64,000 nt of DNA from Phytomonas francai. Lineage: Eukaryota; Euglenozoa; Kinetoplastea; Trypanosomatida; Trypanosomatidae. Both the position numbers and the translations under genes were made by a program. The notes under the pieces are model-generated. The model saw nothing but the letters and a program-made list of their open reading frames with translations. It was not told where the DNA came from and did not search any database. This document shows positions 1 through 64,000 of this stretch, piece after piece. The stretch lies in the NCBI GenBank assembly GCA_001766655.1, contig MJCC01000008.1, positions 368,131 through 432,130 on the forward strand, given 5' to 3'. Numbering within the stretch: the first letter of the stretch is position 1; each line of letters starts with the position of its first letter.

Positions 1-35
1 CCCTACACACTACACTAAAGAAGTTGGAGAACGTG

Positions 36-1214
36 ATGCTAACCATAAGTCGTGATCTCCGCGATGAAATCGTGCAAATGCTTCAGGAAGGGGGGGATAC
101 AATGCCTACACAACCGCCCGAACAAGCGGCACGCATGATTATAGAGATGGCTGCGCTTCACCTCCTCCCATTGCGCGATCCATCCACCCTCAAGCTGCTA
201 AACCCGCTCATCTGCTCCGTATTTCCAGAGCTTCGGACCCACACTCTGCATACACTTATGGAGAAGTCCAGGCAGAATGGTCTGCTCGCCTTCGCGACAC
301 GGAGGCATCGGCTGAAGCTGAACGCGCTACACGGGCATGCCCAAGCGGAGTCCTTTGTGTTGGGCACCATCATTCAGCAGGCGCGGCTGCGGCACCGCCA
401 GATGGCCGCGGCACTCCGCGAGGCCCACCTCGCCGAGGTCCATCAGCGCTCCGTCGCGGAGCTCGCGCGCGCCTTGTCCGCGCACGACCTGATCGCCCTG
501 TTGCAAATTCTGGAAGGCGCGCTGTCGGGCGCGCGCGGCCCCGCCCGTCTCGCGGACCCGTCGCTCGACACGAAACGCGTCGTCACGGCGGCCCTGCTTG
601 TCGCGGAGTCGCTTCTCGTCTCGAGCGCGCGTGGCGGGGAGGATGGGGCGCCGGACCTGCCGCTCGAGGACTGGGCGCGGCTCTGGGTCACCCTCCTCGC
701 GCTCCGGCCGGTGGTGGAGCGGTGGCGGGAGGCCGCGCGGCAGGGCCCGCACCCGGCGCACGGCCGGAGCGAGGCCCTCATCGTCGATGCCATCACCGAG
801 GTGGCCGCCCACGGCGTGACCGCAATCCTCGCCGAGCGACTGGACGGGCTTCCCGCGCGGGGGCCGCGGCGCCAGGACGCACACCAGGCCGCGGGTCTGG
901 CGGCGGATGGCAAGGCCGCCCCCTCTGCGCAGGGCCTCTCGATCATTGGGGTTGGGATACGGAAGTGGGGAGAAAATCATGAGAACGGGAGAAAGTATGC
1001 GGCGGTTGAACGACTCTCCAGGCAGGTCGAGGTTCTGGCGAAGCTTTTGCGCGAGGTGGTGCTTTACGACACCTCTCTCCGCCATGAGCTGCGTGGTTGG
1101 GTGGTGGAAAAGCGAGAGGCCTTCCATCGTGAAATGATGGAGTGCTTTCGCACAGCCCAGCTGCTGGACGACGCGTCTGAGAGAGGCTTGCGGCTGATTT
1201 GCTTCAAGCTCTGA
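36..1214 (+). CDS. Hypothetical alpha-helical protein, possibly 5'-truncated
   Basis: I do not recognise this protein. The first ATG in the frame is at 36 and gives 392 residues, but the frame is open to the window edge with no upstream stop, so the true start may lie outside. The product looks almost wholly helical and rich in Ala, Leu, Arg and Glu, with no signal peptide, membrane segment or obvious catalytic motif. A low-complexity Gly/Arg/Pro stretch lies near residues 255-300, after which the helical character resumes (SRQVEVLAKLLREVVLYD). The ends of the gene are AT-rich and the middle (about 400-900) is very GC-rich, the pattern shared by most genes here. The GC peak also creates long antisense frames (327-1232), which I regard as spurious. 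Coding status is well supported by length and by the codon pattern, function not at all. Confidence 0.75.
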   Translation: MLTISRDLRDEIVQMLQEGGDTMPTQPPEQAARMIIEMAALHLLPLRDPSTLKLLNPLICSVFPELRTHTLHTLMEKSRQNGLLAFATRRHRLKLNALHGHAQAESFVLGTIIQQARLRHRQMAAALREAHLAEVHQRSVAELARALSAHDLIALLQILEGALSGARGPARLADPSLDTKRVVTAALLVAESLLVSSARGGEDGAPDLPLEDWARLWVTLLALRPVVERWREAARQGPHPAHGRSEALIVDAITEVAAHGVTAILAERLDGLPARGPRRQDAHQAAGLAADGKAAPSAQGLSIIGVGIRKWGENHENGRKYAAVERLSRQVEVLAKLLREVVLYDTSLRHELRGWVVEKREAFHREMMECFRTAQLLDDASERGLRLICFKL

Positions 1215-1647
1215 GGGCGAAGCTTTTGTCACTTTTTCTGCTCAAGCGATATGATGCCATGGGGCTTTTAATGAATCAACCCCACGAATACATTCCAAAC
1301 TCTTTACCCTGAAGATTAATATTACAGCGAGACGCATCGCCCCATGGATGTGTTTTATTGTGAAAATGAGATATGGATCATGAAAGTTTAACTGTGTCTA
1401 AATTTTTATTTAACTTTCCAACATGTCCCACGGCTTCGCCTTTTCCTTGATCTGCGTCGTCGCATTTTTTACGTTGGAAAGGGACGAAGTTTTTCGCCGT
1501 ATGAAAATAGCATCAAAGTGAGGGGAAAGGAAAAGCAAGTCCAGGACTATTATTATTGCCTGTTATTGCTGATTTTGAATCGAATCACTTCATCCTGTGT
1601 GTTGATTGCTTCATTTTTAGGCTCCTATTTTGGACTGAATAAAAATC
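1215..1647. other. Intergenic region with a splice acceptor candidate
   Basis: AT-rich spacer without a credible gene. A pyrimidine-rich stretch ending in TTTTTAG (AG at 1619-1620) stands 28 bases before the next start codon and is the likely trans-splice acceptor of the MRH-domain gene. Confidence 0.6.
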
Positions 1648-2961
1648 ATGCGTCGGATCAGTATTCATTTTGCGTGCATAGTACTGACACTTTTCCTGGT
1701 GATAGCCGCCGATGCGTGGTCTGGTAACAACACATATACCCTGGTGGTTTTAACTTCCATTGATGAGGACGAGTCTCTCCGTGATGTCCTGTATAACGCC
1801 CCTGCCGGAACTGCAGTCCGGATACCTGTGAACGGCTATGATGTTATCCAGGACGCCACTCGGTCAAATACGCACCTAGAGACCTTCTTTCCGCTTGGCG
1901 AAACCACCTCCTCAGCTACCTTGTTTTCGCGTCGTGCCCCTTATCCGTACACTGCCCTCCTTTCGTCTGAGTGGGTGGTGTTGGAAAGGCCTGCTCCACA
2001 CGCATGTGCAAGTGACCCTAGCCATTCTGCTGTGGATAGCAACATCAGGGGCTCAACCTTGTTGCACTGTCGACTGCCGCTGCCTCGAGATGCCAATTCG
2101 ATATCACTCGCGGTGTCCTCCTACCTCAAGCTGAAGACCCCTGATATGCAACACGATATTCTTAGCTGGTGGACAAGATTAGCGCATAAAAGGCCATCGC
2201 AGTGTCTCTACGGGGATGGAGAGTCAGCGGTGACGGGGACACCCCAGTACTACGAAATCTGCCCCCTTGAGGGGATGTATCGTGTAAAGAAAGGTGCCCT
2301 GCTAAGGGCCTATGGCTCGACAGTGTCTCCACACTATCCTGCCTCTGGGTCAGAAATCCATAACGCCTCAAAAATTCACAACGCGAGAGGGGGAGGTGAC
2401 AAACCACTGGATGTCTTGAACTTGCTTAGCCAAATGCACACTTCTGCGCTTCGGCGCCAGATTCAGCGCAAAGATCCGCGCGTCGCCATGGCCTTTGAAG
2501 AAATCGGCCGGTACCACGCTGTGCTGAGCTCCCCGCACTGGAACAAAGTCCAAAAGGCGTGGGAAATGGTGTACCCTTCAACGCAACCATGTGGCTTGCA
2601 TGTTGCCGACTATATTCAGGATCATGGTAGCGGAGCTAAGGCTCCTCAGACCGGCAGGACCTTCCGGCGCACAGATCATGGATCTTCATCGTCAATCCGC
2701 TACCCAAACGCCACTATTAGAGCAGACGATCCCTACTGGAAAACGGTTATTCGGCTACGCTGCCCGGCAGGTTATCGAACCAGACATCACGACTCCCCTA
2801 TGTACAGGCATTACGACGATGATATCAGGTTTTGGTCCATCAATGAAGTTCGGCAAATGTGCCGCTACGAGGTGGAACTGGAGACAACAATAGTGTGTGC
2901 CTGGGAGCTGGAGCTAGACAATCTGGTAGTAAACCCCATTCCGTGTGTGAAATTGAACTAG
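1648..2961 (+). CDS. OS-9-like secretory protein with MRH domain
   Basis: A 437-residue protein with an N-terminal signal peptide (hydrophobic residues about 6-22). The C-terminal half has the cysteine spacing of a mannose-6-phosphate receptor homology (MRH) domain. It opens with a Cys followed by YYEICPLEGMYRV (about residues 184-214) and closes with VIRLRCPAGYR and CRYEVELETTIVC (about 370-425). The two parts are separated by a long insert (about 215-365). MRH domains of OS-9 and glucosidase II beta bind trimmed high-mannose glycans in the ER, in ER-associated degradation or glucosidase II targeting. The order signal peptide, spacer, MRH fits OS-9/Yos9 better than glucosidase II beta, because no LDL-A or EF-hand region is visible. 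There is no clear ER-retention tetrapeptide; the protein ends VKLN. The family call is inferred from the Cys/Arg/Glu/Tyr pattern. The insert makes the domain atypical, and glycan binding is unproven. Confidence 0.62.
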   Translation: MRRISIHFACIVLTLFLVIAADAWSGNNTYTLVVLTSIDEDESLRDVLYNAPAGTAVRIPVNGYDVIQDATRSNTHLETFFPLGETTSSATLFSRRAPYPYTALLSSEWVVLERPAPHACASDPSHSAVDSNIRGSTLLHCRLPLPRDANSISLAVSSYLKLKTPDMQHDILSWWTRLAHKRPSQCLYGDGESAVTGTPQYYEICPLEGMYRVKKGALLRAYGSTVSPHYPASGSEIHNASKIHNARGGGDKPLDVLNLLSQMHTSALRRQIQRKDPRVAMAFEEIGRYHAVLSSPHWNKVQKAWEMVYPSTQPCGLHVADYIQDHGSGAKAPQTGRTFRRTDHGSSSSIRYPNATIRADDPYWKTVIRLRCPAGYRTRHHDSPMYRHYDDDIRFWSINEVRQMCRYEVELETTIVCAWELELDNLVVNPIPCVKLN

Positions 2962-3343
2962 TCAAGAGTGTGAAAGAATAGAGGTGGGAAACGTAAAAAT
3001 CGAATGAGGGAGCGTGTCCGAGGGAGAAAGAGGGGAGGGGGTGGAATTTGTAAATGCAGATGATACCGTGTCGAAAGCGATTAAACCAGGTAAATAAATC
3101 AGTATATGGTTTTAGGTAGAACTGTTAATAGATACTCTTCGAATACAATGGTGCTTTCCCATACGCTGATTCATCTACTCTCTCACCTTGCGCATAGTTA
3201 TTGTTATTTATGGTCTAAGCGAGAACAACACACAAAGTCTAGCAGAATAACAGGCGTATTTCTTGTTGTTGTTGTTTTTTTGCAGTTTTAGAGCTCGTGT
3301 CAGGCTCGTTTTCTGTTTTTTTTGTGTCTTCTTGCGTTACACT
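2962..3343. other. Intergenic region
   Basis: Spacer of 382 bases holding the splice signals of the SEP-UBX gene near its 3' end. I see no other feature. Confidence 0.5.
3259..3285 (+). promoter_or_regulatory. Polypyrimidine tract and AG, trans-splice acceptor
   Basis: A T-rich run interrupted by single G residues ends in TGCAG (AG at 3284-3285), 59 bases before the ATG at 3344. A second T-rich run (3309-3335) has no AG before the ATG. An acceptor here would exclude upstream in-frame near-cognate codons, which supports the 3344 start. Confidence 0.55.
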
Positions 3344-5137
3344 ATGGATAAAAACGAGGTAAAAAGTAGGCATACTCAACTTCTTCGGCGGGCAAAGAAT
3401 AGAGTTGACAATTTATTGAACATGGATGTATTAGACAGTGACACCCGACAACTTCTTTTACAAAACATCTTGTCCCCTTTGCCAGTGGCGCCGCCGCGTT
3501 TAAATCTTCCCAATATTGATATGATAAAAAAACATTCCACGAAAAACCCTTCTAGCGCAACGAAGACCCCTCTGACTCCCCTAAAAGCTCAAGAAGGCGA
3601 ACAGGTCAGGACGAGTGATCCACGGGAGGTACACACCTCTTACGTAAGGGCGTCTGTGAAGTCTGGGTCCGGCGACCTCGTCTCAGCAATGGCAACGAGG
3701 CTAAAAGAGTTGGAGAAGCGACACAAAATCTACCAAAGCGAACTAAAAGAAATGCATAAAAAATATCATGATCTTGAGGTTTCCTTTCAGAATGAATCGA
3801 AAAAACGCGTGGAGGTTGAAGCGCTTCTTGTAGAGCTCCACGACGAAAAGAGCCGCCTTGAAGAGCTTATCCAGGGGCACTATTCGCGAAATCATCAAAA
3901 CACACGTGGCAACTCCCCGAGAGGCGGCGATCCTTCGAGAAATGGGAAAAAGACCACCTGCAACAATGGCCCATCCTCCCTGCAGGCGGCGGCGTCGACG
4001 TCTTCGTGTGATCTTTACGATGGGGATTTCCCCGGTACGTCGGGTGCGAGCCCGCGCGGGGCCCCTCCCAGCCCCGACCACATCCGCATCACGGCCGAGC
4101 GCGGCCCCGTCGACCCCCGCGACGCCTCCTCGCCGCGAGCGATGCTCTTTAATCCCTCGCCGTGCGCTGGCGGCGGGGACGACAGCGCACGGGGGGGGCG
4201 GCGGCCGTCCTCGAAGCTGCCGCTGGACGTCGACGTGATGATTCGAAACGCCCGCGTGCTGTCCGATCACGTTGGCTGGAAAGGCGTGGTCGTCGCGGAG
4301 GGCCAGGGCCGCATCGTCAACCGCGAGGTAGTTCGCGTGGTGATTTATAAAAACGGGATCAGTGTTAACGACGGGGCCTTTCGCCCGTATGCATGGGCCC
4401 TATGCAAAGCCTTTGTGCAGGATCTTATGGAGGGCTACTATCCGTATGAGTTCAAAGATAAGTATCCCGGCGGCTTTCCTATTGAGGTCATTGATAAAAG
4501 CTCCGAGGACTGGCATCCTCCCGCTGACAAATCGAACCCAGCCTCGGTGGGTGCCGCGACGAACGCCGCCATGAACCTCCGCGCGAACAACGTCCACTCA
4601 CTGCAGGAACTGCGGAGCCCGCTTTCGAAGGAAAGTTTTCTTAATCAGCTTCCCAGGACCAGATTGACTACGAACGGCCGTCTTGTGGGGATCCGGGACG
4701 CTATTGCCTCTCTTTTTCAAGAAAACCCTCTGGGTGTCTTACGTTCTAACGGAGAGAACCGTAATAGTGAAACAATTCGGTACACCACGGCCGCGGAGAG
4801 CGCGTATCGTGCCAGCCTTTCGAAATTAGAGGGCCAGCAATCCCAGGAAAGCGAGTCTGAACCACTGAAAAACGATGTGGCTGCAATAGGAAACCTCATC
4901 TCGTTTTTGATTAGACTTCCTGATGGAAGAAAGGTGGTCGTGCGCATGTCTCCTGACAATACCATAGAGCAGCTTCATAGGGAATTGTTAGAAGCTGTCC
5001 CAGAGATCAAGGAAATCTACGCAAACTATGAGTTCTGTCAAGCATTCCCGTTCCGCCTGTACGGTGAGCGGGCAGAAACACTGAAAAGATTGGGGTTGTC
5101 AAGAAACTGCACGTTGTTGTTACGTGCATCAAAATGA
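3344..5137 (+). CDS. SEP and UBX domain protein (p97/VCP cofactor)
   Basis: A 597-residue protein. The frame is open further upstream, but that part overlaps the polypyrimidine tract, so the ATG at 3344 (MDKNEVKS) is chosen. The order is: a helical N-terminus; a coiled coil (about 115-185); a disordered Ser/Gly/Pro-rich GC-rich linker (about 190-310); a SEP domain (about 328-390, starting VVRVVIYKNGISVNDG); and a C-terminal UBX domain (about 515-597, ISFLIRLPDGRKVVVRM through AFPFRLYGE to the LGL turn). SEP-UBX proteins (p47/Shp1, UBXN11) recruit the AAA ATPase p97/Cdc48 to substrates. The absence of an N-terminal UBA domain and the presence of a coiled coil are more like UBXN11 than p47. The UBX loop has AFPFR rather than the exact FPR motif, so p97 affinity is uncertain. 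The GC peak in the linker is the source of the antisense frame at 3743-4270. Confidence 0.85.
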   Translation: MDKNEVKSRHTQLLRRAKNRVDNLLNMDVLDSDTRQLLLQNILSPLPVAPPRLNLPNIDMIKKHSTKNPSSATKTPLTPLKAQEGEQVRTSDPREVHTSYVRASVKSGSGDLVSAMATRLKELEKRHKIYQSELKEMHKKYHDLEVSFQNESKKRVEVEALLVELHDEKSRLEELIQGHYSRNHQNTRGNSPRGGDPSRNGKKTTCNNGPSSLQAAASTSSCDLYDGDFPGTSGASPRGAPPSPDHIRITAERGPVDPRDASSPRAMLFNPSPCAGGGDDSARGGRRPSSKLPLDVDVMIRNARVLSDHVGWKGVVVAEGQGRIVNREVVRVVIYKNGISVNDGAFRPYAWALCKAFVQDLMEGYYPYEFKDKYPGGFPIEVIDKSSEDWHPPADKSNPASVGAATNAAMNLRANNVHSLQELRSPLSKESFLNQLPRTRLTTNGRLVGIRDAIASLFQENPLGVLRSNGENRNSETIRYTTAAESAYRASLSKLEGQQSQESESEPLKNDVAAIGNLISFLIRLPDGRKVVVRMSPDNTIEQLHRELLEAVPEIKEIYANYEFCQAFPFRLYGERAETLKRLGLSRNCTLLLRASK

Positions 5138-6987
5138 TCAAAATGCGAGACGCCTTTATTCTATTTACCTGTTTGTCTGTTGGCGTAATCATTTTCGCCT
5201 TTAGAGGGTTACTAACATTATGTCAGGCTACAATATCTGTCACAGAATATATGCATACGATTGCTTATCATAATCTTTATATACTTTCCCTCTGTATAGG
5301 GGGTGGCCCTAAAGATTAGATCCTTTTTTTTTTGCATAGTTTTCTACATTATAAAAAGTACACGTTTTGTAAATGTATAGTGTCTATTATAATTTTTTCC
5401 CACTTATAGCAAACCTCTATATTAAAAAAAGACAGAGCTTATGAATAGTCAATCTTAAAATGCATTGTGGATCACAAATTCATTCCACTAACTATTGAAG
5501 ATATGATTCCCTTCTTCTTTTTAAAATTAATTAGCCATAATTTATGGTGTCGACAATCACTTTTTTGGATAGGTGTCATATGAATAGTTTAGTTTGTTTG
5601 CCCTTGTACGTGGTGTAGGCTGTGCATAGGGTGAAGATTTCTCTCGTATCCTTTCATCACTCCCTCGCAAACCGAAGATTGGCTGCAGCGCACATCTGAA
5701 AAAGTCAGACCGCTGCAGTGTCGTTGACGCTCAATAAGATTAGGGTGAAGCGACTCGCTGCCCCCCGTTCCAATGGTAATCTCATCCTAAACTACTTTGC
5801 CAACCATGGACCACGCCATTCCGGGTGTAGATTGCGGTTGAGGAGTGCGTATAATATATAGATAGCTATAGATATATGGCTCTCAGGTTGTGATGAAAGC
5901 GCTTCTGAAGAGCTTTGGTTGCACGCAGAGCACCACCCCTCTCATGAGCTGCTATTTGAGTTCAACCGCACGATGCGGTCTCTTCTCTGCGGCTGCCAGG
6001 GGTGCTGAAAGGATAGCCTCTTTTTTTTTTTTTTTGAAATGCTCTGTGATGGGTTTTGGACCATACAATCCTGACCTGGGGTGGGCTACCGCATCTGTTC
6101 GTTAGTACCCAATACTTCTGTCGTGAAGTAGATGCCCGCAAACTCGTTGAGCGCGGTGGTGATGATGGCTGTGGTCGAATCAGAATCCTCCTTTCGCAAT
6201 CCCAAAGATAAGAAGCGCATGGTCTACCCGTGGCGTCGCTTAGGGGGGAGGTTGTAGCACGTGAATCTTCTTGGAAGATGGAAACCTGTGATCGGCCTTG
6301 GGGAAAATGCATACTGCTCGGCACATAGCTTTGGGATTCAGGTAGTACTCGTAACTGTACCAAGTCCTATTGAGAATACGTCCCTAAGTTGGTGTTTTTT
6401 TTTCTTTGAGGAACAGGTGTCTCATTCAAAAAAGAAGATATTTGGCGTACTTCACATTGATGCCAATTCGTATCATCCGAGTCGCTTTACGTTGAAAATA
6501 CGCGTTTTCTAGCGACGCAAAACAGAAAGAAGAGAGTGCATACGGAAAGGGTTGTGCAAGCCAATGTTTACTACCACTAGAATAGGTTCAGATGGGTTGT
6601 TGAGGAATTGGCATGCGAGCGGAGTATTCGTGAAGGGACGGTTATCTAGTTGCAAGCACTGGATAGATGTGGGCAGCTTTCTTTACATCTTCATAGGGTA
6701 GCATCTAAAAGAGAACGAAAGTAGTATCTTGAGCGAGTACCCAAAGCATCGTGACTTTTCTGAAATTCCTTTTGATGGGTTGAGTTCGTAATGTTTGAAC
6801 GAATTCGCATTGTTTTATAGTTTTCATTTTTTTAGCTTATATTTCGTCAATAATTATGTAGTTATATGTGCGGCGTTTTTAGGCACGCATCTGTGACATT
6901 CCATTGGATTATTGTTATTTAGGTTCCTCTTTTCATTTTCCTATATACCCAAATGTAGAAGGATTGGTCGGACCCCGTGTATAGTCA
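5138..6987. other. Long intergenic region (1.85 kb), no supported gene
   Basis: The longest ordinary gap in the window. It holds AT-rich DNA, a nested inverted repeat (5682-5719), a T15 run at 6021-6035, and a patch of higher GC (about 5880-6380) that looks somewhat coding-like on both strands but has no convincing frame. A short pyrimidine tract with AG at 6957-6958 lies 30 bases before the SF1-like gene. The gap is long enough for an unrecognised small RNA or a small protein gene. Confidence 0.5.
5682..5719. repeat. Nested inverted repeat / hairpin
   Basis: CTGCAGCG at 5683-5690 pairs perfectly with CGCTGCAG at 5711-5718, and inside it TCTGA pairs with TCAGA around the loop AAAAG. The two stems are separated by an asymmetric internal loop. 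It could be a structured RNA element or chance. There is no flanking tRNA or snoRNA box set. Confidence 0.5.
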
Positions 6988-7791
6988 ATGTCGAAGGAAA
7001 AGACCTCCCGTTGGAGCGAAGCACGCTATGTCAACATGGAGATTCCGAGCTATATTCCATCCGAAGCTCTAATTCACGAAAACGGCCAATTTGTTCGAGC
7101 CTTTTTGCTGCGAGCAGTAGCCAATGATATGCAGCGCATGCTACAGACAAATACATGTGATCAGTACTTTCGCAACATTCCCGTCGTTCCTGAGTACGAT
7201 GAGAATGGAAATCGTACCAACACCCCGCAAAATATGTTAGCGGAAAAAAGACTCAAAATCATTGACGAGATTGGGCGTCTCAACCGTACTTATGTTGAAC
7301 TAGACAACGCGGCGAAAGCGAAAGAAATCTCGCGCAAAATTTACTTTACCGATGCACAAATGGAAACAGGAGAATGGGGATCCATCCTGGGCGCCCGTGG
7401 CAGCGTTCATCAGCAATTGGAGAAGGAGACCAAATGCAAGATTGTTTTGGCGGGGCGGGGCATCACAAATCCTTTAAAGGATACAAGCCCGAACGCGGCC
7501 TCCTTGTCGTTGGAGGATCCGCATGTCCGTATCACCGCCTCGAGCGAAGTGGATCTGCAGAGTGCGTCCGAGCGGATCGAGTGGATCCTATCCGATGACC
7601 CCGAGGCTGTCGAATTCCGAGAAAAGAACCGACGCCGCATGGCTCAGATAGAAGGCCGCTACGACCCTCGTACCTGGGTATCATCGAGCGCGCTACGCGC
7701 CGCGGAGGGTAAGAACGTCGGCAAAACCGAGAACGAGGCCGTCCCGGTGATAGACGCGGAACTGGATAAATTTCTGGAAGATCTGGAATAG
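6988..7791 (+). CDS. SF1/BBP-like KH-QUA2 splicing factor
   Basis: A 267-residue protein starting at the ATG at 6988. Residues about 115-150 carry a KH-domain core with KIYFTDAQM followed by ILGARG (GxxG-type loop) and QQLEKETKCKI, closely matching the branch-point-binding protein SF1/BBP. A helical QUA2-like part follows (residues 185-215). SF1 recognises the branch-point adenosine before U2 snRNP. In kinetoplastids almost every mRNA is trans-spliced, so the target would be the pyrimidine-tract region upstream of genes such as those here. No N-terminal U2AF ligand motif or C-terminal zinc knuckle is seen; the protein is much shorter than animal SF1. The family call rests on the KH motif and the position of the flanking helices. 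Confidence 0.75.
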   Translation: MSKEKTSRWSEARYVNMEIPSYIPSEALIHENGQFVRAFLLRAVANDMQRMLQTNTCDQYFRNIPVVPEYDENGNRTNTPQNMLAEKRLKIIDEIGRLNRTYVELDNAAKAKEISRKIYFTDAQMETGEWGSILGARGSVHQQLEKETKCKIVLAGRGITNPLKDTSPNAASLSLEDPHVRITASSEVDLQSASERIEWILSDDPEAVEFREKNRRRMAQIEGRYDPRTWVSSSALRAAEGKNVGKTENEAVPVIDAELDKFLEDLE

Positions 7792-8629
7792 TTTCTAAAT
7801 AAAGTGGACGACGCCACGCCGTGAGGCATGGCCCTGTGGCGGCGGCGCCATCCCTGCCTCGATTTCATGAGCGCATCCCATCGCACAAGACATCATATAA
7901 CCCCTCTTTCAGACAGTATCGAAGCTGTAGTCTATTCGAGAAGCTGAAGAACGAGGTACGTCAGCGGCCTAGGCCAGGACAAGAAGCCTGGCGCGTTAGA
8001 AAAAAGCTACCTCAGATCCTATGTGGAGGAAGCTGAAGAGGCCTCTGAGGTAAGTTCGAAATTTGAACTACATTAGCTTAATTGGCTTGATTCTGTAAAG
8101 AGACCGATAGGTAGCATCGATTTTCCTCCTGCCCTCTCCAAAAAAAATCCCATCATGCGTTTGCGACTATTTTATGTCACTGTGAGCGCCTTTGTTTCCG
8201 TTAATATGTGCACATCTCATGACGCCAGCGAGGGTTAGAAATGAGAGGCGAGTATAGTGATAAGGAACATTAACAAAAATTTGTCGTTTATTATCTGAAT
8301 TCAATAGAGGAGGTTAGCAAGGAGGGCATAATAAACTTCCTCAATTTCGGTGATTAATTATGGATGAGAAAAAACTATGGTTCTGTATTCTATCCTAGGG
8401 ATAGAGTTTAAAAAAAAAAAGGGGGGGGGGGGGGGGGGGAGGAGCCCTTTTCGATCCCCGTGTGCACGTGCTTCTCGTTTTTTTTGGTTGATTGATGTTA
8501 ATCTTAATTGTTTTCCAACAACACTATAAAGGGTATTTAGAGAATCCTACATCTAAAGAATCATAGAATAATAAAGAACATAAAATTAGTTACGGTCCTT
8601 AGTTAGTTTTTGTCGTTTGTCTTCTATTG
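7792..8629. other. Intergenic region
   Basis: Spacer of 838 bases. The first 250 bases, still moderately GC-rich, are probably the 3' UTR of the SF1-like gene and hold a 9-bp inverted repeat (8008-8016 with 8044-8052, with TCCT/AGGA pairing inside). Further on lie an A11-G19 tract (8410-8439) and a pyrimidine tract near 8470-8486. I do not support any ORF here. Confidence 0.5.
8410..8439 (+). repeat. A11-G19 homopolymer tract
   Basis: Eleven A residues followed by nineteen consecutive G residues between the SF1-like gene and PRPS. A G run of this length can form stacked quadruplex structures and is also a frequent place for sequencing-length error. Confidence 0.85.
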
Positions 8630-9715
8630 ATGGATCCTTCTAAACGAAATGGCTCTCTGCGTGTGGTACATGGAAATTCCAACCCCCAACTTGCCGAAGA
8701 AATCTGCTTATGGCTTCGAGTCCCCGTAACGGCCAGTCATGTGGGCACCTTCGCCAACGGCGAGACCAGCCTGAAGGTGCTCGAGTCCATCCGCGGCGAC
8801 GACGTCTATGTGGTGCAGCCCACCTGCTCCAACGGCCCTTGTAATGTTAACCAGGCCGTAATGGAGCTTTTGCTAATGATTCACACCCTCAGGCTTTCCT
8901 CGGCCCGCCGCGTGATCGCGGTGATTCCGCACTACGGCTACGCCCGGCAGGACCGCAAGCACACCGGGCGCGTCCCCATTAGCGCCTCCGCGGTGGCGAA
9001 GATGATCACGGATCTGGGCGCCAACGGCGTCGTGACCATGGACCTCCACTGCGCTCAAATCCAGGGCTTCTTTCACGGCTGCCCGGTCGCGGACCTGAAC
9101 GCGACGACGGAGTTCTCGGACTACATCAAGCAAAAGGGGCTGGATACCGACAAATTGGTCGTGATCGCGCCCGACGCCGGCGCGGTGACCCGCGCTCGGC
9201 GGATGGGGGATCGCATCGGGGCGAGCCGAATCGCAACGATTCTCAAGCGCCGCGTGGTCGCGAATCAGGTCGAATCGATGCAGCTTGTGGGCGAGGTCGA
9301 TGGCTGTGTGTGCATTATCGTTGACGACATGATTGATACCGCCGGGACACTGTGTAAGGCCGCGGAGTTGCTGAAGGAATACGGTGCGATGCAAGTCCTG
9401 GCCTACGCCACGCACGGAATCTTCACGGACCCGGCCTGCGAACGAATCACCAAATGCGATGCCTTGACGGAGGTGGTGGTCACAAATACAATTCCCCAGC
9501 ATCAATCAACCGCAAAGTGCGCGAAAATTAAGGTCATTTCGGTAGCTCGACTGCTAGCAAACGCTATTCTACGGCTACATTCCGAGGCCAGTCTAGAGAA
9601 GGTTGAGATGATCACTTTGCAACCGTCAAATCCGGACCTCCAGCCGCTAGAATCGTTAGTGGAGGACGATCAATGGCCTCAAACCCAAGAAGCAGACCTT
9701 GATGCTTTTTCCTAA
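8630..9715 (+). CDS. Ribose-phosphate pyrophosphokinase (PRPP synthetase)
   Basis: A 361-residue enzyme starting at ATG 8630; one near-cognate codon precedes it. It makes 5-phosphoribosyl 1-pyrophosphate from ribose 5-phosphate and ATP for nucleotide synthesis and salvage. Diagnostic features are: the N-terminal GNSNPQLAEE and FANGET segments; the ATP/flexible loop YARQDRKHTGRVPISA (about residues 103-118, with Arg and Lys/His kept); the conserved DLHCAQIQGFF; and the PRPP-binding loop IIVDDMIDTAGT (about 228-240). An insertion is not evident and the length is slightly over the usual 310-320 because of a C-terminal extension ending in an acidic tail. No PTS1 tripeptide is present (it ends AFS) and I see no PTS2, so glycosomal import is not indicated. 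The gene has a GC-rich core. Confidence 0.96.
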   Translation: MDPSKRNGSLRVVHGNSNPQLAEEICLWLRVPVTASHVGTFANGETSLKVLESIRGDDVYVVQPTCSNGPCNVNQAVMELLLMIHTLRLSSARRVIAVIPHYGYARQDRKHTGRVPISASAVAKMITDLGANGVVTMDLHCAQIQGFFHGCPVADLNATTEFSDYIKQKGLDTDKLVVIAPDAGAVTRARRMGDRIGASRIATILKRRVVANQVESMQLVGEVDGCVCIIVDDMIDTAGTLCKAAELLKEYGAMQVLAYATHGIFTDPACERITKCDALTEVVVTNTIPQHQSTAKCAKIKVISVARLLANAILRLHSEASLEKVEMITLQPSNPDLQPLESLVEDDQWPQTQEADLDAFS

Positions 9716-10501
9716 GTGATTTGCGGATGGGTTTCCGGCTTTAAACAGAAAGGGGGTGGGTAGGTATGGAAAGGGAATGAAAATACTGATCTAATTTGAG
9801 TGGAATAATTTTCCTAATAATAGTAGTAAACGTTGTCGCGAAGACGGGGGCAATAGGTATAAGAGTAATTTTGTGCTTCGTCTGCTCGTGTTTCGATATT
9901 GCAGTCTCTGCTAGTTGAACTGAGACTGTTGTTATGAGCAGTGGTAGTATATATTCTGTGGTGGTGGCTTTTTACGCGCAAAGCTGTCGGAACGTCAGCC
10001 AATGCAATGCCACTCCCTAATAGGGTGTGATGTTGGAGATTGAAGGATAAAAATATTATGTGTAAGTACCTCTTTCCACTACAAGCATATGAACCTTCTC
10101 TGATTACGTTGGACTCATTGAGGACACTCTTGTCACGACAGGTGGGGATAAGTATTGCTACTCCTTTTTGGCATCCATCAAGTGCTTGGTGTTGAAATAA
10201 GACAACAATAACTTAAAGTACGTATCGATTAAAAAAACGGATGGTACAAATTACCACAAACAGTGAATAAAATATTGGCTTTTTGAACTCTAGTAAAACT
10301 TACTAACCGATTCCCCCCCCCCAAAAAAATAAAAAAATAAGAGCGAATTACCACGTGTATCATCGTAATAGCTGCTGCTCTTGTTTATCCCCCATTATTC
10401 AAAATGCATATATGGTACCCCCCATATTTACAAAATAAATTTACAGACCAAGCAATAAATAGATCTATTTACACCCACAGCTATAACTTGGTATACCATA
10501 C
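9716..10501. other. Intergenic region
   Basis: AT-rich spacer of 786 bases with a C11 run followed by A-rich sequence near 10313-10340. I see no gene and no strong acceptor tract immediately before NDH2. Confidence 0.5.
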
Positions 10502-12031
10502 ATGTTTCGAAAGACTACATTCTCACTAAGACCAAATGTGGTTATTGTCGGTACAGGGTGGGCGGGTTGTTACGTGGCCCATCGGCTGAACCCTTCAATA
10601 TGCAATATTCAGGTCCTTTCGACTCGCAACCACATGGTGTTCACCCCACTCTTGGCGCACACGACAACCGGGACACTGGAATTTCGCTCGGTCTGTGAAC
10701 CAATTACTAACATCCAGCCAGCCTTAGTGAACCTGCCACACCGTTTTTACCGTTGCATGGTGCACGACGTGGATTTTGACAAAAATATTGTCAAGTGCGT
10801 TAGTTTTGGTGTGCCCGGCACCACCGAGAAGCTTCCTGTACACACGTTTAATGTACAATACGATTATTTGATCCTGACCCATGGCTCACGCCCGAACACC
10901 TTCAACATCCCAGGTGTGACAGACAAGGCCTTTTTCCTTCGCGAGGTCAACGAGGCGCGCGGCATTCGCAAGCGCCTTGTACAGAACATCATGGCCGCGG
11001 ACCTCCCGACGGTCCCGATCGAGGAGACGAAGCGCCTCCTGCACACCGTCGTGGTCGGTGGTGGGCCGACCGGGATCGAGTTCGCGACGAGCCTGGCCGA
11101 GTTTTTCCGCAAGGACGTCGCGAGGGTGAATCGCCACCTACAGCAGCACTGCAAAGTGACGGTGCTCGAGGCGAATGAGGTGCTCGGGACCTTCGACCAG
11201 GCGCTCCGGAACTACGGGCAGCGGCGGCTGGCGGAGCTGGGGGTGAACGTCGTGAACACGGCCGTGACGCGGGTGACGGAGCGGGGGGTCGTGACGACCG
11301 GCGGGGAGACCCTGGAGGCCGGGCTCGTCGTCTGGAGCACCGGCGTCGGCCCCACGATGCTCACCCTCATCCTCCAGTGCGACAAGGCGCCGCAGCAGCG
11401 CATCGCCGTCGACGAGAACCTGCGCGTGCTGCGGGATGGGAAACCGATTCCGAATGTGTTCGCCGCCGGCGACTCCGCGGCGAACGCGAAGGAGCCGCTG
11501 CCGACGCTGGCCGCCGTCGCGAGACGCCAAGGGTCCTACCTTGGCGAGCAATTAAACCATCTTATCACGAAGGGCGCGATGACGAAATCCTTTGAGTATC
11601 AAAGTTTGGGCAGCATGGTAGCCTTGGGCGACGCAAGCGCGATTGTCTCTCTCGGGTCAAAGCGTAAACTTGGTATTCAAGGTCTCAAGGCTCTGTGGTT
11701 CTGGAAGAGCGCCTATCTCACCATGATTGGCTCCATACGAAGTAAATTATATGTCTTCGTCAATTGGTGCGGTAGTCATATATTCAGTCGTGATATCACG
11801 TACATCGGCGATCTTAGCGAAGATCGTCTGTACAAAATCTTGGCTGGCCAAGAGGTGTCGCGAGCAAAGAACCGACCAAAGGCCACAGAAGTACTCAAAA
11901 CGATGCCACCAGCGCAGACGTTTACACCCGAGATCCTGGAGGAGGCTATGGGGCAGGGCTTTATTGCGCGTGAAGACGAGATTCAGGAAATGGATATTTC
12001 ACTAGCTGATATGCTTAATAAAAAATCATAG
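10502..12031 (+). CDS. NDH2: Type II NADH:ubiquinone oxidoreductase (alternative NADH dehydrogenase)
   Basis: A 509-residue flavoenzyme that oxidises NADH and reduces ubiquinone without proton pumping at the mitochondrial inner membrane. The FAD-binding Rossmann motif VGTGWAG is at residues 16-22, directly after a short basic, Ser/Thr-containing leader (MFRKTTFSLR) that can serve for mitochondrial import. The NADH-binding motif VVGGGPTGIEFA is near 184-195. The second FAD contact VFAAGDSA is near 318-325. The C-terminal third has the LKALWFWKSAYL hydrophobic segment typical of the membrane-associated, quinone-side part. No EF-hand insertion is visible. The length fits the family. In trypanosomatids NDH2 supplements or replaces complex I. 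Family identity is near certain; the symbol is used in the generic sense. Confidence 0.95.
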   Translation: MFRKTTFSLRPNVVIVGTGWAGCYVAHRLNPSICNIQVLSTRNHMVFTPLLAHTTTGTLEFRSVCEPITNIQPALVNLPHRFYRCMVHDVDFDKNIVKCVSFGVPGTTEKLPVHTFNVQYDYLILTHGSRPNTFNIPGVTDKAFFLREVNEARGIRKRLVQNIMAADLPTVPIEETKRLLHTVVVGGGPTGIEFATSLAEFFRKDVARVNRHLQQHCKVTVLEANEVLGTFDQALRNYGQRRLAELGVNVVNTAVTRVTERGVVTTGGETLEAGLVVWSTGVGPTMLTLILQCDKAPQQRIAVDENLRVLRDGKPIPNVFAAGDSAANAKEPLPTLAAVARRQGSYLGEQLNHLITKGAMTKSFEYQSLGSMVALGDASAIVSLGSKRKLGIQGLKALWFWKSAYLTMIGSIRSKLYVFVNWCGSHIFSRDITYIGDLSEDRLYKILAGQEVSRAKNRPKATEVLKTMPPAQTFTPEILEEAMGQGFIAREDEIQEMDISLADMLNKKS

Positions 12032-12720
12032 GAAAATTTCTATGGCAAAAAATCGGCACAATAACTTATGATAGTATATCAAGATGTATATACAGCTTAT
12101 TACAAGAAAGCTGAAATGATAATAACTTTGGCGCTGTTCGTGTGATTCCTTTTTCAGCTTCCACCCATTATGGCGGCGACCCTGAGGAAACGCAGCCTTC
12201 CGTCATAGGGTTGGCGTTCGGAATGGTAGAGCGGATGTCCTTTTTCTTTGTTTTTAATAAATTATAAGTTCACTTCATCCATGAGCCTGACAATGATTAT
12301 GCACTTCTATATTATATATATAGGTATATAGATATATATATATTCATCGTTTCTCGTCACAGATTTATTTTGCATGCTTCGCCTAGTTCACTGGTATTTT
12401 TATTATGAATAAACACTTGTACCAGGTTAAAAGTGAGATATCTTACACACTTCGCATTTTGCTGTTTGGTCTTGACAAGTAATAAATTGTGCAACGTTTA
12501 TGACTTTCGTGAAAGGTGCAGAACTAGCGATGCTTCTGCACACATTAATTGATAATCATTAAAGAAGTCGCATATTGCATAGTCCACGACATATTTAGTT
12601 TGTCTCTTTTCCATTTGGGGGGACACACCCAACTGAGAAATGCACTCATGTTTTTCACGATATTAATTTTCTCCCAGTATCTGTTTTAGACTTCCACAAA
12701 AGAAAGTGCTTGAGTCTTTG
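12032..12720. other. Ordinary AT-rich intergenic sequence
   Basis: Looks like the other spacers: AT-rich, with short TA-repeat patches (around 12310-12345) and no coding frame. It ends where the anomalous, homopolymer-rich segment begins. Confidence 0.5.
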
Positions 12721-15428
12721 GCGAATATGGTGAGGTAATCCCAATCCCACTCTCCCCTTACCCTCCCTTGAGAGGGCTGATTCAAAAAAAATCCCCAGGT
12801 GGGGAGGGTACATAACAGCTTATTCCGCATACTGAAGCGGCGGGAGCCAAGTCAAAACACTCGCCCCGTTAACCCGAAACCCAAACCGGGGGAGTTAGCC
12901 CCCGCCAGAAATTAACAACAGAAGACCCGCTGTGTTATTTCAGAAATGGGGCGACACCCCTTGAAAAAAAATGTCGGGGGAACCTCAGAGAAGCCCCACA
13001 AAATTACCAATCCGAGGATAAACGCTAAAAGGATTTTCCTCAGAAACAAGACCCCTGTAATCAGTACGAACCCCAACGAGCTGGGATGTGCCTGCTATGC
13101 GCGCAGCCACTCCAGAAAAAAAACGTTCCTGCTGAATTCCCTCGAAAAGGGGCTCTGGCCGCCCCCGCTAAGAAAATGGGAAAACTTGGAAATGGCACCA
13201 AAGAAAAAATCGCCCAACCTAGAAATATCGGAAGGTGGGNGGGGGGGCATTTGATATGCCTGTCGATCGTTAAGGGCGCATTGCGTTGTTCTTCCCCACC
13301 CATTATTGCCTTTTGGATTGCGATGCAGTCTAATTTCCCGGGCCAAGGGTTCCGAGCGCGCCACCCCCTTGCCGAGGTGACGTTGAGTGAGCCCGGCGCC
13401 CCCAGGAATCACAAAAACCCACATTCCCCAAGCGCCATTGGGTTTTAAAGATCATGGGAAAAAAAAACGCTTATATTTGACTAAAACGATAATCCGTAAC
13501 GCCCTTCCAAACATCGAGTCGGTGGGCCAGAGGCGAGGGGCGGTCCGTCAAAAACATCCATCCGGGCGGCCCGTTTGGCCCCCACGAATGCAACGCGGCA
13601 TGGCTTAAAATTGTGGAAAAAAGGCGAAAAAAAAAGAAAATCCTATACGTGTAAAATGAAATAAAGAATTATTATTGTATTTGTTTCCAAAGAAAAACTA
13701 TAAAATTAAAACTAAGAGAAACGGAAAGGGCCCCAAGCACCGTGCCCATCAGCGGCGCCTGATCCCGCCCCGCAGGGGGCCCGGCATCCGCCGCAGCGCG
13801 CCCCGCCCCCCAAGGCGTGCCTAAAAAACGCCAAAGCACGTCGCAAATACCGCGGGGCCGCGTTTGATACAAATGCAACATCGCCCATGCCACGCCCCAT
13901 TTAAAAGAAAAAAGAAATGGCGAGGAAAAAGGTCCCCGCCACCGGGCGGCAGGCCCTCGGCCCCAGGACTGCGAAAAATACCCCCGCGCATGTTCGGTTT
14001 TATGGCCACCCGATTCATAAAAATGCATCCATTTTTAATAACCTTATTGTATCCATTTTTCGTTTTTAGCGTGTTAAAAATCCCACCACCGCCCCCAATT
14101 GCGCCAATTGGGGGTGTTTTGTGGTGATTTGTAGCGAACGACCCGTGACACCCACCACCAGCCAAAAATCCACCCCCACCATTATATATATTTCTTCGTG
14201 GAATTCATCCCTTCGGACCCCGTGGGCATACCACATGGTATTTTAAAAGGCGAAATGGCCTTCGGCTTAATTTTTTATTGGAAATCCAAACGCGGGCCCC
14301 CCCCCCTTGTTTTGGGGTGGGGCGCCGTTCAAAAGCGTTTGGGCCGCCGCCCCTTTCCAAAACACGCCCATGCCATTTAAAAAGGCGTTGCAAACATACG
14401 ACCCTTCAATTTGACCGAATGGTTTGGCATTTGCTTCCGCAAATTTCCCCCAAACGCCGATGGTTGCCCCCGAGGGTTTTATCGTAGTTTTAGGCCAAAA
14501 GGCCTGGCTATCGCCACGCCTATCATAAAATTTTCCAAAAATGGCATTTTTACACAACGGCATCCGGCCCCATTTACTATTTTAATATAACCCCCCCCCC
14601 CCGCCAAAGCCACGCCCTGGGTGGCGGTGAAATTAAATACAAAACAAACCGGCGCCCCCTCGCTTTGTTCAAATTTGCATTGATTTTGAATGCCCCCGAC
14701 CACCCGAATTCCCACCCCACCCCGAGAAAATCGCAACATTTCATATTCTTTTATAAGTTTATAAAATGCCAGGGGTCGCCTTTGTGGTTGATTTTGGGCG
14801 ATCCCTTTTTCCAAATCGCAAAAATAGTTTCGGCGGCCCGCTTCGTCGAGGGCCAAGGGGGGCGCCGCCCCACCCCCCTATGCTTGCGCCGCATGCATCC
14901 AAACAGGCATCCACTCCAATAAATCGAAGACCTTGATAAAATTATTAATATTCATGCCGGCTTGCCTTTGGTTTCTGGGAGGGTGCGGGGGGTTTCGTTC
15001 CCTCCCCCAAAACGGGGCCCCGAATGTCCCGCTAAAATTGGGTGGCCGTCACTTTTTTGGCGCCTTCGCATTCCCATATGGATTTTTTAGGCCATCTCGT
15101 TCGCAATCCCCGCCTGGTATGCAGTTTTCATTGGGCTTGACCCAACAAAAACCCAAAAATAAATTGCCGAATGGTCGGGGAGCTCTCCCCTCCATTTTTA
15201 CTTTTCAGAAAGCCTCGCCGGCGATGCGGCTGCACCACTTGGCTTCATAATTACCCCAACCCCGGCCGTGCGCCTGGTCAAAAGAATATTTTAAAATTCC
15301 AGATTTTAGACACGTTGCAAATTGTTGGGGTGACACAATGAATCTTCAGCGTAAATTTTTTTGCACCTAACCCATCGCCGGGGGAAAGGGGGGGCCTGGG
15401 GGCCTGTTTCTGAACGCCTCGAACATTT
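12721..15428. other. Compositionally discordant segment, unassigned
   Basis: About 2.7 kb that differs abruptly from both flanks. It is dense in short homopolymers of all four bases (A6-9, C5-14, G5-8), in TTTTAAAA-like words and in small palindromes, and has one ambiguous N at 13240. Frames are short on both strands. The longest minus-strand pieces (for example 14479-14856 and 14267-14563) read like fragments of a coding sequence broken by frameshifts, but I recognise no family. A terminator-like hairpin lies at 14092-14114. Possibilities are an unpolished or misassembled stretch, a contaminating prokaryotic or phage read joined into the contig, or a real decayed insertion. The edges are placed by eye to within about 50 bases. 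Confidence 0.6.
14092..14114 (+). terminator. Perfect 9-bp hairpin followed by T-rich run
   Basis: CCCCCAATT, loop GCGCC, then AATTGGGGG, followed by TGTTTT. The form is that of a bacterial intrinsic terminator reading on the + strand. It lies in the discordant segment; chance is possible in such palindrome-rich sequence. Confidence 0.35.
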
Positions 15429-15453
15429 GTTTTTTTCTTATTCTTATCAATAG
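15429..15453 (+). promoter_or_regulatory. Polypyrimidine tract and AG, trans-splice acceptor
   Basis: A T/C-rich run followed by CAATAG (AG at 15452-15453), 64 bases before the ATG of the WD40-like gene. It also marks the return to ordinary kinetoplastid-type sequence after the discordant segment. Confidence 0.55.
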
Positions 15454-15516
15454 GTTATTCGTCGTCAGAAAAAAAAACGTAAAAATCAATAATAAAAGCA
15501 GAAATAGTGATGCTCG

Positions 15517-17109
15517 ATGCGACAACAAACTCTATTCGATTCCTTTGAGTCAGCTAAAAAAAATGCGGTTGACCGAGGGACAAAGCGATATCGGAAAGAT
15601 GAGGATATAGTTGATTCATCTTCTGATTTTGAAGGTGAAATAACAAGCTTCCCGATAGAACAAATACTTCCACCTCATTTTTTTTCACTATGCGGAACTG
15701 AGTACCGTATGAAAGTCCGTAGTTTTTGGAAACAACGTGAAGAGAGAATCCGTTTTTTGCTGCATCAGGACATGGAGAAAGGCCTGAGATGGAGCCATTT
15801 TAGTCAGAATCAAAATGAAACTTCAGAGAGTAGTGGCATTATAACTCCTCCTCTTGCCCAGAATGTTTACAAAAATTCAATCATGGACATTTCATCAGAT
15901 AGCAGCGGGCAAGTTTTCTTTGCATTACAGCGCTCGGGATTTAATCTCTTTTCCTCTGTTTTTGTTCGGGAAGAACCTGAATCGGCAATATCAAAAAACC
16001 AAGTTCTTCGCTTGGATAGCGATACCATGCGCGAGCATAGACGAGCACACGAAAGCCGTGCGTTTATTTTTTCATGCTCCCAGTTTATAGGAAATTCACT
16101 TTTTATAGCGTGCGGGTACTCTGGAACTCCATTATTAGAAATATTTGATTTAGAAGATGTTGACGAAACCACATGTGATCCCGTCTTGAGTTTCCGTCTC
16201 AATCAAATCAAAAGGAGTCAAGGAGTTAATAATTTGTTTCTCGAAGAGGATACTCCATTTTCAACGGACATTGTTTCACTATCAAATAGTCTGTTAGTTT
16301 CAGGGCTGTCGAGTGGAGAATCTGTATGGATTGATTCACGACAAAAGGTGGCAATTCAATGCACACCACGCATAGGAACTCGCTCTAAAGCCCGTGGTCT
16401 TTTAGATATGCGCCTGGTGCAGCAAAGACCTTCTCCCCTTTCATCCATAGTATTTTCTTCTTCAGATCCTAGTTTACTAGTTACAGGAGCAAAAGATGGC
16501 AGAGTCTCGCTGTGGGATGTTAGATATCCTAAAGATTTTATTGCTTCATACTGTAGTGGATCGGAAATAGGGAGATTGTGGGCTTATACTGGGAATGGAA
16601 AGCGAATGGGATGCCCTCAGATTTGGTTTAATAATTATAGAGGAGACATTGTTGGACTAGCTATGGGCAATGCCTCGTTTTCGGAGATATTATTCCTTAA
16701 AACCGAGGATTTTGTGCGTGACAACTTTTCCAACAACATTGCAACGCCGAAACTTGCACTTTCCGATGATGGCCTGATATTTTATCCCCATGTCTCTAAA
16801 AATTGTATTTTAGCTCTCGATATAGAGACTGGAGTTAGAAATTTTCTTAACGAGGAGATGATACCTACATCTTTTGGAAAAGCAACACAATACCAGCCAA
16901 ACGGTTTTCAGTCTGCTGATTCACTCTTTGCACAGGACTTAATTATTAACTTTCCTAATATAGTCGATAGCAAGGCTTTGAGAGCTACTTTTTCGTTCTC
17001 AGATGCATCTTGTCAAGTATCAGCCTGTTCTATTTTAGACGACCAATTATTTTTGCTAGTGGGAAGCTCTGTTGGTGGTTTATGCTTGATTCAGAAAGAT
17101 CACATCTAA
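15517..17109 (+). CDS. WD40-like beta-propeller protein with DWD box
   Basis: A 530-residue protein. After a charged N-terminus the sequence has repeated short beta-type segments typical of a divergent WD40 propeller. The clearest is LLVTGAKDGRVSLWDVRYP (about residues 320-338) with W333-D334-V335-R336. WDxR is the DWD box through which WD40 proteins dock onto DDB1 in CUL4 ubiquitin ligases. The extreme N-terminus, QQTLFDSF (residues 3-10), resembles a PCNA-interacting (PIP) box but lacks the full aromatic pair. If both are functional, this would be a substrate receptor linked to replication or repair, in the manner of CDT2, DDB2 or WDR76; that is inference. The gene is AT-rich throughout, without the GC-rich core seen in most of its neighbours, and directly follows the discordant segment. 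Confidence 0.7.
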   Translation: MRQQTLFDSFESAKKNAVDRGTKRYRKDEDIVDSSSDFEGEITSFPIEQILPPHFFSLCGTEYRMKVRSFWKQREERIRFLLHQDMEKGLRWSHFSQNQNETSESSGIITPPLAQNVYKNSIMDISSDSSGQVFFALQRSGFNLFSSVFVREEPESAISKNQVLRLDSDTMREHRRAHESRAFIFSCSQFIGNSLFIACGYSGTPLLEIFDLEDVDETTCDPVLSFRLNQIKRSQGVNNLFLEEDTPFSTDIVSLSNSLLVSGLSSGESVWIDSRQKVAIQCTPRIGTRSKARGLLDMRLVQQRPSPLSSIVFSSSDPSLLVTGAKDGRVSLWDVRYPKDFIASYCSGSEIGRLWAYTGNGKRMGCPQIWFNNYRGDIVGLAMGNASFSEILFLKTEDFVRDNFSNNIATPKLALSDDGLIFYPHVSKNCILALDIETGVRNFLNEEMIPTSFGKATQYQPNGFQSADSLFAQDLIINFPNIVDSKALRATFSFSDASCQVSACSILDDQLFLLVGSSVGGLCLIQKDHI

Positions 17110-17224
17110 TAGTTCCAGACCCTTGCACAATTTTTTATTTAAAAAATTATTTTGTTTCTACGATTCTATAAATAATTTGAGTATCATCTCACCGAAAATT
17201 AATATTTAATTTTCGGACAAAAAC

Positions 17225-17251
17225 CCTCTTTATACTCCTTTTTTTTTTTAG
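17225..17251 (+). promoter_or_regulatory. Polypyrimidine tract and AG, trans-splice acceptor
   Basis: An almost pure T/C run ending in TTTAG (AG at 17250-17251), 41 bases before the COQ5 start. The spacer after the WD40-like gene is only 182 bases, so the polyadenylation site of that gene should lie within it. Confidence 0.65.
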
Positions 17252-17291
17252 TTTCCTTAAGTTAGACATAGAAAGACATAAATCACAAAAA

Positions 17292-18155
17292 ATGCTCAGG
17301 TTTTCTTCCAGGCGTTTGAATATGGGCCTTGGCGATGAATACGTCAAAAAAGTTTTCGACACAGTTTCCTCCAAGTACGATTTTATGAATGATGTTCTGT
17401 CACTTGGAATTCATCGCCTATGGAAAAATCATTTTGTTGAAAATTCTGTCCGACCAGCTTTGGGTGCCAAATTTTTGGACATTGCTGGAGGGACCGGCGA
17501 TATTGCCATCAGAATTACAGATGCTATACGTCGACAGGAACATATTTCCGGGTTAGTCCCCCAAGGTTTAGAAAACACTAAAGTTGTCGTTTGCGATATT
17601 AATCAAAAAATGCTTGATGAGGGTCAAACCAGAGCCACGCGTGAGGGATATTTTGATATTGAATGGGTTTGTGCAAGCGGTGAGGAGCTACCCTTTGAGG
17701 ATGAAGTTTATGACAATTGCACAATTTCCTTTGGGATCCGGAACTTCACTGATCGTCCGAAAGCTCTTCGAGAGGTCTTTCGGATCCTGAAAGTCGGAGG
17801 TGTGCTAAGTATTCTGGAATTTAGTCATGTCACATTTCCACTTCTAAAGACTCCATATTCCATTTGGCTAAGTGGATTTTTACCCCAGGCTGGGCGGATG
17901 CTCGCAGATGAAGAGAGTTATCGTTACTTGGCAGAAAGTATTCGTGCTTTTCCGGATCAGGAAACTTTTGCACGGATGATTCAGGACGCTGGCTTTGGCT
18001 TTGTCCGCTATGAGAATCTCACTGGAGGAATTGCGTGTATTCACACGGCTGTGAAGACAAGCCCATTGACCTGTAAAACAAAAAATACATCACATGCACC
18101 AAAAGAAGAGAAGGATGACATACTAGCTTCAGATGCTGAGCCCAATAGAATATAG
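17292..18155 (+). CDS. COQ5: 2-methoxy-6-polyprenyl-1,4-benzoquinol methylase, mitochondrial
   Basis: A 287-residue SAM-dependent C-methyltransferase of ubiquinone synthesis (UbiE/COQ5 family), acting on the matrix side of the inner membrane. Seen in the sequence: the N-terminal family signature VFDTVSSKYDFMNDVLSLGIHR; SAM motif I FLDIAGGTGDIA (residues 61-72); the ASGEELPFEDEVYD segment; the second family signature SFGIRNFTDRPKALREVFRILKVGG; and LEFSHV. The first ten residues (MLRFSSRRLN) are basic and suit a mitochondrial presequence. A short Lys/Ser-rich C-terminal extension follows the catalytic domain. Its product would feed the quinone pool used by NDH2 encoded upstream, although the two genes are not adjacent. 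Codon use is AT-rich, as in the preceding gene. Confidence 0.96.
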   Translation: MLRFSSRRLNMGLGDEYVKKVFDTVSSKYDFMNDVLSLGIHRLWKNHFVENSVRPALGAKFLDIAGGTGDIAIRITDAIRRQEHISGLVPQGLENTKVVVCDINQKMLDEGQTRATREGYFDIEWVCASGEELPFEDEVYDNCTISFGIRNFTDRPKALREVFRILKVGGVLSILEFSHVTFPLLKTPYSIWLSGFLPQAGRMLADEESYRYLAESIRAFPDQETFARMIQDAGFGFVRYENLTGGIACIHTAVKTSPLTCKTKNTSHAPKEEKDDILASDAEPNRI

Positions 18156-18578
18156 GTAACTTTTATTGCTTCTTTTTTAATATTGTGTATCAATTTATTA
18201 GCCTTGAGAAGACTATATTTTTACCCAGTCACTATAAGGAAATATTAATAATAATTTGCTAGTGAATAAAAATCTTCAACGGAGAACAGGGAATTAATTA
18301 CTTTCTTATGAATTAGTTTCCTCTCATCCTCCTTAGCGACCACGCAATTTCGAATTATCTGGACAAGTAAATCTGTAAATGAACATTATCAAAATTAGCA
18401 TTATTTTTGTGTCTGTGTGGTTTGGGAACTAAATAATTATATTTATTTACTTATGTTTAGTTCTCAGATCCTAGCAGTGCAACCTTCCCTTCTTTTATCC
18501 ATTTTTTTTTTTGTTAACGTTTTTCTAAATAATATCAAAAAGGGTGTTTTACACAACCCCAAAGGTAGACAAAAAATT
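18156..18578. other. Intergenic region
   Basis: Very AT-rich spacer of 423 bases. The open frame that runs upstream of the kinase through this DNA contains its pyrimidine tract and is not credited as coding. Confidence 0.5.
18482..18542 (+). promoter_or_regulatory. Polypyrimidine tract and AG, trans-splice acceptor
   Basis: T/C-rich run (18482-18515) with the next AG at 18541-18542, 37 bases before ATG 18579. It decides the start of the kinase gene, because the longer in-frame N-terminus would have to be translated from upstream of the acceptor. Confidence 0.55.
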
Positions 18579-21500
18579 ATGAATACAATAGAACATGAAC
18601 AAAATACACGTGCTTCTCTTCCAACTTCGATGCGTATGCAACGTGATTTGTCATCAAGTCCCATATCGCGTCTTGGAAGCACGGTGAAAACTATGCATAT
18701 TCAGAAATGCATCGTTAAACATGAGGACGATGAGCACCCTCTAGAGCACATGTCCGTTACTTTTGAGGCGGACAACTTGACGGTTGTAACGAGCGTTCTG
18801 CTTGGAAAAGGTGGTTTTGGGAAGGTTTTTTTAGCTTGTTCAAATGGTGGGGAGTCGTATGCACTTAAGGTTTCGTCAAAAAGAATGAATGAAAATGATT
18901 GGAGACGACTTACTGAAGAGGTAACATTGATGAGCCACTTTTCAAGGCATCCAAATATTGTTAAGTTTTATGCAGCAGGCCGTGATAGAGACAGAGCGTA
19001 TGTCCTGATGGAGCGATGTGCAAGTCGATCAGTACACGATATTATTGCTTTCAGTAGTCTTGACATACAAGAAATACTTTGGATTGGCCATTCTTTGGTG
19101 ACTACAGTGGCATACATACATTCAAAAATGTGTATCCATAGAGACCTGAAACCGCAAAACCTTCTCTTTGATTTTGATGGAAACTTGAAAATTACAGACT
19201 TTGGTCTCTCAAGCCGAATTTCCGAGGCTCAGCCTCGTAAAACCGTTGCTGGGACAGCCATGTACATGGCTCCAGAGATGGCTGAGGAGGTTTATAAACG
19301 AATGACCAAAAACAGAAGCTTGCAGTCCCTGAGCTATGGTGATGAAATAGATACGTGGAGCATTGGTGTAGTTCTGTATGTTCTTCTGACTCGGATGAAT
19401 CCGTATTTAACCACGATGGAGGAAAGAGGTGTGCAGCTGCTGGATAGGTCGGAAAAATCGCTCGCCCTGTTCAACGCTGTCGCGGACGCCGCGTGGAGCT
19501 GGCCGAAAGGTTGGAGTGGGGATTCTCAGTTATGTGACTTGGTGGAGCGAATCTTGATGCGGGATCGAGGTCGGCGTTCCACCCTGCAAGAAGTGTGTGA
19601 AGACCCGGTTTGGAATAGAAGCCCGGTAACATGTCCGCTTTCGCTGTTGCAAAAGCTTGACATGCTTGAGCCGCCCATGAGTCCGCTTAGCCACTTTGGC
19701 GGAAATATTTCTTCTGGGCCAAAAAAGACATTTGCTGCTGTAATTAATAAGGGATCAAAGGAGATCGAGGCTGCTGAAAGGCGCCATCGTTCGCAGCTGC
19801 AACTCGAGTATTATGAGACGTTTAACATATTACTCGGCATACTAGCTTTGTCACGAAAAGAAATCGACGGGCGGTTTTTCATCGGAAGAAGTGAAGAGAC
19901 AGAGCGTGCTAAACTTCGGAATCAGTTATGGAAGTGGCGGCAAGGTAGTAGACGTGCTGGTAGTGTCTCCTTAGTCTCGGACACGCCCACTCACCAGGCA
20001 GTTGGGTTGCGACGTACGCGATCCGTGCGACGCAGCGTTGAGCTATCGGATAGCATCCCTATTGATCAGGGGGAGATCGTTCGGGCGAGTCCTGACCAGT
20101 ACGCCATGGTCTATCCTGGTCGCAACACAGCAACGCGGTGGAGTCTCCGTTCAGTTGTATCGCTTCCTCGAGAGCTAAACGAAACGATTGAGCAAGAATT
20201 TCAGTGTATGAATAGGCATGTTATGACAAAGCTTACTTCAATGCCTCACGGATACAATGGCTTCGATTGCAACGTCTGCGACACCGGTATTTTAAAAATC
20301 ACAGGCGAAAGGCCCGCGTTCAGGTGCTACAAATGTGATTACGATGTTTGTATGAAGTGCGCTTATTCTGGAAAGTTCAAGGATGTCAATTTTGTTTGCC
20401 TGACATGTGGGAAAAAATTTACTTCGTCTTCTAAGCTCCACTCCCATTCATTGATGTGTCGTGGCCCCAGCATGAGTCCCTCTCCGCGCCGATCTTCACG
20501 AATGAACACACTTGTCTGGGATGAAGTAAAGCGTCCTAGTTTGCTAGATGTACAGCTTCCTGACGAGGATGAGCTAGATACACGTAAAGGTCGAGGCTCA
20601 GGGCGAAAAACGTACGCACGAACCTCGACAGGGGGCCGGATTAGTATCGGTAATCCGGAGGTCCAAGGTCCTGAGGACATGGGTACATTGGTTGCGAAGC
20701 ATTGTGATGCAGAGTTTCCGCAAATTAGTACGCGCGCGTCTACGACTGAGCTGCGCTCGACGACCCTAAAACACCACCGGAGGAACAGCTCTAATAGCTT
20801 CAGTGACAATTCGTTGGAATCACGGTCAGAAATCTCCACTCCTAATCGCATCCGCACAGCGAAGACTAAACGGCAGGACAGCTTAGATGGGTTCCAGAAG
20901 CTCTTCATGGGACCTGAAGGTGAGGAGAATTCGCTGTCAAAGCGCCGGCATGTGGAGCCTGACTTGGGTGAAGTCGTCGCCCCGGAGTATAATGAAAATG
21001 GCATGATCGTCGGAATAGCGGCGCGGCGACGGGCTGAAAGTATCGGCGCGGTGCCCATCACCGGCTCAGGGGTCGTTACCATTCGCGTCGACACCGCGGA
21101 CAAGCCTCAGGAGATCATTAGGCAAACCAAGGTTCCGCGTAGCGCGTCCTCGTCGAATGCGCGCGCGATTAGCAGACCGGGGCCGCCCCAAGAGTCCGAG
21201 CCCATTCGGGCGGGGTTTCCCGCCCCGCCGGCGGCCCCACCCGCGGCGTCCCTCCCGCGGATCCCGGCCCGCCGCGCCGGGTCCGTCAGCGGGCATACCG
21301 TCAACGGGGGCCCGCCGCTGCCCCGCCGCGGCCCCGCGGCCCCGCCGAGCCTCAACGCCGTTCGGCCCGCCCCCGGCTCGCTCGCGAGCGCGATGGCCAC
21401 GCCGCCGCTCCCTCGCGAGATCGACAAATCACTGCTCGCGCCGATGAACGCCGACATGGCGTACGTGGCGCTCCCGCAGAAGGAAAGGGTTCGCCAGCAA

Positions 21501-22166
21501 TTCGTGGACGACTTTTTGAGGGGTGGCTGGGTCCGCTTCTATTCCTTTACGCAGGAGGATACTGTTGTGATGTATTATTGTTTACAGCCGGGCCGGTATG
21601 GCGCCATCTTCCCTACCGAAGCCGGGGTAGGGACGGCCGTGTTAGATATCTTTTCCAAATTAGTGCTTTACGTCCCATGCATGAACAACGAGAGCACGAA
21701 TCGAAATCAACCACACCCACACGTGCAGACTTTCTACGACGAGGAGGTGCGCATACTGTCCCTTGCCGAAGCGCAGCGGTACCTGGGAAGCGTACTCCGG
21801 TGCATTACCGGCTTCATTGACGAGATCACTCGCCTGAAGGCAGAGGGCCTCACGCCCGCGGCGGTTCACTCGGCGTACATTCACCAACGCAACTTGGAGG
21901 CGGTCCCGCGCGACACGAAGTTTGTGTACATTCGGAAAGTCTTTCCGGACCCGTGTGGGACGTTTACGCTTTTCCGCCTATCCAATTTACGTTCCCAGGT
22001 TGTCTGCAACGCGATGCTCGACATCCGCTGGCAGAGCGATCGGCGACACCATGTCGGGCAGAAGTACTACGTGCATGCTGATGGGACCACAGAGCCATTT
22101 GTGGTTGACAACACCGGTGTTCTTTCACAGGTTGAGGAGGTGCTGAATAATAATTATAGAAGATAG
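18579..22166 (+). CDS. Protein kinase with zinc fingers and C-terminal polo-box-like region
   Basis: A 1,195-residue Ser/Thr kinase. The kinase domain spans about residues 60-360: Gly loop LGKGGFGKVFLA, YALKVSS lysine, IHRDLKPQN (Asp189), TDFGLSS (Asp207) and MYMAPEM; all catalytic residues are kept. A Cys-rich region follows (about 547-627), with CNVC, CYKC and CMKC pairs of a C1/DC1-like finger and then a C-x2-C-x12-H-x3-C finger. A long Ser/Arg/Pro-rich linker (GC-rich after base 21150) leads to a C-terminal region (about 970-1195) that resembles two polo boxes. GWVRFYSF, FSKLVLY and a long helix match box 1; KFVYIRKVF and FRLSNLRSQVVCNAMLDIRW match box 2. Polo boxes dock phosphopeptides and localise PLK kinases to basal bodies and related structures. 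The start is chosen after the splice acceptor. The kinase call is firm; the polo-box call is by eye. Confidence 0.85.
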   Translation: MNTIEHEQNTRASLPTSMRMQRDLSSSPISRLGSTVKTMHIQKCIVKHEDDEHPLEHMSVTFEADNLTVVTSVLLGKGGFGKVFLACSNGGESYALKVSSKRMNENDWRRLTEEVTLMSHFSRHPNIVKFYAAGRDRDRAYVLMERCASRSVHDIIAFSSLDIQEILWIGHSLVTTVAYIHSKMCIHRDLKPQNLLFDFDGNLKITDFGLSSRISEAQPRKTVAGTAMYMAPEMAEEVYKRMTKNRSLQSLSYGDEIDTWSIGVVLYVLLTRMNPYLTTMEERGVQLLDRSEKSLALFNAVADAAWSWPKGWSGDSQLCDLVERILMRDRGRRSTLQEVCEDPVWNRSPVTCPLSLLQKLDMLEPPMSPLSHFGGNISSGPKKTFAAVINKGSKEIEAAERRHRSQLQLEYYETFNILLGILALSRKEIDGRFFIGRSEETERAKLRNQLWKWRQGSRRAGSVSLVSDTPTHQAVGLRRTRSVRRSVELSDSIPIDQGEIVRASPDQYAMVYPGRNTATRWSLRSVVSLPRELNETIEQEFQCMNRHVMTKLTSMPHGYNGFDCNVCDTGILKITGERPAFRCYKCDYDVCMKCAYSGKFKDVNFVCLTCGKKFTSSSKLHSHSLMCRGPSMSPSPRRSSRMNTLVWDEVKRPSLLDVQLPDEDELDTRKGRGSGRKTYARTSTGGRISIGNPEVQGPEDMGTLVAKHCDAEFPQISTRASTTELRSTTLKHHRRNSSNSFSDNSLESRSEISTPNRIRTAKTKRQDSLDGFQKLFMGPEGEENSLSKRRHVEPDLGEVVAPEYNENGMIVGIAARRRAESIGAVPITGSGVVTIRVDTADKPQEIIRQTKVPRSASSSNARAISRPGPPQESEPIRAGFPAPPAAPPAASLPRIPARRAGSVSGHTVNGGPPLPRRGPAAPPSLNAVRPAPGSLASAMATPPLPREIDKSLLAPMNADMAYVALPQKERVRQQFVDDFLRGGWVRFYSFTQEDTVVMYYCLQPGRYGAIFPTEAGVGTAVLDIFSKLVLYVPCMNNESTNRNQPHPHVQTFYDEEVRILSLAEAQRYLGSVLRCITGFIDEITRLKAEGLTPAAVHSAYIHQRNLEAVPRDTKFVYIRKVFPDPCGTFTLFRLSNLRSQVVCNAMLDIRWQSDRRHHVGQKYYVHADGTTEPFVVDNTGVLSQVEEVLNNNYRR

Positions 22167-23148
22167 ATGCATGACTTGCTGTGATGTACTTCTATACTCT
22201 TCTATAGTTGGCTGCCCTTTCTTGGCGGCTAATTTAGCATGTGACTCCCAAATTCTCTTTCCAGAATTCAGTTCAATCTTATGCAGGTTTATCTGTGATG
22301 TGGCAAATTCAACAGGTAATGTTGTATCTTGATGCGCTTTTCGTGCCTAAGATAAATATAGAGATGGATATTTGTTATCTTCCTTTTCTTACACTTAGAA
22401 AATATAGATAAGCCAAGTAAATTTGCACTTTGAATACTTATTATCCTTCTCAGTGTGTTTTCCATCAACAATCTCCGTGAATTGGGTCTAAGCTCTCATT
22501 GCGTCGTCACTGGAGTTCGACAGCGGCAATAAGTTGAGGTTATTATTTCAGTGCAAAGCTAAGAAACATGGTCCTTATTCCATAGTGTATCTTTTACTGA
22601 TTTGCTATATTATATCTTTATCTGTTTTTCTTAGTTTCTATATATCTTCGGTCATTATTCATGCTAGCACTAAATTCGTAGACGCCGCTTCATAGATTTC
22701 TAAAAGTGATGACTTTCAAACCCTTTTCTCTTGCTCTTGTTAATGGATAGAATAATAACAAAGGTTTATATATATATATATACAATATATAAGGAATTGC
22801 CTTATTTAGTCGGAGATTTTAACTTCTTTTTACTGCGCCACTTTTTATGCATACCCGAAGAAACTTTTTTATCATAAGTTTAAATGTTTCAATAACTATA
22901 CCCACTGCGGGTTCATATTTCTGTTTTGATGCTTTAATTGCCCTCTTTTTTTTTTCTTACCAAATTACAGTTTATCTAAGTATAAGGTTACTGAATCGAG
23001 TCTTACACAAAGCCACCTTTCTATATTTCAAAGAAACCAAGTTATTTTTCTTACGACAGTTGCCTTTTAATCTTTAAAAATAGTTTTAAAAACCTCTTTG
23101 AGTACGAAGAAACGAAAGTGTGTCCTTTGAGAGGAAAGTCTATCAACC
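22167..23148. other. Intergenic region
   Basis: AT-rich spacer of 982 bases with a short TA repeat (about 22766-22784) and the acceptor tract of the coiled-coil gene. No gene is seen. Confidence 0.5.
22941..22970 (+). promoter_or_regulatory. Polypyrimidine tract and AG, trans-splice acceptor
   Basis: CCCTC followed by a T run, then CTTACCAAATTACAG (AG at 22969-22970). One of the clearest acceptor-like sites in the window, about 180 bases before the ATG at 23149. Confidence 0.6.
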
Positions 23149-25608
23149 ATGCCGAAAATAAGGGGGCGTGGCAGGGCGTCCTCGCGGGGTAGTGCAAGGA
23201 GGTCAAAAACACAGCCTAAGCCGGTTCCACAAAATGATGTACAGTCCACTGTACAGGCCTATGAGCGTTTAATTGAAGAAGAGTTGCAGATGCGTCAGCT
23301 CATAATTAATGAGAAGCGAAGGGTTATGAATGATCTGATTTCTCGTGAGACAGCCACTCGTAGCATGATTCTGGAAAATGACATGAAGAACAAATATGAA
23401 GACCTTCGGAAGGAAATGTTGGATTTACTCACGAGGCGTGATTGGGATCTTCAACTTGTGCAAGGTAAATTGGTGGGCATGGAAAAGGCGCAAGAATTTT
23501 TAATGAAAGAGAAGGAAAATGCTCTTCAGCTTACTACTAAACTTCAGGACCAACTCGATTTGACGCAAACAATGTTTTATGAAGAACGTGAAATGTTGAA
23601 AAGTCGTATTAATCAATTGGAGAAGTCCTACCAAGAGTCTCAAAATGAGTGCATTGAATACCAAAACCAAATCAGAAAGCTTGAGGACGCAAACCGGAAT
23701 AAGCAGGTGCACTATGAAGAATCCCTCGGGAACTTGGAGGAGGCACAAGCGCCAGATTCACCCCAATCTGCTTCTGGGTCGAATGCCGCCGGGGATAGCA
23801 GCTTTGAGGACTATGAGGAAGCCGAGCAAGACTTTTCCGCGGTGGATAAAGAAACCGCAGCCCTCGTTGCGGTGCTCCGAAACGAGATTGGGGTCTACAA
23901 GGAACGGGTCGCCAGCTTACAAAACAAGCTGAATGCTAAGAATCGCGACGAAGAAAAGACAAGCTTGCTTGTCGCCGTGCTGAACGCGCAGCTGGAGTCG
24001 ATTCGTGAAGAAAACAAGCACTTGCATGAAACCACACAAAAACGAATGGATGATATCAAGGCAATGCAAGATTTCGTGCAAAGCGAACGTGAGAAGCATT
24101 TTGCTCTGTTGGGAAAGGCTGAGCATGCGGGCTCCGAAGCGGCGGTAAAGCAAACCCAGCTGCAGCTTGAGCTAGACGTTCACAAGAAGCAGGTGGTCGA
24201 ATTGTCCTCTTGCCTTGAAAGGTTGACCAATGAGCATAACACCCTCGTAAAAAAACATGAGAAACATGTTGAAGACGCTATGAAGCGTGAACAGGAAGAC
24301 TATCGAACGAATGTATCACTGAAAGCTATTGTAGAAAAGCACGAGGATGAGAAGGAACGGCTTTTGGAGGCAAACAAAAAAGTTAAAGACGATATGTTTA
24401 ACTACAAAGTCCTCACACGGGCAGAAATGGACAGTCTGAAGAGTCGCTTGCATGCAATTCAGGAAATTTTGAATCAAAAAGAACAGGATATTGCAAAGGT
24501 GACACAGTCGTTAAGTTCTGAAGTTGACCAATTGAAGAGAGAGCGCGATCAGTTGTGGGCTACATTGCAAACCAAGTCTCAAAGTATAGAGGAGGAACAA
24601 AAGCACCTGACTGATCGGCACGATGCGTTGACGAAAGAACTGGAGGACCTCAAGAGGAGCTCCGCGGCGACAGAAAAGCAGCTGTATGAAAACCTTGTCG
24701 TTATGACGGCCTGCCATGACTCAAAGAAGGAGGAGCTTGAGCGGCAACAGGCTCGCTCACGAGAGAAGGACAAGGAATATACCAACAATATTGTGTTTCT
24801 GAGAGCCGAGAATGAAAATCTCAAGTCGAAAATGACCGAAACGGCTGCTTTGACGAAGCAGCAGGAAAAGGAAAATGAGGAACACATAAACCAACTCGAG
24901 AAACAGATAGCCGATCTTAATTCAAAAATAGCAGTGGAGTACATCCAGCGCGATGACGCCTTGGCCAAAGCGCTCCAACGCGCCGACCTTGGCGAACGGA
25001 ATGTGCGACGACTTCAAAACCAACTTCAAGAAGCGCACGAGAATACCCACAAAAAGGAGATGGAGTCGACCCAGGCCGTGAAGGCCCTTCGGGCCGACGC
25101 GCGGGAGCTCAAGAGCGAGCTCGACCTAGCCAAGCGGACCATTGAGCGGCTCGAAGGCGACATTGGGGACCGCGCGAACTACACGCACCTCGCGAACATG
25201 AACGCGCACCTCGCGGAGGAGCTCGCGGGCTACCGCGCGCAGGTCGATCACCTCACGCGCCGCCTCCAGGCCGCCCAGGCGGCCGCGGACGAGCGTGCGG
25301 GGCCGCGCGGGGCCCCGCGGGGCTGCCCGACGTGTGGGCGGACCATCGACGACCCCCCGCGGGCGCCTTTTTCGTCCGCCCCCGTCGAAGACCCCGCGCG
25401 AGCGGCCTCCTCGCCCGCCCTCGCGGACGCCCTTGACGTCGACGTCGCCGTCTGCCGGACCCTCCCGGCGGTGGTGCCGCCGCGCCCGCCGCCGCCCGCC
25501 GACGAGGCCCCCTCCGCGCGGCTCGACATCGCGGGAAAACTCGGCAACGGGCTCGCCCGGCCCGGACGCCGCGTGGAGGCGGCTCTACCGCGCATCCATG
25601 TCTTGTAG
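23149..25608 (+). CDS. Long coiled-coil protein, possible cytoskeletal or basal-body component
   Basis: An 819-residue protein with a strongly basic N-terminus (MPKIRGRGRASSRGSARRSK). From about residue 35 to 730 it is continuous heptad-rich coiled coil, broken once by an acidic Ser/Gly-rich hinge (about residues 200-230). The C-terminal 90 residues are Pro/Ala/Arg-rich and contain CPTCG, a lone CxxC with no second pair, so a zinc site is doubtful. The basic start and early coiled-coil segment (LLTRRDWDLQLVQGKLVGME) are reminiscent of ciliary coiled-coil families, but I cannot assign one. GC content rises sharply over the last 500 bases and collapses at the stop codon, where a 55-base pyrimidine-rich run begins. 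Confidence 0.8.
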   Translation: MPKIRGRGRASSRGSARRSKTQPKPVPQNDVQSTVQAYERLIEEELQMRQLIINEKRRVMNDLISRETATRSMILENDMKNKYEDLRKEMLDLLTRRDWDLQLVQGKLVGMEKAQEFLMKEKENALQLTTKLQDQLDLTQTMFYEEREMLKSRINQLEKSYQESQNECIEYQNQIRKLEDANRNKQVHYEESLGNLEEAQAPDSPQSASGSNAAGDSSFEDYEEAEQDFSAVDKETAALVAVLRNEIGVYKERVASLQNKLNAKNRDEEKTSLLVAVLNAQLESIREENKHLHETTQKRMDDIKAMQDFVQSEREKHFALLGKAEHAGSEAAVKQTQLQLELDVHKKQVVELSSCLERLTNEHNTLVKKHEKHVEDAMKREQEDYRTNVSLKAIVEKHEDEKERLLEANKKVKDDMFNYKVLTRAEMDSLKSRLHAIQEILNQKEQDIAKVTQSLSSEVDQLKRERDQLWATLQTKSQSIEEEQKHLTDRHDALTKELEDLKRSSAATEKQLYENLVVMTACHDSKKEELERQQARSREKDKEYTNNIVFLRAENENLKSKMTETAALTKQQEKENEEHINQLEKQIADLNSKIAVEYIQRDDALAKALQRADLGERNVRRLQNQLQEAHENTHKKEMESTQAVKALRADARELKSELDLAKRTIERLEGDIGDRANYTHLANMNAHLAEELAGYRAQVDHLTRRLQAAQAAADERAGPRGAPRGCPTCGRTIDDPPRAPFSSAPVEDPARAASSPALADALDVDVAVCRTLPAVVPPRPPPPADEAPSARLDIAGKLGNGLARPGRRVEAALPRIHVL

Positions 25609-26274
25609 TAGACGTTTTCTTTCTTTCTTTTTTTTTCTCTCTCTCGTTTCGTTTGTGTGTGAGTCGTTTGCCAACGTGTGGACACCGTTGGGCGGGACTT
25701 TCGCCCTCTCTGGGCTGGCGTCGATGTATGTTTACGGTTACGCAACCGGAAGCTTGAGAAATGTACGTGAATTTTAGATGTAACTTAATTTTATTCTGTG
25801 TTTCTATCTCCTAGAAATTATATTCTCAATATTAGTTATGCAAAGATGTATCTTTTTTCCCATCATTGACACAATGCTATCATTGTTCGTGCATATGCTT
25901 ATGTACTTGTTTTAGATGTTTGTTCGTTTTTTTGAATTAATGTGTACAAAGATGAAATTCCGAATTTCTCTATTCCGTGCATTGGAACGGAATTCAACCT
26001 ATCCTTTGGAAAAGCGCATTGCATGGGTTTGAGAGGGATCATTTGCCTTCCTTTTCTGTGCTACCCATGACTGATTTAACTATTCTAAATGCAACATATG
26101 TACTCAATTTGCGGTCATTTTCGCCTTCAATATTTTTTTCTTGCCGACCTTTTAGTATTTTAAAGAACAGCTACCGTAGTGATTTAGATCAGCATATAAG
26201 CATTTATATGCATAAAAAGATCTTTTTTTGTCGAGTGTCACGTGTGGTGTCATCAAATATTCCGTAATCTTGGG
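25609..26274. other. Intergenic region with long pyrimidine tract
   Basis: A CT/T-rich run (25613-25670) follows the stop codon almost at once; the rest is AT-rich. An AG at 26154-26155, preceded by a T/C-rich stretch from about 26115, lies 120 bases before the next ATG and is the better acceptor candidate. No gene is seen. Confidence 0.5.
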
Positions 26275-29200
26275 ATGGATCATGCATCTGGCGATAACGT
26301 CCAATATGACGAGTGCCTCCCCGCCGGGGATTCCCCGGGACGATCCGCGGATGCGGTTGGCTGGGGACCGCATAACGTCCTGCACGTCGTCATGCGCTGG
26401 TCGATTAAGTTCTACGTGGAGAGCTTGTTGACGCCTTCCAGCGAGATCGCCGTACGACAGCACCCTTTGGTCTACCGCCCCGATGAGGCCTCGGAGGAGG
26501 TCGTCGTCGGCGCGAAGTGGGCGTTCGGGCTGCTTCCGGAGGTGCGCTACCCTGCCGAAGCGAGGATCTGCGTTTCCACGGGCGCCAACCTCCTCGTCTA
26601 CCGCGTCGGACGACGGGGGAATCACAAAACGTACGTGAGCAAAGGCATCGGCCTTGGCCTCTGCTTCTCCACGGCCGACCTCGCAAAGGACGAGCGGACG
26701 GCTCGAAAGGGCGCTCGCGAGTCGAAACAGCCGCGGGTGGAGCCCTCCCAGAGCGCCGGCGCCGACGCAGCCTCGCCGTCGGAGTCGGATGCGCACCAAG
26801 GGTATGATTTGTCGACAAGGCAAAGCGCAGGGGAAGGTTCTATCCCCATCGCGCGAGGACTTAGCGTGGAATCCAAACAAACCTCTTCACAAGTGAGCGA
26901 AGATACGCTTTCTGATGAGGAAAGTAGCAGAACCAAGCGAAAGAGGCAGAAGGCAAAATCCTTATCGAAGCACACAAAGGTTTCCAAAAAAGTCCTCTCC
27001 GAAAAGAAGCAGAAATCACAAGGCAGCTCGTCGATGCCCCATTCCAGCACGAAAAAGACCAGAACCAAGGACTTGAAAACAAGAAATTTTTCCTATACAA
27101 GGCATCAACACCCCTTGGTGGACTACTTCTGGACGCCTGAGGATGTGCTACTTGTCATCACTACGGATGGTGTATATTTGGTGAATTTTTTAGAGAACTT
27201 TGACGATGAGATGACCCCTCAACTTCTGACGCTACCGAACGCATCGTATAAGTTTCGTGAGGACATCTTTGGCATCGAACTGGCTTTTCCTAGTGCCGCC
27301 ACAATGGTAAAATGCAGTCGTGAAGTTGCTTCTTCGATGCGTGAATCTCATAATTTTTCATATATGAGGGATCGAGTTTTGATCGTCGCTAGTGCTTTCG
27401 TGTTGAGGATCTTTCACGTGGAGAAGGATAAAGTGCAGCTTTTGCGCTACGTCGAGGCCCGATCGTTGACGGCCTTACCGTCGTGCTTGTGCGCATTTTG
27501 GGGTTTGACTCGCTCAGGAACGCCGAAGGAAAATTTTCTCTCTAGTCACCTCCGAGTCGACGACACCACCGAGGACGCCGGGGGGCGTTCCCCTGTTCAG
27601 ATACGGGTTATCATCGCAACCGCCCTAGGCGTCGCGTACGGCTGCTTTCCGCTTGATCTGGCCCCTTTTCAGCGCAACCGCGAGGCGGCTCATCAAGCCT
27701 TGAGTGTGCCTTGGACGCCGCTGACGACCGAAGCACCGGGGGGCTTCGCCGAGCACCTGTTTGTGAAGGGCATCCACCTACACTCCCTCGACGATCTCAG
27801 ACCATTCGTTGACGTCGCTGCGCCCGCGACTTCGGCGGCGTCGACGATAGTCCCGGAAGTATCACCCTGGGCGGTGCTCGGGGTCTCCTGCCGATGCCTC
27901 TTTGCGATGATATTGGGGTCGGGGGATCGTACGATCACGATGGTGCCTCTCTTTCGCTGCCCTCTGCTCGCGGACGCGACGAAGGCCCCTGCGGATGCCG
28001 CGGTCGCCGTCTGCGGGGTCGCCGTGCACCCCTCCCACACCCTCGCCGTCGTTCTCGTTCGGATGGGCTGCCCTAGACATGACCCCCTCCAGCTTTATCC
28101 GGTATCTGTCGACGCCAAGGAGGGCTTTTTGCGCCGTCTATTGGAGCTCCATGACGCCTTAAAGCCCCTGATCACGTGCAAGGGGCCGCTGGAGAGGCCA
28201 ACCCCTGACGATACTATCACTTCTCCCGAAAGGACGAATGCATCTTTAGCCGATAGTGAAAATGGAATGACTGTTGTGCTGTCGAAGCAGTGCAGAAGCT
28301 CATACTTTCTCTGGGAGATGCTTTTTCCCAAGAGCCACGATGCCCTTTCCATGCGATCCTACCGCGATTCCTGGCGGGGGTTCGTCGCGGAGGTACCCTC
28401 CAACGTCCTCGATTCGGCCCCGCAGCTCTCCACCCCTCTTCGAAGGCCAAAGGTGAGGGGGATTGTTCCTTTTCTTTCGAACAAAACACCGGTGATGGCC
28501 GAGCAAACGATTCAACAATGGCGTCAGCAGTACCTTCAGCTTCGTGCGCGGTACGGTGTGGAGCTCTTTTTACGCTACCTCCCGTCAACGGGCGAAAGGG
28601 AGGAGGATCATTATTTGGAAATTGCCACCTCGAATTCCGATAGCTCCGCCCTTGGAAAGTTCTGGTGCACGATTTTGAGAGGCCTCTGGCGGCGCCGCCC
28701 GCACGACGCGACGCCGCTGTATGAAATTATCTTGGCGAACGCAATTCGCGTGATTGGGCTGCGTGCGGGCTACGCAGGGCTTCAGCTCGCCGGCGAGGAG
28801 ACGTTTTGGCAGGTTGAAACGCACAAAGGTGCTTCTGTTTCGCCGTACGAGCTGAACTACGCCGGTGCAGTGGCTTTTGCGCGTTTTTATCTGCAGGAGC
28901 AGAAGAAGGGCGCGGACGGGGATGGGGCCTTGGTGCGGTGGTGCCACTCTGCCGCCTGGGTGGAGTCGATTCAGACGTTTTTGTCTAAACTCGGGGTCAG
29001 CGCGGAGGGAGGAGCGGGGACGGCGCTCTTTTCTAGAATGTATCCTTGCTCGGTCTGCGATACTGCCCAGGCGGCGTGTTTTTCATGGAGCTTCATGTTC
29101 GATTCCACGCATACGGTAGCGCATAATGGCGAGGAGGTTTTTTCCGAGACCTCGGCAGCTGCGCAGGAGGTCCACACGACAGTTTTTTCACCGAGAACCT

Positions 29201-29316
29201 TTTCGCCGTTGTCCGTGTATTCCGAGGCGGCGGTTCTGACGAGTTGCCTTGGGTGTGGGTTCTGTGATTTCGTTGTAGGCCCTTTCTGCCGTATTTGTGG
29301 AGGTCTTCTCAAGTAA
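26275..29316 (+). CDS. Large protein with propeller-like regions, Lys-rich linker and Cys-rich tail
   Basis: A 1,013-residue protein; the upstream in-frame near-cognate codon is ignored in favour of ATG 26275. Residues about 1-145 and 280-700 show the alternating short beta strands expected of WD40-like propellers (DYFWTPEDVLLVITTDGVYL). Between them is a Ser/Lys/Arg-rich segment (about 215-270, with KRKRQKAK and SEKKQKSQ) that looks like a nuclear localisation region. The C-terminus has CSVC at about 925-928 and ends with CLGCGFC and CRIC (about 991-1010), enough cysteines for a zinc ribbon. A propeller with a terminal zinc ribbon recalls the 90-kDa subunit of TFIIIC and some RING-tailed WD40 proteins, but the match is too weak to name it. 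I do not recognise the gene. Confidence 0.75.
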   Translation: MDHASGDNVQYDECLPAGDSPGRSADAVGWGPHNVLHVVMRWSIKFYVESLLTPSSEIAVRQHPLVYRPDEASEEVVVGAKWAFGLLPEVRYPAEARICVSTGANLLVYRVGRRGNHKTYVSKGIGLGLCFSTADLAKDERTARKGARESKQPRVEPSQSAGADAASPSESDAHQGYDLSTRQSAGEGSIPIARGLSVESKQTSSQVSEDTLSDEESSRTKRKRQKAKSLSKHTKVSKKVLSEKKQKSQGSSSMPHSSTKKTRTKDLKTRNFSYTRHQHPLVDYFWTPEDVLLVITTDGVYLVNFLENFDDEMTPQLLTLPNASYKFREDIFGIELAFPSAATMVKCSREVASSMRESHNFSYMRDRVLIVASAFVLRIFHVEKDKVQLLRYVEARSLTALPSCLCAFWGLTRSGTPKENFLSSHLRVDDTTEDAGGRSPVQIRVIIATALGVAYGCFPLDLAPFQRNREAAHQALSVPWTPLTTEAPGGFAEHLFVKGIHLHSLDDLRPFVDVAAPATSAASTIVPEVSPWAVLGVSCRCLFAMILGSGDRTITMVPLFRCPLLADATKAPADAAVAVCGVAVHPSHTLAVVLVRMGCPRHDPLQLYPVSVDAKEGFLRRLLELHDALKPLITCKGPLERPTPDDTITSPERTNASLADSENGMTVVLSKQCRSSYFLWEMLFPKSHDALSMRSYRDSWRGFVAEVPSNVLDSAPQLSTPLRRPKVRGIVPFLSNKTPVMAEQTIQQWRQQYLQLRARYGVELFLRYLPSTGEREEDHYLEIATSNSDSSALGKFWCTILRGLWRRRPHDATPLYEIILANAIRVIGLRAGYAGLQLAGEETFWQVETHKGASVSPYELNYAGAVAFARFYLQEQKKGADGDGALVRWCHSAAWVESIQTFLSKLGVSAEGGAGTALFSRMYPCSVCDTAQAACFSWSFMFDSTHTVAHNGEEVFSETSAAAQEVHTTVFSPRTFSPLSVYSEAAVLTSCLGCGFCDFVVGPFCRICGGLLK

Positions 29317-29716
29317 TTGCGTCGATGTGTATCTTATAGAAACGAAAGGGAGAATCGTTTAGAGAGGCAGTCGTATGCTGATGATATCGAATGTCGCTTC
29401 GCAACTTCTTTTTATAGATCTAATTTGCATGGTAGATGGATATAGAAACAGCAACCTAGAATAGTAAAAAAACAAGTTATGAAAAAGGAAAACAGAACTG
29501 TTAAGAATTGATTGCCATGATCATTATTGACATTGCCGGATTCTCTTCCCCACTCACGTTCGCTGGTGATCTTTTCTTTTACCCCCTCCCCCCTCCTGGT
29601 GTTTTTCTTTTTCAAAAAAAAAAAAAAAAAGAACCCCCTTCGAATCCACACCTACACACCCACCTCCAAAGCCATTCCCGCCTTCACGCGTCCATTCACG
29701 ACCCCCCCCCTCTGTG
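29317..29716. other. Intergenic region
   Basis: Spacer of 400 bases whose last third is a long T/C-rich tract (29541-29613) followed by A17 (29614-29630) and more C-rich sequence. AG dinucleotides after the A run are the probable trans-splice site for the GST-like gene. Confidence 0.55.
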
Positions 29717-31555
29717 ATGTTCCGCGTGCTGGGCTCCCCGTACACCCTCGTCCTCCACCAGCACGTCGCCTACCTCCGCCTGAAGCGGCTGCCCTTTCGC
29801 CTGCACTGCGCAAACGTCACGGCGACCGTCTTCCACGCCTTTCGGCTGCGGGCGCGGGGGGCCTTCGCGACGGTCACCCCCGCCGGCGCCACCGCCCTCC
29901 AGCTCTGGCAGCTCGTCGAGCGCGTCGAGCTCGAGGAGGGGGGGGGGAGGGGTAACAGAGGGCCCTCATCAGAAGGGACGGAAAAGTGTAACAGAGGGCC
30001 CCCGTCGGAAGGGACGGAAAAGGGTAACAGAGGGCCCCCGTCGGAAGGGAGGGGAAAGGGGAAGACGGGGGGAGGGGGCGTGCGCGTGCGACGGATGCTA
30101 CTCGACAAACGCACGCACCCCCGTCTTCATCTCGCGGCGTGGGCCGTTGTCGTCTACGCGTGCTGGTGGCTGGCGCGGAGCGCGGCGATGTTCCGGTGGA
30201 TGCGCGGGGACGGCCTCGCGGCGCTAGCGGGGTACGTGCGGTACTTCTGCATCATCCCGGCCCCGGGGCTCGCGCGGATGGTCGCGCCCAAGTTCCGCGA
30301 GGTCATGGCCCGCTTCCTCGGCGCCTCCGGCATCTCGCGCGAGAGCGCGCCCTTCGTCGAGGCGCACTTCTACCGCATGTGCGCGGCCCTCGAGGCCCAC
30401 TTCGCAGGCCCGCGCGGCGCGCGGTTTCTGCTCGCGACCCCGCACCCGACGCTCGCGGACGTCGTCCTCGGGGCCGCCTTCTCGGCCGGATTCCTCCGAG
30501 ATGAGCCGCCGGCCGCGCGCGTCTTCGAGGCCTACCCAAACCTGGCGGCCTACGTCGAGCGGACGACGGGCTGGCGGGGCGGGGGGGACGGGGGCTTCGT
30601 CGGCGACGCCGCCGCCTCGCCCGAGGACGCTGCCGCCGACGAGGACGCCGCCTACCCGGACGAGGTCCCGGAGTCCCTCAGCGCGTTTTTCGAGAATATG
30701 ATCGAGGTTCTGCCCTTTTTGGTCGCCCAGTGCGCCGCGTTCCGGGCCTATATGAGCAGCGACGCGGTGCGCTCACTTCGGCGTGAGCCCCTGGAGGAGC
30801 CCTGGAAGGGCTGCCATGGGTATCTGCTCCCACAGCTCACGAACATCCGCTCCTTGATGATCATCGACAACTCAATCTTTAACGTCCAGGCCCGCGCGCA
30901 GGACCTCGAGATCGCCTTTTTGGCCTCGCGAGAGGTCTGCGATGAGACGCTCGGGGATTTTAATCGCCTCGATCGCGCGGTGGCGACGGAGGCCGCCGCG
31001 GCGGTCAACGATCCTCGGCTGAAGGACGAGGCATCCAACCCCGACCCCTCTGCTTCGCACGACACCATCGCTCTCGACCCCCGCCAAGGACTTCCTGAGT
31101 TGCCTAACAAACCCCCTTCGGCTCCTTACGATAACGACGAAAACGAGGAGGGACCGGATCGTGGCCTCACGGAGGCTGAGACACCTTTGGAAGGTTTGGG
31201 CAGGAGGGGGCGGCGTTTTTTCACGACCTCGGATCTGAAGGATCTCGATCTCGATCCCGATTCCGCGGACTTTTATCGTGTCTTTACCGAGCAGGGGGCG
31301 CGTAGTCAGCGTAGCGTGCGATTGCAGAAGCCCTCTAGCACGCTAGGGGATCTCTCTAGGAGTGGCGTTTCCCCTGACAAGGCCGCGGTTGGCCTTCGTT
31401 CCTCTGTCAACGATCATCTGGATCTGATTCGGTCCATCATGTCAAAGATGCAATGCCCGCAGTATACTCTCTCGACTGTCTTTCATGGGCGACGAGTTTA
31501 TGTCGCGGCGATTCCTGAGCACGAGGTGGACAAGATACGCAGGCAGAAGAGTTAA
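29717..31555 (+). CDS. Glutathione S-transferase-like protein with C-terminal extension
   Basis: A 612-residue protein. Residues about 1-75 resemble the thioredoxin-like N-domain of GSTs: FRVLGSPYTLVLHQHVAYLRLKRLPF, then ATVTPAGATALQLWQLVERVE, where VTP is the cis-Pro position. Residues about 130-285 resemble the all-helical GST C-domain, including HPTLADVVLGAAFSAGF (the N-capping motif region) and AYPNLAAYVERTTG. The two are split by a Gly/Arg/Glu insertion that contains three 12-residue repeats. A further 320 residues, helical and then acidic, follow. No N-terminal catalytic Ser, Tyr or Cys is obvious in the usual position, so enzymatic activity is uncertain; metaxin-like or structural GST folds are alternatives. 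The 5' half is extremely GC-rich from the start codon on, unlike most genes here, whose GC rises later. Confidence 0.68.
   Translation: MFRVLGSPYTLVLHQHVAYLRLKRLPFRLHCANVTATVFHAFRLRARGAFATVTPAGATALQLWQLVERVELEEGGGRGNRGPSSEGTEKCNRGPPSEGTEKGNRGPPSEGRGKGKTGGGGVRVRRMLLDKRTHPRLHLAAWAVVVYACWWLARSAAMFRWMRGDGLAALAGYVRYFCIIPAPGLARMVAPKFREVMARFLGASGISRESAPFVEAHFYRMCAALEAHFAGPRGARFLLATPHPTLADVVLGAAFSAGFLRDEPPAARVFEAYPNLAAYVERTTGWRGGGDGGFVGDAAASPEDAAADEDAAYPDEVPESLSAFFENMIEVLPFLVAQCAAFRAYMSSDAVRSLRREPLEEPWKGCHGYLLPQLTNIRSLMIIDNSIFNVQARAQDLEIAFLASREVCDETLGDFNRLDRAVATEAAAAVNDPRLKDEASNPDPSASHDTIALDPRQGLPELPNKPPSAPYDNDENEEGPDRGLTEAETPLEGLGRRGRRFFTTSDLKDLDLDPDSADFYRVFTEQGARSQRSVRLQKPSSTLGDLSRSGVSPDKAAVGLRSSVNDHLDLIRSIMSKMQCPQYTLSTVFHGRRVYVAAIPEHEVDKIRRQKS
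29951..30058 (+). repeat. 36-bp minisatellite, three copies, in frame
   Basis: Units 29951-29986, 29987-30022 and 30023-30058 each encode a variant of GNRGPPSEGTEK (12 residues). Copies are nearly identical, so the array is recent. It interrupts the linker between the two GST-like domains. Confidence 0.95.
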
Positions 31556-31950
31556 AGGAAAGCTTCCAGCCCCATTTTCCTTGAACGCTATAGAAGCTTG
31601 GATTCTTTTAAACAGGTTTTGTATATCTTTCGCTCGCATACGCACTTTCACTTTGTGCGTGCATGCCTCTGTGAATCACACTCCTTCTTTTGGTGAAGTT
31701 TATCAGAAAGCAACCCAAAGCCACAACGTGCAAATAACGTGCAACTAGGATGATAATTTTGAAGCTCTCTGCCCCTAATTCCGGAAATGACGGAACTGAT
31801 TTATCAGAATTTTGTTGTGTATCGAAGATTGAGATGGGAAATATACACAGAACTAACACAAACTGAAATCAGTGCCGACCCGAACAAAGGGTGAGGATCA
31901 CTTTTACCCATTTTTCACATAGATATTTACAATGCGTGTTTGTTTGTTAG

Positions 31951-31970
31951 TGTGTGTGTGTGTGTGTGTG
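31951..31970 (+). repeat. (TG)10 microsatellite
   Basis: Ten uninterrupted TG units, preceded by a looser TTTG-rich stretch. Confidence 0.9.
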
Positions 31971-32117
31971 TTGTATTATTTTCAAGGTGCTGGGAGTATT
32001 TGAAAACTATCTCACATTGTTTTTGCTTTTAACTGAAGAGAGATTTCGTGTTCCTCTCCTCTTTCACGGACCACTTCTTCTTTTTCCATTTTGGATGGAA
32101 CCATAGTGTGGGAAAAG

Positions 32118-32160
32118 TTTCTCTCTATTCATTTATCTCAACTTTTCTCCCTTTAATAAG
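32118..32160 (+). promoter_or_regulatory. Polypyrimidine tract and AG, trans-splice acceptor
   Basis: T/C-rich run (32118-32154) followed by AATAAG (AG at 32159-32160), 86 bases before the ATG at 32246. Confidence 0.55.
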
Positions 32161-32245
32161 TAAGCCCTAGCTTTGATAGAGTGGCCTTTATGCTATGCGT
32201 TGGTCTTTGTAATTGCTCAACGTGGTAACATTTTCCGTTTCCCCA

Positions 32246-33373
32246 ATGCAAGTATTCCAAAGATCGACCTTGCTTCATGCCACGAGACAGACTCTGAAAT
32301 ACCACGCCAAGCTCCGTCAGAGGTTTCGCACGCCCAATGTCATTCCCATCAAGCAAACCATGCGGCAGCGCGAGGTGACGATCCGGGAAATTTTGCAAAA
32401 GCGCCAGATCAACCCCCGCAACCACAAAGCTTTTCACTACGTCGAGCAGCGTTTGTACTCGCAGGGCTCTCGGCTGGAGCGGGAGGGGCTGAATCTGAAC
32501 ACGGTCTACGCGCTCCAGGGGCTGGGCGACCTGGAGCCGCTACGAAACAGCCGGAACTTCGGCTTTTCCGAGAAGGAGGCCCTCAAGTACAATACCCCGT
32601 CCGAGGCCGCGAAGTACGAGGCCCCGCCGATCCCCTACACGCCCCTGGCCGCGAGGAAGTTGGCGGAGGGGAATTTGTGGCCGGCGGCCCCGCCCCCGAC
32701 GGGGATGCTCAGCCACGAGGTGCGTTTACTGCGGGATCGTTCGAATATGTCGCCCTCCGCGCGGCTTTTCACCGATAAGATCGCCTATCACCTCCGGCGC
32801 TCGATCAAGGCCTGCCCGGGGCATCTCAGCGAGCGGATGGACTTTTCCCAGCTGATGATTCAGGAGGTGATCGCCTCGCGGCGCTCGCGGGAGGTGTACA
32901 TCGTATGGTCCACCGTCGACCCCGGAGCGCGGTTCGAGCTCGAGCCCTATTTACATCGTCTGAATAATTGGGTCCAGCGGCTCATTCGGGAGCGGATCAA
33001 AACGCGTCCGAATATCCCGCAGGTGAAGTGGATTTTCGACGGCGGCCGCCTCTCGCGGGAGCTCCCGCGGGAGTTGCGAAAGGAGATCGACAGCCTCGTC
33101 GGGGAGACGACGACCTCCCTCCAGGAGCGCGTGCAGTATCTTAAGGAGTTGGACACCGTTAACCAGCGCATGAAGGATATCCCGTGGTTTATGCCGTACC
33201 TGTGGAATAAAGAGGCGAAGGCCGAGCGGACGCGGTCGATGCGGAAGGACCTTGAGGAGCTTCAGCGGCGCCGTGTGGAGGAGAAGGCGGCTGCGGGCGA
33301 GCGGGAGAAGGCCTCGCAATCCCGCCGGAGCGTGGCCCCGCTCACCGCTCCCCCCCCCTCGTATATTCGATAA
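32246..33373 (+). CDS. RbfA-like mitochondrial ribosome-assembly factor
   Basis: A 375-residue protein with a basic, Gln/Arg-rich N-terminus (MQVFQRSTLLHATRQTLKYHAKLRQRF) that fits a mitochondrial presequence. Residues about 173-285 follow the type-II KH fold of ribosome-binding factor A. They comprise the helix LFTDKIAYHLRRSIKACPG, the strand segment LMIQEVIASRRSREVYIVWST, the helix ELEPYLHRLNNWVQRLIRERI and the strand IPQVKWIFDGG. RbfA binds the small ribosomal subunit near the end of 16S-type rRNA maturation, so the expected place is the mitochondrial small subunit. Long N- and C-terminal helical extensions, the latter very rich in Arg and Glu, are extra to bacterial RbfA (about 130 residues) but are common in kinetoplastid mitoribosome proteins. 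The call is by motif order, not by computed alignment. Confidence 0.65.
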   Translation: MQVFQRSTLLHATRQTLKYHAKLRQRFRTPNVIPIKQTMRQREVTIREILQKRQINPRNHKAFHYVEQRLYSQGSRLEREGLNLNTVYALQGLGDLEPLRNSRNFGFSEKEALKYNTPSEAAKYEAPPIPYTPLAARKLAEGNLWPAAPPPTGMLSHEVRLLRDRSNMSPSARLFTDKIAYHLRRSIKACPGHLSERMDFSQLMIQEVIASRRSREVYIVWSTVDPGARFELEPYLHRLNNWVQRLIRERIKTRPNIPQVKWIFDGGRLSRELPRELRKEIDSLVGETTTSLQERVQYLKELDTVNQRMKDIPWFMPYLWNKEAKAERTRSMRKDLEELQRRRVEEKAAAGEREKASQSRRSVAPLTAPPPSYIR

Positions 33374-33833
33374 GAATGCTTCTTTAGGCTCTTTATATAT
33401 GCCACGTACACATACTTTTGATAGTTCCAGTTGCTTCTTTCTAAGAACAAGAGAAAATGTGGATCCTATTAAACGAAACAGAATGCATACTTTCCAGTTT
33501 TATTGTTGTTGTTTTAATACCGGATGCGGTTTAGTAGTAAAATATTAAAATCCAATATCCCCTTTTTCATGGCATGAAAATCGTACCTTGTCATTTCATA
33601 TTATTTCCTTTTATTCTTTCCCACAATTTTACTAAATTAACACCATTATTTTTTTAAGAAATAGGTCTTTTTAAAAATTAAGACACTTAAATACTGATTT
33701 ATCACTCTCTCCTTCTCTAAAACTTTTTACTAATTCAGGGAAAAAAATTCTCCTCTTGTTGTGAAATAGGATTCACTTGAAGTAAGTTTCCTATTTTATC
33801 GATTGAATCATTTAAGATATATTATTTCAAAGC

Positions 33834-33872
<39 letters not shown>

Positions 33873-33880
33873 TATATAAA
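33834..33880 (+). repeat. (TA)n microsatellite
   Basis: About 23 TA units with one TG interruption, about 100 bases upstream of the NEK kinase start. Confidence 0.9.
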
Positions 33881-33918
33881 AGCTTAGTTACTTACATTTT
33901 TATTTACATTTTATTTAC

Positions 33919-33944
33919 ATTTTTTTCTTTTTGTTTGCTAAAAG
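33919..33944 (+). promoter_or_regulatory. Polypyrimidine tract and AG, trans-splice acceptor
   Basis: T-rich run followed by GCTAAAAG (AG at 33943-33944), 41 bases before ATG 33985. Confidence 0.6.
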
Positions 33945-33984
33945 TGTTGGGAATCGAATTAGATTTGATTAATCGAAAACCAAA

Positions 33985-35415
33985 ATGCAATCAAATGATG
34001 AGAATAAGGACATGGCTTTGCTAAAACACTACACAAAATACTTTCCGCATGTGTTGTTTACTAGAAGGGAAGACATGGATGCGTTCATCAGCACCTTAGA
34101 CCCGAAGACGGTTTTAAATCAAGTGGAGGACGGTGAGGACCAGCCGGAGTCGTCGGATCCACGGGAGCACATGTACATTTTGAAGAATCTCATCGGGCGT
34201 AATCCGACGACCTCGGCCTTTGTCGCTGTTCGCGGCTCGAATCTGAGTGAAAAGGTCGTCGCCAAATTTGTGATGCTGAGCGATGAAAAGCAGACCTCCT
34301 ACGCCCGGAGCGAGCTCCATTGCCTCGCCGCCTGCAATCATTTCGGCATCGTCAAGCACTACGACGACTTTAAATCGGAGGATAAGGTGCTGCTGATCAT
34401 GGAGTACGGCAGCGGCGGGGATCTGAACAAGCAAATCAAGCAGCGCCTTCGCGAGCGACTGCCCTTCAAGGAGCACGAGGTCGGGCTTCTTTTTTACCAG
34501 ATCGTTCTCGCGATCGACGAGGTGCACAGCCGGCGTATGATGCACCGCGACCTCAAGAGCGCGAACATCTTTTTGATGCCGACCGGCATCATCAAACTCG
34601 GCGACTTTGGCTTCTCGAAGCAGTACAACGACTCGGTCTCGCTCGACGTGGGGTCCTCGTTCTGCGGGACGCCGTACTACCTCGCGCCGGAGCTCTGGGA
34701 GTGCAAGCGGTACAGCAAGAAGGCGGATATGTGGTCTCTCGGGGTCATTTTGTACGAGCTCCTGACCCTCCACCGGCCCTTCAAGGGGCCCTCGCAGCGC
34801 GAGATCATGGACCAGGTCCTGCGGGAGCGCTACGACCCCTTCCCCTGCGCGGTCTCGAAGGGGATGCAGACCCTGCTCGACGCCCTGCTCTCGAAGGAGC
34901 CGGCCGAGCGGCCGACGACGCGGCAGCTCCTGCAGACGGACTTTATGAAGTACGTCGCGAACCTCTTCGAGGAGATCGTGACCAACTCGAGCGTGATCCG
35001 GGCCGAGGACCAGAAGGAGATCCTCCGGCAGCTCGCGGCGAGCAGCCGAAAGATCGCCGGCCACCAGTCCCTGCGGCCGAGCAGCTTCAGCAGCATCGGC
35101 TCCCAGGTCGTCCACGAGGGCTACCTCTTCAAGTACAGCTCCGACTTCAAGTGGAAGAAGCGCTACTTTATGATCCAGAATAACATGCTCCAGATCTCGA
35201 TCACGGATAAACCGGAGATGGACTCCGTCCCGCCGAAATCGACGGGGCTGGAGGCCGTCATCGATGCGTTTCCCGTCCCCGAGGCGTACTGCCGCTCGCA
35301 CCCGAATCAGCTCGTTATTTGGTTTAGTAATGGCCAGAAGATTATCGCCATGGCAAACTCACCCGAGGAACGCGATACGTGGCTGTTGAAAATTCAGTTG
35401 GCATGTGGAATGTGA
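33985..35415 (+). CDS. NEK-family protein kinase with C-terminal PH domain
   Basis: A 476-residue kinase. The catalytic domain spans about residues 60-330, with VVAKFVML (ATP lysine), MMHRDLKSANIFL (Asp189), GDFGFSK (Asp207), FCGTPYYLAPELWE and DMWSLGVILYEL. These match the NIMA-related (NEK) family. The glycine loop is IGRNPTTSAFVA and lacks two of the three usual glycines, yet the rest of the active site is complete. Residues about 376-476 form a PH domain (HEGYLFKYSSDFKWKKRYFMI, ending in the tryptophan helix EERDTWLLKIQL). NEK plus PH is the arrangement of the kinetoplastid NRKA/NRKB-type kinases, which act in flagellar or basal-body and differentiation processes. The coding sequence is strongly GC-biased in its middle. 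Family identity is firm; the exact orthologue is not decided. Confidence 0.93.
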   Translation: MQSNDENKDMALLKHYTKYFPHVLFTRREDMDAFISTLDPKTVLNQVEDGEDQPESSDPREHMYILKNLIGRNPTTSAFVAVRGSNLSEKVVAKFVMLSDEKQTSYARSELHCLAACNHFGIVKHYDDFKSEDKVLLIMEYGSGGDLNKQIKQRLRERLPFKEHEVGLLFYQIVLAIDEVHSRRMMHRDLKSANIFLMPTGIIKLGDFGFSKQYNDSVSLDVGSSFCGTPYYLAPELWECKRYSKKADMWSLGVILYELLTLHRPFKGPSQREIMDQVLRERYDPFPCAVSKGMQTLLDALLSKEPAERPTTRQLLQTDFMKYVANLFEEIVTNSSVIRAEDQKEILRQLAASSRKIAGHQSLRPSSFSSIGSQVVHEGYLFKYSSDFKWKKRYFMIQNNMLQISITDKPEMDSVPPKSTGLEAVIDAFPVPEAYCRSHPNQLVIWFSNGQKIIAMANSPEERDTWLLKIQLACGM

Positions 35416-36485
35416 AGGAATAGGAGGGGGGGGAGGGGGAGGAGGAGAGCGAAGGGAGAAAAGAAACAGAATATCTCGATTGAGCAGACGCGCGGATACG
35501 AAAAAGCATACCAATTTTCATACACCTTGGCTTCTTACGTGTATATTCTTACTCGGTCGAATGGGTTTACCCTTAAAAAGGCGTAATCTCCCTTTTCTTC
35601 CTTTTCTCCCCATTCACGCCATGAATGTAATCTAAATAATATCTATATCTATCTATTTGTCTATCTATATCTATATCTATCTATTTATATAAATCTAAAT
35701 ATATCAATAATAATCATAATAATAAAAATGCGTTAACGTAGGCTTATATCCGTCTATACACGTGTGTTTAAAGGATTATAAATGCCTATTTTTGGGCATT
35801 CACACAAAAGTTAGTGCATAGAGGGAGGATGGTAGTCATCTTTGGGAGGCAGCTTGGGCCCTGAAAGAGGCGACACTTGTTTATGAAGATAGATAAACTA
35901 GCATGACATCTTTCTAATATCTAATTTGATATTCTTATTACTTAATATTTCTTCTTTATCACGCAACAATTCATTTTCATATTATTTCTACGTAAAATGT
36001 CCGAATGCAGCGGATAAAGTATGTTTGATCACTCTGTTATACACATTACTCTTGGCTCTAGGTTAACTTTTTTTCTCACTTTTTTCCCTTTGCGAGTCTA
36101 TGTCAAGTACCTTTGAACCGTTTGCATATTGCAGCCATGAGCTTTTATTTCATTATACATATTCTTATTCCGATTCCTTTTCAAGGAGTATGTTATATAT
36201 AGATTTTTACCCCTTCCCGCGTTCTTTATTCTTCTCTCCTTTATTATTATTACTAAATCAATGATTGTTTTTGCTGTACCTTAGATCCTCTACTCTACCA
36301 TTTTTTTTAACTGTTTAGCTACAAATTATTTAGCCTTTGACACGCAAAAACGTGCATACGTGTGCGTGCCTATCTATGAAAGGAATTCATGAAGATACCT
36401 ATTTGTAATTTACACCCATACACATACACAGGTAGGGGATAATTCGAGTGTTTGATTATTATTAAAGTCTTTTCCACAATTAAAA
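35416..36485. other. Intergenic region (1.07 kb)
   Basis: AT-rich spacer with an ATCT/TATC repeat patch (35636-35695). No gene or strong acceptor is seen; the T/C-rich stretches are short. Confidence 0.5.
35636..35695 (+). repeat. Degenerate tetranucleotide (ATCT) repeat
   Basis: Imperfect run of ATCT and ATATCT units with a few substitutions. Confidence 0.75.
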
Positions 36486-39400
36486 ATGCAGGAAGTTGCT
36501 TTACCGCCTCAAGAGACAGGGACCTATTGCCTCTCGAGATTGGAGGGCTTCACTGGAGTCGGAGAAGGTGCAGATGCTGCTGCGCAAGAACCACCACCAC
36601 ACACCAGCCATGAGGGACCGAGGATGAAATTGCGGCTTAGGGATCTCCAGCGTCGTAGCGCCGAAGAGAACAAAGCCGTTTCTCTCCTGAAAAATGGTTC
36701 TACAAACTGCACCGCGATGCTTGCTGCCTGCCATACACTTCTGAGAGGAGAAGGCAGGCCTAGAAAGCGTCCAATGTCAACGAACAGCCCTGCTAACGCT
36801 ATTGTCGAGCAGGACGCCTCGCAGGCGTGCCCAGGAGGTTCCTTCGCCGCAGATTCGTCGGCTTACGCCGCTCCATCCTTTTCCGAGGTTCCCTCATCGA
36901 GTTCGAAGGGGCGGCGCCTTTTTCGAGGATCGTCGACGCGTCTTTGGTCGAATCTGCCCGGGGTGAACAGCAGAGTCAACACGCCGGAAGGGTCCGCCGA
37001 GCTCGTGCATCCTTTGGTTGCACTCCAAATTCTGGGGAGTGTCGATTTCAACGAGGCCTTTCTGGATTCCTTATTGCCTCATTTGGTTCTGCATCGATCC
37101 CTCCGAGCGGGTGGGGGGCCTCAAGAGGCCTTTGGAGGGCCGCGCTGTCGGGATTTACCCCCTCGCGAGCCGGAAAACTTGCCTTCGGAATCTCTTCCTG
37201 TGCGCGTTGAGCACGTCGAGGACGCCATTTTCCACGTTCGCGTCGACCCCTCCCAGCCTTCGCCGATTCAACCCCTCCTGGAGGCGTGGAAAGGCAGCCT
37301 CGCGGGCGATATCGATGGGCTGGAGTTCTTCCTAACACCTTTAGTCGACGAGGGGCTGCCCGCTATACGGGCACTTCAAACGCCGTCCACATCGTCGAGG
37401 ACATCGATGGCCAGATCGCGGGATGGCGAGCGGAACCTGAACCGTTTGGCGGAGGACGGCGGCCTCTCGCAAAGCTTCTCGGCATCCAACTCCCTCCCTC
37501 CACTCGACGGCCCGATTATCTTTCGCGGCACCCCGGCGACGTGGATTCTGAACTTTCGCGGAAAACGCGAGGCCGAGCGGGAGTTTCGCGAGGCCGGGGG
37601 GCTGACAAGGACCGCCTCTTTCTCTTTTGCAGGGTTTGAAGGCTCAAACGTGGCGTGTTTGCGAAAGTATTGCACGGCGACGGCGCTGTATTTCGCCTTG
37701 ATACGCGCCGGCGTATGCGCGGGCGAGGGGTTCCCCTTCCTCGCCGTCCAGCGAATGACCTGGGGCGATTTACTCGCCGGGGGCGAGGTTCAGGCGCAGC
37801 TCCGGCGGCTGGCCGAGGATCGCCAGGACGGGCTCGCGCGCGCGATGCTCGGGAAGCTGCGGGAGTCGCCGGGGGAGCAGATCCCCGTCGCCGTGACCCT
37901 CCCCGCACCGCTCAAAGGGCGCGTGCGCGCGCTCCCCGTCGTCGCCCGCCGCGCCGGGGGCTCCTTTCGCGGAGCCCGCCCTCCTCTTTTTTATCTTTCT
38001 TCTTCTTTTTCGCCGTCTTTCACGTTGAGCTCGCACGAGCCCTTCACGGACGCCGAGGTCTTCCAGCTCTTCTACCTCCAACTCGTCCTGCGCGCCCTCT
38101 TCGACGTTCGGCTGCCCTCTCCCGCGGGGCTGCGGCCGGACCGGCTGTGGGCGCGCGCGCAGGCCGCGCGGGGCCTCGCCTTCGCCGATCCCGACGACGC
38201 CGCCGCCTGGATCCTCTTCCCGCCGCGCTCGCGCACGCTCGGGGTCGTCGACCTCGCGCGCGCGACCCTCCCGGCCTACGCGGGGGAGCTCAAGGAGACT
38301 AAAAAAGGGGGAAATAACGAAAATAAAAACGACGACGAAGAGGAGGAGGAGGAGGGAATGCCGCTTTTCGGCGCCTGCGCGGGGACGCGCTGCCTGACGC
38401 GGCTGGGCTACGCCGCTGTGGGGTGGGCGGCGGGGCTGCGGATCACCTCCCCGCGCGCGGCGGCGGCGGCCCTCCGCGGCCTTTTCGCGCACTTCCGCGC
38501 GGCCTACGGCGGGCCTCGAGGGGGGGGCGATCCGCGGCCGCGCGTCTTCGACTGCTCCGCGCGCGCGCTCGCGCGGATGCGGGCGGCGAACGCGCCGCTG
38601 GCGGGGTTTTTCGTCGGCGTGGCCCCCCCCCCGCCGGCGGGCCGGGGCCTGCGCGCGCGCTGCCGCCGATACGCGCGGACGGCCGAAATTTCGCTCTTCG
38701 ACGGCTCGACGGCGGCGATTCGGCTGCGCGGGCGCCTCGGGCGGGGGGGGAGCAGCGTCGTCTTCCGCGGGGTCTACGGCCAGCGGGAGGCCGCGGTCGC
38801 CGTGAAGGTCTTCGTGGTCCCGGCGGGCCGCTCGCACGCGGACTACGTCCGGGACTCCCTCGCCGACGTCTTCTTCGGCGCCCTGATGAACCTCTGCGAG
38901 GAGCACCACGTCATGAAGACCTGCAGGATGCACGACTTCGTCGTGAGCGCAACCCCGCCCGACGGGCTCGCCGCCGACGATCTACGCGAGCTCCACGGCG
39001 GCGCCGAGGTTCCCCCGGTGAAGCTCTGCTATCTCGTGATGAATCTCATGGACGGCACCCTGGGCCGCTTCCTCAACGAAAACGACCCCGGCTACGATCC
39101 CCTGTACGATACCCTGGAGAACAGCCCTCTGCGGCCCGGCGAGCTCTTCCAGCTCCTCTACGCCCAGCTCGCGATGAAGTACCTCTTCGACTGGAAGGTG
39201 CTCGACATGATGCTGAACGGCCAGCTCCGCGGCGATAACATCGGCTTTCGCTATCTTTCCTCGCCGGGGGAAAGGACGTCGTTGGCGTCGTCCGGGGGGA
39301 AAAAAACGAGGCGGTCCTATCGGGGCATCCTCGTCGTTTATCAAGAGACGCCGCAGGCCGCGATTCGCTACCTGCGCTTTCCCGCCGAGGATTCCGACGG

Positions 39401-39848
39401 GGCCTCGCGGCCGCTTCGGTTTATTTTCTTTTTAGACCTCGCGCAGGGCACCCAGCCGGAGGTGAATCGACTCGTGGAAAAAGGGCGCATCGGCGAGTGC
39501 GTGTTGAGTTCGTGCGTGGAGGAGGACGGCTTTGGGCGCTATTGGCCCCCGCACGAGCTCTATTGCCGCTACCTCGACGTGAGCGGGGTCGCCGACGAGG
39601 TCGTCGCCTGGGGGAGCCGTCTGCGCATCCATTCCAAGAACGACGCGCGCGAGGCGCTCCATCAGCTTTTCGAGCTTTATTACCCCCAATACAGGGTCGA
39701 AAACCCCGCGGAGGAGATCTGGCAAACGCACGCGGTCTACGAGTGGAAGGCGGAGGTGGTTTCGAAATTGAGCGCGTCGAACGTTTTCCTTCCAGGCGAT
39801 TCGGGCTTCCCCGATGACGCGTGTGCGATGGAAGGGTTGTCGTGCTAG
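36486..39848 (+). CDS. Tandem degenerate kinase-like (pseudokinase) protein
   Basis: A 1,120-residue protein with a disordered Ser/Pro-rich N-terminus (about 1-170). The C-terminal part (about 740-1110) reads as a protein-kinase fold: LRGRLGRGGSSVVFRG (Gly loop), VAVKVFVV (lysine near 772), hinge YLVMNLMDGTL, GELFQLLYAQLAMKYLFDW (helix E), NGQLRGDNIGF (911-921) and FFLDLAQG (Asp984). In the HRD-equivalent loop the catalytic Asp position is Gln913. An earlier region (about 350-690) repeats the same order: GPIIFRGTPATWILNF, AEVFQLFYLQLVLRALFDV, AGLRPDRLW (catalytic Asp replaced, Asn replaced), GVVDLARAT and VGWAAGLRITS, the last matching VAWGSRLRIHS in the second copy. An acidic poly-Glu insert (about 604-625) lies in the first copy. 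Both domains should be catalytically dead or highly altered. The gene is extremely GC-rich after base 37640. Confidence 0.75.
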   Translation: MQEVALPPQETGTYCLSRLEGFTGVGEGADAAAQEPPPHTSHEGPRMKLRLRDLQRRSAEENKAVSLLKNGSTNCTAMLAACHTLLRGEGRPRKRPMSTNSPANAIVEQDASQACPGGSFAADSSAYAAPSFSEVPSSSSKGRRLFRGSSTRLWSNLPGVNSRVNTPEGSAELVHPLVALQILGSVDFNEAFLDSLLPHLVLHRSLRAGGGPQEAFGGPRCRDLPPREPENLPSESLPVRVEHVEDAIFHVRVDPSQPSPIQPLLEAWKGSLAGDIDGLEFFLTPLVDEGLPAIRALQTPSTSSRTSMARSRDGERNLNRLAEDGGLSQSFSASNSLPPLDGPIIFRGTPATWILNFRGKREAEREFREAGGLTRTASFSFAGFEGSNVACLRKYCTATALYFALIRAGVCAGEGFPFLAVQRMTWGDLLAGGEVQAQLRRLAEDRQDGLARAMLGKLRESPGEQIPVAVTLPAPLKGRVRALPVVARRAGGSFRGARPPLFYLSSSFSPSFTLSSHEPFTDAEVFQLFYLQLVLRALFDVRLPSPAGLRPDRLWARAQAARGLAFADPDDAAAWILFPPRSRTLGVVDLARATLPAYAGELKETKKGGNNENKNDDEEEEEEGMPLFGACAGTRCLTRLGYAAVGWAAGLRITSPRAAAAALRGLFAHFRAAYGGPRGGGDPRPRVFDCSARALARMRAANAPLAGFFVGVAPPPPAGRGLRARCRRYARTAEISLFDGSTAAIRLRGRLGRGGSSVVFRGVYGQREAAVAVKVFVVPAGRSHADYVRDSLADVFFGALMNLCEEHHVMKTCRMHDFVVSATPPDGLAADDLRELHGGAEVPPVKLCYLVMNLMDGTLGRFLNENDPGYDPLYDTLENSPLRPGELFQLLYAQLAMKYLFDWKVLDMMLNGQLRGDNIGFRYLSSPGERTSLASSGGKKTRRSYRGILVVYQETPQAAIRYLRFPAEDSDGASRPLRFIFFLDLAQGTQPEVNRLVEKGRIGECVLSSCVEEDGFGRYWPPHELYCRYLDVSGVADEVVAWGSRLRIHSKNDAREALHQLFELYYPQYRVENPAEEIWQTHAVYEWKAEVVSKLSASNVFLPGDSGFPDDACAMEGLSC

Positions 39849-39973
39849 GGGTCGTGAGAGCTCATTATCAGTTATCGTAAACCACTTCTTTCCCTTCCTT
39901 TTAAATCGCTCCCTTTGATGATCCGAAATGTCTGTTTCCTGGAGAATGCACTATATTGTTATTCTTTTCTTTT

Positions 39974-40001
39974 TTGTTTGTTTGTTTGTGTGTGTGTGTG
40001 G
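39974..40001 (+). repeat. TTTG and TG microsatellite
   Basis: TTTG units passing into TG units. Confidence 0.8.
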
Positions 40002-40361
40002 GTAATTTATATTCTTTACTAACGTTTGGAGGGCTCTTTATGCCTTCTCAGCCTTATTATGTGCATTAAGGGAGACTTTTGTTTCCATCTATGTATTACA
40101 CCGGTGCTTCTCATTTGGCAATCTGTAGATAGAAGGTTTCTCATCCTTTCGTGTTTGACGCGGCCCGCCAGACGTGAACAGGGAGATATCGATAAGAAGG
40201 AGGAGGAACTGTAGGAAGGATCTGTACCCGAGAGGGCTGACGGTTTCTTTATCATCGTGATAATTTCTACCCTTCTCAGTGATGCGTTGGGTTTCCTCTC
40301 TGACAAGATGTCAGGATAGGATTCTATCCAATCTATTCCACACAAAAATTAAGTAATTTTC

Positions 40362-40409
40362 CCCTATGTTTTTCCTTTTTTTTTTCCTTTTTTTTTTTTT
40401 TTTGAAAAG
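40362..40409 (+). promoter_or_regulatory. Long polypyrimidine tract and AG, trans-splice acceptor
   Basis: About 40 bases of nearly pure T with CC breaks, then GAAAAG (AG at 40408-40409), 31 bases before the ATG at 40441. The strongest acceptor-like site in the window. Confidence 0.7.
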
Positions 40410-40440
40410 TTAAACGTAAAATCCCCATTAGGATTACGCC

Positions 40441-40986
40441 ATGTCCGTGGAAGGAGGGCAGACAACGAAGCGGAAACTCACCCCCGAAGAGCTCCAGAAG
40501 AGTGTGGAGCGCCTCACCCGTCCCCCTCGCCGCGAGTACGAGCTCAAACCGCTTGTGGAAAAGCGCACGATCACATCGGAGGGGCTTGAAAAGCATATTA
40601 AACACTTATACGATGACTCCCTCGCGCGCCGTCAGCGCGAACACGAGGCGGTGGCTCAACAAATGAAGGCGGAAATTCTCAAAAACTCGATTTTAACGAT
40701 CGCCCAGATCGACTCGGACGAGGAGGCAAAGATGGTGAATCGCCTTTACGAGCAGTCCATTCAACGAAAGGAGCGAAACTTTGCAGATTTATATAATCAA
40801 GCGATCACTTTGCAGAAAACCCCCGAGAAGAAGCTGACGCGCAAAGAGCAGGAAAAGATCACGCAGTATTTTTATAATGAAGGAATGCAGCGAGAGCGGG
40901 ATAGGCATATCGCGTTGTATGAAAAGTATGTATTGAATCGCAGAATTCAAACAGCACGCCCGACGGTGTTTGAATCGGAAAGCTAA
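40441..40986 (+). CDS. Small helical protein with three internal repeats
   Basis: A 181-residue, charged, wholly helical protein without signal or membrane segment. It contains at least three diverged copies of a roughly 45-residue unit: TSEGLEKHIKHLYDDSLARR (from about residue 43), DEEAKMVNRLYEQSIQRKER (from about 91) and KEQEKITQYFYNEGMQRERD (from about 137). A truncated fourth precedes them (TPEELQKSVERL). The shared core is an acidic start, LY or FY, then S/G-x2-R-x2-R. I do not recognise a named family; the pattern recalls conserved kinetoplastid proteins of the flagellum or cytoskeleton, but that is only an impression. The start is supported by the acceptor tract 31 bases upstream. Confidence 0.8.
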   Translation: MSVEGGQTTKRKLTPEELQKSVERLTRPPRREYELKPLVEKRTITSEGLEKHIKHLYDDSLARRQREHEAVAQQMKAEILKNSILTIAQIDSDEEAKMVNRLYEQSIQRKERNFADLYNQAITLQKTPEKKLTRKEQEKITQYFYNEGMQRERDRHIALYEKYVLNRRIQTARPTVFESES

Positions 40987-42219
40987 AGGACTGAGTTGCT
41001 TCGCGGAAATTAGACGGAAAATAGATTACAATGAGTGAGAACGAGAGAGGGGAGGGGAGGAGGCAGGCTTGAATAGAATGTCAACTCCTTTACCAGAATA
41101 TACCCTTCTTTTCCATCCTTCGCTTCAGAAATGGCAAAGAATATAGTGAATGAGATTCGTTTAAAGCGAAGTTAAAATGTATATTATGTGTAGGTCGAAT
41201 ACCTCAAAAAGAAGAAGCTGTTGCTTTAGCCTTCTTCTTAGGCAATCCCAAAATACTTTTCATTCGAATGAAACAAGGAGGAAAATTATTGTTATTTATT
41301 ATTTCTTTTTCTCACTGTGCATTAATTATAAGCGTGGAGGAGGATCCTGTTTTTTATTTATTCTCATAATTCTCGGCTGACATTGAATCGTGTGTTGCGC
41401 TCTCTTTCTGTCTCCCATTATTTATGTGAACAATTTGATAGAAGGGTGAATATAGTTAGAAAGAAGTCTGCTTTCTTATATTTTGCTACCATTGAAGCGG
41501 TACTTTTTTTTCGCACACAGAAAACATTTCGCTCATAATATGTGTAGTAGTGGGTAGAGCTCTGGACAACTATGGATACCACACGGTTGTGCTTACGAGA
41601 TGGACATTAGGCATGAATGAATAATTAGGTTTCGTGGCTTACGAAAGGTGGGCTTTTTGATCAAGGAAATATTCATGATTTCCTCCCCCCCCCCCAAATA
41701 GCTTTTCTGCTCGCTAAAAGCGCGGGGAGAGTTGGGAAAACTAAAATCATGTTTGCGTTTAATGGCAATCCTACACCTGTTGGCCTCATCATTACCCAAC
41801 ACAAGGAAGATCTCTAATGCACAATCTCATGATGCATGCATAGCGCTTCATTCTTTTTGCACAAGGAACATTTTTAAATTCCAAGGCTCCGCTTTAAATG
41901 TGAGTGAGTGTTTGTTTTTCTGCTTTGGTTTTGAATTTGTACTTTAGGAGGTTCCGAATGATCGGCTATATTCATTAGATAAGGATGCTATTTATGTATT
42001 TGAAAATTCTCCTTTCCCCTTCTGCATCCATTCACATATAGACGCGTGCATATTGACACAGATAAGGCGGGATTTGTAACCAAAGTGGGTTAATAAACAC
42101 GGCGCGCGTATTTATTTATTTAGCTTTATAGGTGTGCCGAATCTGGTTTCAACCCACTCCTCGTTTTATTAAGTTAGTGCGCACTAATTCTTCGATCGCT
42201 TTCGTTTGAGAAGAGAATC
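40987..42219. other. Intergenic region (1.23 kb)
   Basis: AT-rich spacer with a C10 run near 41686-41695. Several small open frames occur on both strands, none with coding character. No RNA gene is recognised. Confidence 0.5.
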
Positions 42220-44373
42220 ATGCTCTTGATTAGCTGGAACGTGGCGGGCTGGTCGTCCACTGTGCGAGCGATTCGAGAGAGCTACGGAAGCGTGGCGCGT
42301 TTTTTTCACTTGACGGGGGCTGATATTATCTGTTTGCAGGAATGCAAAGGATCGTGGGAGAAGCTCCAGGCGAAGCCAATTGAAATGGGTGCCGAGGATC
42401 CCCCTGTCTCGAAGCGTTGCCTTCCAAAAGGTGCCCCTCCCCCCCTCCCAAACTCTTCTATTTCATATCCCGAGGTGGAGGATCGTAGTGCAGGGGTTAT
42501 GGGAGAGAATATGCAGGATTGGGAATCTTTTTGGTCCTTTAGTGACAAGGTTCACAAAGGTTTTAACGGTGTAGTTACTTTTGTGCGAAAAGGCCTCACT
42601 CTCGCCTGCGATGCGCGGCCTTTTGACAAGGATGATTTGAACGATGAGGGTCGGGTAGTAGTAACCTATCACAGCGCCTTTGTTCTCTTTAACGTCTACG
42701 TTCCCAACGCCAGAGGAAGTGTGCGAAGTGAGTACAAGAAATACTTTTTGAATTCGCTTGTTTCTTTGATGGATCGCGTCCGAAAGGCGACGAAAAAGCC
42801 TTTGATTTTGATGGGGGATTTAAACATGACGTATCGCGCGGAAGACGCTGCCTGGACACTACGCCGTCTTGATGTCGGCAAAATGGTGGAATTAAATCGT
42901 CAATGTAGGGCGCTCACAGATGAAACATGGGAGCGAAGCTATCCCTATCTTTCAAAGCTAGCGCTTTCTCGCCTGACCTCTTCTGTAGTCTATCTGCTTT
43001 GGCTCCGCGCCCTAGAGATGTTGAACACGTCAGACTCTTCCTCATCCTCTCCTTTGCAGAAAATTGACGATAAAAATGTATCTAGTGCAGTAAGCGTTGA
43101 CAGAGAATCCAGAAAAAACTCTTCTCAAAGCTCTATTCAAACTAGTGTCGTTTCGGTGGATTCCCGTATCCGTGATGAGTACGACAGGGGAGCTTCTGAG
43201 ATTCAGAAGGAGCTTCAAATTGAGAAGCTAAAAAAACTTCGTCTGGTGTCGACACAGTCAAATTCCTCAAAGAAGGAACTCCTGTGCACGACCTCTTCAT
43301 CACAACCGAGCGTACGGAGTTCCCTTGAATCAACGAATCCATCTATTACCCTTGAGGAGCTTTACAAGGCTGGCTTTTCCAGCGTCTTTGTCGATGAAAT
43401 CGCCACCAACGCCAACACCAGCGGCTCACAAAACCGAGATTTATACGCACTAACGAGGTATTGCGGTTTGCCTCCCCAGGATGACGAATACATCGCGCTC
43501 TTCTGCAGGCTTTTGCATCATCCCTACGCGCAAAATAGTACTTCAGCAGAGGGTAATTTCACCACTGCGATGTATGATACCTTTACGATTTCACAAGTGG
43601 AAGGCTGCCGCGCGGAGTTTTCTTCATTTGCGTACTGCCCTTGTCCATTCACTTGCTGGGATCAATCACGGAACCGGCGGCAGATAAACGAGGGAACTCG
43701 GCTAGATTACATCCTCGTTGACGCCGAGCTCGCACCATATGTGACCCCTCCCACGGGAAGCGAAAACAACCTATTCAATCACAACCACAATACAAATCAA
43801 AACGATTATCGTATCCCTACTGGCCCTTCCCATTTGCGTTACGACGACGAGGAGGAGTTTTTCAGCGAGTTTAGTGGAAGGGCCCGCGCACAGGGGATTT
43901 GTCGAGCGAGGGCGGATGGGTTATACCCACCCGCCGCCTTCGATCGCTCCGGAATTCCGCCGCTCAGCCGAAACGCGCTGGATATTCCCTTCCGCGGACT
44001 CCCCTCTACGGGGTTATTTCTCACCCCGCCTCAATTCAGCGATCATATCGGGGTGTGCGCGCACTTTCGCCCTTGCATCATCTTAGAACCACATAGGGAA
44101 AAGATCTCGGGATCTGTCAAATGCCTGTATCGACCTCCTGTTAGTTTGCGCTCGTTTATTATGAAGCCGCCGCCTCCAAAGTCGGCACCAGCCACGCATA
44201 TAGTTGAAAAAGCAGCAGACCTCACAAGGAACGGCGGGCAGAATTCTAAATTAGTTAGTGAAGAAAAAGTAACCGTTTCACCAAAGAAGAAGAGCCAGAA
44301 GGTTGAAGTAGGTAATGGATCGACCGAGATTATCGACTTAGACAATGTATCTGGTCCAGAAAAGGCTGCATGA
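42220..44373 (+). CDS. Exonuclease III-family AP endonuclease (APE2-like)
   Basis: A 717-residue endonuclease/exonuclease/phosphatase-fold enzyme of base excision repair, cutting 5' to abasic sites with Mg2+. The domain starts at the initiator: LLISWNVAGW, then IICLQECK (Glu41 metal ligand), FNGVVTFVRKG, VLFNVYVPNA, LILMGDLNMTYR (Asp200, Asn202), LDYILVD (about 495) and FSDHIGV (Asp608, His609). All expected catalytic residues are present. Two inserts split the fold: residues 50-100, and a Ser-rich, charged stretch (about 265-400) between DLN and LDYIL. The size and inserts fit APE2 better than the smaller APE1/ExoIII type. No zf-GRF finger is visible at the C-terminus, which instead is Lys/Ser-rich (SPKKKSQKVE) and could act as a nuclear signal. 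Confidence 0.88.
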   Translation: MLLISWNVAGWSSTVRAIRESYGSVARFFHLTGADIICLQECKGSWEKLQAKPIEMGAEDPPVSKRCLPKGAPPPLPNSSISYPEVEDRSAGVMGENMQDWESFWSFSDKVHKGFNGVVTFVRKGLTLACDARPFDKDDLNDEGRVVVTYHSAFVLFNVYVPNARGSVRSEYKKYFLNSLVSLMDRVRKATKKPLILMGDLNMTYRAEDAAWTLRRLDVGKMVELNRQCRALTDETWERSYPYLSKLALSRLTSSVVYLLWLRALEMLNTSDSSSSSPLQKIDDKNVSSAVSVDRESRKNSSQSSIQTSVVSVDSRIRDEYDRGASEIQKELQIEKLKKLRLVSTQSNSSKKELLCTTSSSQPSVRSSLESTNPSITLEELYKAGFSSVFVDEIATNANTSGSQNRDLYALTRYCGLPPQDDEYIALFCRLLHHPYAQNSTSAEGNFTTAMYDTFTISQVEGCRAEFSSFAYCPCPFTCWDQSRNRRQINEGTRLDYILVDAELAPYVTPPTGSENNLFNHNHNTNQNDYRIPTGPSHLRYDDEEEFFSEFSGRARAQGICRARADGLYPPAAFDRSGIPPLSRNALDIPFRGLPSTGLFLTPPQFSDHIGVCAHFRPCIILEPHREKISGSVKCLYRPPVSLRSFIMKPPPPKSAPATHIVEKAADLTRNGGQNSKLVSEEKVTVSPKKKSQKVEVGNGSTEIIDLDNVSGPEKAA

Positions 44374-44650
44374 TCTATAAAAGGAAGGGAGGGGAAGTAT
44401 TCACATACCGCATTACTTTAATTTATATAGATATATATATACATAATTGATCTTGTTGCTTGTAGGATAAACTATGCAACCACCCATTCCAATTTTTGCC
44501 GTTTAGGGAAAAGAACCCTCTTCTCCATTATTTTAATCAACCCTCATTTCTCTTCATGATGGTGATCTTAGCATGTGCATATCTACAATAGCCTTGCCTT
44601 TTGTTTCTTTAAATTTCTACACAAGTTCTATCTATTTTTCCCTTCCCTAC

Positions 44651-44692
<42 letters not shown>

Positions 44693-44739
44693 TAGGTACC
44701 TTTGTATATCAAAATATTCTAAGGCTTAGCTGTAAGGGA
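44374..44739. other. Intergenic region
   Basis: AT-rich spacer of 366 bases with a (TA)n run (44653-44686). The in-frame extension of the next gene through this repeat (a Tyr-Ile run) is not credited as protein. Confidence 0.55.
44653..44686 (+). repeat. (TA)n microsatellite
   Basis: About 17 TA units, roughly 55 bases upstream of the AP-3 beta start. Confidence 0.9.
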
Positions 44740-47367
44740 ATGTTAGAGCGTGCGAATGTTGCTACAGTGCGGGCGAAGGAGTTCCTCGCCAATACCGGTA
44801 GTGTTCTTTCCAAGGCGCAATCCCTCGTCTCCGGTGATTCCCAAATCTTCGCCGTTGCCCCCAAGAGCAGTGAGATTCGCCAAGCGCTTTGTTCTAACTC
44901 CGTCTATGACAAAATGTACGGAATGAAGGTGATTACCGCGCAAATCTGCAAAGGCTCTGATATGCAGTCTTTCTTTACCGATGTGGTGAAGAACATTCAC
45001 GAGCCCTCAATGGAGCTTCGGAAGTTGATCTACATGTTTGTTGTGCACTATGCTCATGTCTGCCCGAACGAGGCGCTTCTTTCTATTTCAGCGTTCCAGA
45101 AAGATCTGACGGATGCGAATATACATGTACGCGCACTCGCATTACGCATGCTTTGCTCAATTAGCATTCCCACCATTCACCCTGTCGTGATGGTTGCGCT
45201 GAGGAAATGCGCGAAAGATCAGGCGCCCATTGTTCGCAAGGCCGCCGCGATTGGCCTCCTAAAGGCGCACACAATCTGCAAAACGAATGTTCAGACGGAT
45301 AGCATCTACCAGGTTTTGCAGGACCTCCTAGGAGACCGCAACCCCGATGTGATCGGGACGGCTGTTATGGTCTTCCAAAGGATCGCGCCGGATCGCGAGG
45401 ATCTGCTGCACCCCGTCTTTCGAAAGATCTGCCGGGAGCTGCCGAACTGCGAGGAGTGGGCGCAGGAGGCGATCCTGCGCGTGTTGCTGCGCTACGCGCG
45501 ACGTCAGTTTTGCGACCCCGCGCTGCCGCCCGCGGCGGCGTCCGCGTCCTCGTCCGCGTCCTCGTCCTCGTCGCTGGGTCTGGCGTTTCCTAGGGCGGGC
45601 GGCGCGGCGGCGGGCATGAGCCCCGACCACGAGCTCCTCCTCCGCGCCGCGCGCGCGCTCCTGACGAGCCTGAGCGCGGCCGTCGTCGTGGCCGCCAGCG
45701 CAGTCCTCCTGCACTGCGGGCCGCCCGACGCGCTCGACGACGCGGCGGCCCCGCTGGTCCGCGTCTACCGCCACGCGGCGGCCGGCCGCGCCGCCCTGCT
45801 GGGCGTCCTCGACGTCCTCGCGCGGCGCCGCCCGGCGGCCCTCGCGCCGTACCTCGCCGAGTTCTTTCTGCTCCCGACCGACGGCGCGGAGGCGGGGTGG
45901 GCGAAGCACCGGCTGCTCGCCCGCCTCGTGCGCGGCCCCACCCTCGCCGCCGTCGAGGCCGAGTACGCCGCGTACCTCCGCGCCCCGCAGCCCCGCGCGG
46001 TCACCGCCGCCGTCCGCGGCCTCGCCGGCGTCTGCCGCCACCACCCCGCCCTCGCCCCGCGCGGGATGCGACGGCTGCTCCGCCTGCTCCTCCGCCAGGC
46101 GGCCCCGGGGCTCACGGGCGGTGCCACCGCCGCAGGGGCTGTGACAACAGGAGGAAGTGGCACCGCCGCAGGGGCTGTGACAACAGGAGGAAGTGGCACC
46201 GCCGCAGGGGCTGTGACAACAGGGCGCGGTGGGACAGGGGCCGCGAAGGGGGTGGCCGCGGAGGAGGCGGAGACGACGGCGGCGGCCGTCGGGGTGCTGC
46301 GGCTGCTGATCGCGGGGCAGGGGAAGCCGGGCGGGGATCGCGTGGAGGGCGCGCGGGTGGTGTTTCGCCTCCTGCGCGATACCATGCGCGGCGCGATCAC
46401 GCAGCCGACCGCGCTCGCCACGGTGCTTTGGCTGGTCGGGGAGAGCCTTCCCTACCACGTCGCGATGGCGGCCGCCGCGCCGGATTGCTTTCGGGTGTTT
46501 GTGCGAAAATTCATCTCCCTCAAGCCGAACGTGAAGGAGGAGGTGCTGCGGTTGGGGTGTAAGGTCTGGTTGCATCTCGAGGGCAAAGGGGCGCTGGTGG
46601 AGCGGTTTAGGAAGATCTTCACCTTTGCGTTGGAGCTCGCGAAGTATGATGACTACTACGTCATCCGGGACCACGCACGGATGCTCGAGTGCGCTCTGGA
46701 GCGCGAAAGCGACGCGTTCAAGGCGCTTAAGACGACGCTTCTGAGCGAAAAGAGCCCTCCAGTGGTGAACGAACCGCATCCCAAGTGTTCTGGCTATGAG
46801 CTCGGTACCTTTTCACAGCTCTGGGGGCATCCCGTCGGGGCCTACGAGGAGCTCCCTGCGTGGCGGGTGGAGCCCCCGGACGATACGCTCCGGATTCCCC
46901 CAGAGGAAGCCGCTTTGGAGTCCAAATTTGAGAAAGAGGACGACAACCTCGCGAGCCACTCTCTCTCCCTTGATTTTTACGATGACTCCAGCGAAATGGA
47001 GAGCAGTGATGACGACTCGGACGCAAGCAGCAGTGGTAGTGCATCGGGGAGTAACGAATCCAGCACGGAGGCGTCTGAAATGTCTGAAGAAATGGAAAGC
47101 GACTCCCTACTCTCCAACTCCTGGCGTCAGGGCTTACGGGTTCGCCCAGCTCCAATTTTAAATACTAGGCCAGCTCCAGCGGCAGGAGGGAAAATTATCG
47201 TGAGATTTAACAAAAGCGTCTACCCAGAGGCAACACCTTCGACAATGAAATCGCCGACAGAGGTCGCACCACCGATTTCCTCAACCCCGACAGCGCTCTG
47301 TGATGCTCCTAACCAGACCGAGGCCGCGCGTACGGAATCCTATGAAGAAGATGGAGGCCAAGCCTGA
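44740..47367 (+). CDS. AP-3 complex subunit beta (adaptin)
   Basis: An 875-residue large adaptin. The ATG at 44740 (MLERANVATVRAKEF) is chosen because the upstream in-frame part runs through a TA microsatellite. The trunk is an armadillo/HEAT solenoid: SNSVYDKMYGMKVITAQICKG, then IRKLIYMFVVHYA-type and DANIHVRALALRMLCSISIP repeats, then APIVRKAAAIGLLKAH, features of beta adaptins. The C-terminal hinge is strikingly acidic and Ser-rich (DSSEMESSDDDSDASSSGSA region, about residues 745-790), the hallmark of AP-3 beta. AP-3 carries cargo from endosome or Golgi to lysosome-related organelles (acidocalcisomes in trypanosomatids). An Ala/Gly-rich, very GC-rich insert (about 265-295 and 455-515) interrupts the trunk and holds a three-copy minisatellite. 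No ear domain is evident after the hinge. Confidence 0.88.
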   Translation: MLERANVATVRAKEFLANTGSVLSKAQSLVSGDSQIFAVAPKSSEIRQALCSNSVYDKMYGMKVITAQICKGSDMQSFFTDVVKNIHEPSMELRKLIYMFVVHYAHVCPNEALLSISAFQKDLTDANIHVRALALRMLCSISIPTIHPVVMVALRKCAKDQAPIVRKAAAIGLLKAHTICKTNVQTDSIYQVLQDLLGDRNPDVIGTAVMVFQRIAPDREDLLHPVFRKICRELPNCEEWAQEAILRVLLRYARRQFCDPALPPAAASASSSASSSSSLGLAFPRAGGAAAGMSPDHELLLRAARALLTSLSAAVVVAASAVLLHCGPPDALDDAAAPLVRVYRHAAAGRAALLGVLDVLARRRPAALAPYLAEFFLLPTDGAEAGWAKHRLLARLVRGPTLAAVEAEYAAYLRAPQPRAVTAAVRGLAGVCRHHPALAPRGMRRLLRLLLRQAAPGLTGGATAAGAVTTGGSGTAAGAVTTGGSGTAAGAVTTGRGGTGAAKGVAAEEAETTAAAVGVLRLLIAGQGKPGGDRVEGARVVFRLLRDTMRGAITQPTALATVLWLVGESLPYHVAMAAAAPDCFRVFVRKFISLKPNVKEEVLRLGCKVWLHLEGKGALVERFRKIFTFALELAKYDDYYVIRDHARMLECALERESDAFKALKTTLLSEKSPPVVNEPHPKCSGYELGTFSQLWGHPVGAYEELPAWRVEPPDDTLRIPPEEAALESKFEKEDDNLASHSLSLDFYDDSSEMESSDDDSDASSSGSASGSNESSTEASEMSEEMESDSLLSNSWRQGLRVRPAPILNTRPAPAAGGKIIVRFNKSVYPEATPSTMKSPTEVAPPISSTPTALCDAPNQTEAARTESYEEDGGQA
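46121..46228 (+). repeat. 36-bp minisatellite, three copies, in frame
   Basis: Units 46121-46156, 46157-46192 and 46193-46228 encode variants of GTAAGAVTTGGS (12 residues). Copies 1 and 2 are almost identical. It sits in a low-complexity Ala/Gly insert of the adaptin trunk. Confidence 0.95.
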
Positions 47368-48569
47368 GTTCCCAGTTAAAAGTCAATCATGCCGATTAGA
47401 GCGTATCTTAAGATGGTTATGAAGTCACGTTGTTTGAATATCGCCTTTCTTTTTTTTTGATTGTTTTTTTCACAGGCGAGAATGAACTACGTTTTCACAT
47501 CTGGACTCATGTGCATACGACATCCTAGCTACTGACTGGTTGTTTTAATGTACTTTTGTGTGTAAAAAAAAAGGTGAAGGAGAGGGGATGGGTGGAAATG
47601 CGATAGTGTATGAGCAAGAGAAGGAAAATTGCCTCTCTTAATCAGTTGAGAAATATTGGAAGTGCGAATTAAATTAACCAAAAGGACTTTAACTGAAATA
47701 CCAAGAAGGAGTTATCGACATTATATATATAATGTCCGCTGAATTGCCTCGGCATTTATATTTCTTATCTCTTTTATTTTAGCATTTGCATGCTGCAAAG
47801 GATCATTCATCTTTAACGCTCTTTTTTATCTTTTGCGTATTTCTCCAACAGATGTGTTGTCATCTTTTACGATAGCAGTCCCTTGTTCTAACTATACGCA
47901 GCATATTATATTTGATAAACATTAGTTGAAGTCATACAACAAACAAAAAGGTTAGTCGAACTCAACGGTTCCACTAAGTAGATAAAACACCTTTTATAAA
48001 CTTTCAGAATCATATATATCTTTTTAAAGATAGAATAAAATACCATCTAGCACGAATAACTGATAGGGTTTTTTCTGCTTACACACCTATAGAGTACTAT
48101 TGATTGCAACGTTTTTGCTCTTTCTTTTTGTTGCTGGATTGGGTTTCTTTTTGCAGAAATACGGAATACAATCCTTTTTTTTGCGCCTCAACACATATCT
48201 GTCATATACGGCGCTATAACTTCATTCAAGTTGAATTTTCGGTTCTATTTTTTTTTTGAATTACATTCACGTCGTTGGGTCTCAAGTTAGCTTTGTCCCT
48301 TTTTTGAGATTAGGATTTTGGTGAATTTGCAAAACCTAGTGTTTTTGCTTTGATATACATCAGGGAAAAATACACAATCAAAGATATTTGAAATAAACAT
48401 TATCGCGAATAATTCTGAAAGGGTAGATAGTAATCTCGTAAAACTAACTAGATTATTGTTATTATCATTATTTCATAACTGTTGAATTTTGTGTTGACCA
48501 GGGGGATCTTTCTCCAAACACATACATACACCTATTGCAGATTCCATTAGCGTTCAAGAAAGTAAAATA
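47368..48569. other. Intergenic region (1.2 kb)
   Basis: AT-rich spacer with several T runs (47449-47457, 48246-48256) but no clear acceptor close to the next ATG and no recognised gene. Confidence 0.5.
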
Positions 48570-51500
48570 ATGTCCTACATGGATACGATGAGTGATACCC
48601 CTATGAGTATCAAGGGTGAGATGTGGTTGTGTGCCGACAGTCGAAAGCCAGCTAAAGTTGGTGCTGGGCGTGGGATTAAAAACTACATAACGATTAATAT
48701 AAACCGCTTCGTTGTCTATTCTTCCCGCTCTCAGCAAGGGAGACAGATCAACGAAATCCCTTTCCGAAGTATGAAACGAGTTGCCTGGTTTACGCACCAC
48801 CCTAAGCAATCCCCGACAGCTGAGGGTGGTAGCGGTGTGAAGGCCGCTCGCCGTCGACCCGACGCCACCGTAGCGGCCTCGAAAAACGTACCGTACTACT
48901 ACCTCATCGTCGAGTTCCTTTTAGACCAGGTTGATATTTCCTCGCAGTACAGTAGTAAACGTGAACGGGTGGTATTGTGCACAGACGACCAGCAGGATTT
49001 CTATTTATGGAAGCGCTTCATAGAGGAGTACGAACTTCCGCCACTACGCCCGGAAAGGTATATCAATTTGAGCGTAGAAAGGGGGATAAGGGCGCGGGCT
49101 GAGAACCTGGTAGGGGGCGCGCCCGACCACGATGACATCACCAGCGAGGATGAGTCCTTTTCGATTAGTCATACTCCACGAAATCAAGATAATAATATTG
49201 CCTCGCGATCGGGAGCGTTGCTTGCTGAACTGCAGCAGTGGCGTAATCGTGCCGTGGCGTTGGTGAATGATCTTGCTTGCATGACAAACTCTACCCTCCA
49301 AGTAAAAGGAGCTGAGGTATTTGACCCACGGAGTGGGGGACGCTCCTGGGATGAACACGTGGAGAGGCTCCTGCAGAGCGTTGGGCGAGGCTTAAAACCT
49401 ATGTTAATGCCCATCGGTACCTCGGTGGGGGTGCTAGACTCACCACCTTTGGCATCCTCGCGGCTACCCCCTCCCAGCATTACTAGCGCTTCTACGGATT
49501 TATTATCTATCAAGGCTGGCTTAGCAAATCTCAGACCACAGCAAGTATTGTCCCTGCCTAGTTTTGTTGGGGAGAAATGCGACCTTAGGGCGAATGCCGA
49601 TGCTGTGGATTCTTTGGAGGAAGACAGGCGTAAAACGACGTTGAAGGGTATGGTGTCGCACGACCCTAGCGGCGAGGCCTCTCCAGGCGACCGCGTTCGC
49701 CACGGAGACCCTCATTCTGACCACGTAGCGCAGTTGAATGAGGTAATTGGGCAATGGAATAGATTATATGAGCGTTTTTGTGGTGCCGATGATGCGGGTG
49801 TGGGTAATCAACCATCTGAAACCAGAATCTTAGTCACCACCACCACACAGTTAGGCAATGGGAGACTCCAAAAATTGCGCATCAGGGCTTTAGAGAACCT
49901 TCTGGAAGAGGTGGCAGCGGCGCGGAGTTTGGAGAAGCCACACCGGCATATGTCTGCAAATACGGACGAAAGTGAACCTCTCAACACTAGTTTATCCCAA
50001 CAGAATCTGATGGCGATGAGGTTGGCCATAAATAAGAAATCTTTAGAATTCGAACATCTAGAGCAGGCATCGTTTGATCTGGGCAGGAGATTCAAGATTA
50101 TGGAGCGGTTTACCACGCAATGTTTGATGGCCTACAGTAGTGTCGTAGAGGAGCTTCTTCAGACTAATTATCGCGAGTTCTGTTCTCTACATAGTACGTT
50201 TCTTTCATTACTACACGAAGGTGCGAGTTATTACAGGGTTCAAAATATGCAAATCACCGCGTCTCACCCCACTGATTCATCAACGACGAACACGGCGTCT
50301 ACGGAGAAGATTGCCGTCTCGGTGGCCCATTTAGAAGCTATTAAAGCCCTTGAGCAAGAGCGCCAAGCGGTAAATCAAAAACAGGAGCAACTCGAGGCCG
50401 TAATGCAGGAATTAGACTTACTCCGGCAGGAGCGCGATCGCGAGATTAAAGAGGTTAAGACCAATTTCCTCATAGCTAAAGAGGTGTGGCAATCTGATTG
50501 TGTCGTTATAAGCGCCAAACTTCGGGCGTTTCAACCTGAGCTTCTTGACCTGAGCACTTCACTACAAAGTACAGCAATGTATGACAGAGATTCGATGCAC
50601 GCACCCGCCAGCGCACGAAGCGGTGAGCATCAAAGGTTCGTTGAAACACCAAGGGCCTGGAACAATGCTCCAGACACGGCTCAAAACAAAGAGCAAATAA
50701 TGAGGTGGTCCATAAAGCTAGCTACAGATGGGGATAAAATGACCGATCTCACAAGTACTATAGAGAGTGAAGCTGCACTTTGCGCACACTCCGCAAAGCA
50801 GCTTCAGAAATTCCATGAGTGGATCCTTTCTGATGTTGCACCTCTAAATGCCTATAATAATAATAATAACCCACTAGAAATGACGAAGAACACAGTCGAA
50901 GGTTATACACGTCTCATGCGGGAAGTTGAAAAGGAGATAGGAGACATTCAAAAGCCGGAAAGAAATATTCAGGAAATCGCCCTGAAATTAAAACCCACTA
51001 TAAAAAGATTAATGGAAGAAAAACAAACACTTCATGAGACGATCGACATGAAGGAAAAAGAGATGCAGATAGTGTTTAAAGATATTAAAGAGGAAATCGA
51101 AGCCCTTGAACTAGACCTCTTCAACATGAATTCTAAAGAAACCGATCAAGTAGGCAGCTCTTTCTGCATAAGTAAACTGAAAGCATTCCGCAAGGTATGC
51201 TCTACAGTAAATGCTAGTATCGTAAATACACTAGAAGAAGATAATGCAGAGAAAGGATCAATCGCTCTAATACCGCTATGTGAAAGAATGGTAAGTAAAT
51301 TAAAAGAAATTAAAGAAAAAGAGGCAAAATACCGCGCACTGGTCGGCACCGACGGCGCCAGGCGAGACGAAGAGGACCCGTCGACGCGCGCGGACTGCCT
51401 GCGTGGCATCGAGAGCGCGNNNNNNNNNNNNNNNNNNNNNNNNNNNNNNNNNNNNNNNNNNNNNNNNNNNNNNNNNNNNNNNNNNNNNNNNNNNNNNNNN

Positions 51501-54500
51501 NNNNNNNNNNNNNNNNNNNNNNNNNNNNNNNNNNNNNNNNNNNNNNNNNNNNNNNNNNNNNNNNNNNNNNNNNNNNNNNNNNNNNNNNNNNNNNNNNNNN
51601 NNNNNNNNNNNNNNNNNNNNNNNNNNNNNNNNNNNNNNNCCGCAGCGCAGCGGGAGGAGCAGCTGACCGCGCAGCTGGCGGAGGCTGCCGCGGAGCAGCG
51701 CGACCTGGCGGAGCAGCTTGCAGCGCTCGAGGCCGAGAAGGAGGCGTACCGCGCACTGGTCGGCACCGACGGCGCCAGGCGAGACGAAGAGGATCTGTTG
51801 AAGCACAACGACTCATTTCCTTTAGCTCCTTCTTTACCCGTATCACAGACGGCAGTTAATTCTCTTTCGAATCCTTTATCGTATGATATTTCCTTTATTA
51901 TTTCCTTGTTGGATGTTATTTCTCGGGAAGCAGAGGGTCGTTGTTGCTTATGCTATCATTCCTTTTTCAATCAGCCCTTTTTGCGTCAGTTTTTATCTTT
52001 TTCGCATGACTTTATGCGCATCGCAAATTCTTTATCGTGCTCGCCATCTGATGTCCTTGATGAATTACAGTTTTTGCTGCATGAGAAGATTAAACTTAAG
52101 TCGTTGGACTCTGGAAGGAGCGAAATGTTTAATTTGAGGCAAACTTGTGAAGAACTTCGCATGGCAATTCGCCATGCTGTTTTGCTCATGGATCCCAATT
52201 CCTCCATTGATTCCGATCAGGAATTGCTCTCTAGTTTGGAGAATGCTACCGCTCGTACCACTAATAGTCTTCAACTTGCTTCTTCTAAGATAGAAAATCT
52301 CGAAAAACAAACAAGCAGGTTGACAACAGATTGTCAATTGCTTCGTAGGGGTACTTCGTATGTGTGCTATGCTCTCAGAAACCTATGGAAGAGTAACGAA
52401 ACGTCTAAATTTGTTTTAGGTGATGCCGAAACTTGCTCCTCTGCTCTGCTCGAACAGCAACTTAAACTCGCACTAGAAGAATTTACGATAATTCACCACG
52501 ACTTTTTGAAGGTTATTGAAGAGATCTATCATAATTTATCTGAATTGCCCTATTGGAAGGAGGAACAGTCATGTTTCACTAAATTCTTACCTTCATCAGG
52601 GGAAGAACTGGTTAAAGGGCGACTCCGGCTTCTACCGCGGCTGTCGGAACGCGCTAAGGAGGAGGTTTTCCACTGCAGACAGCTCATTGAGCAACTGGAA
52701 AAGGCGCAAGAGGCTGCGTATTTGGATGCACATGTGTTAACTGAAGCGGTTTCTTTAGCAAACCAGCGCCTTGATGTAGAGTGGCGAACTTGCTCGAAAT
52801 CTCCCGCTGAGGATAGCCTAACACGCTTCTCTATCACAATGCCGGGTGCTGGAGAGGCAGCTGAAGGAGTGGTTAAATTCTCTTCCGTGGAGCTTGCGGA
52901 GTTGCTCAATCAGCGTACCCAACGCGCCACTCACACTCTTCGCGATTGGCAGCGTTGCATGAGTGAGGTCAATACACATATTTCAGAGGTCTTGGCTCCT
53001 CCTCCAACGCTGGAAAGCGGCGACAGTGGTCAGCTTTCGTTAACAGAGCGACTGAGCACTTTGTCAAGCGCTGCTATTTCGGAGCTGATCGCGCTTCGGG
53101 CGCAGCTTGAGGCCGCCCGTCGTACCCTGCAAACGGGAGAAGACGGCTGGGAAGGGAAGTCGAAGGTGTGGGCAGAGGAAAAGGCAATGCATTTGGAGCA
53201 ACACAAAACGGACCAGGCGCTTTACGAGGAGATAAGAAACGCGTTGCGTTCCGGCCAAAATGAATGGGAAACCCATAAAACAAGCTTGCTTGCTTTATTG
53301 AATGTCTGGAAGGGTTTTGGTACTGATGTGGTGTTGATCACGGGGTTTCCTCAAGCTACCACAGAACATCCCATTGTAGACACCCAAAGCCTTGATGTCT
53401 TACGCGTTTACCTTAAGGACGTTAGTGACCATTGCACTCGTATCTTGGAGAGCGGCTTCCATGCTCAGAAACGAGAAAAACAATACATCACGATATTGGC
53501 GGAGAAGGAAGAGGCACTAAGTGTAGCCGATCAATCCTCTACCGTAAACCAGAAGAAAATTCAGGAGCTAAGACAACGACTCGAACAGGCTGAGGCGAGA
53601 ATTGAAGAGCTTAGAGAGGAGCTTGACAGGAAACTCTTGGATCAAGCGAATCTACTGTGGAATACTAAGCTAGCAGCCCGGGGGGAGCAATTTGCTTCTG
53701 TTAACACCCTTATCGAGAGCTTACATCTGGAGCTTGAAGAGATGAATGCACGGTATGCCCTGGTGCTTTCATGGATGCGATCGTATCCGGTGTCTATGCT
53801 TGTTGATATGGTTCATAATACGGCGGAAATATCTTCTTGTTTGCCTTCGACTCCGCTAGCGTTAATTCCGGAAGCGATTAAACGGCTTTTGGAGGGAAGG
53901 GAGCAGCTCAACACGCTTCTTGGGCGTGATGGTCGTAGGAAGGGTCCTTCTCGCGCGGAATGCTTAGACGCGCTGGCGGAGCTCGCTGTGCTGCTGTGCC
54001 CTCTCGACGTGTTGGCGTCTAAAACGTTAGCAGATGCCGGCTTTATTGAAACACTTCTCTCGGAGACTCGCAAGACGACGCAACAAGTGCAAGTACTTGA
54101 CGGAAAAAATCGCCAATATGGTGTGTTGGTGAATCGGTTTCAACAAAATGAACAGCGGATTCGAAGGGTGATGGAGGGCCTAGCGGAGGTTTCGAAATGC
54201 TGCGCGCGATGCCTTGCTCAACACGCTTCAGAAGAAGCAATTGAGAGAACGCACGAAAACGACATTGTATCTTATGTGGAGCACGTGGCTTCGATGAGCA
54301 CTGAATGCATGGTAGGGATCCCTCTCCATTTGCAGCGTAGCCTCTTTGATAAAGAGGGTATCGGTCGCTTAAAACTTGAGATGATGGAGCTTTCAGAGCG
54401 ATCTCAAACACTGCGCATCAGCTTCGAGAAACGTATGGCGTGCGTGGAGCACTCCAGGACATCTGAGATGGAAAAACTTCTCATGGCTGTTTCTGAGATG

Positions 54501-57044
54501 TGCGGAGATATCCTAACTCCGCATCCCAATAAGGCTTCTGAAATCTATAGACGGGCTACCCTTTGTTCTAATGCAAACGATGGTGTAGGTTTGCTAGAAA
54601 AAGTTCGCGCAGAATGGAAGAAAGTTATGACGGATCGTAAGACGCTTGAAGCCGCGGCTGCTCGGTTACTTACGCATTTGCGCAGTTCTACGCTTCCTGT
54701 CGAACCGCTGCTTTCTGAACAGGCGAGTGTGGTTGATGTTTTAGAGACCTCTCTTTCAAGGATGATCTACTTGGAGGAAAATCTTACATTAGCCATTGAA
54801 AGAGGTAATGACCTTAGTCTTATGCATGACAGCATTAAACAGCAGGCATCCGATGCAGAAAGCCAATTACAAAAACACATCAAGAATACCGAGAAGGAAT
54901 GTGAAAATCAGAGAAAGCACATTGATGAGTTGCAGAGTCAGTTGGGCACGGTATCTGATTTTGTGAGCAATCTCGCAGCGACGTTGATACCTTCTATGGA
55001 TGTTGAGAAGGAAGCAGAAACTTGCCTACAAAAGTTACTTTATACAGCAGAGGAAAAGTTGAAGTGTGTGGAAAAGTGCCAAAAGGATTTGCGATCCGCG
55101 CAGGAGGAGCGGGATATCTACATCACTGAGGGTTTTACCCAAAAGGAAAGAATCACTAAGCTGGAGAAGACCGTACGTGAGGGCTCTTTAGTCGTGGAAG
55201 AGCTCAAACAAGGGCTGAGTATTGCGCAGAAAGAGTCGAAGTCGGTCAGTGTTGCCTTGAAACGCATCGCTCAACTCCTTGGCATCCCTTTCGAGGAGGA
55301 CGTTGTGGTTGTGAGCGATCTTTTGGCCACCGCTGTGTGCACGAAAATAGCGAAAATATATGAGGATATAGAAGACTTGAAGGAGTGTGTGAGGAACGCC
55401 GCCGCCGCCCCCCTACGCGAGCTCGAAGCAAGCCGAGAAAAGTTTAGGCAACTCAATAATCAGCGACAGCGGTTAGCGGATGCTGAAAAGGGCCTATTGC
55501 AGCGTACTCAGAAGCTTCTTGCTGTACATGGTGAAGTTTGCAAGGGCGATTTCAGCGCGATCACCACTTTAGGCCGCGTCGGCGACGTTCTGCAGCATTG
55601 TTTTGAGCAGCTGGAGGCTTTTGATCAGGAAGGAAGGCGGAGTCAGGAGCGGATCGACGCTCTCGAGGGGAAGAATAAACGCCTCGTGGAGGAAATTGAA
55701 GCTAAAGAAAACGAGCTACAAGAGCGAACAGTACAGTACCGGAGCCTCTTGGAAAAGCTTCAGGAGCTTCACGGGGCGCGCGAAGCCGATAGTAAAGATG
55801 CACAGAATAACATGATTGCTTTCCAACACGTCCAAAAGCAGCTCCAGGAGCTTCTCGAGCAGGCCTGCAAGATGGTGAAGGATGAACTTCAGGAAGCGCT
55901 ACCGATACTGCATAATGACACCGTTCATGACAGCATTGAGGGAATTCGCTATCTAATCACCTTTATCACGCGAAGACTTGCAGAGTTACCCTCTATACAA
56001 GAGCTGGAGCGAGTTCAGCAGACCTTGCAAACCACCGGCGATTTAGTCTCTCTTGAGAGGACTCGAAAGGAGCAGATGCACCAGGCCTATGTCGAGGGTA
56101 TTCTTCCATATCTGAACAAATGTGAGCTTCTGGATGGTGGCGAGATCGATTCTCTAACGCTCACACCCGAGTTGATTACACGCACAGGCCGGCAACTCGA
56201 TCGCGCCGCGAAGCATGTACGAAAGGGCCTTGATGTCTTGGCTTCCCTCTCCCCGGGCGTTCGTCTGATTACGGCGGCGGAGTCCCCCACCTTTCCCCCA
56301 AGTAGCCTCGTGGAGGGGGCGAAAACGTTCTTCGCAACCGCCACGGAGTTTTTCCGACAGTTCGCGAGCGCGGAGGAGGCCCTGCAGATGCTCAGCATCG
56401 CGGCAGGGCTGCCGATTATTTCGCTAAACGCGGATTCGCGCGAGTGGGGGCGGTGGTCCTCCCTTATGAGCGCTTTGCTCAGCGAGGGCCGCCGGAGCGC
56501 CGAGGCGCACGCGATTTTGGAGGCCTCGTCGGCGGAATTGATGGAGGCTGTCGTCGCACTCGTTTGCCAATACGGCGGACGGCTCCCCCCCGTCCTTCTC
56601 CCCGAGAGCTACGCCGAACAGTCCTCGTTGAGCTCTCTTTCCCCGGCGAGGAATCGTGAGCGGGTGGTCGAGGCCTTGTCGAACCTTTTGAAAGAAATGC
56701 AAGAGCGCGAGGAGGATGGGGCGGGGAGGCTGCAGGAGGCCTTGCAGGCCCTCCGGCAAATCGAAGAGGAGCAGCGGGAGGCCGAGGATGTGATTTTGGA
56801 TCTCCGCCGGCGCGTTCAGCAGAAGACGCTCGAGGATGGCTACCTAGAGGCGAGCCTCCGCGCCGTTGACGAGGTCCTCACTCTCCAATCGCAGGAGCTC
56901 GTTATGAGGTATAAAAATGATCAGGACATCATACTGCGGAGGTTCACTGACCTTCGAGATAAGGTTCATCGCCTTCTTCACCGTTCCTATCGCTCCCCCG
57001 CATCCAGGCATACGTATACACCGAGGGCGAATACTACGTATTGA
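48570..57044 (+). CDS. Giant coiled-coil protein with N-terminal PH-like domain and a gapped tandem repeat
   Basis: About 2,824 residues including 74 undefined ones. Residues about 15-155 look like a PH domain: MWL start, GIKNYITININRFVVYSS, YYYLIVEFLL, VVLCTD and an aromatic helix DFYLWKRFIEEY. The rest is mostly heptad-rich coiled coil with Ser-rich breaks. Two copies of RALVGTDGARRDEED (from about residues 921 and 1060) flank the N gap, and a diverged copy (LLGRDGRRKGPSRAECLDAL) follows near residue 1780. The frame is preserved across the 220 N but the gap length is arbitrary, so continuity is assumed, not shown. The architecture suits a cytoskeletal linker such as a flagellum attachment zone or basal-body protein; membrane contact would come through the PH-like domain. 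The repeat DNA is GC-rich inside an AT-rich stretch. Function is inference. Confidence 0.8.
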   Translation: MSYMDTMSDTPMSIKGEMWLCADSRKPAKVGAGRGIKNYITININRFVVYSSRSQQGRQINEIPFRSMKRVAWFTHHPKQSPTAEGGSGVKAARRRPDATVAASKNVPYYYLIVEFLLDQVDISSQYSSKRERVVLCTDDQQDFYLWKRFIEEYELPPLRPERYINLSVERGIRARAENLVGGAPDHDDITSEDESFSISHTPRNQDNNIASRSGALLAELQQWRNRAVALVNDLACMTNSTLQVKGAEVFDPRSGGRSWDEHVERLLQSVGRGLKPMLMPIGTSVGVLDSPPLASSRLPPPSITSASTDLLSIKAGLANLRPQQVLSLPSFVGEKCDLRANADAVDSLEEDRRKTTLKGMVSHDPSGEASPGDRVRHGDPHSDHVAQLNEVIGQWNRLYERFCGADDAGVGNQPSETRILVTTTTQLGNGRLQKLRIRALENLLEEVAAARSLEKPHRHMSANTDESEPLNTSLSQQNLMAMRLAINKKSLEFEHLEQASFDLGRRFKIMERFTTQCLMAYSSVVEELLQTNYREFCSLHSTFLSLLHEGASYYRVQNMQITASHPTDSSTTNTASTEKIAVSVAHLEAIKALEQERQAVNQKQEQLEAVMQELDLLRQERDREIKEVKTNFLIAKEVWQSDCVVISAKLRAFQPELLDLSTSLQSTAMYDRDSMHAPASARSGEHQRFVETPRAWNNAPDTAQNKEQIMRWSIKLATDGDKMTDLTSTIESEAALCAHSAKQLQKFHEWILSDVAPLNAYNNNNNPLEMTKNTVEGYTRLMREVEKEIGDIQKPERNIQEIALKLKPTIKRLMEEKQTLHETIDMKEKEMQIVFKDIKEEIEALELDLFNMNSKETDQVGSSFCISKLKAFRKVCSTVNASIVNTLEEDNAEKGSIALIPLCERMVSKLKEIKEKEAKYRALVGTDGARRDEEDPSTRADCLRGIESAXXXXXXXXXXXXXXXXXXXXXXXXXXXXXXXXXXXXXXXXXXXXXXXXXXXXXXXXXXXXXXXXXXXXXXXXXXAAQREEQLTAQLAEAAAEQRDLAEQLAALEAEKEAYRALVGTDGARRDEEDLLKHNDSFPLAPSLPVSQTAVNSLSNPLSYDISFIISLLDVISREAEGRCCLCYHSFFNQPFLRQFLSFSHDFMRIANSLSCSPSDVLDELQFLLHEKIKLKSLDSGRSEMFNLRQTCEELRMAIRHAVLLMDPNSSIDSDQELLSSLENATARTTNSLQLASSKIENLEKQTSRLTTDCQLLRRGTSYVCYALRNLWKSNETSKFVLGDAETCSSALLEQQLKLALEEFTIIHHDFLKVIEEIYHNLSELPYWKEEQSCFTKFLPSSGEELVKGRLRLLPRLSERAKEEVFHCRQLIEQLEKAQEAAYLDAHVLTEAVSLANQRLDVEWRTCSKSPAEDSLTRFSITMPGAGEAAEGVVKFSSVELAELLNQRTQRATHTLRDWQRCMSEVNTHISEVLAPPPTLESGDSGQLSLTERLSTLSSAAISELIALRAQLEAARRTLQTGEDGWEGKSKVWAEEKAMHLEQHKTDQALYEEIRNALRSGQNEWETHKTSLLALLNVWKGFGTDVVLITGFPQATTEHPIVDTQSLDVLRVYLKDVSDHCTRILESGFHAQKREKQYITILAEKEEALSVADQSSTVNQKKIQELRQRLEQAEARIEELREELDRKLLDQANLLWNTKLAARGEQFASVNTLIESLHLELEEMNARYALVLSWMRSYPVSMLVDMVHNTAEISSCLPSTPLALIPEAIKRLLEGREQLNTLLGRDGRRKGPSRAECLDALAELAVLLCPLDVLASKTLADAGFIETLLSETRKTTQQVQVLDGKNRQYGVLVNRFQQNEQRIRRVMEGLAEVSKCCARCLAQHASEEAIERTHENDIVSYVEHVASMSTECMVGIPLHLQRSLFDKEGIGRLKLEMMELSERSQTLRISFEKRMACVEHSRTSEMEKLLMAVSEMCGDILTPHPNKASEIYRRATLCSNANDGVGLLEKVRAEWKKVMTDRKTLEAAAARLLTHLRSSTLPVEPLLSEQASVVDVLETSLSRMIYLEENLTLAIERGNDLSLMHDSIKQQASDAESQLQKHIKNTEKECENQRKHIDELQSQLGTVSDFVSNLAATLIPSMDVEKEAETCLQKLLYTAEEKLKCVEKCQKDLRSAQEERDIYITEGFTQKERITKLEKTVREGSLVVEELKQGLSIAQKESKSVSVALKRIAQLLGIPFEEDVVVVSDLLATAVCTKIAKIYEDIEDLKECVRNAAAAPLRELEASREKFRQLNNQRQRLADAEKGLLQRTQKLLAVHGEVCKGDFSAITTLGRVGDVLQHCFEQLEAFDQEGRRSQERIDALEGKNKRLVEEIEAKENELQERTVQYRSLLEKLQELHGAREADSKDAQNNMIAFQHVQKQLQELLEQACKMVKDELQEALPILHNDTVHDSIEGIRYLITFITRRLAELPSIQELERVQQTLQTTGDLVSLERTRKEQMHQAYVEGILPYLNKCELLDGGEIDSLTLTPELITRTGRQLDRAAKHVRKGLDVLASLSPGVRLITAAESPTFPPSSLVEGAKTFFATATEFFRQFASAEEALQMLSIAAGLPIISLNADSREWGRWSSLMSALLSEGRRSAEAHAILEASSAELMEAVVALVCQYGGRLPPVLLPESYAEQSSLSSLSPARNRERVVEALSNLLKEMQEREEDGAGRLQEALQALRQIEEEQREAEDVILDLRRRVQQKTLEDGYLEASLRAVDEVLTLQSQELVMRYKNDQDIILRRFTDLRDKVHRLLHRSYRSPASRHTYTPRANTTY
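51330..51376 (+). repeat. Tandem-repeat unit, left copy
   Basis: A 47-bp stretch identical to 51747-51793, encoding YRALVGTDGARRDEE plus the next bases. Left flank of the assembly gap. Confidence 0.95.
51420..51639. other. Assembly gap (220 N)
   Basis: Undefined bases inside the giant coiled-coil gene. The sequence immediately on both sides is GC-rich and Ala/Glu/Gln-rich and the flanks share an exact repeat, so the missing part is probably a tandem array that could not be resolved. Confidence 0.98.
51747..51793 (+). repeat. Tandem-repeat unit, right copy
   Basis: Identical 47 bp to the left copy. In this assembly the spacing between the copies is 417 bp (139 codons), but it includes the arbitrary gap. 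Confidence 0.95.
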
Positions 57045-57795
57045 CGGGAATCTTAAAGTGTCTCCCTTCCAATCCAAGTGGTTTCAAGTGGATGATGCCA
57101 CGATAAAAATAGGAAATCAACGAGTGTTGTCGACTAACAATTTTGTTTATTGATTTATTAAATATTAATGGAATTTCCGTAGCACCGTTTTTTTCTCTTC
57201 GCTATTATTGTGTTTGAATGTAGGTTAATTTCGATCCAATGGATACCCCCGAAGATTTTTATAGACAAGAATGCTCCTAATAGTTGCTGAGCAAGTTGGG
57301 GTGAAACGACAGCGAAAAATATTTTAGTTACATAGAGGTTGATTAATTTAAAGTGGGCTTTGCCTGAATAGGCTATTAATAATCTTTTATTATTATTATT
57401 ATTATTATTATTAGAAAGAATTATTTAGCCGGGTTTCCGCATTTACAATAAATTTCTATTTGCGTAAATGTATATTTTGTGCCTACTCCAATCTAGTAAA
57501 GCAATGGCGTAAGAAAAGCACAACGTGTCATGCATCTCATTTTTCTCTGCCTTTTACGTCTCTCCAAGGAGGTTTTCTAAAAACTATAGAACTCGTTTTT
57601 AATCAAGGGTAGAGTGCATCTCTAGCGTATTCCTACTCCGAGTACTTTTTGTTTTAATTTGTCCATATACTATCCGTTATTGCCGCATCTCCACCCCGCT
57701 TGGATCCCTTTCCTGCCCTCCTTTCTACGCACTTGAGCAAGCGTGTGTGCATATTGACTCGGTCCAAATTTACATCAAACGGTTTTCTAACGATC
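57045..57795. other. Intergenic region
   Basis: AT-rich spacer of 751 bases with an ATT trinucleotide repeat (57387-57413). The open frame before ATG 57796 contains pyrimidine-rich DNA and is not credited. No gene is seen. Confidence 0.5.
57387..57413 (+). repeat. (TTA)9 microsatellite
   Basis: Nine trinucleotide units between the giant gene and the phosphorylase-HAD gene. Confidence 0.9.
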
Positions 57796-60700
57796 ATGCA
57801 GTCGCTGAGCCATGCGCCGTCTCCTAGTTCTACAAAATGGTTCTTCCCGGAGGAGTGCAATGGCTGGGAGCTCCGGGAGGAGTCCCTGCCCGATCCCCGC
57901 GATATCCACCTCAGCGAGGAGCTCTTCTCGATCGGGAACGGCAACATCGGCGTGCGGGGGTACCCCGAGGAGTCCTCGCTGAGAACCAACGGCACGGTCT
58001 ACCGCAACGTCGTCGACCCCGCGGCCTCTAATTTTCACGCCGGGGGCGTCATGGAGAGGAGGCCCTCGGAGTTCTCGCCGCCGCGCGCGAGCCCCGGGGA
58101 GGCCGCGGAGGGCTCCGACTCCGAGCGGGGCTCGTGCGAGGCGAGCACGTCGTTTTCGCTTCCGCCGGAGCCGTCGGGGCCGCGCGGGGCGATCCGGGGG
58201 TGCTACGTTGCGGGCTTCACCGAGATGCCGCCGTGCGCGGACGCGGGCGGGGGGAAGGGGGCCTTTCTCGTCCGCGCGCCCGACCCCTTCCGCGTCGACG
58301 TGATCATCGGGGGCGAGCATGTGAGCGCGGCGACCGGCCGCATCGCCGCGCACGCGCGCCGCCTGAACCTGCGCACCGGCGAGCTCTACCGCCGCGTCGT
58401 CTGGGCCTCCCGGACGAGCCCGCGCGAGGTCACGATCGAGTCCACGCGGTTCATCTCCGCCGCGCGGAATACCGCGGCGCTCCGCCTCGCCGTCTCCGCG
58501 CGGAACGCGAACCACACGGAGATCCGCATTATCTCGCGGACGACCGCGCCCTCGGACGCGAAGACGCGCGCGGCCTGCGGGATCGAAAGCGTCTCCGTCG
58601 GCGCGAGCATCGCGGAGGCCTCCGGCGTCGTGTTGGTCCGCACGCACCACAGCTGCCGCTACCTCGCGGTCGCCACGACGGAGTCCTGCCGCTCCTTCGC
58701 GCAGCCGCGAAACCCGCCCGGCGCCCCCGCGAGCCCGACGCCCCCGGGCGAGGACGCGAAGGCGGCGTTTAAAAACGGAACCGCCCCCGCCGGCGAGGGA
58801 GGAAATCCCACGACGACGACCACCACAACCACCACAACCACGACGACGAACAATAAAAGCAGTACGAGTTGGAGGGGCCCGTACGGCGGGATGGGCAGCG
58901 CGACGGCCGCGCGGGGCCCCTCGAGCCCCTCCCCCGCGACCGTTCTCACCCCGAAGTGCGCGGAGACCGAGGGGGGGGCCGAGACGATCTTTTTCAGCAT
59001 CATCCCGGAGCACTTTACCGTTGAGCTGACGAAGTACGTCGGCTTCCTGGTCGAGGAGGACGCCCCGAACGAGGATCTCTGCGAGATCGTCCTGCAGCGC
59101 ACGCGGGGGGCCGCCCACGAGGGCTACGATAAGCTCTTTCAGGAGCACTGCCATATCCTGGCGAACTTTTGGAAGGACGCGGACGTGATCTACGAGGGGG
59201 ATCACACGATTCAGGGCACCTTTCGCTATAACATCCTGCAGGTGAGCATGTCGCACAGCATGTCGACGGTCTTCGGCTTCCCCGCGCGGAGCCTTACCGG
59301 GGAGAAGACGTCGGGCGGCTACGAGTGGGGCGTGGATGCCTTCATCATCCCCTTTTTCGCCCACACTTGCCCGGAGAAGGCGCGCTCGCTCCTGCAGTTC
59401 CGCATCAACACGCTCTACCAGGCGAAGGCGACGGCGCGCGGGGCCGATCTCGCGCGCGGGGCCCTCTACGACCTCCGCACCCCCCAGCGCCTCAACCACC
59501 CCTTCCCGGCCTACTACCCCTTTTTGAACGCGGTCATCGCGTACGCGATGCGGGGCTACGTCCTGGCAACGAACGATCGCTCGTTGCTCACGCACGGCGG
59601 CGCCGAGGTCGTCCTGGCCTCGGCGCTGGTCTGGCTGGAGTGGGGCGTGTGGGAGCGCGGCGGCTTCCACATCCGCTCCGTCTTCGGCGCGGACAGCTAC
59701 GGCGGCGTCCTCAGCGACCCCCTCTTCACGAACCTCATGGCGAGGGAGCATATGCGGTGGGTCGGCGAGATCGCGGCCGACCTCCGCGCGTCCTGGCCGC
59801 TCCGCTGGCGCGAGATCCTCGAGTACTGCGAGGCCACCGAGGACGACATCGCCGCGATGGCGCGCGCGGCCGCGAAGATCGTGATCCCGTACGACACCGA
59901 GAACCGCGTCCACCCCGTCGACGCCACCTTTCCCACGAAGAATCCGTGGACCTTCAGCGACCTGACGGTCCGCCACGAAAAAGGCTCCCTCCTCGACCGC
60001 TTCCACCCCTTCCTGATCTACCGCCACCAGGTCTGCCACGTCCCCGACGTCCTTCTGGCGATTATGCTGCTGCCGGACTGCTTCTCGGACGCGGAGGTGC
60101 GGGCCGATTTCGACCTCTACGAGTCCATCACCGCCCCGGATTCTTCCCTGCAGGTTTTCATCAAAGGCGTCCTCGCGGCGCGGCTGCGGATGACGGCCAA
60201 GGCGACGGCGTACTTCCGCCAGGCGCTTCGGCTGGATCTGGACGACCTCATGGGGGACACCGGCAGCGGGCTGCACTGCGCGAACATGGCGGGCTCCTGG
60301 TGGGTTCTGGCGATGGGCTTTGGCGGGGTCCGGACGACGCGGGAGGCCCTGCACTTCGACCCCCAGCTTCCGGAGGGCTGCCAGGGCTACGAGATAAAGG
60401 TCCGCCACGCCGGCGGGCTCGTCCGGGCCGTCGTGCGGCCGCGCATCGTGACCTACACTTTGCTCGAGGCCCCGAAGGATGGCAGGGGGTTATTTCTCAT
60501 CCACGGCGGGAACCGCCGCCTGCATCTCGCCAAGGACGAGCCGCAGAAGGTGCGGCTCCGCCATGACGTTTGCGTGTTCAATTTCGACTGCGTTGTTTTT
60601 GACATCGATAGCATCCTGGTCGGGATTCAGGATGTGCATTACGCCGCATGGAAGGAGGCCCTCGAGGAGTACTTCACCGGTATCGCGATGCCGGAGTTCT

Positions 60701-61356
60701 CCTTGACAAAGGAGCTCTTCCTCGCGTATTTGCGGCATAACCGCCCGATGAACGGCCTCGCGGAGCTTTTTAAGCGCTTTAACCGACCGCTCCCGCCGCC
60801 GGGTGGGCAGACGAACTCGGAAAGCGCGCACATCTTTGCCGATCTTTTCGGCCGGAAGCTTGAGAAATTTCGCCAGATCATTCAGAAAAACAGCCTACAG
60901 CTTCGCGAGGGTACGATCGAGCTGCTGACGGATCTTCGCGCGAATGGGATTATGGTGGGCGGCGTCACGGACAGCAAGAACGGCCACTGGATCCTAAACG
61001 AATCCCCGCAGCTTCAGTCGCTCTTTGATCACTTCATCGACGGCATGGATGGGGAGAACTCGGGTTGGTGCTATCGTCCGGAGATGGATTATTTTAAGTC
61101 CTGCGCGAAGAGCATGGACTGCGCGCGCGCGCGAACGGTGATCGTGATGGATAGCGCCGACGGCTACTCCAAGAGCTGCGTGGAGCAGTTCTGCATGCAT
61201 ATCGACGTGAGCGAGAACCAAGAAGCCCAACAATTTCGCATCCCCTGCCTGAACGTCAGTGATTTTAAAGATTTGACGACGGAGCTGATCAATGAATACA
61301 TTGGCGACGAAACGCTTCAGAACAGCCGTGAAATCAGGCGAATCGTTAAAAAATGA
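57796..61356 (+). CDS. GH65-type glycoside phosphorylase fused to a beta-phosphoglucomutase-like HAD domain
   Basis: A 1,186-residue fusion. The N-terminal part has GH65 hallmarks: ELFSIGNGNIGVRGYPEE, GYEWGVDAFIIPFFAHTCPEKARSLL, the long (alpha/alpha)6 region, and DVLLAIMLLPDCF with DLDDLMGDTGSGLHCANMAGSWW. GH65 enzymes phosphorolyse alpha-glucosyl disaccharides (maltose, trehalose, kojibiose). At the position of the general-acid Glu (GPDEY in active enzymes) this protein has GADSY, with Ser634. The C-terminal part (about 925-1150) is a HAD phosphatase/mutase domain: VVFDIDSIL (Asp936, Asp938), VTDSKN (1057-1062), Arg in place of the motif III Lys (YRPEMDYF), and VMDSADG (Asp1119). The fused enzyme would convert beta-glucose 1-phosphate to glucose 6-phosphate. 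A Thr-rich insert (about residue 335-350) interrupts the first domain. The gene is GC-rich throughout. Confidence 0.82.
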   Translation: MQSLSHAPSPSSTKWFFPEECNGWELREESLPDPRDIHLSEELFSIGNGNIGVRGYPEESSLRTNGTVYRNVVDPAASNFHAGGVMERRPSEFSPPRASPGEAAEGSDSERGSCEASTSFSLPPEPSGPRGAIRGCYVAGFTEMPPCADAGGGKGAFLVRAPDPFRVDVIIGGEHVSAATGRIAAHARRLNLRTGELYRRVVWASRTSPREVTIESTRFISAARNTAALRLAVSARNANHTEIRIISRTTAPSDAKTRAACGIESVSVGASIAEASGVVLVRTHHSCRYLAVATTESCRSFAQPRNPPGAPASPTPPGEDAKAAFKNGTAPAGEGGNPTTTTTTTTTTTTTNNKSSTSWRGPYGGMGSATAARGPSSPSPATVLTPKCAETEGGAETIFFSIIPEHFTVELTKYVGFLVEEDAPNEDLCEIVLQRTRGAAHEGYDKLFQEHCHILANFWKDADVIYEGDHTIQGTFRYNILQVSMSHSMSTVFGFPARSLTGEKTSGGYEWGVDAFIIPFFAHTCPEKARSLLQFRINTLYQAKATARGADLARGALYDLRTPQRLNHPFPAYYPFLNAVIAYAMRGYVLATNDRSLLTHGGAEVVLASALVWLEWGVWERGGFHIRSVFGADSYGGVLSDPLFTNLMAREHMRWVGEIAADLRASWPLRWREILEYCEATEDDIAAMARAAAKIVIPYDTENRVHPVDATFPTKNPWTFSDLTVRHEKGSLLDRFHPFLIYRHQVCHVPDVLLAIMLLPDCFSDAEVRADFDLYESITAPDSSLQVFIKGVLAARLRMTAKATAYFRQALRLDLDDLMGDTGSGLHCANMAGSWWVLAMGFGGVRTTREALHFDPQLPEGCQGYEIKVRHAGGLVRAVVRPRIVTYTLLEAPKDGRGLFLIHGGNRRLHLAKDEPQKVRLRHDVCVFNFDCVVFDIDSILVGIQDVHYAAWKEALEEYFTGIAMPEFSLTKELFLAYLRHNRPMNGLAELFKRFNRPLPPPGGQTNSESAHIFADLFGRKLEKFRQIIQKNSLQLREGTIELLTDLRANGIMVGGVTDSKNGHWILNESPQLQSLFDHFIDGMDGENSGWCYRPEMDYFKSCAKSMDCARARTVIVMDSADGYSKSCVEQFCMHIDVSENQEAQQFRIPCLNVSDFKDLTTELINEYIGDETLQNSREIRRIVKK

Positions 61357-61881
61357 CTTTCCGTCAGAATTTTTTTAGTCGGGCTTGAGGGGTTTAGTTT
61401 TCCCCTTCCTCCCGTTGTCTTTTTTTTTTGCTGTTAGATCTGCTGGAAAAAGGAAAGAAAAGCGAAAATAATAAAAGCAGAGGCGTGTAACAGCATAACA
61501 ACTTCAATATCGCTAACGTCAGGGTTTGCTCTTTCTTTCCTACCTTTTGCTTTTTGGAGTATGTGCGTGTTTGTGCTTCGAATTTGAGTCAATCAATTAG
61601 TCATATGGCATATCCTTTCAAATAAGCAGCTCCAAAGAAGTTCCTTACGGCTGTTATGAGTTATTTAGTACTCTTTCAGTTTGAGCTTCGCTTCCAGAAC
61701 CCCATATGCTGGGTAATGGCAATGGGAATTGTTTATTATCATTTTTAAATGGTCTGCATCTGTCAGAGCGCAATCGAGTATCTTATCAACACCATCTTAG
61801 TCTATCTTATATAGTGCTTTTTCCTCTGAATGACAAGTTTTTATTTTTAGGACAACAGGAACACAAGCTAATAGAGACAAT
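61357..61881. other. Intergenic region
   Basis: Spacer of 525 bases. A T-rich run ending in TTTTTAG (AG at 61849-61850) stands 32 bases before the next ATG and is its likely acceptor. No gene is seen. Confidence 0.55.
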
Positions 61882-63168
61882 ATGATTAGGCAAAATGCTC
61901 AAATAGTCAATCGCCAACGCCCTCTTCAATTTCCTGTCAACGGGGCGAAGAGTGCCCTTCACCAGAGGCGACCTAAATATCGTAGAGGATTTATCACCTA
62001 TGGTACACTTTTCTTAGCCGCTGTAGCATTTATCGTAGTGATGTTGCTTTATCATAGTCTTACCGCTGCCCCAAAAGGAGGAACTTCTGAAACCACTACT
62101 GTTATTTCCGCGGATCATCTCGCAAAATTGGAATCAATCACTTTGAAGGTTGAAAAGCAACCGACGGTGTTATTATTTAGCGATATGATGGAGACTTCTA
62201 CGCGGCTGAGTGGGTTGTTGGAGCTAGCCCTGCTCCATGTGGTTGACGAGAACGAGAAAGCTCCAGAAAATGAGTTGGATTTCGCGCACGATTACACCCT
62301 GCTTGAGCGTGCGGGGGAGTTGCTTTCTAAAAACGCCGATATCGCTTATGAAAAGCTTAAAAGAATGCTGAAAGAGATTTCCGATGTCGATGTTCACCTT
62401 CCTCCTGAACATTTACCGCGGATGCTATTTAGTTGGATGACATCCACCGCGTATATGTATAACGCCGTCCTCACAGAGTTTTATCTCCTTAAGGATAGTA
62501 CTTACGAACACGCGGTATCACTTATTCGCTCGATTAACATTATAGGATGGGCATCTTCGACTCGTCAAAACATTTTTAATTGGAGCGAAACGTCATGTCA
62601 GTCATTCTATGAAGATCCTCCGGAGAAGTGGATGAGCTTTTGCAAAAGAACGTGCACCTCTTTAACGCAGAGCGCCATACGTCAGGCAGCTTCTTACGAG
62701 GAGCTCATTGCACTTTACCCCCGCTATGGCCCTTTTCGGCTTCATTATTTGATTCTTTTCGCTTTGAACGAGATACCGCATGCTAAGAGCGATGCAGTCC
62801 TTCGAATGATTCACACCCAACAGAAAGCTTTGAATACCTATACAAACGTGGACGCCTTTCACAGTTCCTGGCTTGATCTTCTGGAGATTTACGAGCTCCC
62901 TTCCAAGCAGTGGAGCATTGAAAAAATTGAAAACGCTAAACGAATTGTTAGAGAGCTGTTAAAATCTTGTGAAAACTTATCAGCTCATCATTTTGTCGAG
63001 CTAAATCATTCAAAAACAGAAGTTTACTGGCCAAACACCTTTTCTAAAGAGATACGTCCTCCGTTGTTGACGCGTGTTCAGTTACTAAACCTTCTTAGAA
63101 AGATTTCGCCTATTATGAACATGCAGGAGGACGCAATCATACTAGATAACCTAGAAAAATGCCTATAG
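61882..63168 (+). CDS. Type II membrane protein of unknown function
   Basis: A 428-residue protein with a short basic cytoplasmic N-terminus (about 1-37, with QRRPKYRRG), a single transmembrane segment (about 38-58, YGTLFLAAVAFIVVMLLYH) and a helical C-terminal region of about 360 residues, probably lumenal. The topology is that of a signal-anchored type II protein, as in many Golgi or ER enzymes, but no DxD or other glycosyltransferase motif is seen and the lumenal part reads as helical repeats. Conserved-looking cysteines occur near residues 237 and 256-260. I do not recognise the family. The codon use is moderate, without the extreme GC core of the neighbour. Confidence 0.75.
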   Translation: MIRQNAQIVNRQRPLQFPVNGAKSALHQRRPKYRRGFITYGTLFLAAVAFIVVMLLYHSLTAAPKGGTSETTTVISADHLAKLESITLKVEKQPTVLLFSDMMETSTRLSGLLELALLHVVDENEKAPENELDFAHDYTLLERAGELLSKNADIAYEKLKRMLKEISDVDVHLPPEHLPRMLFSWMTSTAYMYNAVLTEFYLLKDSTYEHAVSLIRSINIIGWASSTRQNIFNWSETSCQSFYEDPPEKWMSFCKRTCTSLTQSAIRQAASYEELIALYPRYGPFRLHYLILFALNEIPHAKSDAVLRMIHTQQKALNTYTNVDAFHSSWLDLLEIYELPSKQWSIEKIENAKRIVRELLKSCENLSAHHFVELNHSKTEVYWPNTFSKEIRPPLLTRVQLLNLLRKISPIMNMQEDAIILDNLEKCL

Positions 63169-63664
63169 CTTCTACAGGTATTCAGGAAAATAACACCACA
63201 GACAAATAAAAAAATGAAGTGTACACATTGGCAAACTTGCTATTTTTCACAAATCGATTAATATATTAAATAATTATTCCAATGTTCTATTCTATATCCT
63301 CTTGCTTCGCGTGAGAGGGGTGGGGAGTAGATTGCAAAAGCGCGGCTGATGCTTTCTTCTTAAACCCAAAGACGCATCTCCCTTCCTCAGTCTCTTTACC
63401 TTTTCATTTTGAACAATCCTATATGGGAGTCGTTATGGTTCTTTACATTTTATCTCCCTCCCCCCTCTCTCCCTTTTTTCAGCTGCCGTTTTTCCCTTTT
63501 CTAGATTTTTCTAGTTTTACCTCGTACACAAGTAAGACAGAGGTAGCAATTAGTAAAAAAAAACGCAACGAAGTGATAAGTGTATGATTTGTTAGATTCA
63601 GGGGAGGAAGAGGACTAAGGAGAGACCGTTTGATATATAGGGTAGGGGGAGAGAAGCGCAATAA
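63169..63664. other. Intergenic region
   Basis: Spacer of 496 bases with a clear acceptor site for the last gene. No gene is seen; the minus-strand frames here are shadows. Confidence 0.5.
63450..63482 (+). promoter_or_regulatory. Polypyrimidine tract and AG, trans-splice acceptor
   Basis: A 30-base T/C run ending in CAG (AG at 63481-63482), about 180 bases before the ATG at 63665. It supports a real gene starting at the window edge. Confidence 0.65.
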
Positions 63665-64000
63665 ATGATGAGGCTGTTCTCTCGGGGACACATTTCCCCG
63701 ATCGCGTTTGTGTTGGTGTGGCTTTCCCTTGTGGGGGCCGGCGTGTACGTTGAGCCCGCGCTCTTCGTCCACCGCGTCGTCTTCGCTCGCACGCCGCTCG
63801 CGCCGGCCGAGCTCTTGAGGCTCCCCAACGATCGCCTCTACCCCATGCGCGGGGTCAACGGCTCCGCCTACATCTGCCGCCTGCCAGCAGAGGACCTTCC
63901 CGGGACAGAGATTCCCGTGGCAGACGTTCCTGCGACGGACGTTCCTGTTGCAGACACTCCCGTGGCAGACGTTCCTGTTGCAGACACTCCCGTGGCAGAC
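63665..64000 (+). CDS. N-terminus of a secreted or anchored protein with a Pro-Val-Ala-Asp repeat (cut by window edge)
   Basis: An open frame of 112 codons from ATG 63665 to the window end, with no stop. The first 27 residues (MMRLFSRGHISPIAFVLVWLS then a Val/Gly/Ala stretch) form a signal peptide. Residues about 28-80 include NDRLYPMRGVNG and SAYICRLPAE; a Cys-Leu/Arg-Leu-Pro motif like this is seen near the N-terminus of OS-9/Yos9-type ER lectins, so a second MRH protein is possible, but this is weak. From about residue 83 the sequence turns into a Val-Pro-Val-Ala-Asp repeat. The acceptor tract upstream, the signal peptide and the GC-rich codon use argue that it is real. Confidence 0.6.
   Translation, partial: MMRLFSRGHISPIAFVLVWLSLVGAGVYVEPALFVHRVVFARTPLAPAELLRLPNDRLYPMRGVNGSAYICRLPAEDLPGTEIPVADVPATDVPVADTPVADVPVADTPVAD
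63941..64000 (+). repeat. 30-bp tandem repeat, two exact copies plus one diverged
   Basis: Two identical 30-base units (63941-63970 and 63971-64000) encode VPVADTPVAD. A diverged unit precedes them at 63911-63940. The array runs out of the window, so copy number is unknown. Confidence 0.92.

Follow-up and report, generated by a model that had tools for sequence, protein, structure and literature searches.

A tandem pseudokinase conserved across trypanosomatids with a haspin-like predicted fold

Introduction

Haspin (GSG2; PDB 2wb8, 6g35 and others), a cell-division kinase, is catalytically active and has a single kinase domain, in which HRD and DYT motifs are found. The structural marks given for it in the relevant passages of PMC3513839 are a helix between β4 and β5, an activation segment that lacks APE, a C-lobe enlarged by a two-strand sheet and the loss of helix G. 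One kinome comparison lists Leishmania major, Giardia and Trichomonas as lacking Haspin (PMC3218828), and the premise of work on the chromosomal passenger complex of trypanosomes is that kinetoplastids have no Haspin pathway (PMC10987093); the haspin passages of these two papers and of PMC4280135 are those considered here. Among the titles and abstract openings listed from the open-licence literature there is no published kinetoplastid haspin-like protein, a scope that does not establish absence from print. A precedent for an overlooked mitotic kinase relative is KKT14, a Bub1-like, divergent kinetoplastid pseudokinase whose fold ties it to a mitotic kinase thought to be absent from the group (passages of PMC11286163).

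Two other systems bear on the protein described here. The JAK kinases join a dead domain and a live one (JH2-JH1) in one chain. Selenoprotein O (SelO) and the NiRAN domain both lack the catalytic Asp of kinases, and the passages on them in PMC9492545 place an Asp directly before the metal-binding Asn (Asp208-Asn209 in NiRAN).

The gene and its relatives

The 64-kb window, that is, the whole stretch of Phytomonas francai DNA that was analysed, contains an ORF with the following parts.

36486..39848, forward strand: whole gene, an ORF of 1120 amino acids
36486..37469, forward strand: N-terminal third, residues 1-328, with conserved residues around 239-285
37650..38513, forward strand: domain 1, degenerate and haspin-like in the predicted model, about residues 389-676, without nucleotide-site residues
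38649..39776, forward strand: domain 2, predicted haspin-like kinase fold, about residues 722-1097

With the protein as query, the only match in the P. francai genome (17.4 Mb, 37 contigs) was the gene itself, which is thus present as a single copy. Three protein searches (13, 20 and 18 matches, two of them confined to the best 7991 and best 7994 candidates) yielded at least 28 distinct relatives, and the tandem pseudokinase-like protein is conserved across trypanosomatids. Twenty of the 28 come from Phytomonas sp. EM1, eight Leishmania species, Porcisia hertigi, two Leptomonas and eight Trypanosoma proteins (cruzi, cruzi marinkellei, rangeli, conorhini, grayi, brucei gambiense and vivax). In a tree of domain 2 the P. 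francai and Phytomonas EM1 proteins, 61% identical, form a pair with support 100/100, and two long-branched relatives, P0024 and P0029, fall outside all the others and are perhaps from free-living kinetoplastids. Residue counts given below refer to the 29-row alignment of the P. francai protein and its 28 relatives.

The original prediction of a protein outside any named kinetoplastid family agrees with the database searches. The Pfam kinase profile PF00069 scored 10.4 bits, below its cut-off of 31.7, and a match to it at E≤10 was listed for only one of the 29 members. NCBIfam gave no match among the four proteins tried. No PDB entry was matched by the single sequence, and the matches of the family profile were weak, the best (E 0.0023) lying over the Gly loop. 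Matches to Pyridox_ox_2 (0.0012), VLPT, McpB_HAMP_1st, GCS2 and Rib_recp_KP_reg, each in one of the 29 members at E≤10, were put down to chance.

Domain 2: a probable nucleotide site with Gln in place of the catalytic Asp

The predicted model of domain 2 has the two-lobe kinase fold, as had been anticipated, and the elements of its nucleotide site are placed as follows.

38739..38762, forward strand: Gly-rich loop GRGGSSVV (Gly754, Gly755, Ser756 and Val759 each 29/29; Gly752 28/29)
38805..38807, forward strand: Lys774, the lysine of VAVK (29/29)
39216..39245, forward strand: pseudo-catalytic loop NGQLRGDNIG (Gln913, Arg915, Gly916, Asp917, Asn918 and Gly920 each 29/29)
39435..39443, forward strand: metal-site motif DLA (Asp984 29/29)

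The Gly loop, the lysine and the Asp of the metal motif that had been read from the single sequence are retained throughout the family, and the position of the catalytic Asp, already described as changed to Gln, is Gln913 without exception. The second residue after Asp984 is Gly in 27 sequences (DxG) and Ala in two, and the Gln987 and Gly988 that follow are invariant. Six of the ten catalytic-loop positions are invariant as compared with 44 of the 382 in the whole of domain 2 (Fisher P 2.5e-4), and the site is therefore under constraint.

From these residues, domain 2 has probably kept the ability to bind a nucleotide and a metal, with the Gly loop, Lys774, Asn918 and Asp984 forming the site. 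Normal phosphorylation would have been lost because Gln913 replaces the catalytic Asp, and the protein is, with good confidence, predicted to be dead in phosphotransfer. The complete conservation of the Gly-loop residues, Lys774, Asn918 and Asp984 would also suit a protein kinase that has diverged yet is still active, with Gln913 or Asp917 standing in for the missing Asp. This is considered very unlikely, given the fixation of Gln at the position of the base and the variability of the αC acid: the residue aligned to the Glu of haspin is Asp in 20 sequences, Asn in eight and Ser in one, and four residues before it Glu is found in 26, Asp in two and Gly in one.

A different chemistry in which Asp917 serves as the base, for example the NMP transfer proposed for SelO and NiRAN, would account for the loss of the catalytic Asp together with an Asp beside the metal Asn, the arrangement of NiRAN Asp208-Asn209 and of SelO in the passages cited (PMC9492545), and for the invariance of Gln, Arg, Gly, Asp and Asn in the QxRGDN loop just described. 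SelO was missing among the 50 structural matches listed in each of two rankings, which does not exclude it. A further objection to NMP transfer comes from domain 1.

Internal duplication and domain 1

When the 29-row alignment was split into halves and the halves were compared by hhalign, they matched with a probability of 99.3% (P 5e-20, 167 columns), as opposed to a best P of 0.076 in 20 column shuffles and of 0.75 with a reversed profile. The C-lobes alone gave P 5.3e-22. Common to both halves are a helix (PFTDAEVFQLFYLQL in one, SPLRPGELFQLLYAQL in the other), the R-x-D of the catalytic loop, a [YW]xxFP strand, the metal-site strand and the closing helices, and the three pairs of motifs that had earlier been aligned by eye all fall in register in the profile alignment. 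Domain duplication, along with the kinase fold of domain 2, can be regarded as practically certain.

The N-lobes matched over only eight columns (P 0.011; score 20.0 versus a maximum of 17.6 in 40 shuffles), and these fall elsewhere than the VAV strand taken as β3 of domain 1. A complete kinase in domain 1 is thus unsupported. Residues V239, F281 and P285 of the N-terminal third (within 37200..37340, forward strand) are invariant in a 14-row alignment, and the region around residues 239-285 may supply the rest of the domain 1 N-lobe. Two landmarks of this domain are the following.

37881..37898, forward strand: VAV strand, β3 by eye (Lys 0/29)
38130..38144, forward strand: catalytic-loop equivalent LRPDR (Arg550 27/29, Asp552 27/29, metal Asn 0/29)

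Asp never occurs at the position aligned to the catalytic Asp (core 220), where Ala, Phe, Gly, Leu and others are found, and the metal Asp position holds Asp in two of the 29 sequences. An acidic low-complexity run at residues 610-623 (38313..38354, forward strand) lies in a domain 1 insert missing from the other 28 rows. The original prediction of a tandem pair of degenerate kinase-like domains, both without the catalytic Asp, thus holds across the family, and its analogy with JAK fails for the same reason: JAK likewise carries two kinase-fold domains in one chain, but one of them is active, so that a JAK-like pairing of a dead and a live domain is ruled out because the catalytic Asp is absent from both copies. 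The JH2 domain of TYK2 and the pseudokinase domain of JAK1 are among the 50 Foldseek matches listed.

Of the 29 first domains, 27 retain Asp552, although the Lys and the metal Asn are missing from all of them, and this also sets the protein apart from SelO and NiRAN, with which it shares the missing catalytic Asp (here Gln913) and the Asp adjoining the metal Asn (Asp917-Asn918, 29/29). Since this Asp persists in a domain emptied of its nucleotide site, a structural role for Asp917 is favoured, and the conservation pattern suggests that the Asp before the metal Asn (Asp552 and Asp917) is structural in both copies. An acidic residue before this Asn is, moreover, common in live kinases. On balance NMP transfer appears unlikely, and a phosphotransfer-dead domain 2 that would still bind nucleotide is preferred.

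Likeness to haspin

The two halves were modelled in separate jobs and compared with solved kinases by a second look at the matches that Foldseek itself had returned. Haspin occupied the first 12 places among the 50 matches listed, both for the core model and for domain 1; of the proposed comparison of separate models, the kinase fold was obtained for domain 2, and haspin ranked first for both halves. Two features of domain 2 correspond to marks of haspin (core numbering; 328 is to be added for the protein residue).

38973..38993, forward strand: β4-β5 helix, model residues 502-508, between strands 487-493 and 519-525
39324..39383, forward strand: inserted β-hairpin between the catalytic loop and the metal Asp, model strands 619-624 and 633-638

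The hairpin lies between strand 591-595, which follows the catalytic loop, and strand 650-654 at the metal site. The metal Asn and the metal Asp are spaced 59-95 residues apart in the 29 homologues versus 13-14 in 14 kinase fragments of the same genome, which come from 14 of 16 other loci sampled from 135 PF00069 matches. APE was found in none of the 29 sequences in the approximately 85 residues after the metal Asp. Thus, domain 2 has the β4-β5 helix and, in the model, the extra two-strand C-lobe sheet, lacks APE, and shares with haspin the kinase-type Gly loop, Lys, metal Asn and metal Asp; it differs in having Gln for the catalytic Asp, DxG instead of DYT, and a duplicated domain.

Sequence comparison shows no such preference. 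When set against the profile of domain 2, human haspin came 7th of 15 (P 3.3e-4; best control 6.6e-7), a comparison limited by the single-sequence target and spanning the Gly loop to αC only; against the domain 1 profile it ranked 6th of 15, with no row significant. Of the 14 controls, two (L007 and L011) gave an identical result and are probably one gene. The haspin C-lobe scored 10.0 with the domain 2 profile, as compared with 17.0-19.5 for the top six among 60 shuffles, and a resemblance to haspin seen by eye between the metal Asp and helix F, activation segment included, was set aside because this profile test failed to support it. Haspin was absent from the best 60 of 109 PDB matches of the family profile, and no match to the Pfam haspin family (PF12330) at E≤10 was listed for any of the 29 members. 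In the P. francai genome PF12330 has eight matches at E≤10, one of them just above the cut-off (26.7 versus 25 bits); seven lie inside PF00069 matches and the eighth has an E of 0.4.

The likeness to haspin was overlooked in the original prediction. In the predicted models the fold likeness is specific, and kinship is unproven because sequence comparison shows no haspin preference; from the fold, ancestry from haspin has somewhat better than an even chance. The missing sequence signal would be expected of a generic pair of divergent pseudokinases, a pure scaffold with haspin-like inserts acquired by chance and no haspin ancestry. Such an origin seems rather unlikely, with haspin ranked first for both separately modelled halves and several of its unusual features occurring together.

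Proposed function

The best explanation of the whole, held at about even odds, is a kinetoplastid tandem haspin-like pseudokinase that serves as a nucleotide-gated scaffold or allosteric regulator. A haspin-like kinase would have been duplicated in the ancestor of the family to give the tandem pair. Domain 1 would be the emptier copy, which kept its C-lobe frame and serves as a fixed partner or docking surface, and the pair would most likely act on another protein, in keeping with the scaffold role. By analogy with KKT14, likewise a divergent kinetoplastid pseudokinase with a fold link to a supposedly absent mitotic kinase, a mitotic role would be the first candidate. More speculatively, the protein could be the missing kinetoplastid haspin itself, duplicated, with the base lost from both copies, and now a nucleotide-bound chromatin or mitotic adaptor or a non-kinase enzyme using Asp917.

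The lineage concerned is one reported to lack the Haspin-H3T3ph pathway, and a conserved haspin-shaped pseudokinase would alter the picture of haspin-less kinetoplastids, as KKT14 did for Bub1. The fixed change of Asp to Gln in a nucleotide site that is otherwise intact also makes this protein a clean test case for nucleotide binding or other chemistry by pseudokinases.

Neighbouring genes

An ORF of 1237 amino acids at 18453..22166 (forward strand) begins with a protein kinase domain, is rich in Cys in its middle part (Pfam C1_2, below cut-off) and is a candidate for the kinetochore kinase KKT2; the tandem pseudokinase gene lies about 14 kb downstream of it. From the distance to the likely KKT2 gene, the place of the tandem pseudokinase gene in L. 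mexicana may be 36.54 or 36.55. Neither string occurs in the main text of a kinome study of L. mexicana (PMC7902614). The large ORF immediately upstream of the tandem pseudokinase gene (33985..35415, forward strand) codes for a protein kinase that carries a PH domain at its C-terminus (Pfam) and is NEK-like by eye. Further along are an ORF of the endonuclease/exonuclease/phosphatase family at 42220..44373 and, next after it, an adaptin-like ORF at 44740..47367 (both by Pfam and on the forward strand).
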